This document shows, one piece after another, positions 1 through 38,800 of a stretch of 38,800 bases of DNA. A program made the position numbers and the translations under genes. The DNA lies in NCBI GenBank assembly GCA_046760505.1, contig JBHIEG010000018.1:1-38800 (forward strand), written 5' to 3'. Numbering within the stretch: the first letter of the stretch is position 1; every line of letters begins with the position of its first letter. The notes under the pieces were generated by a model, which saw nothing but the letters and a program-made list of their open reading frames with translations, had not been told where the DNA came from and searched no databases. This DNA comes from CAYFZR01 sp046760505 [NCBI: Candidatus Hydrothermarchaeota archaeon] (GTDB lineage: Archaea; CAYFZR01).

Positions 1-2
1 CT

Positions 3-53
3 CTCGTGGTAGTGCTTATAGTTTTAATGGTATGGCCATATGAGGAAAAATAA
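3..53 (+). CDS. C-terminal end of an upstream membrane protein (partial)
   Basis: Reading frame 3 is open from the window edge to a TAA at 51-53 and encodes a hydrophobic segment followed by WPYEEK. This looks like the last transmembrane helix and charged tail of a protein that starts outside the window. The piece is only 16 residues, so a chance open frame is possible and no function can be assigned. Confidence 0.35.
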   Translation, partial: LVVVLIVLMVWPYEEK

Positions 54-104
54 CAAATAGGTAATGATTTAAGTTATTTTGATCTATATAATTTGGGGAT
101 TATA

Positions 105-1424
105 ATGTTGGAGAGCATATTTCGTGCCAAATCTATTGCGGTGGTTGGCGCTTCAGAAGATCCAAGCAAGTTAGGCAATACATTGCTCAGGAATATAATC
201 GATGGAGGTTTTGAAGGAAAAATCTATCCTATAAACCCAAAAGCGGAGAGAATTTTGGGTTTGAAAGCATATAAAAACGTTTTGGAAATAGAAGAGGATA
301 TCGATCTAGCGGTTATAGTGGTACCAAATAAAATAGTCCCGAGCGTGATGGAAGATATAGGTAGAAAAGGCATCAAGGGCGCAATAGTGATATCCGGGGG
401 ATTTAGAGAAATAGGGGAAGATGAACTCGAGAAAAATGTTGTAGAAGTAGCAAAGAAGCATGGTGTTAGGGTACTTGGACCTAACTGCCAAGGTATAAAT
501 TACACATACAACAAAATGTGTGCATCATGGCCTTTGATAAAATCAGAAGGCCCTTTGGCTATTATTTCGCAGAGTGGGACCATAGGAGCCTCGTTCGCTA
601 TGTGGGCAGAAGAAGAAGGAATTGGAATATCTTCTTTTGTAAGTCTCGGAAACAAGTGTGATATTGATGAAACTGATTTGATTGAATTCTTTGCACAGGA
701 CGATAATACGAAAGCAATATCTTTGTACATCGAGGGGATAGAAGATGGTAAGAAGTTCATGGAAGTAGCAAGAAGGACAACAAAAAAGAAACCAGTAATC
801 ATATTAAAGCCAGGAAAGACAGAAAAAGGTAGAAAAGCCATTGAAACTCATACAAAATCAATCGTTGGAGAAGATGAAGTTTATGACGCGGCTTTTAGAC
901 AGGTGGGAGTTAAAAGGGTGGAAGATTTAACGCAATTGTATGACTTTTCAAAAGCTTTCGCCTTATTGAAAAAACCTAGAGGTAAGAATTTAGCAATCGT
1001 AACAAGTTCAGGGGGATCTGCAATTCTTGCAACCGATCTTGCCGAGAGACTCGGATTAAACGTAGTGGAAATATCCAAAGAAGCAAGAGATAAACTAAGA
1101 GAAATATTGCCGCCACATTGCATTGTAAGCAATCCTATTGATCTGACGGGAGATGCCAACGCAAACATGTACGAAGAGACTCTGGAGATATTAATAAATG
1201 AGGAAAACATAGATGCGTTCCTTGTTATATTTGGAGATCCGATAGAAAACGCCTGTGAAGTGATAAAAAGAATCAGAGAGAAAACAGATAAGGAGATAGT
1301 TGTTTGCTACTTAGGAGGAGGCGAGGTAGAAAAAGAAGAATCATTGAAGATGCACAAAGAAGGAATACCAGTCTTTCCCACTCCAGAAAGAGCCGTCCGA
1401 GTTATAAATGCCTTGGTAAGTTGA
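105..1424 (+). CDS. acdA: ADP-forming acyl/acetyl-CoA synthetase, alpha subunit
   Basis: This is the CoA-binding and phospho-transfer subunit of NDP-forming acyl-CoA synthetase, which converts an acyl-CoA, ADP and phosphate to acid, ATP and CoA (or the reverse). The N-terminal Rossmann CoA-binding domain begins IAVVGASEDPSKLG (residues 11-24). The ligase domains include ISQSGTIGASFA (about 154-165) and VTSSGGSAILATD. The phospho-accepting His of the family fits H249 in ETHTKS. The 439-aa length suits a separate alpha subunit. I chose ATG 105 because MLESIFRAKSIAVVGAS matches family starts and a GGGG stretch lies about 8 nt upstream; an in-frame TTG at 93 is the alternative. The beta subunit follows within 60 bp, so the two are probably co-transcribed. 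Acetate is the default substrate, but an acyl or aryl substrate cannot be excluded. Confidence 0.9.
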   Translation: MLESIFRAKSIAVVGASEDPSKLGNTLLRNIIDGGFEGKIYPINPKAERILGLKAYKNVLEIEEDIDLAVIVVPNKIVPSVMEDIGRKGIKGAIVISGGFREIGEDELEKNVVEVAKKHGVRVLGPNCQGINYTYNKMCASWPLIKSEGPLAIISQSGTIGASFAMWAEEEGIGISSFVSLGNKCDIDETDLIEFFAQDDNTKAISLYIEGIEDGKKFMEVARRTTKKKPVIILKPGKTEKGRKAIETHTKSIVGEDEVYDAAFRQVGVKRVEDLTQLYDFSKAFALLKKPRGKNLAIVTSSGGSAILATDLAERLGLNVVEISKEARDKLREILPPHCIVSNPIDLTGDANANMYEETLEILINEENIDAFLVIFGDPIENACEVIKRIREKTDKEIVVCYLGGGEVEKEESLKMHKEGIPVFPTPERAVRVINALVS

Positions 1425-1481
1425 GAATCAACATATTAAAGTCAATACATCTTAGAGAGATTGAGACATGCAGTGAGATGG

Positions 1482-2114
1482 ATGTTCGTATTAACTGAGC
1501 CGGAGGCAAAAAAACTCCTTTTAAAATACGGCATAAACGTCCCGGAATTTAAGCTGGCAAAGAATAAAGAAGAAGCTCTGAAAATAGGAAGAGAGCTGGG
1601 CTATCCCTTGGTAATGAAGATTGTATCACCAGATATCTTACATAAAAGCATTGCAAACTGCGTAAAGTTGAATCTGAAGAGCGAACAAGAAATAATCTGT
1701 GGTTTCGAGGAAATCATAAAAAATGCCAAAAAATATAAGGAAGATGCGAGGATAGACGGAGTTCTACTATACAAGATGGTGCCAGAAGGAGTAGAACTGA
1801 TTATAGGATCGATAAAAGATGAGGTTTTCGGACACGTTCTCATGTTCGGTCTGGGAGGCTCGGAAGTCGAGAAGAAGAGAGATATCTCAACGAGAATCCT
1901 ACCTGTTACAGTAGAAGATGTGCTAGAAATGATTGCTGAGATAAAAGGCTATGAAAAATTGAAGAAAGAAATAGAATTAGATGAAATCGTCGATACGATA
2001 ATCAAGGTATCAAAGATGATAGAGGAAAATCCAGATATCAAAGAATTAGACATTAATCCCCTAATAATTTCGGCTAACACTATTTACGCTGTAGACGCGA
2101 GGATTATAAAGTAG
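1482..2114 (+). CDS. acdB: ADP-forming acyl/acetyl-CoA synthetase, beta subunit (ATP-grasp)
   Basis: This is the ATP-grasp nucleotide-binding subunit that pairs with the upstream alpha subunit. The family start LTEPEAKKLLLKYGI is followed by GYPLVMKIVSPDILHKS, then GHVLMFGLGGSEVEKKRD and the C-terminal DINPLI of ATP-grasp enzymes. At 210 aa it is slightly short for a separate beta subunit. ATG 1482 is chosen because LTEPEAK normally lies close to the N-terminus; an in-frame TTG at 1461 would add seven residues. The segment after HKS reads IANCVKLNL where the family usually has a DxGGVxLN-type loop, which may alter nucleotide or phosphohistidine handling. The family assignment is firm; substrate is unknown. 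Confidence 0.88.
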   Translation: MFVLTEPEAKKLLLKYGINVPEFKLAKNKEEALKIGRELGYPLVMKIVSPDILHKSIANCVKLNLKSEQEIICGFEEIIKNAKKYKEDARIDGVLLYKMVPEGVELIIGSIKDEVFGHVLMFGLGGSEVEKKRDISTRILPVTVEDVLEMIAEIKGYEKLKKEIELDEIVDTIIKVSKMIEENPDIKELDINPLIISANTIYAVDARIIK

Positions 2115-2126
2115 AAATTGAAGGAA

Positions 2127-2498
2127 CTAACCTGTCAGATTCTTTTTCTCATATTTTGTGGGACATTTCACCAATATTTGACTCGCGGTCACATGAGTTT
2201 TGGAATCCAATATACCCGTAACGACAACCCTCTTACCTTCTCCTATGTCCACGGGGAGATCTCCCTTATAAGTTACGTTCAGGGAGGATTTTCCATCGGA
2301 GAGGGTGAATTTTAATGTCTTTGGAATCCAAGTTAATGTTCCCTCCAGAATGTCTCCAACTACTCTCACCTCATGGTTGAGGTATTTATCTGAGTTAGCA
2401 CTGACCTGAGAGACGGTTAAATAAAAGGTTCCCGTTGTTTTTGTTGTACATCCTGCAATAAACATTACTAAGATCGCACTAAGTAAGATTCTCTTCAT
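2127..2498 (-). CDS. ccmE: Cytochrome c maturation heme chaperone CcmE (CxxxY type)
   Basis: CcmE is the periplasm-facing heme chaperone of System I cytochrome c biogenesis and accepts heme from CcmABCD. The N-terminus is hydrophobic and ends in FIAGC (residues 13-17), a lipobox-like sequence, so the protein may be a lipoprotein rather than anchored by an uncleaved helix. The OB-fold region runs roughly from 24 to 108. The C-terminal motif is KCPTKYEKK, with C112 and Y116. This is the CxxxY variant described for archaeal and some bacterial CcmE proteins, in place of the usual HxxxY. It is the last gene of the ccm cluster, one base after ccmD. Confidence 0.88.
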   Translation of the reverse strand: MKRILLSAILVMFIAGCTTKTTGTFYLTVSQVSANSDKYLNHEVRVVGDILEGTLTWIPKTLKFTLSDGKSSLNVTYKGDLPVDIGEGKRVVVTGILDSKTHVTASQILVKCPTKYEKKNLTG

Positions 2499-2499
2499 T

Positions 2500-2628
2500 T
2501 TATCGCCTCTCGATTGATTTCATTTTTCTTTCAAGAGCCTTCATCCGCATATCCATCCAGAGAAGGTATAAAAAAAGTCCTGTCCAGATAAATACGCTTG
2601 CCATCAAAATGCCCACGAGAGTATCCAT
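2500..2628 (-). CDS. ccmD: CcmD-like small membrane protein
   Basis: A 42-codon frame fits exactly between ccmC and ccmE. It encodes one transmembrane helix (about residues 4-24, rich in L, I, F and W) followed by a basic amphipathic tail containing RMKALERKMKSIERR. That is the usual layout of CcmD, the adaptor that helps release holo-CcmE from the CcmABC complex. ATG 2628 directly follows the ccmC stop (TGAATG) and has a GGAGGT site 8 nt upstream inside the end of ccmC, so translation is probably coupled. CcmD sequences are poorly conserved, so the call rests on size, topology and position. Confidence 0.82.
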   Translation of the reverse strand: MDTLVGILMASVFIWTGLFLYLLWMDMRMKALERKMKSIERR

Positions 2629-3135
2629 TCAAGTACCTCCAAATGTTGGTAGTTCTTGAGGGTGTAGAGCACTGAACTTCACAGACACATAGCTGATGAT
2701 TATGCATATAAATCCTAGGATGGCGAATACTGCAGTTATCCTTGCTCTCTTCTCCTCGTTAACTATTGCGGACCTGAGGGTAAGATACGCCGCATATACG
2801 AGCCAAAGAATTAGAGTGGTCGTTTGTCTAGGGTCCCAGTTCCAGAAAGCACCCCATCTCATCTTTGCCCATATTGCACCCGTAACTAGGGCAAGAGCAC
2901 CGAACAATAAGCCTAACTTTGCTGAAGAATGAGCAATATCATCTAACTTCACGTTTCTTTTCTTTAAATAGGAAGTACTCCCTACAAACGTTATTGTAAA
3001 GGCAAGATAAGATATCCATGCCATTGGTACGTGGAAATAAATCATTCTGTCTCTGTCATCCGCATTTGGAGAGTATACAAGTGCCAGATATAAGGCGAGG
3101 GATATAGCCAGCCATATTGCAACAATCTCCTTCAT
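2629..3135 (-). CDS. ccmC: Heme exporter/handling protein CcmC
   Basis: CcmC is a membrane protein of the heme-handling family that presents heme to CcmE. The tryptophan-rich signature WGAFWNWDPRQT is at residues 94-105, and histidines flanking it (H35 in YFHVPMAW and H158 in SALHPQ) fit the two axial heme ligands of the family. There are about five or six membrane segments. At 168 aa it is shorter than most bacterial CcmC proteins but the motif block is complete. It is translationally linked to ccmD. A 125-bp gap separates it from the upstream Cys-cluster gene, so it may have its own promoter. Confidence 0.93.
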   Translation of the reverse strand: MKEIVAIWLAISLALYLALVYSPNADDRDRMIYFHVPMAWISYLAFTITFVGSTSYLKKRNVKLDDIAHSSAKLGLLFGALALVTGAIWAKMRWGAFWNWDPRQTTTLILWLVYAAYLTLRSAIVNEEKRARITAVFAILGFICIIISYVSVKFSALHPQELPTFGGT

Positions 3136-3179
3136 GGAAGCACCTGTTTTTTGTGGTTTTTACGGAATTTATGAATGTT

Positions 3180-3195
3180 GATATACCTCTTTAAA
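3180..3195 (-). promoter_or_regulatory. Possible promoter upstream of ccmC
   Basis: Read on the minus strand, the AT-rich gap between the Cys-cluster gene and ccmC contains TTTAAAGAGGTATAT. It could supply a TATA element 45-60 bp upstream of the ccmC start, which also has an AGGTG ribosome site. The match is weak. Confidence 0.25.
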
Positions 3196-3260
3196 CTTTT
3201 TGCGTTTACTTTTATCGAAACCTTATTTTTTCTTTTATCAATGATCTTTCTGTAATTTTT

Positions 3261-3644
3261 CTATATTTTTCGAGGGATCCATATGCATGAACTTCCGTAT
3301 TTCAAACATTCTCGCGGTTTGGAATCTTTTATTAAACACTCACCCCTTAGATCTCCGTAATCCTTCAAAAACGGACATGTACTCCTCAGTTTGTTTGGAT
3401 TATTGGTGTTTCTATCTAGACGAATTATGTACTTCTCAACTTTATTCAAGTTCTCTAGAAATCTTTTGCAATCAATGTATCTGGATAGATTTTTCTGCTT
3501 ATCTTTCCATTCAACCTCAATGCATATATTTTCCAGGATCTCTCTCCTGTCCTCCTTTAACCATCTCTTCAGATCCTCTACATTTATTAGGTTATGTTCA
3601 CGCCAGTGTGCCCTACAACATGCTCCACAGTTTTTACAGATCAT
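3261..3644 (-). CDS. YkgJ-type cysteine-cluster (zinc/iron-chelating) protein
   Basis: The protein begins MICKNCGACC, the N-terminal CxxCGxCC signature of the YkgJ/Fliq-like cysteine-cluster family. Further cysteines follow at IDCKRF, RSTCPFL, GECLI, PRECLKYG and SSCIW, giving about ten in 127 residues, enough to bind a metal or Fe-S cluster. No signal peptide is present, so it should be cytoplasmic. Its ATG overlaps the ccmB stop (ATGA, 3641-3644), implying translational coupling. The role is not established; the position suggests a link to heme or metal handling during cytochrome maturation, which is inference. Confidence 0.75.
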   Translation of the reverse strand: MICKNCGACCRAHWREHNLINVEDLKRWLKEDRREILENICIEVEWKDKQKNLSRYIDCKRFLENLNKVEKYIIRLDRNTNNPNKLRSTCPFLKDYGDLRGECLIKDSKPRECLKYGSSCIWIPRKI

Positions 3645-4309
3645 TCTTCCACAACGTAATCGAAGACATATAGGGAGGTTAAAAACATCAATAAGATGTA
3701 GGAGAGGAGTATGATAAGTTCAATCTTTGTGTGCTCAATTCCGAAACCCATTATAGTTTTTTTGGAAGCGGAAACAGAAGGAATAACCACTGGTAACAAC
3801 AAGGGAAAAAGTACAACGGGAAGTAAAACTTCTCTCGCGCGAGCATCCATTACCAGACTCGCTATTATGGATCCAACAATCACAAATCCTATGATTCCGA
3901 TAAAAATATCGATGAATACCAAAAGTATATTGAAATCTATGTTCAGGTTGAACAAAACGATTGATAGCGGAAAAACGACTACCATCAAAACCAGCATGAT
4001 GAATAGATTGTAAAGCATCTTTCCAAGGAGAATTGACCTGTTTTTTATGGGGCTCAAGAGTAGCCCCTCAAGGGTTCCGGTTTCCTTCTCCCTTACAAAG
4101 GTTCTGTTTAAACTCAACGTGCCGGAAAAGAGAAGGATAACCCATATCAAAACGGGTACGAGATCTTTAATAAGGTTCACATATGTTCCCAGCGTATAAC
4201 TGAGAAGGGTGAGCACTATCAGGGCAAATATGAATACAGAACTGATTGTATGCTTTGCTCTCAGTTCCACTCTTACGTCCTTTGAAAAAATAGCCAGCCA
4301 ATCACTCAT
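3641..4309 (-). CDS. ccmB: Heme exporter permease CcmB
   Basis: CcmB is the membrane subunit of the CcmAB ABC complex that drives holo-CcmE release. The 222-residue protein has about six transmembrane segments. It carries the family block REKETGTLEGLLLSPI after the second helix, with NRSILLGKMLYNL following. ATG 4309 is preferred over an upstream TTG (4321) because GGTGA lies about 6 nt before it and the cytoplasmic start MSDWLAIFSKDVRVELR suits the family. It follows ccmA with almost no spacing and overlaps the Cys-cluster gene by 4 bp. Confidence 0.88.
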   Translation of the reverse strand: MSDWLAIFSKDVRVELRAKHTISSVFIFALIVLTLLSYTLGTYVNLIKDLVPVLIWVILLFSGTLSLNRTFVREKETGTLEGLLLSPIKNRSILLGKMLYNLFIMLVLMVVVFPLSIVLFNLNIDFNILLVFIDIFIGIIGFVIVGSIIASLVMDARAREVLLPVVLFPLLLPVVIPSVSASKKTIMGFGIEHTKIELIILLSYILLMFLTSLYVFDYVVEE

Positions 4310-4310
4310 C

Positions 4311-5027
4311 TCATTCACCAATTAAATTAAGAAAGACGTCTTCCAGAGAGTCCTTTATTTCTTCAATGTACTCCAGAAATATAACCTGACCTCTATTCAT
4401 TATTGCGACTCTATTACAAAGCGACTCTGCCTCACTTAGATGATGTGTTGTTAAAAAAACAGTTGTACCATCTTTATTTAGATGTTTAATTAGGGATCTA
4501 ATCTTTTTTGCACTAATTGGATCCAATCCCGAGGTTGGCTCATCCAAAAGAAGTATCTTGGGTTTATGAAGCAAGGCCTTTCCTATTGAAACTCTTTTTT
4601 TCATACCGCTAGAGAGAGTATACACCTTTTCATTTGCAAATTCTACCATGTCAACGATTTCTAAAACATCCCAAATTTTTTCTTCGTCATTTATTCCATA
4701 TAGTTTCATGTAAAAATCGAGATTTTCATAACTGGAGAGTTCTTCGTATAGAAATGCATTATGAGAAACGACGCCGATCATTGATTTAACCTCCTCTGGA
4801 TGGTCTATTACACTCTTTCTACCTACGTAAACATCTCCTTCAGTGGGTTTAAGCAGTGTAGAAATTATTTTTATAAGCGTAGTCTTTCCAGCCCCATTGG
4901 GTCCCAACAAACCAAAAAATTCTCCCTCTTTTACCGAAAAGGTCACTTTATTTAACGCTGTTACCTCGCCATACCTCTTAACGATGTTCCTGACATCTAT
5001 GTCAGCGGCAGGCATATCTTTAGACAT
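4311..5027 (-). CDS. ccmA: Heme exporter ATP-binding protein CcmA
   Basis: This is the ABC ATPase of the CcmABCD complex. It has a complete Walker A (GPNGAGKT, about residues 42-49), a Q-loop region, the signature LSSGMKKRVSIGKAL, Walker B LLLDEPTSGLDP and the switch TTHH. General ABC-2 type ATPases look alike, so the specific call rests on the adjoining ccmB, ccmC, ccmD and ccmE. It is the first gene of the cluster, and a TATA element about 28 bp upstream of the ATG suggests a leaderless transcript. Confidence 0.88.
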   Translation of the reverse strand: MSKDMPAADIDVRNIVKRYGEVTALNKVTFSVKEGEFFGLLGPNGAGKTTLIKIISTLLKPTEGDVYVGRKSVIDHPEEVKSMIGVVSHNAFLYEELSSYENLDFYMKLYGINDEEKIWDVLEIVDMVEFANEKVYTLSSGMKKRVSIGKALLHKPKILLLDEPTSGLDPISAKKIRSLIKHLNKDGTTVFLTTHHLSEAESLCNRVAIMNRGQVIFLEYIEEIKDSLEDVFLNLIGE

Positions 5028-5048
5028 ATCTTAAGAAACGTAATCCAA

Positions 5049-5059
5049 TATATTTAAAT
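5049..5059 (-). promoter_or_regulatory. TATA box of the ccm operon
   Basis: On the minus strand ATTTAAATATA is centred about 28 bp before the ccmA ATG (5027). At normal archaeal TATA spacing, transcription would start at or within a base or two of the start codon. Confidence 0.5.
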
Positions 5060-5082
5060 CCATAAGAAGAGGCGAAGAGTAT

Positions 5083-5421
5083 CTAATAGTAATCTACATT
5101 ATCGATAAGAAAAACATTTTCCAAACTCGCTTCTTTTTCATTTGGCGAAAATCTTTTAGAATTTTTTTCTAGAATCTTGAATTGTTTGGTACTTATTTGG
5201 CAGGTATTTCTTGTTATATCCTCTAACAAGATTTTCGCCGCGCTTATCCTTGATGGTGTATCCAACACGTTGAAGGATAGAAAGGTTATTCCATCACTAT
5301 TTAATCTCGTGGTTTTTAATGTGAAGTCTACCACGTTGATGTCTTCCTTAATCAGTCTAGGTACTATGTTGTTCACCTCTTTAAGGTAGCAGCAGATCTC
5401 AACTTTCATCAGAATCTTCAT
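5083..5421 (-). CDS. Hypothetical protein, 112 aa
   Basis: I do not recognise this protein. It starts MKILMKVEICCYLKEVNNIVPRL and has a predicted alternation of strands and helices over residues 5-75, broadly like a small ACT-type alpha/beta domain, then a charged C-terminus with KQFKILEKNSKRF. There is no signal peptide or membrane helix. The start could be M1 (5421) or M5 (5409). It ends just upstream of the ccmA promoter and runs in the same direction, and is divergent from the winged-helix gene at 5584. The frame is long enough and cleanly placed to be real, but function is unknown. Confidence 0.55.
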   Translation of the reverse strand: MKILMKVEICCYLKEVNNIVPRLIKEDINVVDFTLKTTRLNSDGITFLSFNVLDTPSRISAAKILLEDITRNTCQISTKQFKILEKNSKRFSPNEKEASLENVFLIDNVDYY

Positions 5422-5485
5422 GTTACCACGATCTTAGGCGGTAATAATTATTTTGCCTTTTTTTAGTAAATTTAGTTTTCGTAAA

Positions 5486-5504
5486 TGAAATAAACTTATA
5501 AAAG
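5486..5504 (+). promoter_or_regulatory. Promoter region of the winged-helix operon with TGAAATA half-site
   Basis: TGAAATAA (5486-5493) is followed directly by CTTATAAAAGG, a strong archaeal TATA-like element that would start transcription near 5525. A second TATA candidate, TATATATA (5553-5560), is 27 bp upstream of the ATG at 5584 and would give a leaderless message. The TGAAATA sequence recurs in the palindrome at 6795-6814. Confidence 0.45.
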
Positions 5505-5583
5505 GGAGATATGAAAAAATAACAGTTTCTCAACAGATTTGCTTACACAAACTATATATAATCCACGGTATAAAATAAAAAAC

Positions 5584-5943
5584 ATGTCAGTGGAAAAATT
5601 AGCAGCCTCCATGAAGGGTTATCTATCCGAGGAAACTGCTACCGACTTCTTATTACTCAACAAAATCTTCAATGAACCTAGATTCAGGGCACTGAAGAAC
5701 AAGGCTATTGACAGGGTTTCCACCGTCTTGCTATCCGGAGCGAAGAATCACGAGTTGTTCTTCGACATAGTCGAGTGGGGCGTCCAAAATGGAGTTGCCT
5801 CAAAGCCAACATTTTCTAGGAGAAAAAACTTTTTGAAGGACCTTGGAATCATTGAAGAAGAGAAGGTAAAGACAGACTTCGGAAGACCGAGGATCAGACT
5901 CATCTTAAATGAAGACAAGTTTAGAGAGCATTTCAATCCTTAA
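5584..5943 (+). CDS. Winged-helix DNA-binding regulator
   Basis: This 119-aa protein is a probable transcription regulator. The helical N-terminus (residues 1-50) would serve for dimerisation. A winged-helix domain covers about 55-110: LFFDIVEWGVQNG, then the recognition-helix region ASKPTFSRRKNFLKDLG, then a wing containing KTDFGRPRIRLIL. The ASKPTFSRR...GRPR pattern resembles, from memory, the C-terminal domain of haloarchaeal TbsP/DUF5821 regulators. ATG 5584 is preferred to an in-frame TTG at 5539 because a TATA box sits 27 bp upstream of the ATG. It lies 50 bp before the helical protein gene and probably shares its transcript. It is the likely local regulator of the CHAT locus. Confidence 0.75.
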   Translation: MSVEKLAASMKGYLSEETATDFLLLNKIFNEPRFRALKNKAIDRVSTVLLSGAKNHELFFDIVEWGVQNGVASKPTFSRRKNFLKDLGIIEEEKVKTDFGRPRIRLILNEDKFREHFNP

Positions 5944-5993
5944 TCTTTCTTTTTCATTCCCACTTTATGAAAGTCAAAGACTAGGGACAACGT

Positions 5994-6737
5994 ATGATAA
6001 AACTTACTGAGGAAGAATCAAAATTAGTTGAAGAATTCGCCAACTGTTATGATGTAGTTAAGAACATGCCTAACTTTCTCTATGCCAAATATCAGCTTGG
6101 AAATCTCAAGGAAGAAACTGAAAAACTCGGAAAGGATATTGAATATCATCTTTCCAAGGGAAAAGATCCTAGAGAGATAGAAAAACTAATTTCAGGTACT
6201 ATAGAAGAGGTCGAAACGAGGAGGAAGGTTTTCGGCTTATATGAAGTCCTTCCTTACTTCAGAAGGAAGGAGATTGATTTTCTAACCAGACTTCACAAAA
6301 AAGCCTTGGATGTATCGATCTTAGTTGTATTGAATAGAGAGGGACTGCTAAAATTAAACAAGGAAAAAGAAGAATCAATTAAAAACAGAATATGGCTAGG
6401 CTTGGAGTTAAAGATGTTTGCCATGCTTGGAGGCGTCCAAATACCCGAGGAATCCTCATTACCCAATGAAATCATCGGAAAAATATCAGAAGAATGCGTA
6501 AAAACCCTATATTCGAAAATCAAGGAGGAAAGAGAAAAATATCTGAAGTACATTCTGAATGTACTAGATTTCAGGCATAAAGTAGCGTTATACGATTTGG
6601 ACCCAGATCTCTGGCGTTTTTTTGTTGTAATAGAGGCGGTTAGATTACTTGATGTTTCTGGAGAGTTCGTACACGACTTGATAGAATTATCGATATTACT
6701 CCAAAAACTGGAAAAAATCGAAGAAGAAATTAAATAA
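5994..6737 (+). CDS. All-helical protein of unknown family (copy A)
   Basis: I do not recognise this 247-aa family. It is predicted to be almost entirely alpha-helical and soluble, with charged coiled-coil-like segments at about 35-75 and 235-247. The stretches shared with its paralog at 10762 are FANCYDVV (16-22), YFRRKEIDFLTRLHKKALD (88-106), WLGLELKMFAMLGG (134-147), DLDPDLWRFF (201-210) and RLLDVSGEFVHDLIELSILL (217-236). The two align without gaps from residue 10 to the end and look about two-thirds identical by eye. This copy stops at EEEIK and lacks the Gly/Trp tail of copy B. It lies downstream of the winged-helix gene, with a T-rich terminator-like run following it. Confidence 0.8.
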   Translation: MIKLTEEESKLVEEFANCYDVVKNMPNFLYAKYQLGNLKEETEKLGKDIEYHLSKGKDPREIEKLISGTIEEVETRRKVFGLYEVLPYFRRKEIDFLTRLHKKALDVSILVVLNREGLLKLNKEKEESIKNRIWLGLELKMFAMLGGVQIPEESSLPNEIIGKISEECVKTLYSKIKEEREKYLKYILNVLDFRHKVALYDLDPDLWRFFVVIEAVRLLDVSGEFVHDLIELSILLQKLEKIEEEIK

Positions 6738-6772
6738 AATTTAGTTTTAGAGTTAAAAAAACATCTAATTCG

Positions 6773-6788
6773 TTTTTTATTTTTTTCT
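6773..6788 (+). terminator. T-rich terminator after helical protein A
   Basis: About 35 bp after the stop codon, the plus strand reads a run of six T, an A and then seven T, typical of intrinsic U-tract termination in archaea. It separates the winged-helix/helical-protein operon from the micropeptide gene. Confidence 0.5.
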
Positions 6789-6794
6789 ACACTT

Positions 6795-6814
6795 TATTTC
6801 ATTTTAGTGAAATA
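6795..6814. promoter_or_regulatory. Perfect inverted repeat TATTTCA-N6-TGAAATA at the micropeptide promoter
   Basis: The two 7-bp arms match perfectly (6795-6801 and 6808-6814) around a 6-bp spacer. The right arm runs into AAATATATC, the best TATA candidate for the micropeptide gene, so a bound protein would compete with transcription factors. The TGAAATA half also occurs beside the TATA box of the winged-helix operon. It is a plausible operator for the winged-helix protein. Confidence 0.45.
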
Positions 6815-6868
6815 TATCTCAGATAAGTTTCATCTTTTTGTAACAAAGTGAATGGAGGGGGTTGGGAA

Positions 6869-7000
6869 ATGAAAACTAGAGTATTGAGTTTCTTTGCGGA
6901 AAGGCCAAGACTTGTCACATTCTTGGTATCCACTGTCGTGCTATTAAGCCTAAGCACGGTAGGACTTGCTGATCCTGCTGGTGGCGGTTGGGGACCATAG
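6869..7000 (+). CDS. 43-aa micropeptide with signal/transmembrane segment and GGGWGP tail
   Basis: A short frame with a strong ribosome site (GGAGGGGG, 6854-6861) encodes 43 residues. The N-terminus MKTRVLSFFAERPR is basic, residues 15-33 form one hydrophobic helix, and GLA-D at 32-35 would fit signal peptidase cleavage. Cleavage there would leave the nine-residue DPAGGGWGP. The [FY]xAExPR start, leucine-rich helix and terminal Gly-Pro recall tiny peptides I remember next to CHAT genes in haloarchaea (DUF7503-type names); this is recollection, not a search. The tail resembles that of helical protein B. Possible roles are secreted signal, modified peptide precursor, or CHAT substrate. Confidence 0.72.
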   Translation: MKTRVLSFFAERPRLVTFLVSTVVLLSLSTVGLADPAGGGWGP

Positions 7001-7013
7001 ATCTATTGCCGCT

Positions 7014-7211
7014 CTACTCTATTTTTATTTTTGAAATTTCGCTCGCCCAGTAGAGTTTATTTCTGTATAAAACAGGCGCCGAATGCTTTACTTTATTCAT
7101 AATGTTTCTCAAGTCCTCTGGTGTTATTTCAAATTTCGCCTCGTTGAAGGCAAGGTAGGTGTTCTTGCTTTCTTCAAGATAGAGGTAGAAGCAGCCACCG
7201 ATACCTAACAT
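7014..7211 (-). CDS. Small hypothetical protein downstream of the CHAT gene, 65 aa
   Basis: This 65-residue protein follows the CHAT stop codon after nine bases and is probably translated from the same message. An AGGTGG sequence sits almost against the ATG, closer than usual, so initiation is likely coupled to the upstream gene. The predicted fold is a beta-hairpin (CFYLYLEES, TYLAFNEAKFEI), a helix (TPEDLRNIMNKVKH) and a final strand region. There is no signal peptide. I do not recognise the family. It converges on the micropeptide gene with only 13 bases between stop codons. Confidence 0.55.
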   Translation of the reverse strand: MLGIGGCFYLYLEESKNTYLAFNEAKFEITPEDLRNIMNKVKHSAPVLYRNKLYWASEISKIKIE

Positions 7212-7220
7212 GCCACCTAG

Positions 7221-9056
7221 TCACTTAATTTTAAGAATTAATTTATCTTGATCAATTTTCTCTATACTATATACAACCGGTATATTTGCTCTGACCTTCT
7301 GCGTCAAGTAATACTCAGGATTTCCAAGCACCAGATAGTCCCTTCCATAAATGGAGGTTAATCGTGCCAGTTCCATTGCTGTTCCTATGGGAAAACCATT
7401 GCTTAATAGCCTTGAGAAATTATAGCCTATTTTTAGAGCCTCTTCATTGCAAACTTTAAATAGCGTAACTATTCCTGCGACGGATCCCTTTTTGATTAAA
7501 TCTTCTCCCTCTTCATAGCTGTTGCAGGCATTTAGGAAGAAAGTTGGAGTGTTGTTTTCTTTAATTTCACTTGCCTTTAAGGATCCATCGCTACAGACGA
7601 AACCATCCTCGCAGTGACCTATGTAGTGCAATAGATCAAAACCTCTGGCAAATATATCTGATAACTCATCCCTGGATAAAAATTCATAGATCTTTGTTTT
7701 AAGGGGAATATCCCTTCTTTTCCTGTATATCTCTCTAACCATCTCTATCTCATCTATCATCTTCTCGTCGTTCAGTACTAAGGCGATATCGATGTGATCT
7801 TTATCTTTACCATAATATTTTAACTGATTGTAGAATGCTTTTTCAGTTGATTTTGCACAGTCTATGGATACTACATCAGAGATCCACATGTGATTGTGGG
7901 AGTCCTTTAAAAAAGGTCTTCCTACGGTTTTTTTCTCTGCCATGGCGAGTGCATCGCCTCTGAAGAAATCATTTAATGATAGTTTGATGACTTCTCTCTC
8001 TGATATTGGCTCGAATCTTGGCAGATATATCAATGAGAGATTGTTCAGCAAGAAAGGAATCGATTTCAAATTCTCCAAGTAAGGCTTTACATAGGAAGAG
8101 AGATGCCATTTCGGCATATACTTTTTAATTTTCTCGTCTGGAACATCTAAGTATATAGGAAGTTGCTCTCCAATGCTTTTATTATATATTTCATTTATAT
8201 CGAAATCTAAGCCCTCTAATGCCTCCAACTCTTTTAAATTAAATTTATATAATCCCGCGTTTCTCACCAGACAATCCAGGAAGAATATCTTTTGAAGTAT
8301 CCAGTTTACTTCGTTTTCGAATTCTGGGAATTTGGATAAATAATATTCAAAGCCATCTGAAACTATTTTTGGCTCTCCAAATCTTATATCTGCGAGGAGA
8401 TAATATGCCAGAGGCGCAACCGTATAAAGATATTCTAATTTCTCGGGAACAAAGATCTCAATGCCCGAGGAAAGTTTTTTTAAATTTTCTGGAACTTCGA
8501 AATGATCGGAGAACTCTATCAAGGGAGGATGTCCTCTTAGAGTTGGATAGCTTCTTTCGCAAGTGCTTGTTTTTATAGAAGATGAAAGAAGGGATATTCC
8601 ACTGGCAATGTCCTCAAGATCCTTTGTAACCTTTATGGTGAATTCAGGTCTCTTATGATAGGATCTCACTCCAAATATTATTTCCCTTTCTTCATCGAAC
8701 TCTAAGGAAATATTTGCATCCTTATCACATGTTATTCTTATCTCCGAATTTACAAATGCATATATCTTTACATGTGAATCGATTTCGATTATGTATCTGT
8801 TTCTTGGAATGATGAAAGAAGAGTTAGTTTCTATTTGTGTTACAACCTCGTAGGTATCATAACTTCTTATATGCGTCAGGAAAGTATCATACCTTATCTC
8901 CTTGCATATTCCGGAAAATGTAACGTCTACAGGATATCTGAATTTAAAATCTTTTCCGGTAAATTTCCAATCTTTGCAATAAAGTCTAACAAGTTTCCTT
9001 TCTGTTTTGTCATGGATCATCAATTCTCCATTTCGGTAATTTATGGAAAATCCCAT
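7221..9056 (-). CDS. CHAT-domain (caspase-like) putative cysteine protease
   Basis: The C-terminal region of this 611-aa protein is a CHAT domain of the caspase clan. Residues 475-482 read DLLHYIGHC and 506-514 read FFLNACNSY, giving a candidate His481/Cys511 dyad in the usual contexts, followed by GSVAGIVTLFKV and a last block GRDYLVLGNPEYY. Upstream, the region from about 365 carries SLNDFFRGDALAMAEKKTVGRPF, the start of the peptidase fold. Residues 1-180 look beta-rich and 190-360 helical; neither matches the TPR arrays common in other CHAT proteins. There is no signal peptide or membrane segment. The dyad appears intact, so activity is expected, but the substrate is unknown. Neighbouring Gly-Pro-ending peptides are candidates. 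Confidence 0.85.
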   Translation of the reverse strand: MGFSINYRNGELMIHDKTERKLVRLYCKDWKFTGKDFKFRYPVDVTFSGICKEIRYDTFLTHIRSYDTYEVVTQIETNSSFIIPRNRYIIEIDSHVKIYAFVNSEIRITCDKDANISLEFDEEREIIFGVRSYHKRPEFTIKVTKDLEDIASGISLLSSSIKTSTCERSYPTLRGHPPLIEFSDHFEVPENLKKLSSGIEIFVPEKLEYLYTVAPLAYYLLADIRFGEPKIVSDGFEYYLSKFPEFENEVNWILQKIFFLDCLVRNAGLYKFNLKELEALEGLDFDINEIYNKSIGEQLPIYLDVPDEKIKKYMPKWHLSSYVKPYLENLKSIPFLLNNLSLIYLPRFEPISEREVIKLSLNDFFRGDALAMAEKKTVGRPFLKDSHNHMWISDVVSIDCAKSTEKAFYNQLKYYGKDKDHIDIALVLNDEKMIDEIEMVREIYRKRRDIPLKTKIYEFLSRDELSDIFARGFDLLHYIGHCEDGFVCSDGSLKASEIKENNTPTFFLNACNSYEEGEDLIKKGSVAGIVTLFKVCNEEALKIGYNFSRLLSNGFPIGTAMELARLTSIYGRDYLVLGNPEYYLTQKVRANIPVVYSIEKIDQDKLILKIK

Positions 9057-9159
9057 CTAAAACCACTATCGTCTTTTTTTGTTGAAGTTCTGACAGAATA
9101 GTATAAACCTCTAGATATTTATCTTTTATCATACTATTTTTCGAAGTATAACAAAAATT

Positions 9160-9168
9160 ATTTTATAG
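9160..9168 (+). promoter_or_regulatory. TATA box of the symporter gene
   Basis: ATTTTATAG is centred about 26 bp before the ATG at 9190, so the symporter message is probably leaderless. The 133-bp gap from 9057 to 9189 also holds the divergent CHAT promoter; on the minus strand TTTATACT near 9102-9109 is the best candidate. Confidence 0.45.
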
Positions 9169-9189
9169 ATGTTCATGACCTAAATACTC

Positions 9190-10647
9190 ATGAATTATAA
9201 TTTGCTTATCTTAATGACCTTTATTGCAATCACACTTTTCTTAGGTTTAAGAAGAAAGTCAATAGACATCCAGCAGATGCTTATTGCCGAAAAAAAGTTA
9301 GGTACCTTTGATACGGTAATAAATATATTTGCAACAAGTATAGGTCCCCATGCAATAGTAGGAACAATAGGTATGATATGGGTTATTGGGTTTGCAGAGG
9401 GAGCAGCTGAGTTAGCGGCTATAACAGGGCTTTTAATCTTCGCCTTTATTCTAATAAGACCCGTAAGAGAGAACTCTGAGTTTTCTCCTCCGGATATGTG
9501 GTACAACAGGTACGGCTTGGGAATAACCCTGTTCATTCATTTCATCTACTTTTTCGTGCTGTTAATCTCGTTTGCAGGGATCATTAAGGCAGGAGCATGG
9601 ACGGTAGGATCTCTGACAGGATTGGGTTTCCTCGAATCTTGCCTTCTGACCGTTTTACCCATCATGCTTTATGCTATATTTGGCGGCCTGAGATCCGTGG
9701 TTATAACAGATGTTTTTCAAGCCATATTTGTCTTCTTAGCCCTAGCTATTCCAGCATTCTTTGCACTAACAATGATAATAAAGGGAAAGATTATTGGCGT
9801 TCCTCATGAACTTTATAGCATGAAGTTTGAGGGAGACCCGAGCATAGCGGGGCTCGGGGTGTTTTCGAGACTTCTTCCTTGGTATCTCGTGATTTTATTG
9901 AATTACATCAAACCATCAAGCGTCTTGGGCTACAGGTCCATAAGCGCGGAAAGCGAGGAAGTGGCAAAAAAATCCATGTTTTACACCCTTCCTCTATGGA
10001 TATTTTATATGATCTGTGTTTTCTTGATAGGATACGCCTGTAAAGGATTGTTTCCAAACTGGCAGGATTTGGGCAACGATAGAGATAACGCATACATGTT
10101 TTTCGTTAGCGTACTTCCTTACAGTCAATTTTTAAAGCCTTTCTTGCTTCTCTGCCTTTTTGCTGCCATTGTCTCCACGATAGATACTCAAATAATCAAC
10201 TTAACAGCCGCCTATACAAGAAACGTCTACATAGTATTCTTTGAGAAAGTATTCAACTTGGAAGAGAGATTTAGGCTTAAGGCAAGCAGGATAATAGCAT
10301 TCATATTTGGTCTCACATTTTTGTTTGCGGTTCCGATAGTACCTAAGATAGAGAGTATCTGGCTTCTGGATATTTTCATCAGATCAGTAACCGCTGTCGT
10401 GATAGTTCCCCCTTATTTCTGCGCATATTTCCTGCCTAAAAAATTTGCAAACAAATATGGTTGTTGGATAGGGGTTATCTTGGGAATTCTCGGAGTATTT
10501 GCGGTCGAGTATTATAAATACAAAAATCACGTGAGGTTCATTCTGGGTTTGGTTGATACTTGGTGGTACGTGATCATATGCATATTGGTGACCATCCTGA
10601 TTATATCGTTCAGTCGAGTAGCCTCTTCTCTGAGAAAGATTGAATGA
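9190..10647 (+). CDS. Sodium:solute symporter (SSS/SLC5 family)
   Basis: This 485-aa integral membrane protein has about 13 hydrophobic segments, the usual size and topology for the SSS family. The N-terminal pattern of a first helix, then LGTFDTVINIFATSIGPHAIVGTIGMIWVIG, matches SSS helices 1 and 2, where substrate and sodium sites lie. FGGLRSVVITDVFQAIF is the characteristic helix 5-6 loop, and FAAIVSTIDTQIINLTA in helix 8 includes the S/T-rich sodium-site region. The substrate cannot be read from sequence; proline, pantothenate and carboxylates are all transported by relatives. It starts divergently from the CHAT gene and precedes helical protein B, so it lies physically inside the locus. 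Confidence 0.87.
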   Translation: MNYNLLILMTFIAITLFLGLRRKSIDIQQMLIAEKKLGTFDTVINIFATSIGPHAIVGTIGMIWVIGFAEGAAELAAITGLLIFAFILIRPVRENSEFSPPDMWYNRYGLGITLFIHFIYFFVLLISFAGIIKAGAWTVGSLTGLGFLESCLLTVLPIMLYAIFGGLRSVVITDVFQAIFVFLALAIPAFFALTMIIKGKIIGVPHELYSMKFEGDPSIAGLGVFSRLLPWYLVILLNYIKPSSVLGYRSISAESEEVAKKSMFYTLPLWIFYMICVFLIGYACKGLFPNWQDLGNDRDNAYMFFVSVLPYSQFLKPFLLLCLFAAIVSTIDTQIINLTAAYTRNVYIVFFEKVFNLEERFRLKASRIIAFIFGLTFLFAVPIVPKIESIWLLDIFIRSVTAVVIVPPYFCAYFLPKKFANKYGCWIGVILGILGVFAVEYYKYKNHVRFILGLVDTWWYVIICILVTILIISFSRVASSLRKIE

Positions 10648-10663
10648 TATCCCTTTATTTTAG

Positions 10664-10701
10664 TTGTCTGACAAATATGGGCCATTATTTCTTTGTCTGA
10701 C
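10664..10701. repeat. Direct repeat TTGTCTGAC, two copies 29 bp apart
   Basis: TTGTCTGAC occurs at 10664-10672 and 10693-10701, upstream of the TATA candidate for helical protein B. The first copy extends to TTGTCTGACAA, an 11-bp near-perfect palindrome, and the second to TTGTCTGACGAA. Paired sites spaced by about three helical turns suggest a binding site for a regulator or activator. Confidence 0.45.
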
Positions 10702-10722
10702 GAAAGATAGATGTACTTGAGG

Positions 10723-10731
10723 GCATAAAAT
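10723..10731 (+). promoter_or_regulatory. TATA box for helical protein B
   Basis: GCATAAAAT lies about 35 bp before the ATG at 10762, which predicts a transcription start near 10752 and a very short leader. It shows that helical protein B can be expressed independently of the symporter. Confidence 0.4.
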
Positions 10732-10761
10732 CTATTCTACAATAGTTTGATGTGAATTGTT

Positions 10762-11535
10762 ATGTATGCCTTGGGAGAGGTAGATTACAAACTGATAGAG
10801 GAGTTTGCAAATTGTTATGATGTAGTCAGGAATATGCCTCACTTTCTTTACTCGAAAAATCAGCTTAATGAACTTAAAGAAACCACTGAACAGATTGGTA
10901 GAGATCTCAGGCATCACCTCTCTAGAGTTAAAGATCCTTTGGAAGTTGAAGAGATGATCTCTACTGCGATAAATAATATCGAAAATCGGAGAAAATCTTT
11001 TGGATTAAATGAAGTTATCCCTTATTTTAGAAGAAAAGAAATAAGCTTCTTAACTCGCCTCCATAAAAAAGCCCTTGATGCATCAATCCTTTTAGTATTA
11101 AAAAATGAAGGAATGTTAAAAATGACAAGGGAAAAAGAAGAAAACATAAAAAGCAGGATATGGCTTGGGATAGAGTTGAAAATGTATGCAATGCTTGGTG
11201 GAATTGAAATACCAGATGAATCTACCTTTTCCTATGAGATTCTTGAAAAAATATCTAAGGAATGTGTGAATATTTTGTATTCAAGAATCAAAGATGAGAG
11301 AGAAAAGTATCTGAGACATATACTAAATATCTTAGATTTCAAGCATAAAGTAGCACTCTATAATTTAGACCCAGATCTATGGCGTTTCTTTACCATAATA
11401 GAGGCGGTTAGATTACTGGATGTTTCTGGAGAATTCGTTCATGACTTGATTGAACTGTCTATACTACTTGAGAAATTGGAAAAAATAGAAAAGGAGGTCA
11501 GTTATCCCGGATGGGGCGGATGCGGTGGACCTTAG
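10762..11535 (+). CDS. All-helical protein of unknown family (copy B) with GWGGCGGP tail
   Basis: This 257-aa paralog of the protein at 5994 aligns with it without gaps from residue 10 (KLIEEFANCYDVV) to residue 246. It keeps all the shared blocks, including YFRRKEISFLTRLHKKALD, DLDPDLWRFF and RLLDVSGEFVHDLIELSILL. The N-terminal ten residues differ. At the C-terminus it gains an extra YPGWGGCGGP tail that copy A lacks. That tail resembles the end of the 43-aa micropeptide (GGGWGP) in being Gly/Trp-rich and ending in Gly-Pro. There is no signal peptide, so the tail would be cytoplasmic. Its stop codon overlaps the convergent tgtA stop by three bases. Function is unknown. Confidence 0.8.
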   Translation: MYALGEVDYKLIEEFANCYDVVRNMPHFLYSKNQLNELKETTEQIGRDLRHHLSRVKDPLEVEEMISTAINNIENRRKSFGLNEVIPYFRRKEISFLTRLHKKALDASILLVLKNEGMLKMTREKEENIKSRIWLGIELKMYAMLGGIEIPDESTFSYEILEKISKECVNILYSRIKDEREKYLRHILNILDFKHKVALYNLDPDLWRFFTIIEAVRLLDVSGEFVHDLIELSILLEKLEKIEKEVSYPGWGGCGGP

Positions 11536-13463
11536 CTACCGTGAATATTATCGCTACCATGTCTTACCTTGACCGCTACTCCTCTCTTAAATCTCATCAT
11601 TTCTTCAGAAGATAGAATTGATCTGCCCACTCCTAAAAGCGAGTCATTTTTGTTCACAACCAAAACCTCTTCTTGAGGACGTATATTCATGTCTGCATCT
11701 ACAACAAATTTCGAAAAGGCACTTTTTCCCTCTTTCACAAATTTTTCTGCCTCTTCTGATATCACAACTCTGTATTTGGGAAATTCCAAGCTATCGTGCA
11801 ATATTTTTGCTCCAAGGAAACTCAAACTGAACGTCCCATCTGTTCTCAGTGTTGCAACTACATCTTCTCCGTCGATTAGATATTTTATTCTTCCTTTTCT
11901 ACCTTTTCTAAAATCGAATTTGGAGAAGAATTTACCTATTCCACTTCCGAATTGAAAATCTATCAATTTTTCAATTTTTATACTGCTAAATTCTTCATTT
12001 TTTTCATTAAAACCATAATCAGGTTCGAAACGGCCGTAATCTACGAAGTCTCCAATTTGATATATTTCGTCGAAATTAAATTTCAGGTACTCCTTTATCT
12101 TTCCTAGGGTGAACTCTATGGTCTCCTTATCGAGTACACTAGGTAATACGGACTGCATGAGGGGGTAAACATCTTCTATTTCAATGGGTACCAAAAATGG
12201 TGGGCGAATAAATACGACATTGTATTCTCTCCAATAATTCCTAGCAATTTTCTCATTTTTCTCATTAAATACCATTAAAAGCTTATTTGAGCTTGGTTTG
12301 TATCTTGTAAACAATCTTTTGTAAAATCTGTAAACTTCAGGTCGATAGCACGATTCCGTGCCGGTGAAGAAAAAGGCTCTATTTTTTACCACGGGATCGT
12401 ACCTTTCTATAAATTCTATTTCTTCCCTTATAATTCTCAAGGCCTCTAACAACTTGGGATGCACCCTACACCTTTCTTCAACGAGTTCCCACAGAGATCC
12501 ATTCTTTATCGCCTGTTTTACTCTTTTTAATTCCAAGAAAGATACGTATAGGTTGTGTTTTGCAATGAGGAGTTCTTTATCTCGTTTTTCAAGTTTTTTA
12601 ATCTCTTTTAAGGGATATTCTAAACATACGGGGCAAATACAAGGGCTTTCTTCCAAATCTTTAAGTCTGAATGTTCCGTTAGCAAACATCAGTCTGTCAT
12701 CTCTTGCATAAATTGCATAGGAGGCAGAATCGAATGTATCACATCCAAGAAGGACCGCAAAAGGAAATATCATAGGATGACCGCACCCAAATAGGTGAAC
12801 GGGTTTTTCTATAGGTAATCCCTTTTTACATGCCATTATAATCTTAAATAATTCTGAAAATTCATAGTTTTCCATTAAAGGAACCACACCACCAATAGCA
12901 TACATATCAAATTCCAGTTTTCCAAGTTCTTGGGAACAGAAATTTCTTAAATCCAAAAAGGTAGAGCCTTGGACAGTAGCCATAATAAAATTGCCGTTGT
13001 ATCTTTTTTTTAGCTCTATACTTTCTTTAGCTCTCCTTAGAGTTTCTTCTAAGTCTTTTTCAGCATTTTTTTTAGATGAAAAGGGGGGTGTTGGTATATC
13101 TAGGAATACGGATACATCGCTTCCAATCTTCTGCTGAAACTCAAATATTTCAAGGGAATTGATCTCTAACTCATCGTACTCGTAGAGTTGATAACTCCCT
13201 GAATCTGTAAAGATAGGACCTTCAAAGTCCATTAATTTATGTATTCCTTCTTTAATTGCCTTTTCTCTTAGATTTTCATTGTTATAAATTATATAGGCGT
13301 TTGTGAATATAGTCTGAGCCCCAAAGTTTCTTGTTTCTTTTGGAGGTATGAACTTAATATCCGGATGAACTACCGGGATCAATGTTGGTGTATTGATTCC
13401 TCCATGAGGGGTTTTTATCTCACCGATTCTTCCTAGTCCATCTTTGTAAAATACTTCAAACAT
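11532..13463 (-). CDS. tgtA: Archaeosine tRNA-guanine transglycosylase
   Basis: TgtA swaps guanine for preQ0 at position 15 of archaeal tRNAs, the first step of archaeosine formation. The 643-aa length matches full archaeal enzymes with a catalytic barrel, connecting domains and a C-terminal PUA domain. The barrel carries FTDSGSYQ (about 85-92) and HLFGCGHP...GCDTFDSASY, where the Asp residues provide catalysis. The zinc site is CICPVC followed by the His of AKHN about 25 residues on. The PUA region starts near YRVVISEEAEKFV and includes GKSAFSKFVVDAD and VLVVNKNDSLLGVGR. It abuts the DUF72 gene and may share its message. Confidence 0.95.
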   Translation of the reverse strand: MFEVFYKDGLGRIGEIKTPHGGINTPTLIPVVHPDIKFIPPKETRNFGAQTIFTNAYIIYNNENLREKAIKEGIHKLMDFEGPIFTDSGSYQLYEYDELEINSLEIFEFQQKIGSDVSVFLDIPTPPFSSKKNAEKDLEETLRRAKESIELKKRYNGNFIMATVQGSTFLDLRNFCSQELGKLEFDMYAIGGVVPLMENYEFSELFKIIMACKKGLPIEKPVHLFGCGHPMIFPFAVLLGCDTFDSASYAIYARDDRLMFANGTFRLKDLEESPCICPVCLEYPLKEIKKLEKRDKELLIAKHNLYVSFLELKRVKQAIKNGSLWELVEERCRVHPKLLEALRIIREEIEFIERYDPVVKNRAFFFTGTESCYRPEVYRFYKRLFTRYKPSSNKLLMVFNEKNEKIARNYWREYNVVFIRPPFLVPIEIEDVYPLMQSVLPSVLDKETIEFTLGKIKEYLKFNFDEIYQIGDFVDYGRFEPDYGFNEKNEEFSSIKIEKLIDFQFGSGIGKFFSKFDFRKGRKGRIKYLIDGEDVVATLRTDGTFSLSFLGAKILHDSLEFPKYRVVISEEAEKFVKEGKSAFSKFVVDADMNIRPQEEVLVVNKNDSLLGVGRSILSSEEMMRFKRGVAVKVRHGSDNIHGS

Positions 13464-14192
13464 TTAACTCATCATCTCTAAAAATTCCTTCGCTGATTCA
13501 AACATGTGTACGTTGTTAAACAAGCAATACAACTGGGGAACGTCTATGCTAGCGCATATTTCCTTTAATTTATTTAGATCCTCTTTACTGTATCTATAAT
13601 AATACATTTTTTCTCCCGGAGGAGAGCCATGCAATCTAAAATATACAAAATCTTTAGAATATAATGTTTTTTTAGCAAAAGGATCTGTACAATGTACTAA
13701 ATCAAGTTTTTCGCATAATTTTTTGATTGTATCGTCGTTCCAATCTCCTCTTGGCTCCCATACCAGATTCAAAGTGCCTCTATCTATGCATTCGAAAAAC
13801 TCCACTATATTGGAAATGTGTTCCTCACTCTCTTTGAATTTGGGAGGAGACTGGAAAACCACTATTTTTGCATCTAAGGCTTTGCAAGCATTTTTTGTTT
13901 CTTCCCAAGCATTAAAGTTCTCTTCAGTAGGTCTGAAGTATCCGTATTTATTTATGCTTTCTTTAGATATCTCTATTCCTCCTTTTTTGTAGGTTGGACT
14001 CTTTGGGGAATGAGTAATAAGTTGTGAGGCTTTAATGGTGAATTCAAAGTCGCGTGGGGACTGTTTCCTCCATTTTTTTAAGGTCTCCAGTCTCGGAATT
14101 TTGTAGAAGGTCTTCTGTACCTCTACGAGTTTGAACGTCTCAAAATATTTTTTCATTCCTTTAGGAAAGCCGCAGCAACCTATTGATAACAT
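13464..14192 (-). CDS. DUF72 (YecE-like) family protein
   Basis: This 242-aa protein belongs to the DUF72 family of TIM-barrel-like proteins. Family features are the N-terminal IGCCGFPKGMKKYF, the VQKTFYKIP strand, FEFTIKASQLITH, VFQSPPKFK, LVWEPRGDW and YFRLHGSPPG. The biochemical role of DUF72 is unresolved. Its stop codon directly adjoins the tgtA start (TAA then ATG without spacing), so it is probably co-transcribed with tgtA, which might hint at a nucleic-acid-related role. The upstream gene on this strand is tRNA-Ser. Confidence 0.87.
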   Translation of the reverse strand: MLSIGCCGFPKGMKKYFETFKLVEVQKTFYKIPRLETLKKWRKQSPRDFEFTIKASQLITHSPKSPTYKKGGIEISKESINKYGYFRPTEENFNAWEETKNACKALDAKIVVFQSPPKFKESEEHISNIVEFFECIDRGTLNLVWEPRGDWNDDTIKKLCEKLDLVHCTDPFAKKTLYSKDFVYFRLHGSPPGEKMYYYRYSKEDLNKLKEICASIDVPQLYCLFNNVHMFESAKEFLEMMS

Positions 14193-14204
14193 TTTATCGA
14201 GAAG

Positions 14205-14291
14205 CGCCGGGGCTGGGATTTGAACCCAGGTGGAGCGGAAGCTCCACGGGCTCTCCAGGCCCGCGCCTTAGGCCAACTTGGCTACCCCGGC
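14205..14291 (-). tRNA. tRNA-Ser (GGA)
   Basis: The minus strand folds as a class II tRNA. It has acceptor GCCGGGG/CCCCGGC, a D-arm, anticodon stem CGGGC/GCCCG with loop CTGGAGA (anticodon GGA), a long variable arm (GGAGC-TTCC-GCTCC), a T-arm with TTCAAAT, and discriminator G. No CCA is encoded. It begins one base after the rps10 stop, so it is probably cut from the end of the str operon transcript. Confidence 0.95.
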
Positions 14292-14292
14292 A

Positions 14293-14601
14293 TTAGCCAC
14301 GTAACTCTATTTCTATGTTCACTCCCTCTGGAACCGTCACTCTTATAAGCTGTCTCATTGCCCTTTCATCCGCGTCTATGTCTACCAGCCTTTTGTGGAT
14401 ACGCATTTCCCAGTGATCCCAAGTCTCAGTACCTTCTCCATCTGGGGACTTCCTTATCGGAACAATGAGTCTTTTTGTGGGGAGTGGAACAGGTCCTGAA
14501 AAGCGTACACCGGTTTTCTCCGCTATCTTTTTTATTTCATTGCAAACTTCTTCCAATCTTCTAGGATCCGTTCCTGTGAGTCTGATTCTGGCTTTCTGCA
14601 T
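14293..14601 (-). CDS. rps10: Small ribosomal subunit protein uS10
   Basis: Protein uS10 of the 30S head. The 102-aa length and the blocks [62 protein letters not shown] and [11 protein letters not shown] are standard for archaeal uS10. It lies ten bases downstream of tuf, as usual in archaeal str operons, and is followed by tRNA-Ser. Confidence 0.97.
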
Positions 14602-14611
14602 GGGCTTTCCT

Positions 14612-15880
14612 CTACTTAGGCACTACATCAATCACTATTCCTGCAGCAACAGTTTGTCCCATATCTCTTACAGCGAATCTCCCCATATGAGGGATATCAC
14701 TTGCCTTTTCTATCGACATTGGTTTTGTAGGAACTATCTTAACTATTGCTGCGTCCCCTGTTTTAAGGTACGCTGGGTTTTCCTCTATGACGGCACCAGT
14801 CTTCGGATCAATCTTTTTCAATAATTGATCAAATCTGCACGCTACCTGAGCAGTGTGTGCATGGAATACAGGCGTGTAACCTGGTGCTATGGCAGATGGA
14901 TGTTGCAGTACTACTATTTGGGCTGTGAACTCTTTAACTACAGTTGGAGGATTATCTTCGTGCCCGCATACGTCACCTCTTCTTATGTCCTTCTTTGCAA
15001 TCCCTCTTACATTGAACCCAATGTTATCACCTGGTTCTGCCTTAGGTATCGATTCATGGTGCATCTCAATAGATTTTACTTCTCCCGAGACGCCAGCGGG
15101 CTGAAATACCACTTTGTCGCCCACTTTTAGCACACCTGTCTCAACCCTGCCCACAGGTACGGTACCAACACCAGTTATACTGTACACATCCTGTACTGGT
15201 ATTCTAAGAGGAAGATGTACGGGCTTTTCTGGTGGAGTTACCGCATCAAGTGCCTCTATTAATGTAGGTCCATCGTACCAATCACTCTTGCTGTCTATTA
15301 TGTTTTCCTTGCTTACCAAAGCAGCCATGGGGATAAAAGGAATTTGTTCTGTTTTGAATCCTATTGATTTTAATAATTTTTCTGTATCACCTTTTACTTC
15401 CTTGTATCTATTTTCATCCCACTTTACGAGATCCATCTTGTTAATTGAAACGATGAGTTGATTTACTCCTAGAGTTCTTGCTAGGAATGCGTGTTCCCTT
15501 GTTTGAGGCATTACTCCATCATCTGCTGCTACCACCAGGAGAGCCACATCAGCCTGAGATGTTCCTGTAATCATGTTTTTGACGAAATCTCTGTGTCCTG
15601 GGCAGTCTACTATGGTGTAATAGTACTTATCTGTCTCGAATTTGACGTGAGTTAAATCAATCGTTACTCCTCTTTCTCTCTCTTCTCTAAGTTTATCAAG
15701 AACCCAGGCGAACTTAAATGATCCTGCTTCGTCTTTTAAATCATGGTCTGAGATAACTCCTGTCTCATAGAGAACCCTTCCCACGATGGTGGATTTTCCA
15801 TGGTCTACATGACCAATAAAAGCCAAATTGAGGTGAGGTTTTTGTCCAGCCTTTACTTCTCCTTTGCTAACGAAACCCAT
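14612..15880 (-). CDS. tuf: Translation elongation factor aEF-1 alpha
   Basis: This GTPase delivers aminoacyl-tRNA to the ribosome. The GTP-binding motifs are complete: G1 GHVDHGKST (residues 23-31), G2 in ERGVTID, G3 DCPGH and G4 NKMD. Domains 2 and 3 follow, with [13 protein letters not shown] and the C-terminal [17 protein letters not shown]. The 422 residues match the archaeal size. GGAGGGAAGAAT precedes the ATG. It lies 14 bases after fusA in the str operon. Confidence 0.97.
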
Positions 15881-15894
15881 ATTCTTCCCTCCTG

Positions 15895-18093
15895 TTAACT
15901 TAATAGAGATTCTGGAGTAGGTGGCTCAGGTTTAAGACCTTTTCGATTTCTTATTTCTTGAATTACACTTTCCTGTAACTCTTCCGGAAGCTTTTCAAAG
16001 CCGGCAAACTCAGTTGACCACAGTACTCTTCCTTCTGTAGCAGATCTTATGTCTCCAGCAAATCCAAACATCTCAGATACAGGTATCTTTGCTTTGAGTA
16101 TCACCATATCCTTCTCCTGTCGAATATCTAGTATTTGACCTCTTCTACTCTGGACCTCTCTTGTAACCGCTCCAAGGTATTCTTGAGGTACGTGGATGAA
16201 AAGATACTGCTTTGGTTCCAAGAGTATATCCTTCGCTTTTAGCATCCCAGCCAGTATAGCTGATCTCACCGCTGGAATTATCTGTGCGGGCCCCCTATGA
16301 ACTGCGTCTTCATGCAGAGAAGCATCTACCAATTTAACCTTAACACCAGCTACTTTTTCCCTTGACACGGGCCCGCCGTCCATTGCTTCATGAAATGCCT
16401 CTACCACCAACTCCATGACCTCATTCAGATATTGAATCCCCTTTGTCATATCTAACAGAATGTTGTTTCGATATATATCTACTACGTTTCTAGCCTCCTC
16501 TCTATTCATGCCGAGCTCGACTAGGGTTGCTCTTAACTCCTTTGGACTTTTTACCCTACCAGAACTTATCTCTCCTCCTACTAGTGCGTTATATACTTCT
16601 TTTTCTAAAGGTTCAACCACAAAGTAAAGTTTATTGTGCTTATTTGGTGATTTGCCCTCTATTATAGGAGAAACGCCTTCTACAGTTTCTCTATATACAA
16701 CAATAGGCTCAGAGACTTCTAATTCTATTCCTTTGTCCCTAGTAATCCTGTATGTTGTCACGTCTAAGTGTAACTCACCCATACCGGAAATTAAATGCTC
16801 CCCTGTCTCCTCGTTTATCTCAACCTTGATGGTTGGATCCTCTTTTTCAACCTGCCTTAACACTTCTATAAGCTTTGGAAGGTTTTTCATATCTTTTGCC
16901 TCTACTGCTACTGTTACAACGGGCTCTGAGATATGCACAATCTCTTCAAATCCTTCTATGCGATAATCGGGATCACATAGAGTCTCCCCAGCTCTGACAT
17001 CTGGGAGTCCAACTATGGCAGCGATGTTTCCTGCAGGAACTTCTTCAACATTTACCCTTTCAGGTCCCATGTAGACTCCAACTTGCTGAACTCGACTTGA
17101 CCTTACTGCATTAACCATGTAGACTTCCTGCCCTTTTTTAATCGAACCACTGAATACTCTTCCAGTTGCAACTTCACCTGCGTGGGGATCTATGGTAATG
17201 CTGGTTATCATCATGGCTAAAGGACTGTTAGGATCGCAGTTTTGCATTGCCTTGAATATATCGGAGTTGTTGTCTCCGGGCCATATCTTGGGTATCCTAA
17301 GTGGTTGCGCAGTTATTGGAGGCGGAAGATGTCTTATTATCATGTCTAGCAATACATTATGCAAAGATGCTTTCCTGTGCAATTCCTTAAGATTTCCTTC
17401 CTTTACATGGTCTATTATCTCTTTAAATGAAATAGTACCTTTCTGGATATAAGGGGCGCTCACTGCCCACTTTTGATACGCAGATCCAAAGGCTACGCTC
17501 CCATCATCTACCCTAACTAGCCATTCATCCTTTTTATCATCAGGAGCCATAGTTCTAATTAGGCTGTTTACCTCAGAAATTATCTCCAAAAATCTACTCT
17601 GTATCTGTTCGGGTGTTAATTTGAGCTCTTTAATGAGTCGATCTACCTTGTTTATAAAGAGAATTGGTTTAACCCTTTCTTTCAACGCCTGCCTCAAAAC
17701 GGTTTCTGTTTGAGGCATTACACCTTCCACTGCACATACCACGATTACAACGCCATCAACCGCTCTCATTGCTCGGGTGACATCTCCGCCGAAGTCAACG
17801 TGTCCTGGGGTATCTATTAGGTTAATGAGATATTCTTCCCCTTCATATTCATGTACCATTGAAACGTTTGCTGCATCTATTGTTATTCCTCTAGCCTGTT
17901 CTAACTCATCAAAATCTAAAAATAACTGAGTTCCTGCTAGTTCTTCTGATATCATACCTGCTCCTGCTAGGAGATTATCGGAGAGTGTTGTTTTCCCATG
18001 ATCAATGTGTGCGACTATTCCGATGTTTCTGATGTGATCAGGCACACGCATTAAACCTTTGATTTTATCAATCATCTTTCCTCGTCTACTCAA
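15895..18093 (-). CDS. fusA: Translation elongation factor aEF-2
   Basis: aEF-2 is the translocase GTPase. G1 is AHIDHGKTT, followed by the switch region [20 protein letters not shown] and NKVDRL. Domain IV contains [16 protein letters not shown], whose His in VHRGP is the diphthamide site. The 732-aa length is typical. A TTG start at 18093 is accepted because archaeal EF-2 proteins begin with a similar MSRRxKM stretch and GAGGGAT lies just upstream; the alternative ATG at 18075 would remove six family-conserved residues. It sits between rps7 and tuf. Confidence 0.97.
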
Positions 18094-18118
18094 TATTTAT
18101 CCCTCGAAAATTTTTTGA

Positions 18119-18676
18119 TTACCGAGATGATTTTGCTATCCGTTCTATTTCATCTTTCTTTTGTATTGAGAAAAATCTTGTATCGTATTCAGATGCCCCT
18201 ATTATCTCACTAGCTAAGCACTCGGCAAAGCTTTTTTTATTACCAAAAGATGCTTTTTTCGCACCCATTGCTATTAATCTCAATGCTATGTCAACCCTTC
18301 TTTGAGGTGAGACGTCTACGGCTTGTTGGTATACAATTCCTCCGTATTTCAGTTTTGTTGTCTCTTCCCTGGGGCCTGCGTTGATTATAGCATCCACAAG
18401 TACTTGAACTGGATTTTTCTTGGTTCTCTTGTGAATTATCTCAAAAGCCTCCTTTACTACGTTGTATGCAAGATGTTTCTTGCCAGAGTTTTCCTCAGAT
18501 CTCATGATTTTGTTGATTAGTCTCTCAACGATCCATACCTCCGCTTTCTGAAACCTCTTCTTGCTGTGCTTGCCACTTGTATGAGGGACTAATTTTGGGT
18601 TTAAGTTTATATATTTCCCTAGACCAGGATCTTTGATCTCTATTTCATTTGAATTCCATTTTTCGAAAGCATTCAT
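18119..18676 (-). CDS. rps7: Small ribosomal subunit protein uS7
   Basis: Protein uS7 organises the 3' major domain of 16S rRNA. The 185-aa protein has the archaeal N-terminal extension, then KAEVWIVERLINKIM, KKNPVQVLVDAIINAGPREETTKLKYGGIVYQQAVDVSPQRRVDIALR and the family C-terminus KKDEIERIAKSSR. It follows rps12 by three bases with GGAGATAA before the ATG. Confidence 0.97.
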   Translation of the reverse strand: MNAFEKWNSNEIEIKDPGLGKYINLNPKLVPHTSGKHSKKRFQKAEVWIVERLINKIMRSEENSGKKHLAYNVVKEAFEIIHKRTKKNPVQVLVDAIINAGPREETTKLKYGGIVYQQAVDVSPQRRVDIALRLIAMGAKKASFGNKKSFAECLASEIIGASEYDTRFFSIQKKDEIERIAKSSR

Positions 18677-18679
18677 ATT

Positions 18680-19117
18680 TTATCTCCTCGGTTTTTCCCT
18701 CCTTCCCCTTATCAGTTCTATCAGGGGCACATTGTTTACCTTCACCACTTTCCATCTTACACCAGGAATATCTCCTTTTGCCCTCCCCTTTGCTCCACCG
18801 ATTCCTTCCACAATGACATCGTCATGTTCGTCTATAAAGTTAATGGCACCATCTCCTGGTGCGAAACATGTAATTTGTCGACCATTCTTTATCAATTGAA
18901 CTCTCACACACTTTCTTATTGCTGAATTAGGTTGTTTTGCTTCAACTCCAACTTTCTCTATAACGATTCCCCTAGCTTGGGGAGAACCTTCTAGAGGATC
19001 TACCTTCTCATCGAGTCTTAGCATCCTTCTCTTGTAGTATATGTCTTTCCATCTAAATTTCTGCCTTCTGGACCTCAACTTCCTAGCTGCATGCATCCCT
19101 CTACTTTTCTTTGCCAT
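18680..19117 (-). CDS. rps12: Small ribosomal subunit protein uS12
   Basis: Protein uS12 lies at the decoding centre. The sequence [45 protein letters not shown] and [17 protein letters not shown] is characteristic of the archaeal form. ATG 19117 is chosen because MAKKSRG is the family start and an AAAGGTG ribosome site lies about 8 nt before it; an in-frame GTG at 19126 is unlikely. It lies between nusA and rps7. Confidence 0.97.
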
Positions 19118-19135
19118 ATCTTGCACCTTTACGCA

Positions 19136-19570
19136 CTAGGTTATTTGCACATCATCGATGTTGTGGTGGCGTTTAACCAGCATCTTAGCCTTCTTTATAT
19201 TTTTTCCTCCCTTCCCGATAACAAGCCCCTTATCTCTTTCATTAACATCGATTAATGCAATGGTTTTACCTTCTTTCTTATTCAGTATATTAACATTTTT
19301 TATCTTAATGGGGGAAAAAAGGTTCTTAATAAATTCTACTGGATCGTCAGAATGTTCTATGACTTCTACATTCTTTCCGATGGTTTTTTTAACTCTTGCT
19401 ATATTTACCCCTCTCTTCCCTATGGCAAGACCTACATCTCCTTTCTTCACGACAAAGATAACCCTATCATTGTCTTCATCTATAACACAATCCTTGGTCA
19501 CCGCCCCAGTAAGACTTTCAAACAGGGCGATGTACTTGATACCTTCGGTAGTTAATTTCACTTCTCCCAT
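19136..19570 (-). CDS. nusA: NusA-like KH-domain transcription/RNA-binding protein
   Basis: Archaeal NusA is a short protein of two KH domains without the S1 and N-terminal domains of bacterial NusA. The 144 residues contain GLAIGKRGVNIARVKK and GLVIGKGGKNIKKAKML, each with the GxxG loop of a KH domain. The gene overlaps rpl30e by 13 bases and precedes rps12, its conserved place in the archaeal RNA polymerase-str cluster. Confidence 0.95.
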   Translation of the reverse strand: MGEVKLTTEGIKYIALFESLTGAVTKDCVIDEDNDRVIFVVKKGDVGLAIGKRGVNIARVKKTIGKNVEVIEHSDDPVEFIKNLFSPIKIKNVNILNKKEGKTIALIDVNERDKGLVIGKGGKNIKKAKMLVKRHHNIDDVQIT

Positions 19571-19875
19571 TCAACAGCCTCCCTTGATAGGTTTAAAATG
19601 TTCGATTCACCAGGATCAATAACTCCTAGTACCGATACTCCAAAGGGCTTTCCACAAAGCGGTCCTAATTCGAGTCGAGTTTTGTCTAGATGTAAAACAG
19701 GAACTGAAGATATTCTTGCATATCTTTCAATATCTTCTCTAAGCGATTTAGGGCAATTACTAGCTAAAATAACCAGTTTTGTACTTTTAAATTTAAGACT
19801 TTTAACGGTACTGTTGTACCCAAGTGTAATTTTTCCGGTGTCTGCGGCTAATTTAATTGCCCTGCTGATGCTCAT
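19558..19875 (-). CDS. rpl30e: Large ribosomal subunit protein eL30
   Basis: Protein eL30 of the L7Ae/L30e fold. KLAADTGKITLGYNSTVKSLK, AKLVILASNCP-type core (TKLVILASNCPKSLREDIERYA) and VPVLHLDKTRLELGPLCGKPFGVSVLGVIDPG match the family. ATG 19875 is preferred over GTG 19890 because GAGGAGA lies 8 nt upstream of it. Its 105 aa suits the family. It overlaps nusA, so the two are probably translationally coupled. Confidence 0.93.
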   Translation of the reverse strand: MSISRAIKLAADTGKITLGYNSTVKSLKFKSTKLVILASNCPKSLREDIERYARISSVPVLHLDKTRLELGPLCGKPFGVSVLGVIDPGESNILNLSREAVEWEK

Positions 19876-19921
19876 ACTGCTTCTCCTCACGATTTTCTTT
19901 TTATCTTACCTGGTCATTCTT

Positions 19922-23745
<3,824 letters not shown>

Positions 23746-23754
23746 TTTACTCAC

Positions 23755-25638
23755 CTATACCAAATCGCTCAATACTAGCCTTGGAACAACGCATAACGCT
23801 CGCAGTTCGTCGAGTAAAAGTTTGAAGGCATATGACATCTCCACAAGATATATGTCGCCATGTTCTCCCTCCAACGGGCAATAAATCCGCAGAGATTTGC
23901 TGTCTTGTACCGCTATGTTACCACATTTTCCACAAACAAGGACCGAATATTTGTCTGATTCATCTAACAACCTTTCTTTAAGGAGCATTGAGGCTCCATG
24001 ACCTATTAAACAGTCTCTTTCCATCTCTCCAAACCTTAAGCCGCCTTCTCTTGCACGACCTTCAGTTGGCTGCCTTGTAAGAACCTGTAAGGGCCCTCTC
24101 GATCTTGCATGAATCTTGCTTGCAACAAGATGATGGAGTTTTTCGTAGTATGCTATGCCTACAAATATCTCTGCCTCTATCATCTTCCCGGTAATACCGT
24201 CATACAGTACTTCTCTTCCATTGTGCTTGAAACCGAATGATTCCAATGTTTTTCTCAGTTTTGATTCGTCTTCTCCTTCAAATGCGGTTCCGTCCACTCT
24301 TCTACCTTCTAAACATCCTACCTTGCCGGCTATCATTTCCAAGACTTGACCGACGGTCATTCTGGAAGGTATTGCGTGAGGGTTTATTATGAGATCGGGT
24401 ACGACTCCATCCTCGGTGAAAGGCATATCCTCCTGAGGCACTAAAAGACCGATTACTCCCTTTTGTCCATGTCTGGATGCAAACTTGTCCCCCAGTTCTG
24501 GTATACGTTCGTCTCTAACTTTTACCTTTACCAGTTTGTTCCCCTCTGATGTCTCTGTAATCATTACTCTATCTACGACGCCTTTTTCTCCGTGCCTGAC
24601 TGTAACAGATGTCTCCCTCCTCTTCTCTATAGGTAACCCAAATTCATCAATATCTTCTAGGAACCTAGGAGGACTTGTTTTACCCATCAATACGTCTCCG
24701 CTATTAACCTCGAGTTCTACCTCTGCAATTCCGTCTTCTCCGATACGGGCATATTCGCCTTCTACTCTAAACCCTCTCACATCTTCAGGAGGAATCTCAA
24801 ACTTATCTTCCTGACCTCCAGGATATCTTCTCTCTTCTGCCTCGTATACACGGAAGAAAGTGGATCTACCCAGACCTCTTTCAACAGAGGATTTATTGAG
24901 TACCAATGCGTCTTCCATGTTGTATCCTTGGTAAGACATTACCGCTATCACGAAATTTTGTCCTGAAGGCCTTTTATCCAGGTGAACCAAATCTGAGAAC
25001 TTTGTCTTTACAATGGGGAACTGTGGATAATGAAGCAGATGTCCCCTGGTATCGAATCTGATGAGATAATTACTCATGTAAATTCCAATGGCCTGTTTTG
25101 CCATGGCTGCGCCCATTGTATTTCTGGGAGAAGAATTATGCTCGGGGTAGGGTATTAAACCAGCGCATATTCCCAGAATTGCGGAGGGGGCTATCTCAAG
25201 GTGAGTATGTTCTTTCGAAAGCTCTTCAGGTAAGACAGCGATTAAGCAGTTTTCTTCTTCTTCGGCATCTAGATATTCTACGACTCCATCTTCTACCAGA
25301 TCTTTCCACCCAATTTCTCCGTTTGCAAGTTTTTTGATGTGTTCTTCAGTTAATTGAGGTACGCCGTCTTTCACCACGATTAGGGGGCGTCTAGCCCTTC
25401 CTGAGTCGACGTTTATTTGCACTTCATTAGTTTCTGGATAATAGGTCACGTTTAGTTGGTTGGATAATAGACCTTCTCTCCTCTTTTCCCTTATATCAGC
25501 TACAAATTCTATTGGATCAGAGTGAAAACCAATTAGTTTTCCATTCAAATACACTCTAGCGGGTTTATATTTTGGAGCCTCTATCGCTTCTACTGTTTTG
25601 ATGTAAAAATCTGATATTTCGTGTGACATCATCATCAC
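23755..25638 (-). CDS. rpoB1: DNA-directed RNA polymerase subunit B'
   Basis: This is the C-terminal half of the second-largest subunit, separate from B'' as in methanogens, halophiles and Archaeoglobus. Conserved blocks include [56 protein letters not shown] and [17 protein letters not shown]. The zinc site near the end reads CGKCG...[10 protein letters not shown], so the fourth Cys of the usual CxxC...CxxC is missing. Several in-frame starts occur at the beginning (GTG 25638 and ATGs 25635, 25632, 25629); AGGTGATG spacing favours one of the later ATGs. It follows the rpoB2 stop by one base. Confidence 0.96.
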
Positions 25639-25639
25639 C

Positions 25640-27106
25640 TTATTTTATGGGCTCTAGGCCCAGTTCAAATAATACATGTTCAACGGCTTTTTCATCTGCT
25701 CCGGTAGAAACTTCGCACATAATGGCAAAATTCTTAACCAATCCGCAGTTTGGACCTTCAGGAGTTTCGTTGGGGCATATCTTTCCCCAGTGAGTTGGGT
25801 GGAGATCTCTAGCCTCAAAGTGGGGCTGACTCCTGCTTAATGGCGAGACCACTCTTCTTAAATGAGATAATGCTGAGGTAAAATTGGTTCTATCGAGCAA
25901 CTGACTTACGCCCGATCTGCCCCCTACCCAATTACCTGTTGCAAGAGCATGCTGCATCCTATCGGTAAGCACATCAGGTCTTACGGCAGATCTTATCGCT
26001 GGCTCTCTCCCCCTCATGTTTATCCTTTCAAGTTGATATCTGATATCTTTAACAAGGGTAAGAAAGGCCATCCTGAAGAGATCTTCCATTAGATCACCTG
26101 TTAGTCTTAAACGTTTGTTTGAATAGTGATCTTTATCGTCCGGAGTCCTTTTACCTAAGTGGAGTTCTATTGCCATTTCAGCCATCCTACAGAGATAGAG
26201 TGCCTTTCTCTTCCTGTCTTCTGGAGCAGTTCCGAGATGAGGAAGGAGGTATTGATCGATGACCTGACCTGCTCTTCGGAGTCTATACTCCTGCAACTGT
26301 CCAGCAGCGACTCTCTTTCCTATGTAGTCAATGCAATCCTCTTGGCTATAAGGTTCTTTGAATTCTTCCAGGTTCGGGATGAAAGCTACGATTATATCAG
26401 GATCATCCGATATCGCATCAACTATTTCCTGATCTTTTTCCATACCTAAGGCTCTAAGAAGGAGTACCAGAGGTACCTGTCCTGGAACCGCTGGGAATGA
26501 CGCATAGATGAGTCCGTCCTTTCTTCTTTCAACAAGATTTAGGACCCTGAGCCCTCTGTATTTTGAAAAGACTTTAGCAACCTCTATCTTGGATTTATAC
26601 TTTTCTTCTTGCTCTACAAGTATCCTGTTGGGTGCTAGGTCCTCAATCGTTACGACCACTCTTTCAGATCCGTTGACGATAAAGTATCCACCCGTATCCA
26701 GAGGGTCTTCGCCTGCCTTTATTATCTCTTGCTCACTCAAGCCATATAGGTTACAGAGTTTTGATTTGACCATTATCGGCAACATGCCGATGTTTAACGT
26801 TTCATGGTTTTCCACTCCGTTTAAAACTTCCTTGAATTCTAGGCGGAGTGGCGCTGCATATGTTAAATTTCTCAGTCTTGCCTCATTAGGGAACAACTTG
26901 GTTGTTGAACCGTCAGTTTCTTTTATAGATGGCTTGTCCACATGGATTCTACCTAGGGTTACATAGTAGTCCTCGACGTTGGTTTCGATTGTACCTACCT
27001 CATCCACGACCATCTGTAGTTTGTGCTCTAGAAAGTGATTAAATGAATCGAGCTGTTGTCTTACCAAGGAGAGTTCCCTAAAGAATACATCAGCTAATAT
27101 AGACAT
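25640..27106 (-). CDS. rpoB2: DNA-directed RNA polymerase subunit B''
   Basis: This is the N-terminal half of the second-largest RNA polymerase subunit. The blocks [59 protein letters not shown] and the C-terminal [24 protein letters not shown]...[24 protein letters not shown] are typical. ATG 27106 is listed. A GGAGG site 14 nt upstream is closer in spacing to an in-frame TTG at 27112, and a TTG at 27121 is also open, so the exact start is uncertain. It lies just after rpoH. Confidence 0.95.
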
Positions 27107-27130
27107 GTTCAAATATCTCAAACCTCCATT

Positions 27131-27373
27131 TTATTCCTTCACAACAAGTCTATAAACAGATATTTCTTTAGCAGTTGGACTTTTTCTTGTTATCTTTACT
27201 ACGTCACCAGGATTTGCGCCTATAGCTTTAACAGCAGGATCTTTGCTCGATATCTTTGGAAGTTGGGATAGTTCAATGCCGTATTTTCTTTTTATCTTTT
27301 CCACTTCCTCAGGTGTTGCTATTTCGTGCTTTGGGACCAATTCATGAATCAGCACGTCCACTTTTTTTGGCAT
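27131..27373 (-). CDS. rpoH: DNA-directed RNA polymerase subunit H
   Basis: RpoH is the archaeal homologue of Rpb5. The 80-aa protein has the family core VLIHELVPKHEIATPEEVEKIKRKYG, LPKISSKDPAVKAIGANPGDVVKITRKSPTAKE and VYRLVV (given here in separate motifs). ATG 27373 has GGAGGT about 6 nt upstream, which favours it over an in-frame TTG at 27379. It is the first gene of the RNA polymerase-ribosomal cluster and has a TATA box about 33 bp upstream. Confidence 0.95.
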   Translation of the reverse strand: MPKKVDVLIHELVPKHEIATPEEVEKIKRKYGIELSQLPKISSKDPAVKAIGANPGDVVKITRKSPTAKEISVYRLVVKE

Positions 27374-27400
27374 ATCCAACCTCCGAGAACTAATTCTTAC

Positions 27401-27410
27401 TTTTTATAGG
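27401..27410 (-). promoter_or_regulatory. TATA box of the rpo/str operon
   Basis: CCTATAAAAA on the minus strand lies about 33 bp before the rpoH ATG and predicts a start near 27379, leaving a leader just long enough for the GGAGGT site. It may drive the tightly packed genes down to tRNA-Ser. Confidence 0.6.
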
Positions 27411-27421
27411 CGTTTCTATGA

Positions 27422-27496
27422 TGGGCCCGACGGGATTTGAACCCGCGACACTCGGCTTAAAAGGCCGATGCTCTAGCCAGACTGAGCTACGGGCCC
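27422..27496 (-). tRNA. tRNA-Lys (TTT)
   Basis: The minus strand folds with acceptor GGGCCCG/CGGGCCC, anticodon stem TCGGC/GCCGA around CTTTTAA (anticodon TTT), a T-arm with TTCAAAT and discriminator A. No CCA is encoded. It ends just upstream of the rpoH promoter. Confidence 0.95.
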
Positions 27497-27589
27497 TGAT
27501 ATTAGGAATGTTCTGATCATTGCTTTCAAAATGAATTCTATATTTTCTAACCTTACATCACCCGTTTCTAGACTCTCCAATTCTATTGG

Positions 27590-27664
27590 CGCCCTGGCCG
27601 GGATTTGAACCCGGGTCACGGGCTCGACAGGCCCGAATGATAGACCGGACTACACTACCAGGGC
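27590..27664 (-). tRNA. tRNA-Asp (GTC)
   Basis: Acceptor GCCCTGG/CCAGGGC, anticodon stem CGGGC/GCCCG with loop CTGTCGA (anticodon GTC), T-arm with TTCAAAT and discriminator G. No full CCA is encoded. It lies about ten bases downstream of the 5S rRNA gene and is probably transcribed with it. Confidence 0.95.
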
Positions 27665-27673
27665 AATGGAGGG

Positions 27674-27791
27674 CTGGCAGCGTCATGGAGTTCCCGTAGG
27701 CTCGCGCACTACAGTACAGTCCATATCGCTGGGGGACTTTACTTCCGGGATCGGACGAGACCGGGTGTATCCCCCCCGCTATGGCCGCCAT
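27674..27791 (-). rRNA. rrf: 5S ribosomal RNA
   Basis: The minus strand carries the 5S core: GGCGGCCATAGCG, then ACACCCGGTCTC, GATCCCGGAAGTAAAG and CCCCCAGCG, and it ends GACGCTGCCA. The ends pair as helix I (TGGCGGC with GCTGCCA), giving a length near 118 nt; exact termini could shift by a base or two. No 16S or 23S gene is nearby, so this 5S is either unlinked or part of a separate unit with tRNA-Asp. Confidence 0.93.
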
Positions 27792-27813
27792 ACCCTCGCA
27801 TGGTTATTCTTCA

Positions 27814-27821
27814 TATTTATA
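27814..27821 (-). promoter_or_regulatory. TATA box of the 5S rRNA gene
   Basis: TATAAATA on the minus strand is centred about 27 bp from the predicted 5S 5' end, the normal archaeal spacing. The 5S-tRNA-Asp pair therefore appears to have its own promoter. Confidence 0.6.
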
Positions 27822-27840
27822 TCTTATGGACTAAGACGCA

Positions 27841-27917
27841 TGGTCCCGTCGGCCGGATTTGAACCGGCAACCTGGGGATCTACAGTCCCCCGCTCTGCCA
27901 AGTTGAGCTACGACGGG
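27841..27917 (-). tRNA. tRNA-Tyr (GTA), CCA encoded
   Basis: Acceptor CCCGTCG/CGACGGG with the C1-G72 pair characteristic of archaeal tyrosine tRNA. The anticodon stem GGGGA/TCCCC surrounds CTGTAGA (anticodon GTA), with a T-arm containing TTCAAAT and discriminator A. Unlike the other tRNAs here, the gene encodes the 3' CCA. A TTAAGTA element about 28 bp upstream (27941-27950) is a plausible promoter. Confidence 0.95.
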
Positions 27918-28088
27918 TTTGGTGCATCTAATACCTAACCCATACTTAAGTCTTGTGCCTTTATGAGAGTTATTAGATCGTTTGTCTCCAATTTTTTTAT
28001 CAACATATAAGGTATTTACAAACCTAAAAATTTTACTATCAAAACACTTATCTAGATCAAACAAAACCTTCCATTCGGAGGGATGTTT

Positions 28089-28553
28089 TTGGAGGAGGAA
28101 AAGAAAGTTATAGATATTCCTGAGAAGATGAGGAAAGATGCAAGATACTTCGAGGCTAGGGTGAAACCAAAGATCGCAAGACATCGCTTAGAGGCGATGG
28201 GAGTAGAAATAAGGAGGGAAGACGTGGAGGCCGATTTCTGTCTGAATGTTTCCATAGGTCCAAGGGCCGGTATTTGTTACGTGGTTGCTTTGGAAGACAA
28301 GAGATTTTTAACTGGAGAAGCCAAGCCTATAAAGATTGAGAAAATAGAAATACCTGCCAACCATTTTCTGATGATATCTGCGTATGGTAGACATCCTGTA
28401 GGTCATTTAATAGCGGTGGGGGAAGAACTGGTTCAACCAATTGAGAAGGAGAGGACCGCAGATTATGCATTATTTTTGGCTGGCGCGGACGGAGATGTAA
28501 AAAAGGGAGATATAATCGGTGTAGTAATGTTCATGAGTTTTAAGATGGGATAA
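28089..28553 (+). CDS. DUF22-like archaeal protein
   Basis: The 154-156 aa protein looks like the archaeal DUF22 family, of unknown function, common in methanogens. Family-like parts are the beta-rich middle (VEADFCLNVSIGPRAG), IPANHFLMISAYGRHPVGHLIAVGE and the C-terminal GDVKKGDIIGVVMF. It has no signal peptide or membrane helix. The start is uncertain: ATG 28083 sits immediately after GGAGG, too close for normal use, whereas TTG 28089 has that site at about 7 nt and is listed. The family call is from recognition of pattern, not a search. Confidence 0.65.
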   Translation: MEEEKKVIDIPEKMRKDARYFEARVKPKIARHRLEAMGVEIRREDVEADFCLNVSIGPRAGICYVVALEDKRFLTGEAKPIKIEKIEIPANHFLMISAYGRHPVGHLIAVGEELVQPIEKERTADYALFLAGADGDVKKGDIIGVVMFMSFKMG

Positions 28554-28578
28554 CTTGCTCATTTATTTTTTTGGAGGG

Positions 28579-29106
28579 TTATTCTTTTTTTATACCCATG
28601 GTAACCTCTAGGAGACTCTCCACCTCTTCTTCGCTCAGTTCTTTGGGAGGTTCGGTGGTGAGTATGCCAGTGCAGAAATCTTTACCTACAATTACCGCTG
28701 ATTTATAATCTACTCCGCTTCCCGTGTGAATTACATTTCTAAGCACTGCAAGGCGGACGCACATCACTGGCAATTTTTTGCTTTCCAAGTCTAGACACAA
28801 AGGTCTGTAAAAGCAACTGTAGTGTTCTACTTTCATTTCTTTGTCGTCTCCGGTTATGTTGTCTTCTTCGCTCATGTATCCTTCTTTCTTACAATCCTCG
28901 ATATAATTTTTAGCTACCTCAAATGGTCTGTCTTTTTTTATCTCGATATTTGATTTCTTTTTTTGATAAGCTCGCCAATAATTCCCTGCATTTGAAAATA
29001 TTTCCTTAATCATTTTTGGATTGTCAATAGTCGCCATACCTACACCATAAGCCCAAGAAAGAGATACTTGCTTAAATAGCTCGATAGGATCAATTTTTTT
29101 TGCCAT
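28579..29106 (-). CDS. Hypothetical protein, 175 aa
   Basis: I do not recognise this protein. ATG 29106 (MAKKIDPIELFKQVS) is chosen over 29133 because a GGGAGGG ribosome site lies about 8 nt before it. The N-terminal half is helical and lysine-rich. The C-terminal half is an alpha/beta segment with five cysteines: VEHYSCFYRPLCLDL, VMCVRLAVLRN and GKDFCTGIL. This layout is loosely like V4R/heme-NO-binding style ligand domains, but that is a weak guess. It is soluble and transcribed alone, divergent from the gene at 29241. A CCTATATAAA box at 29171-29180 would start its message near 29149. Confidence 0.65.
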   Translation of the reverse strand: MAKKIDPIELFKQVSLSWAYGVGMATIDNPKMIKEIFSNAGNYWRAYQKKKSNIEIKKDRPFEVAKNYIEDCKKEGYMSEEDNITGDDKEMKVEHYSCFYRPLCLDLESKKLPVMCVRLAVLRNVIHTGSGVDYKSAVIVGKDFCTGILTTEPPKELSEEEVESLLEVTMGIKKE

Positions 29107-29170
29107 ACGAATCCCTCCCATTTTTAAAATCAACTCAACACCTGAATTGCTAAAACTTTACCCATTAATC

Positions 29171-29180
29171 TTTATATAGG
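29171..29180 (-). promoter_or_regulatory. TATA box for the 175-aa protein gene
   Basis: CCTATATAAA on the minus strand gives a predicted start near 29149 and a leader of about 43 nt carrying the GGGAGGG ribosome site. On the other strand TATAAAAAAT (29211-29220) is 27 bp before the ATG at 29241, giving a leaderless message for the divergent gene. Confidence 0.5.
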
Positions 29181-29240
29181 TTTTGATAACATGGTTTTTT
29201 GGTAAAAAAATATAAAAAATAAAAAGACAATGGTAATACC

Positions 29241-29630
29241 ATGATTGTTCAGCGCACGTTTGGGATTCTACAGGTAATAATCGGTTTGGTTTTAGTAGCG
29301 GTTGCCAGTTACTATGCTGGAGTAGCGAAACGCGTTCTTGGGGAACAAGCAATGTTTACTCCTGGTGCTTTTTATATCTCTCTGCTTCTTATCCTGTTGC
29401 CGGGGATATTGCTCTTTCTTGGAGGGTTTTCCTTACTTTATGCATTAAAAAAACCTCTGAGAGTAGGCCCTCCTGTTATTAGAGATGATGGAACTTTTAT
29501 CGGGGAAGTGGAGGCAATAAAACTAGATCCATCCACACAAAATGTTAGGATCATTATGAAAAGGGAAGAAGTTGAGATAGAAGATATCGCAGATATAAAC
29601 GAGTTTATAGTTGTTAGGAAGAAAGAATAA
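29241..29630 (+). CDS. Small membrane protein with two helices and a soluble C-terminal domain
   Basis: This 129-aa protein has two transmembrane helices (about residues 8-28 and 42-66) joined by a short loop. The remaining 60 residues are soluble, beta-rich and PRC-barrel-like, with PPVIRDDGTFIGEVEAIKLDPSTQNVRIIM. The start is supported by a TATA box 27 bp upstream. I do not recognise a named family. It is divergent from the 175-aa protein gene and convergent with cofC. Confidence 0.65.
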   Translation: MIVQRTFGILQVIIGLVLVAVASYYAGVAKRVLGEQAMFTPGAFYISLLLILLPGILLFLGGFSLLYALKKPLRVGPPVIRDDGTFIGEVEAIKLDPSTQNVRIIMKREEVEIEDIADINEFIVVRKKE

Positions 29631-29647
29631 TTCCTACAATTCTCCAG

Positions 29648-30298
29648 TTATAAACTCCTAGTTATAAATGGTCTCCCCTCCTTTTCAAATGATATTTTGA
29701 AACCTATATTCCTGAGGTACTCATATGATCTTGTGCCTTCTCCATGGATAAGCACCTCTACGAAATCCTGTTTGGTATCCACGTCTATTGAGAGCAAAAA
29801 AGAATCATAGATAGCGTATCTCAATTTTTTCTCCTTTATAAGTTTTAAATGTCTGAAAAAACTTATACCATTGAAAAGCGGATCTATAACATCCTTTGGC
29901 GATCTGTACAGCAGAGACGTTCCTCCAGCCCTCGATGGCACTATAACGATTTCTTTATCAGAGCCCATTTTCAAAATCTTTTCGACATGGAATCTTTTTA
30001 TGAGGGGAATATCTGCAGGGACTATGATGCTTGTATCTGCCTCTATCTTTTTCGTTGCGTTTACAAGGGCAGTGTTCAAATCTGATGTATCATAAAATAT
30101 ATTCGCCTTGTATTCAAGGTCCATATTTTTTTCTGGCGTCACAATGTATGTTTCCATTCCTAAATCAAAAAACACGTTACATACATCGTTTAACATTGCC
30201 AGAGTAAATCCTTTTCTCTCTTCATCAGTTAATACGTCAGATAATCTTGTTTTACATTTGGATAGCGAATTTAAGGGGATTAAAACGATATTCTTCAT
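29648..30298 (-). CDS. cofC: 2-phospho-L-lactate guanylyltransferase CofC
   Basis: CofC activates 2-phospholactate (or phosphoenolpyruvate in some lineages) with GTP during coenzyme F420 synthesis. The nucleotidyltransferase fold is shown by VLIPLNSLSKCKTRLSDVLTDEER near the N-terminus (residues 5-28), IIVPADIPLI and the later IVIVPSRAGGTSLLY. ATG 30298 (MKNIVLIPL) is preferred because family members begin at this strand; a longer start at 30346 would overlap mer. It lies 20 bases downstream of mer, so the two are probably one transcript. At 216 aa it matches the family. Confidence 0.9.
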   Translation of the reverse strand: MKNIVLIPLNSLSKCKTRLSDVLTDEERKGFTLAMLNDVCNVFFDLGMETYIVTPEKNMDLEYKANIFYDTSDLNTALVNATKKIEADTSIIVPADIPLIKRFHVEKILKMGSDKEIVIVPSRAGGTSLLYRSPKDVIDPLFNGISFFRHLKLIKEKKLRYAIYDSFLLSIDVDTKQDFVEVLIHGEGTRSYEYLRNIGFKISFEKEGRPFITRSL

Positions 30299-30317
30299 AT
30301 CAAAAAAATAGGGGAGA

Positions 30318-31358
<1,041 letters not shown>

Positions 31359-31377
31359 TCATGGAATAATTACTAGC

Positions 31378-32505
31378 ATGATATTGGAAGATATTACAGA
31401 GTTATGTGAGGAGATAAAGGAAGGTAAAGAGCTATCAAAGGATGAGGCTCTTTTATTTCTCGATTCTGAAGCAATTGATCTCATCTTTTTTACTGCTAAT
31501 AAAGTTTTTTCAAAAAATAAGAAGGAAGTAACTTTTTCAAAGAATATTTTTCTACCCATAACTAATGTGTGCAGAAACAGATGTTATTACTGTGGCTTTA
31601 GAAGGGATATAAATTCCCACGAGGCTTTCCTCATGGATATGAGGGAAATCGATAAAGTTTTGAATGAAGCAGAAAAAAGGGGCTGCAAAGAAGCGTTGAT
31701 TAGTACTGGAGAGAAACCAGAAGAAATACCTGAATTCAGAAGAAGACTCAGAAAATTGGGTTACGAACGTCTTTTAGATTACGTATACGATATATGCAGG
31801 AATATACATGAAAATTCCAATCTGTTGTGCCACACGAACATAGGGGTATGCGATTACGATGAGTTAAAGATGTTGAAAGAGTACAATGCGAGCCTAGGTT
31901 TAATGCTTGAGACTATAGCAAAAGTTCCTGCTCATAAAGAAAGTCCTGGAAAAAACCCTAAATTGCGTCTAAAAACTATTGAAAACGCTGGAAGGCTGAG
32001 AATACCATTTACAACTGGCCTACTGGTAGGAATTGGTGAATCGAACTTTGATATAGTAGAATCTCTTTATGAAATAAAAAATCTGCATGAAAAATATGGA
32101 CACATACAGGAAATAATCATTCAAAATTTCAAACCAAAACCTAATACGCCTTTCGAGAATAGACCTGAGCCAGATAGACTAAAAATGTTAAAAATAATAT
32201 TTCTTTCAAGGCTAATTTTTCCAAATGGAAACATTCAATTTCCACCCAACTTGAATCCAGATTTATTTCAAGTTGCTTTACTTTTAGGCGCCAACGATCT
32301 TGGGGGAATATCCCCCGTCACATTGGATTACATCAATCCAGAGGATCCTTGGCCTTCTTACGAGGAATTAAAAACAAAGGTAGAGGAAGTGGGTTTCAAA
32401 TTGAAGGAAAGGCTTCCGGTCTATGATGACTTCATCAGCGAGGAATGGCTTCCAGATAATGTGTACAAAAAATGTATCGTGCTACGGGGGAAGTTAGATG
32501 TTTGA
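31378..32505 (+). CDS. cofG: FO synthase subunit 1 (radical SAM) CofG
   Basis: CofG acts with CofH to make FO (7,8-didemethyl-8-hydroxy-5-deazariboflavin), the chromophore of F420. The radical SAM cluster motif is CRNRCYYC (C65, C69, C72), followed by the family-specific GFRRDINSHEAFLM, ALISTGEKPEE, CHTNIGVCDYDEL and GLMLETIA. The 375-aa length fits. ATG 31378 is used because MILEDITELCEEI suits the family start and a TATA box lies 28 bp upstream; the frame is open further upstream but overlaps the mer start. It overlaps cofH by eight bases. Confidence 0.95.
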   Translation: MILEDITELCEEIKEGKELSKDEALLFLDSEAIDLIFFTANKVFSKNKKEVTFSKNIFLPITNVCRNRCYYCGFRRDINSHEAFLMDMREIDKVLNEAEKRGCKEALISTGEKPEEIPEFRRRLRKLGYERLLDYVYDICRNIHENSNLLCHTNIGVCDYDELKMLKEYNASLGLMLETIAKVPAHKESPGKNPKLRLKTIENAGRLRIPFTTGLLVGIGESNFDIVESLYEIKNLHEKYGHIQEIIIQNFKPKPNTPFENRPEPDRLKMLKIIFLSRLIFPNGNIQFPPNLNPDLFQVALLLGANDLGGISPVTLDYINPEDPWPSYEELKTKVEEVGFKLKERLPVYDDFISEEWLPDNVYKKCIVLRGKLDV

Positions 32506-33625
32506 TTCTCTTATGAAGAATGCAGATCCTCTAATAGCATCTTTACTAGATCGGGTATTAGATAAAAAAAGACTGAAAGAAGAGGATTACATCACTTTAA
32601 TGAATGTAAAAGGTTTTGAACTCTTGCTTTTACAAATTACAGCGGATCTGATAAGAAAGAGGGAGGTGGGAGATTACGTGAGTTTTGTGGTTAACAGAAA
32701 CATCAACTTCACCAATATATGTGTTGGAAAATGCAGTTTCTGTGCATTTAGAAGATCACCTGACAAACAAGAGGCATATTTTTTAAGTATAGATGAAATT
32801 TTACAGAGAGTAAGGGATTCTATAAGAAAAGAAATCACAGAAATTTGTATACAGGGCGGATTGCATCCAGACATTGATATAACATACTACGAAACCATGA
32901 TTAAAAGAATAAAGCAGGAATTCCCAGATATACACATACATGCCTTCTCTCCGATGGAACTCTACTACATATCAAAGAAGTCTGATCTGAGTATAATGGA
33001 GGTTTTGAAGACGTTAAAAGAAGCTGGGTTAGATTCAATTCCAGGAACTGCAGCAGAGATACTTCACGATGAAATTAGGAGGGTTATATGCCCGAAGAAA
33101 ATAAACACAGAAGAGTGGGTTAATGTGATAAAATCTGCTCATAGAATAGGGATACCTACTACATGCACAATGATGTACGGGCACATAGAAGGACCTGAAG
33201 AAAAGATAAGACATCTTTTGTTGTTGAAAGAGATTCAAAAAGAGACTAAAGGGTTTACTGAATTCGTACCCTTAAGTTTCATCCATCAGAATACAGAACT
33301 TTACAAAAGCAACAAGGCAAGACCGGGAGCAACAGGAGCAGAGGATCTGAAGGTAATATGCCTCTCCAGAATTATTTTTGAAGGTTACATTAAAAATATA
33401 CAGGCTTCATGGGTCAAATTGGGTCAAAAACTCGCTCAATTAATGCTTAATGCAGGAGCAAACGATCTCGGTGGAACTCTTTTTGAGGAGAACATATCAA
33501 GAACTGCTGGCGCAAGGCATGGAGAGTACTTAGAAAAGGAAGAAATGATCAGACTCATAAAAGATATCGGCAGAGTACCTGTTGAAAGAAGTACTGTATA
33601 CGAAAAACTGAAAGTGTATTTATGA
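32498..33625 (+). CDS. cofH: FO synthase subunit 2 (radical SAM) CofH
   Basis: CofH catalyses the tyrosine-dependent first step of FO formation. Its cluster motif is CVGKCSFC (C75, C79, C82) in NFTNICVGKCSFCAFRR. Other family blocks are EICIQGGLHPD, HAFSPMELYY, LDSIPGTAAEILHDEIRRVICP, TTCTMMYGHIE and GANDLGGTLFEENISRTAGA. The 375-aa length is standard. The start overlaps the cofG end by eight bases, implying co-translation of the two halves of the enzyme. Confidence 0.95.
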   Translation: MFDSLMKNADPLIASLLDRVLDKKRLKEEDYITLMNVKGFELLLLQITADLIRKREVGDYVSFVVNRNINFTNICVGKCSFCAFRRSPDKQEAYFLSIDEILQRVRDSIRKEITEICIQGGLHPDIDITYYETMIKRIKQEFPDIHIHAFSPMELYYISKKSDLSIMEVLKTLKEAGLDSIPGTAAEILHDEIRRVICPKKINTEEWVNVIKSAHRIGIPTTCTMMYGHIEGPEEKIRHLLLLKEIQKETKGFTEFVPLSFIHQNTELYKSNKARPGATGAEDLKVICLSRIIFEGYIKNIQASWVKLGQKLAQLMLNAGANDLGGTLFEENISRTAGARHGEYLEKEEMIRLIKDIGRVPVERSTVYEKLKVYL

Positions 33626-33672
33626 ACGTGAAATATTTGGTCTGTATTTTTTGCTTTTGAAAACAAAAAATC

Positions 33673-33680
33673 TTATAGTA
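33673..33680 (+). promoter_or_regulatory. TATA box for the 150-aa protein gene
   Basis: TTATAGTA, in an ATCTTATAGTATAAACC context, is centred about 26 bp before ATG 33702. The message is probably leaderless, and the gene is independent of cofGH. Confidence 0.45.
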
Positions 33681-33701
33681 TAAACCAATTATTTTACATG
33701 T

Positions 33702-34154
33702 ATGAAAGTTTTAATAGAGTACTTCAAGGATTTTCAATTGATGCTTCCTGCAACTCCTGGGGGTAGCTGTTGCCTTCATCCAGAAGTTAGAGAGAGTAAA
33801 TTGAGCAGAGATTTAAATAACAAATTGTGGTTACTAAAAAAAGAATTGAAAGATCAAATCGAGCTTTGCGTTGTAAATGAAGTTCCAAAGGATGCATATC
33901 CATACATCGCAATGATATCGTACAAGAGATTTGAGAGTGCGGTGAAAGAATTTGTCTACAAAATCAGCCAAAAGCCAATGGGTATAATTCGTCCTAAAGA
34001 GAATTTTTTAACATTCTTGGTAAAATATCTTCTTGGAAAAAGAACTTTCGTAAAATTTGGACCATATGACGACATAAAAGATTTGAAACAGAAGATATCG
34101 ACTATAGAAGAGAAATTTATGCCGTTGGTTACCTTTACCGAGGATACCAATTAA
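33702..34154 (+). CDS. Hypothetical protein, 150 aa
   Basis: I do not recognise this soluble protein. It has an N-terminal beta strand (MKVLIEYF), then a turn PATPGGSCCLHPEVRESK with a Cys-Cys-x-His grouping at residues 23-26. A helix LSRDLNNKLWLLKKELKD, the strand IELCVVNEVPKDAYPYIAMISY and a basic C-terminal half follow. The strand-CC-helix order is loosely thioredoxin-like but lacks CxxC. Promoter spacing supports the start. It converges on the CcmH-like gene with ten bases between stop codons. Confidence 0.55.
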   Translation: MKVLIEYFKDFQLMLPATPGGSCCLHPEVRESKLSRDLNNKLWLLKKELKDQIELCVVNEVPKDAYPYIAMISYKRFESAVKEFVYKISQKPMGIIRPKENFLTFLVKYLLGKRTFVKFGPYDDIKDLKQKISTIEEKFMPLVTFTEDTN

Positions 34155-34164
34155 ATCTAAAAAT

Positions 34165-34644
34165 CTAACCTTCTTTTTCTTCCACATTTTTTGTTTCATT
34201 CCGATACGAGGCTCTCTTGGATAAAATAATTTTGGATAAGATAATTGCGGTTAGTGCGCCTAGTATTCCAAGAATAAACTTGTAACTTATGCTATTTCTC
34301 CGTCCATGAGGGACTGCATTTTTAGTTTCATACGGTGGTTTTGGCTGGGATTCAACAATCATTTCAGTAGCATTTGAGATTTTTTCAACGGGAAGACCAA
34401 GTTTTACAAAAACCTCATTAATCGAATAACCTTGAGAAAGCAAAATTATTGCTCTGTCTCTAACCTCTCTTGCGATGTTACACTTGCAATCAATTACATT
34501 GAAATCACAGGCGATGCCATTGCATGGACACTCAACGTTGATTGCCTTGCTAGCAAACTCGTTCCATTTTTCAGATTGAGCATGAACATCAGAAAATATG
34601 AATAACGCGATTACGATTAGGAGAATTATTTTTCCGCATCTCAT
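34165..34644 (-). CDS. CcmH-like exported, membrane-anchored cysteine protein
   Basis: This looks like a CcmH/CycL-type apocytochrome thiol-redox protein. A signal peptide (residues 1-22, ending VHAQ) leads to an exported domain with VECPCNGIACDFNVIDCKCNIARE (cysteines 39, 41, 46, 53 and 55). Then comes VRDRAIILLSQGYSINEVFVKLG, the three-helix region typical of CcmH. A C-terminal helix (about 121-141) anchors it. The cysteine spacing differs from the bacterial LRCxxC motif. ATG 34644 is preferred because GAGAGGT lies about 6 nt before it; 34659 is the longer start. It is about 30 kb from the ccm operon but probably serves the same pathway. Confidence 0.75.
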   Translation of the reverse strand: MRCGKIILLIVIALFIFSDVHAQSEKWNEFASKAINVECPCNGIACDFNVIDCKCNIAREVRDRAIILLSQGYSINEVFVKLGLPVEKISNATEMIVESQPKPPYETKNAVPHGRRNSISYKFILGILGALTAIILSKIILSKRASYRNETKNVEEKEG

Positions 34645-34661
34645 AGAATAACCTCTCATTT

Positions 34662-34685
34662 TTTATCTTTAATTTTATCTTTAAT
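34662..34685. repeat. Tandem 12-bp repeat in the CcmH-like leader
   Basis: TTTATCTTTAAT is repeated exactly twice end to end, just upstream of the CcmH-like gene (on that strand ATTAAAGATAAA twice). It may be a slippage product or a binding site. The 34660-34816 gap also contains AT-rich promoter-like sequence for this gene; I see no other gene in it. Confidence 0.5.
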
Positions 34686-34816
34686 TTCGCTGATTTTTTT
34701 TGGAGTAATAATACTTTAACTATTTATTTATGTTTCTATTGAATATCTAAACATTCAACATATTTAAAATAATGACATATATTTTAGTTGTTATTGATTT
34801 TTGAAATTTTTTAAGA

Positions 34817-36175
34817 TCATGCAAATTCTCTGCATCTCTCTATAAAATTTTTTGCAAAATTCTTGTTCGAGTAAAAATGTAAGTGGGAATAAGATCCTAG
34901 TGTATTGTTGACCAACCACCCATCTTTTTTAGATGTTATTCCCTTTCCTCTGGTTAATTTATAAACAAACTTTTCATTTTTTGGTACACCATCTATCTCC
35001 GTATAATGAAATTCGTGCCCGAGAATCAGATCTCCTTTTCTGCTTAGAATGTTGTCCTCTATCACGAATCCTTTGGTGTAGTTTAATGTCACCCTATCCT
35101 TCATTTTTGCAGAAGCATTGAATACTCCAACCATTTCAAATCTTTTTTCCGAATACTCTATTTCATTTGTTAGGTACAACAGACCTCCACACTCCCCATA
35201 AATTGGAATCTTTTCCTCACTTAGTTCCTTTATTAGATTTAGCATCTTCTTGTTTCTGGTCAATTCGTTCGCATAAACTTCTGGAAACCCCCCTCCTATG
35301 TAGAGTCCGTCTACGTCGATTTGCTTGTCTCTAACTGGACTGAAAAATTTCAGATCAGCACCAAGTCTCATCAAAAGGTCCAGATTGTCCCAGTAATAGA
35401 AGTTAAATGCTTTATCGAAGGCAACGCCAATTTTTACCGCATATTTTTTATCGTCTTTTTCATCAATTTCCTCCTCGAAATAGTTGATCTCCGGTGAAAT
35501 CTCGGAAAGATCTAAAATTCTTTCCAGATCAATGCACTCTTCGATAATTCTTGAAATTTTTTGTATCTTATTGTTGAAGTCCTTTTCGAAACCGGGAATG
35601 AGCCCTAAGTGTCTTTTTTCTAAAATAATTCCTTCTTCTTTTGGAATGGCACCAAATACCTCGATATTTTCATTTTCCAGTGCTCTGATACATGTTTTTT
35701 TGTGAGAATCACTACTCACTTTATTCAAAATTACCCCTGCAAAGTTTTTGCTCATGGAGGAGAATCCCTTTGCAACCGCACTCACGCTTTCTCCCATTGA
35801 GGTTACATCTATAATTAATATCACAGGTAAGTTCAGAATTTCAGCAATCTTCGATGTGCTTGTATTGATCTCAAGTGCAGACCCATCATACAGACCCATA
35901 ACTCCCTCAACGATTGATACGTCTGCATTTTTACTCGCTCTATAGAATATTTCTTTTATTCCATCTTCGGTGATCATCCATAGATCTAGGTTGCGGGAAC
36001 ATCTTTTTGTGGCGAAGTAATGATAGGAGGGGTCTATATAGTCGGGTCCAACCTTGAAAGGCTGAACAATGAGACCTTTTTTTATAAAGGAACTCATCAA
36101 CCCTATGGAAATGGTTGTCTTTCCGACTCCGCTCCATGCTCCTGCTATTACCATTCCTTTTGACAATTTTTTCAC
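34817..36175 (-). CDS. cfbB: CobB/CbiA-family a,c-diamide synthase (cobyrinate or Ni-sirohydrochlorin)
   Basis: This glutamine amidotransferase amidates the a and c side chains of a tetrapyrrole. The N-terminal ATPase domain has the P-loop GAWSGVGKTT (12-21), KVGPDYIDPSYH and VEGVMGLYDG. The C-terminal GATase I-like domain has GGGFPEVYANEL and the nucleophile region YGECGGLLYL. CbiA (cobamide) and CfbB (coenzyme F430) are very similar, so the substrate is not certain; CfbB is suggested by the mer and F420 neighbourhood. Starts at GTG 36175, TTG 36166 and ATG 36154 are all open. It is preceded by a perfect 8-bp inverted repeat at 36182-36199. Confidence 0.85.
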   Translation of the reverse strand: MKKLSKGMVIAGAWSGVGKTTISIGLMSSFIKKGLIVQPFKVGPDYIDPSYHYFATKRCSRNLDLWMITEDGIKEIFYRASKNADVSIVEGVMGLYDGSALEINTSTSKIAEILNLPVILIIDVTSMGESVSAVAKGFSSMSKNFAGVILNKVSSDSHKKTCIRALENENIEVFGAIPKEEGIILEKRHLGLIPGFEKDFNNKIQKISRIIEECIDLERILDLSEISPEINYFEEEIDEKDDKKYAVKIGVAFDKAFNFYYWDNLDLLMRLGADLKFFSPVRDKQIDVDGLYIGGGFPEVYANELTRNKKMLNLIKELSEEKIPIYGECGGLLYLTNEIEYSEKRFEMVGVFNASAKMKDRVTLNYTKGFVIEDNILSRKGDLILGHEFHYTEIDGVPKNEKFVYKLTRGKGITSKKDGWLVNNTLGSYSHLHFYSNKNFAKNFIERCREFA

Positions 36176-36181
36176 CGATCC

Positions 36182-36199
36182 CAGATTAAAGTTAATCTG
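36182..36199. promoter_or_regulatory. Perfect inverted repeat at the cfbB promoter
   Basis: CAGATTAA-AG-TTAATCTG has 8-bp arms and a 2-bp centre, too short for a good RNA hairpin loop but well suited to a dimeric DNA-binding protein. It lies between a candidate TATA (AATAAAAT, minus strand, 36202-36209) and the start codons, so a bound regulator would block transcription. Confidence 0.5.
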
Positions 36200-36245
36200 A
36201 TTTTATTACGTTTCATCATGGTTTTATCTTCTTCCCGGCAAATAA

Positions 36246-36255
36246 ATAATATAAA
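36246..36255 (+). promoter_or_regulatory. TATA box for the 296-aa membrane protein gene
   Basis: AATATAAAGC predicts a transcription start near 36277, leaving a short leader that holds GAGGTCG about 8 nt before ATG 36294. Confidence 0.45.
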
Positions 36256-36293
36256 GCATCAAAGTAAAAATCATCCTTACCGAGGTCGTAGAA

Positions 36294-37184
36294 ATGCTGG
36301 AAATAATGAAAGAGAGTTACGGAATCTTTCGGAGAAATTTAATTACACTGGCTGGCTGGCAGTTTTTACAAATTATTTGCGTTTCAATCATTCTGTTTAT
36401 TTTTTTAGCATTGTTATTCGCTTTTTTGTTGATCTTAGGAGTATCCCTACCGAGTTTTGCTGAAAGAGGTTTTGATTTAGTAACTGCATTGTCCGGTGCT
36501 TTTACCGGTATCGGGATTATTCTAATAATTCTTTTGTTCACATGCTTTATTTTCCTGAGTTTTGCTATAACAGGTTTCTTCAATACCGGACTCGTAGGTC
36601 TGTGCCTAAATGCGATAAGGGGAAATGAAATCTCAATTGGCACTGGAATTGAATTCGGAAAGAAATTTTGGATCACCGGAGCATTGGCTACGTTTCTTTA
36701 TACTTTAATAACAGGCATACCAGGCTGGATTGGGGATATTTTTCAGTATCTGCTTAGAGATTCATATGAAATCCTAGGGGTAATACTCTCATTATTTCTT
36801 GCCTTAGCTAGCTTGATAATCTCCTTCTTCCTTCTTTATTACATTCAATCCATTGTGATAGACGAAAAAAATGCCATTCGATGTCTTATTCAGAGTGCAT
36901 CTTTTGTAAAAAATAACTTGGCCAATGCATTTGTTTTGATAGTTTTAATAATTCTGATTGCCATTTTAGGCTTTATAGTAATATCAACCCCTTTTGGTGT
37001 AATCGCTGCTCTTTTATACTTAATTTCAAGGGGATCCGAGATTTTAGCTGGGATATCCGCGATTGTTATAATTCTCGGAATCATACTTTATTTTCTCATA
37101 CTGATGATTTATTCGATACTCTTCGGTGTTTACTACTACGTAACCCTGACAAATTTCTATCTTAAATTCAAAGAGAAATCTTAG
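36294..37184 (+). CDS. Polytopic membrane protein, 296 aa
   Basis: The protein has about six transmembrane segments separated by short loops, preceded by MKESYGIFRRNLITLAGWQ, an amphipathic start seen in archaeal membrane proteins that resemble glycerophosphodiester phosphodiesterase membrane domains. Between helices are VGLCLNAIRGNEISIGTGIEFGKKF and IQSASFVKNNLANAF, repeated amphipathic loops typical of that broad group (DUF7847-like in haloarchaea, from memory). No catalytic motif is visible. GAGGT precedes the ATG. It is probably co-transcribed with the small membrane protein 40 bp downstream. Confidence 0.7.
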   Translation: MLEIMKESYGIFRRNLITLAGWQFLQIICVSIILFIFLALLFAFLLILGVSLPSFAERGFDLVTALSGAFTGIGIILIILLFTCFIFLSFAITGFFNTGLVGLCLNAIRGNEISIGTGIEFGKKFWITGALATFLYTLITGIPGWIGDIFQYLLRDSYEILGVILSLFLALASLIISFFLLYYIQSIVIDEKNAIRCLIQSASFVKNNLANAFVLIVLIILIAILGFIVISTPFGVIAALLYLISRGSEILAGISAIVIILGIILYFLILMIYSILFGVYYYVTLTNFYLKFKEKS

Positions 37185-37223
37185 AGAAGATAGAATTATG
37201 AAAAGATCTAAAGGAGGATCAAT

Positions 37224-37574
37224 ATGCTCGAATTGATTAAGTATATCCTAATCTTTATATGTGCAGGATCTTTGGTAACTGGAGCAACCTATTTTGGTGC
37301 AAAGATTCAGGATCCATTCTATGCTGCAATGATAATATTTTTGCCATTGATAACAATGACCACTGTATTCTTTACCTACATCTCTACGTCAAATCCAGAG
37401 CTAGCAATAAGCATACTTTATCCTAACTGCTTCATTGCATTCATACCTTGGCTTGGATACGTTGGATTCGTGGTAATTTCTTACAGATGTATAGGGGTTT
37501 TAACATCTTTACTCGGAGGATTGGGAGTTTATATAATCATAATGCTTATCTTGAGGAACTTTTTAGTTTCTTAG
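37224..37574 (+). CDS. Small membrane protein with four helices, 116 aa
   Basis: Four hydrophobic segments (about 5-22, 32-52, 60-85 and 92-112) with very short loops occupy nearly the whole protein. The first contains AGSLVTGATYFGAKIQDPF. The topology and size recall GlpM/DUF3147-type membrane proteins, but I cannot confirm this. A strong AAAGGAGG ribosome site lies about 6 nt before the ATG. Function is unknown. Confidence 0.68.
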   Translation: MLELIKYILIFICAGSLVTGATYFGAKIQDPFYAAMIIFLPLITMTTVFFTYISTSNPELAISILYPNCFIAFIPWLGYVGFVVISYRCIGVLTSLLGGLGVYIIIMLILRNFLVS

Positions 37575-37618
37575 CCGATTCCATAAAAATTTAAGTTTTA
37601 ACCAACATTAAGACGATT

Positions 37619-38437
37619 ATGGAAAACATCAAGTTAAAAGAAATTGAGGTCAAATCAATAATTAACAGGTCCGGTATTCTTGGCGTAGATTTGTGCATAA
37701 ATCCATATGTGGGGTGTCAGCACGGATGCGTTTACTGCTATGCACGCTTTATGAGAAAATATTCTGGACATATGAACGATTCATGGGGAAGTTTCGTGGA
37801 TGTAAAGATAAATGCGGTGGAAATTTTAAAAAAACAGATGAAAAAATTAAATAAAGGGGAAATAATTATTAGCAGTGTTACAGATCCTTACCAGCCATTA
37901 GAAAGACGATATAATATTACAAGAGGTGTATTATCGGTACTGAAAGATTATAACTTTCCTGTCTCAATACTCACGAAATCCGATCTTGTAAAAAGAGACA
38001 TAGATTTTCTGGTAGAAATGAAAGATTGCGAGGTAGGCTTCACAATCGTTACATTAAATGATGAAATTAGAAAAGATTTTGAACCTTTTTCATCTCCAAT
38101 AGATAAAAGACTGAATGCTTTGGAAGAATTGGCAGAAAATGGGATCAAAACCTATGTATTTTTAGGACCTATCCTACCTTACCTCACAGAAGAGACATTA
38201 ATGGACACCTTGAAAATTACATTTGAAATGGGCGCTAGACATTTTATAATAGACAAACTAAACTTCAAGGCTGGAAACTGGCAAGATATAAAAGATTTAT
38301 TAACGGATAAGTATCCTGAGCTTCTTCCAAAATATAATGAAATAAGAAAAACTGATAGCAGTTATTATCAAGGCATCAGGAATGCAATCAAAAGATTTTG
38401 CGTGAAAAACAAGGTACCCTATAAGTTCTGCTTCTGA
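37619..38437 (+). CDS. Radical SAM protein, SPL-like/Rv2578c-type
   Basis: This 272-aa protein carries the radical SAM motif CQHGCVYC (C33, C37, C40) inside CINPYVGCQHGCVYCYARFM. It also has the family block SSVTDPYQPLERRYNITRGVL and VSILTKSDLVKRDIDFL, which place it in the group related to spore photoproduct lyase (COG1533). Members of that group outside spore-formers have no settled function. It has no membrane segment. The C-terminus ends KRFCVKNKVPYKFCF, with two further cysteines. It converges on the cytochrome gene. Confidence 0.88.
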   Translation: MENIKLKEIEVKSIINRSGILGVDLCINPYVGCQHGCVYCYARFMRKYSGHMNDSWGSFVDVKINAVEILKKQMKKLNKGEIIISSVTDPYQPLERRYNITRGVLSVLKDYNFPVSILTKSDLVKRDIDFLVEMKDCEVGFTIVTLNDEIRKDFEPFSSPIDKRLNALEELAENGIKTYVFLGPILPYLTEETLMDTLKITFEMGARHFIIDKLNFKAGNWQDIKDLLTDKYPELLPKYNEIRKTDSSYYQGIRNAIKRFCVKNKVPYKFCF

Positions 38438-38460
38438 GAATTTAAAAAAAGAAAGGAGGA

Positions 38461-38799
38461 TTATTCTGTTGGATGGCAGCCACCCTCTCCAGCGCAGCTT
38501 GTGTAACCTTCTGGCAATGGCAGCTCCGGAGCCTTTATACCATTGTGGCAATCACCGCATTCGTGATTAGGTCCGCCCATGTTTGCGTATCTTCCTTTCA
38601 AGGGACCAGGCGGATCTGCGACGCCTTCAGAACTGTGACAATCACTGCATACATGGTTTTGTCCGCCCATATGGAGATGTTTTTTAAGAATATTCATCGT
38701 CACGCCGTCTTTGCCCGAATTTGGCCAGGCACTGACGAAGGCTATTCCAATCAACATGACTAGAAGTGCAGTCGTCACAAGTATTGTGCCTTTATTCAA
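38461..38799 (-). CDS. Small multiheme cytochrome c (5' end at window edge)
   Basis: An exported c-type cytochrome with a signal sequence (residues 1-24, hydrophobic, ending VSAW). Two standard heme sites CSDCH (51-55) and CGDCH (81-85) each follow a MGGxNHxC segment, whose histidine is a likely axial ligand. A third site reads CAGEGGCH (102-109), a CX5CH spacing. With three sites in 112 residues it could be a small electron carrier or part of a larger complex. The listed start is a TTG at the very edge, so the true start may lie outside. Heme insertion would depend on the ccm system at 2127-5027. Confidence 0.85.
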   Translation of the reverse strand: MNKGTILVTTALLVMLIGIAFVSAWPNSGKDGVTMNILKKHLHMGGQNHVCSDCHSSEGVADPPGPLKGRYANMGGPNHECGDCHNGIKAPELPLPEGYTSCAGEGGCHPTE

Positions 38800-38800
38800 G

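What the first reader, a model, noticed from the sequence alone, without database searches (positions are those of the whole stretch)
5486..11535. CHAT-protease locus with micropeptide, winged-helix regulator and paired helical proteins
Within about 6 kb lie a CHAT-domain protein with an intact His481/Cys511 dyad, a winged-helix regulator, a secretion-type micropeptide, a 65-aa partner, a symporter, and two copies of an unrecognised helical protein. CHAT proteases in other systems act on dedicated neighbours (for example TPR-CHAT with Csx30 in type III-E CRISPR). Here the neighbours are different and the N-terminal part of the CHAT protein is not a TPR array. I infer a peptide-triggered or peptide-processing module, for signalling, stress or defence.
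Basis: partly seen in the sequence, partly recalled or inferred. Interest (0 to 1): 0.85.

Follow-up and report, generated by a model that had tools for sequence, protein, structure and literature searches.

The report
Archaeal CHAT protease with membrane micropeptide

Summary
The objects are real, but the grouping changes. The CHAT protein (7221-9056, -) is a CHAT-family protein; its His481/Cys511 dyad is kept in 23 of 24 aligned sequences. The "65-aa partner" (7014-7211) matches the conserved C-terminal segment of the CHAT family and lies in the same frame after one in-frame TGA. Twenty-five haloarchaeal plasmids carry 33 CHAT relatives (27.1-36.5% identity for the best place in each record). 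Just downstream and convergent lies a DUF7503 micropeptide: 29 of 29 DUF7503 hits in those records are downstream of a CHAT gene and point towards it, and 30 of 33 CHAT places have one. A separate search with one such peptide found 13 records, all among the 25. The window micropeptide has the same place and orientation. It is the best of 609 window frames against a profile of the haloarchaeal peptides, though below Pfam's DUF7503 cut-off. The helical pair (0 of 25 records) and the TbsP-like regulator (beside 1 of 33 CHAT genes) are not shown to belong. Best reading: a CHAT protease with a dedicated single-span membrane micropeptide as probable substrate or partner, probably for stress or defence. 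The biochemistry is inferred. No paper in the searched library mentions DUF7503 or DUF7504.

The parts
7221..9056 (-). CHAT-family protein, 611 aa up to an in-frame TGA: N-terminal ~400 aa of unknown fold with the invariant RGHPP stretch (R174-P178), then the CHAT domain with H477..G480-H481 and LNAC (C511)
   Evidence: tblastn to 25 haloarchaeal plasmids, E 1e-107 to 3e-44, 79-97% of the query covered; alignment A2, dyad kept in 23 of 24; hhalign to an annotated CHAT protein E 1.4e-7 with both dyad residues aligned; Pfam CHAT only E 0.23, below cut-off
7014..7211 (-). 65-aa ORF = C-terminal segment of the CHAT family, same frame, separated by TGA 7221-7223 and three codons
   Evidence: same frame, single stop; aligns with the C-terminus of haloarchaeal CHAT proteins
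6869..7000 (+). micropeptide, 43 aa, DUF7503-like: short basic N-terminus with Pro-Arg, hydrophobic span, Gly-rich tail ending Gly-Pro; convergent with CHAT, 13 nt between it and the end of the CHAT frame
   Evidence: best of 609 window frames with a profile of 30 haloarchaeal peptides, 13.9 bits; 0 of 20000 full and 7 of 20000 segment shuffles rank above it; Pfam DUF7503 E 0.14, 12.2 bits against cut-off 27
5539..5943 (+). winged-helix protein with TbsP C-terminal HTH only (an ATG start at 5584 is likely); membership in the module not shown
   Evidence: PF23336 E 1.4e-25; TbsP family beside 1 of 33 haloarchaeal CHAT genes
5994..6737 (+). helical protein copy 1, 247 aa, no known family; membership not shown
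   Evidence: no Pfam or NCBIfam match at E<=10; 0 of 25 records
10762..11535 (+). helical protein copy 2, 257 aa, with an extra C-terminal tail YPGWGGCGGP
   Evidence: 70% identical to copy 1; only weak sub-threshold family matches, E 0.047 or worse in Pfam and NCBIfam; one of only two of 42 window genes ending Gly-Pro, the other being the micropeptide
9190..10647 (+). sodium:solute symporter, divergent from CHAT; probably unrelated
   Evidence: PF00474 E 4.7e-25; not listed in the 24 annotation tables of haloarchaeal CHAT loci

Best explanation
This is a two-gene module: a cytoplasmic CHAT (clan CD-type, caspase-like) cysteine protease and its dedicated single-span membrane micropeptide, encoded tail-to-tail. 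Shown: the genetic linkage, the orientation, the dyad and the peptide's conserved features. Inferred: the roughly 400-aa N-terminal region with the RGHPP stretch senses a signal (in haloarchaea perhaps through the neighbouring DUF7504/HalOD1 proteins) and activates the CHAT domain. The CHAT domain then cuts or holds the micropeptide on its cytoplasmic side; the always-basic residue after the conserved Pro, just before the membrane span, is the best candidate cleavage point. The freed or unrestrained peptide changes the membrane or passes on a signal, giving a stress, dormancy or death response. In the window the CHAT reading frame is interrupted by one TGA before its last 65-68 residues, so this copy is split, read through, recently broken, or carries a sequence error.
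For: Linkage: 29 of 29 DUF7503 hits in 25 records are downstream of and convergent with a CHAT gene, 28 of them within 275 nt (24 over Pfam's cut-off, 5 below it with E<=0.001). One more was found by ORF inspection, giving 30 of 33 CHAT places. In 11 of 30 the two frames overlap at their stops, nine of them by 4 nt. Independent check: tblastn of one peptide in 72,556 plasmids gave 13 records, all CHAT records. All 30 CHAT places with a peptide carry the dyad; of the three without a peptide one has lost the dyad (L023), one is a fragment with no CHAT domain, one is intact. Peptide: a basic residue follows the conserved Pro position in 30 of 30 (15 K, 15 R), Pro 29 of 30, Gly-Pro end 19 of 30. 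It evolves as a protein: differences by codon position 131/81/283 over 14 overlapping pairs. CHAT and peptide distances correlate, r 0.58, 0 of 10000 permutations (21 pairs). Window: same position and orientation, best frame of 609. CHAT identity: hhalign E 1.4e-7.
Against: No biochemical or structural evidence: both predictions were poor (pLDDT 47.7 and 39.3) and the PDB gave no significant match by sequence. The window peptide is below Pfam's DUF7503 cut-off and lacks the polar residue (Gln in 24, Glu or Arg in 6 of 30) found in the span of the haloarchaeal peptides. A conserved Lys/Arg before a membrane span could merely fix topology. L022 is a full-length CHAT with an intact dyad and no detectable micropeptide; in L008 the peptide is 2.7 kb away. 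Linkage could reflect regulation rather than cleavage. The records are related, so counts are not independent events, and only plasmids were searched. The bacterial CHAT used was picked because it was the one non-haloarchaeal hit of a similarity search (E 7), which flatters its E-value; the Nostoc CHAT matched only weakly. The in-frame TGA may mean that this copy is not functional. In the window one other ORF (2500-2628) also follows its neighbour in frame after a TGA, so a real gene split is possible.
Confidence: 0.5

Rival explanations
1. The micropeptide is a tether or inhibitor, not a substrate: the membrane peptide binds the CHAT protein (perhaps through its C-terminal segment) and keeps it off or at the membrane, as an antitoxin-like partner.
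For: One-to-one convergent pairing with CHAT; the most conserved peptide positions are in the juxtamembrane part and the span.
Against: The conserved Pro-Lys/Arg fits a protease site at least as well; convergent orientation gives no co-expression, which toxin-antitoxin pairs usually have (established knowledge).
Confidence: 0.2
2. The peptide is a secreted signal: the hydrophobic part is a signal peptide and the short Gly-rich tail is released outside, with CHAT processing or sensing it.
For: Many peptides have small residues (Ala) just after the span followed by a short variable tail, often ending Gly-Pro (19 of 30).
Against: One clade (L009, L021, L024, L030, L031, L032) has no such Ala-rich site after the span; the CHAT protein has no evident export signal by inspection.
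Confidence: 0.15
3. All five kinds of gene (HTH, helical pair, micropeptide, CHAT, symporter) form one regulated locus in the window's lineage, different from the haloarchaeal version.
For: Copy 2 of the helical protein ends YPGWGGCGGP, recalling the micropeptide's AGGGWGP end; these are the only 2 of 42 window genes ending Gly-Pro. The two helical copies flank the CHAT locus.
Against: 0 of 25 records for the helical profile (no positive control), TbsP beside 1 of 33 CHAT genes; a symporter lies between CHAT and copy 2.
Confidence: 0.12
4. The window locus is a decaying remnant: the TGA truncates the CHAT protein and the module is dead in this organism.
For: Single in-frame TGA before a conserved segment; five haloarchaeal places are also split or truncated (one each on W06, W14, W18, W22, W24).
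Against: The segment after the TGA keeps its frame to the normal end and conserved residues; the dyad and the peptide are intact. A sequencing or assembly error is possible.
Confidence: 0.25

Closest known systems
Haloarchaeal CHAT / DUF7503 (PF24335) / DUF7504 (PF24336) gene neighbourhood
   Same: homologous CHAT protein along its length, convergent micropeptide just downstream, peptide often ending Gly-Pro
   Different: the window has no DUF7504 among the nine proteins scanned, its CHAT frame is cut by TGA, and it lies in a lower-GC archaeon on a stretch with ribosomal and RNA polymerase genes
Type III-E CRISPR Csx29 (TPR-CHAT) with Csx30
   Same: CHAT protease genetically tied to a dedicated partner, with a His/Cys dyad (passages of PMC10028731)
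   Different: no TPR found, no defence-family match for the seven locus proteins; the partner is a 43-aa membrane peptide, not a two-domain protein
Gasdermins cut by linked caspase-like proteases (recalled)
   Same: would work alike if the protease frees a membrane-active partner
   Different: a peptide of about 42-53 aa, no gasdermin-type protein recognised; cleavage not shown
HetF, cyanobacterial CHAT protein (passages of PMC8406250)
   Same: CHAT domain
   Different: HetF has TM and TPR regions and acts in cell division and heterocyst formation
TbsP, haloarchaeal regulator
   Same: C-terminal HTH domain
   Different: no match to the N-terminal TbsP domain in the 134-aa window protein; 96.4 bits against the NCBIfam cut-off of 300

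Membership tests
CHAT-domain (clan CD-type) proteins | His and Cys dyad in H..GH and LNxC-type motifs | tested here: met
   H477, G480 invariant, H481 and C511 in 23 of 24 aligned; also seen in 9 of the 10 places left out of the alignment, the tenth being a fragment
CHAT-domain (clan CD-type) proteins | profile match over Pfam's cut-off | tested here: not met
   11.3 bits against 24; 12 of 24 members reach E<=1, best 0.0011
CHAT-domain (clan CD-type) proteins | profile-profile match to annotated or Pfam-scored CHAT proteins with dyads aligned | tested here: met
   Haliscomenobacter CHAT E 1.4e-7, probability 94% (chosen from a similarity search); Nostoc CHAT weak, E 0.016, probability 2.8%, motifs still aligned
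CHAT-domain (clan CD-type) proteins | caspase-like fold | tested here: inconclusive
   single-sequence model pLDDT 39.3
CHAT-domain (clan CD-type) proteins | peptidase activity | not testable with these tools
   needs assay
DUF7503 micropeptides (PF24335) | Pfam gathering score | tested here: not met
   12.2 bits against 27, E 0.14
DUF7503 micropeptides (PF24335) | position downstream of and convergent with a CHAT gene (feature established here) | tested here: met
   29 of 29 haloarchaeal hits; window 13 nt from the end of the CHAT frame
DUF7503 micropeptides (PF24335) | Pro-Lys/Arg before a hydrophobic span, short tail often ending Gly-Pro | tested here: met
Type III-E Csx29/Csx30 system | TPR array in the CHAT protein | tested here: not met
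   no TPR family among the matches of 24 members
Type III-E Csx29/Csx30 system | Csx30 or Cas7-11 beside it | tested here: not met
   no PADLOC match for the seven locus proteins; the longest ORF listed in the window is 879 aa and is an RNA polymerase gene by inspection
TbsP regulator | TbsP_N plus HTH_TbsP_C domains and equivalog score | tested here: not met
   only PF23336 matched significantly; 96.4 bits against 300
Anti-phage defence system | protection against a virus | not testable with these tools
   needs plaque or infection assay

The most novel reading that the evidence does not exclude
An archaeal caspase-gasdermin analogue reduced to its minimum: a CHAT protease cuts a roughly 45-residue membrane peptide at its invariant basic residue after Pro, and the freed peptide permeabilises or depolarises the membrane as a suicide or dormancy response. 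It is present in haloarchaea and in a Mer-encoding archaeon. Haloferax volcanii scores for both DUF7503 and DUF7504, so the model organism may hold it, and it could bear on the still unassigned caspase-like activity reported there.
Probability: 0.2. Interest if true: 0.85.

Novelty: new variant of a known kind. Interest (0 to 1): 0.62.

Why it matters
CHAT proteases are known for acting on dedicated neighbours (Csx29 on Csx30). My paper searches turned up none paired with a membrane micropeptide, though no search was aimed at that phrase. The pairing found here names a concrete substrate candidate and a concrete site. It may exist in a genetically tractable archaeon, since Haloferax volcanii rings for DUF7503 and DUF7504. 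That would make the old question of which protein gives H. volcanii its caspase-like activity testable (PMC3615174, passages, calls for its identification). A caution: that activity is Asp-specific and the extracts showed no activity on trypsin substrates, while the conserved peptide site is basic, so the link is only a lead.

Tried and rejected
Genome scans for CHAT and for the helical pair and viral scans found no relatives; they use exact short peptides, so this is weak negative evidence. Phage records: no CHAT relative (best E 0.3). Helical pair: copy 2 has no significant match in plasmids (best E 2), the pair none in the 25 records, and only weak matches in Pfam, NCBIfam, PHROGs or PDB (best E 0.028) and none in PADLOC; its model is too poor to search with, so no fold search was run. 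The CHAT-domain model was also too poor.

Operators: the palindrome TTGTCTGACAA at 10664 with a near copy at 10693 is at chance level in number (37 of 100 shuffles have as many); TCTGACA likewise. An inverted match between 5470-5494 and 6793-6817 has unequal spacing by eye and was not pursued. Selenocysteine or programmed read-through of the TGA was considered but not tested.

Literature: nothing found for DUF7503, DUF7504, CHAT domain with haloarchaea, haloarchaeal or Haloferax volcanii. The other searches gave listings; five papers from these were looked into by term search, four of them giving passages. Only an open-licence library was searched, and the Pfam entry text could not be read. 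PMC4158269 holds no CHAT or caspase by term search.

Rows dropped: the CHAT alignment A2 holds 23 of 33 haloarchaeal CHAT places plus the window; L014, L016 (split) and eight second places were left out; their dyads were checked by motif. The distance correlation used 21 of 30 peptide pairs. In one search the pieces of three split genes (W06, W14, W18) were counted as one place each.
Full report
What is in the window. Between 5539 and 11535 lie a TbsP-type winged-helix gene, two helical-protein genes whose products are 70% identical, a micropeptide gene, a CHAT gene on the minus strand and a sodium:solute symporter. Coordinates in the finding are right. The surroundings look chromosomal: elongation factors, ribosomal proteins, split RNA polymerase genes, Mer, CofG, CofH and a CcmC-like protein (ribosomal and elongation-factor names are by inspection; CcmC is below its cut-off). 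GC is 34-45% and the CHAT protein is not acidic (Asp+Glu to Lys+Arg 1.12, against 1.43-2.72 in 23 haloarchaeal relatives), so the organism is very probably not a haloarchaeon. It encodes C1-pathway enzymes of the methanogen/methanotroph type (inference from Mer, CofG, CofH). No genome is held for it and it was not placed further.

The 65-aa gene is part of the CHAT family. The ORF 7014-7211 is in the same frame as the 611-aa CHAT ORF, after one TGA and three codons. In an alignment of the window with 23 haloarchaeal CHAT proteins the reading frame of the relatives runs on into the matching segment; L024 alone is cut short there. A weak tblastn of the 65 residues pointed to the ends of CHAT genes in two haloarchaeal records (E 2). 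With that segment counted as CHAT, 13 nt separate the end of CHAT from the end of the micropeptide. TGA ends 12 of 43 listed window ORFs, this one included, and one other ORF (2500-2628) also follows its neighbour in frame after a TGA. Whether this is a real split, a read-through, a fresh mutation or an error cannot be told.

CHAT identity. Pfam's CHAT model gives only E 0.23 for the window protein and reaches E<=1 in 12 of 24 family members. Profile-profile comparison with an annotated CHAT protein of Haliscomenobacter gives E 1.4e-7 and aligns HYIGH with HFGGH and LNAC with LNGC. That protein was chosen because it was the one non-haloarchaeal hit (E 7) of a similarity search, so the figure is somewhat flattering; a Nostoc CHAT protein aligns at the same motifs but weakly, E 0.016 and probability 2.8%. 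H481 and C511 are kept in 23 of 24; the exception L023 has lost both. Of the ten haloarchaeal places left out of the alignment nine show both motifs and one is a fragment. The N-terminal 400 residues match no family convincingly; RGHPP is invariant there.

Co-occurrence. tblastn finds relatives on 25 of 72,556 plasmid records, all haloarchaeal (nine genera), at 27.1-36.5% identity for the best place of each record; in 24 of the 25 one place covers at least 80% of the query. A profile search gives 33 CHAT places in these records after joining the coordinates of three split genes. DUF7503 gives 29 hits: 24 above Pfam's cut-off and 5 below it with E<=0.001. All 29 lie downstream of a CHAT gene and point towards it; 28 are within 275 nt and one is 2.7 kb away. 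A further micropeptide at W11 (L032) was found by ORF inspection, so 30 of 33 CHAT places have one, and all 30 carry the dyad. The three without are L022 (dyad intact), L023 (dyad lost) and a CHAT fragment on W22. In 11 of the 30 the two frames overlap at their stops, nine by exactly 4 nt. To avoid choosing records by CHAT, one peptide was searched in all plasmids: 13 records, 13 of them CHAT records; a second peptide found only itself. DUF7504 lies within 1.4 kb on the same strand at 26 of 33 CHAT places (21 upstream, 5 downstream), and also elsewhere (42 hits in all). TbsP-type HTH lies beside one (W09). The helical profile gives 0 of 25, though with no positive control.

The micropeptide. 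Thirty haloarchaeal peptides align with the window's. A basic residue follows the conserved Pro position in 30 of 30, the Pro is kept in 29 of 30, a hydrophobic span follows, and 19 of 30 end Gly-Pro. Differences fall by codon position 131/81/283 across 14 pairs, which overlap in members, so the ORFs look like genes under protein-level constraint. CHAT and peptide distances correlate (r 0.58, 0 of 10,000 permutations, 21 pairs), as expected of a unit inherited together. The window peptide is the best of 609 stop-to-stop window frames of 30 aa or more with this profile (13.9 bits, its own frame 12.9, next unrelated frame 2.8); none of 20,000 full shuffles and 7 of 20,000 segment-preserving shuffles rank above it. 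It fails Pfam's DUF7503 cut-off (12.2 of 27 bits) and lacks the polar residue in the span. I call it DUF7503-like, a probable homologue by sequence, place and orientation together.

How it most likely works. CHAT proteases can cut a dedicated partner on a signal; Csx29 cuts Csx30 once, when target RNA is bound (passages of PMC10028731). Here the only constant partner found is the micropeptide. With a basic N-terminus and a hydrophobic span it should sit in the membrane with the Pro-Lys/Arg on the inside, next to the cytoplasmic CHAT protein (inference). Clan CD enzymes often prefer basic residues (recalled), so a cut after Lys/Arg is the best guess; binding without cutting is the main rival. 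Presence on plasmids, more than one copy in several records, split or truncated copies (on W06, W14, W18, W22, W24) and restriction-modification genes close by at L017 and L024 fit an accessory stress or conflict role; this is inference and was not tested against a background.

Known or new. No paper in the searched library mentions DUF7503 or DUF7504, or CHAT domain together with haloarchaea, haloarchaeal or Haloferax volcanii. Pfam has both DUF families under consecutive numbers, so its curators may have noticed the neighbourhood; their text could not be read. H. volcanii rings for both families; whether it has the CHAT gene was not tested. Caspase-like activity without an assigned gene is reported in that species, Asp-specific and with no activity on trypsin substrates in extracts (abstract and passages of PMC3615174). 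I rate this a new variant of a known kind: a CHAT protease with a dedicated partner, where the partner is of a new sort.

Noticed in passing
11503-11535 and 6971-7000: Copy 2 of the helical protein ends YPGWGGCGGP and the micropeptide ends DPAGGGWGP; these are the only 2 of 42 window genes ending Gly-Pro, and copy 1 lacks the tail. A shared C-terminal recognition tag is possible.
   Followed up: partly
10664-10674 and 10693-10703: Perfect palindrome TTGTCTGACAA and a one-mismatch copy 29 nt on, upstream of helical copy 2; could be an operator, but numbers are at chance level.
   Followed up: partly
L030 (W14:20661-22705), L024 (W24:13252-15207): One of the two CHAT copies on each of two Halorussus caseinilyticus plasmids is shifted or truncated near the same C-terminal segment that the window's TGA cuts off.
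   Followed up: no
L023 (W23:32059-34035): A full-length CHAT relative that has lost both dyad residues and has no micropeptide; it sits next to an ATP-binding protein.
   Followed up: no
L022 3825-4667: A full-length TbsP gene lies divergently beside a CHAT gene with intact dyad but no detectable micropeptide.
   Followed up: no
L003, L010, L011, L019 upstream of CHAT: DUF7504 lies in proteins annotated as HalOD1 output-domain proteins (fusion confirmed by Pfam for L010), hinting at a signalling input to CHAT in haloarchaea.
   Followed up: no
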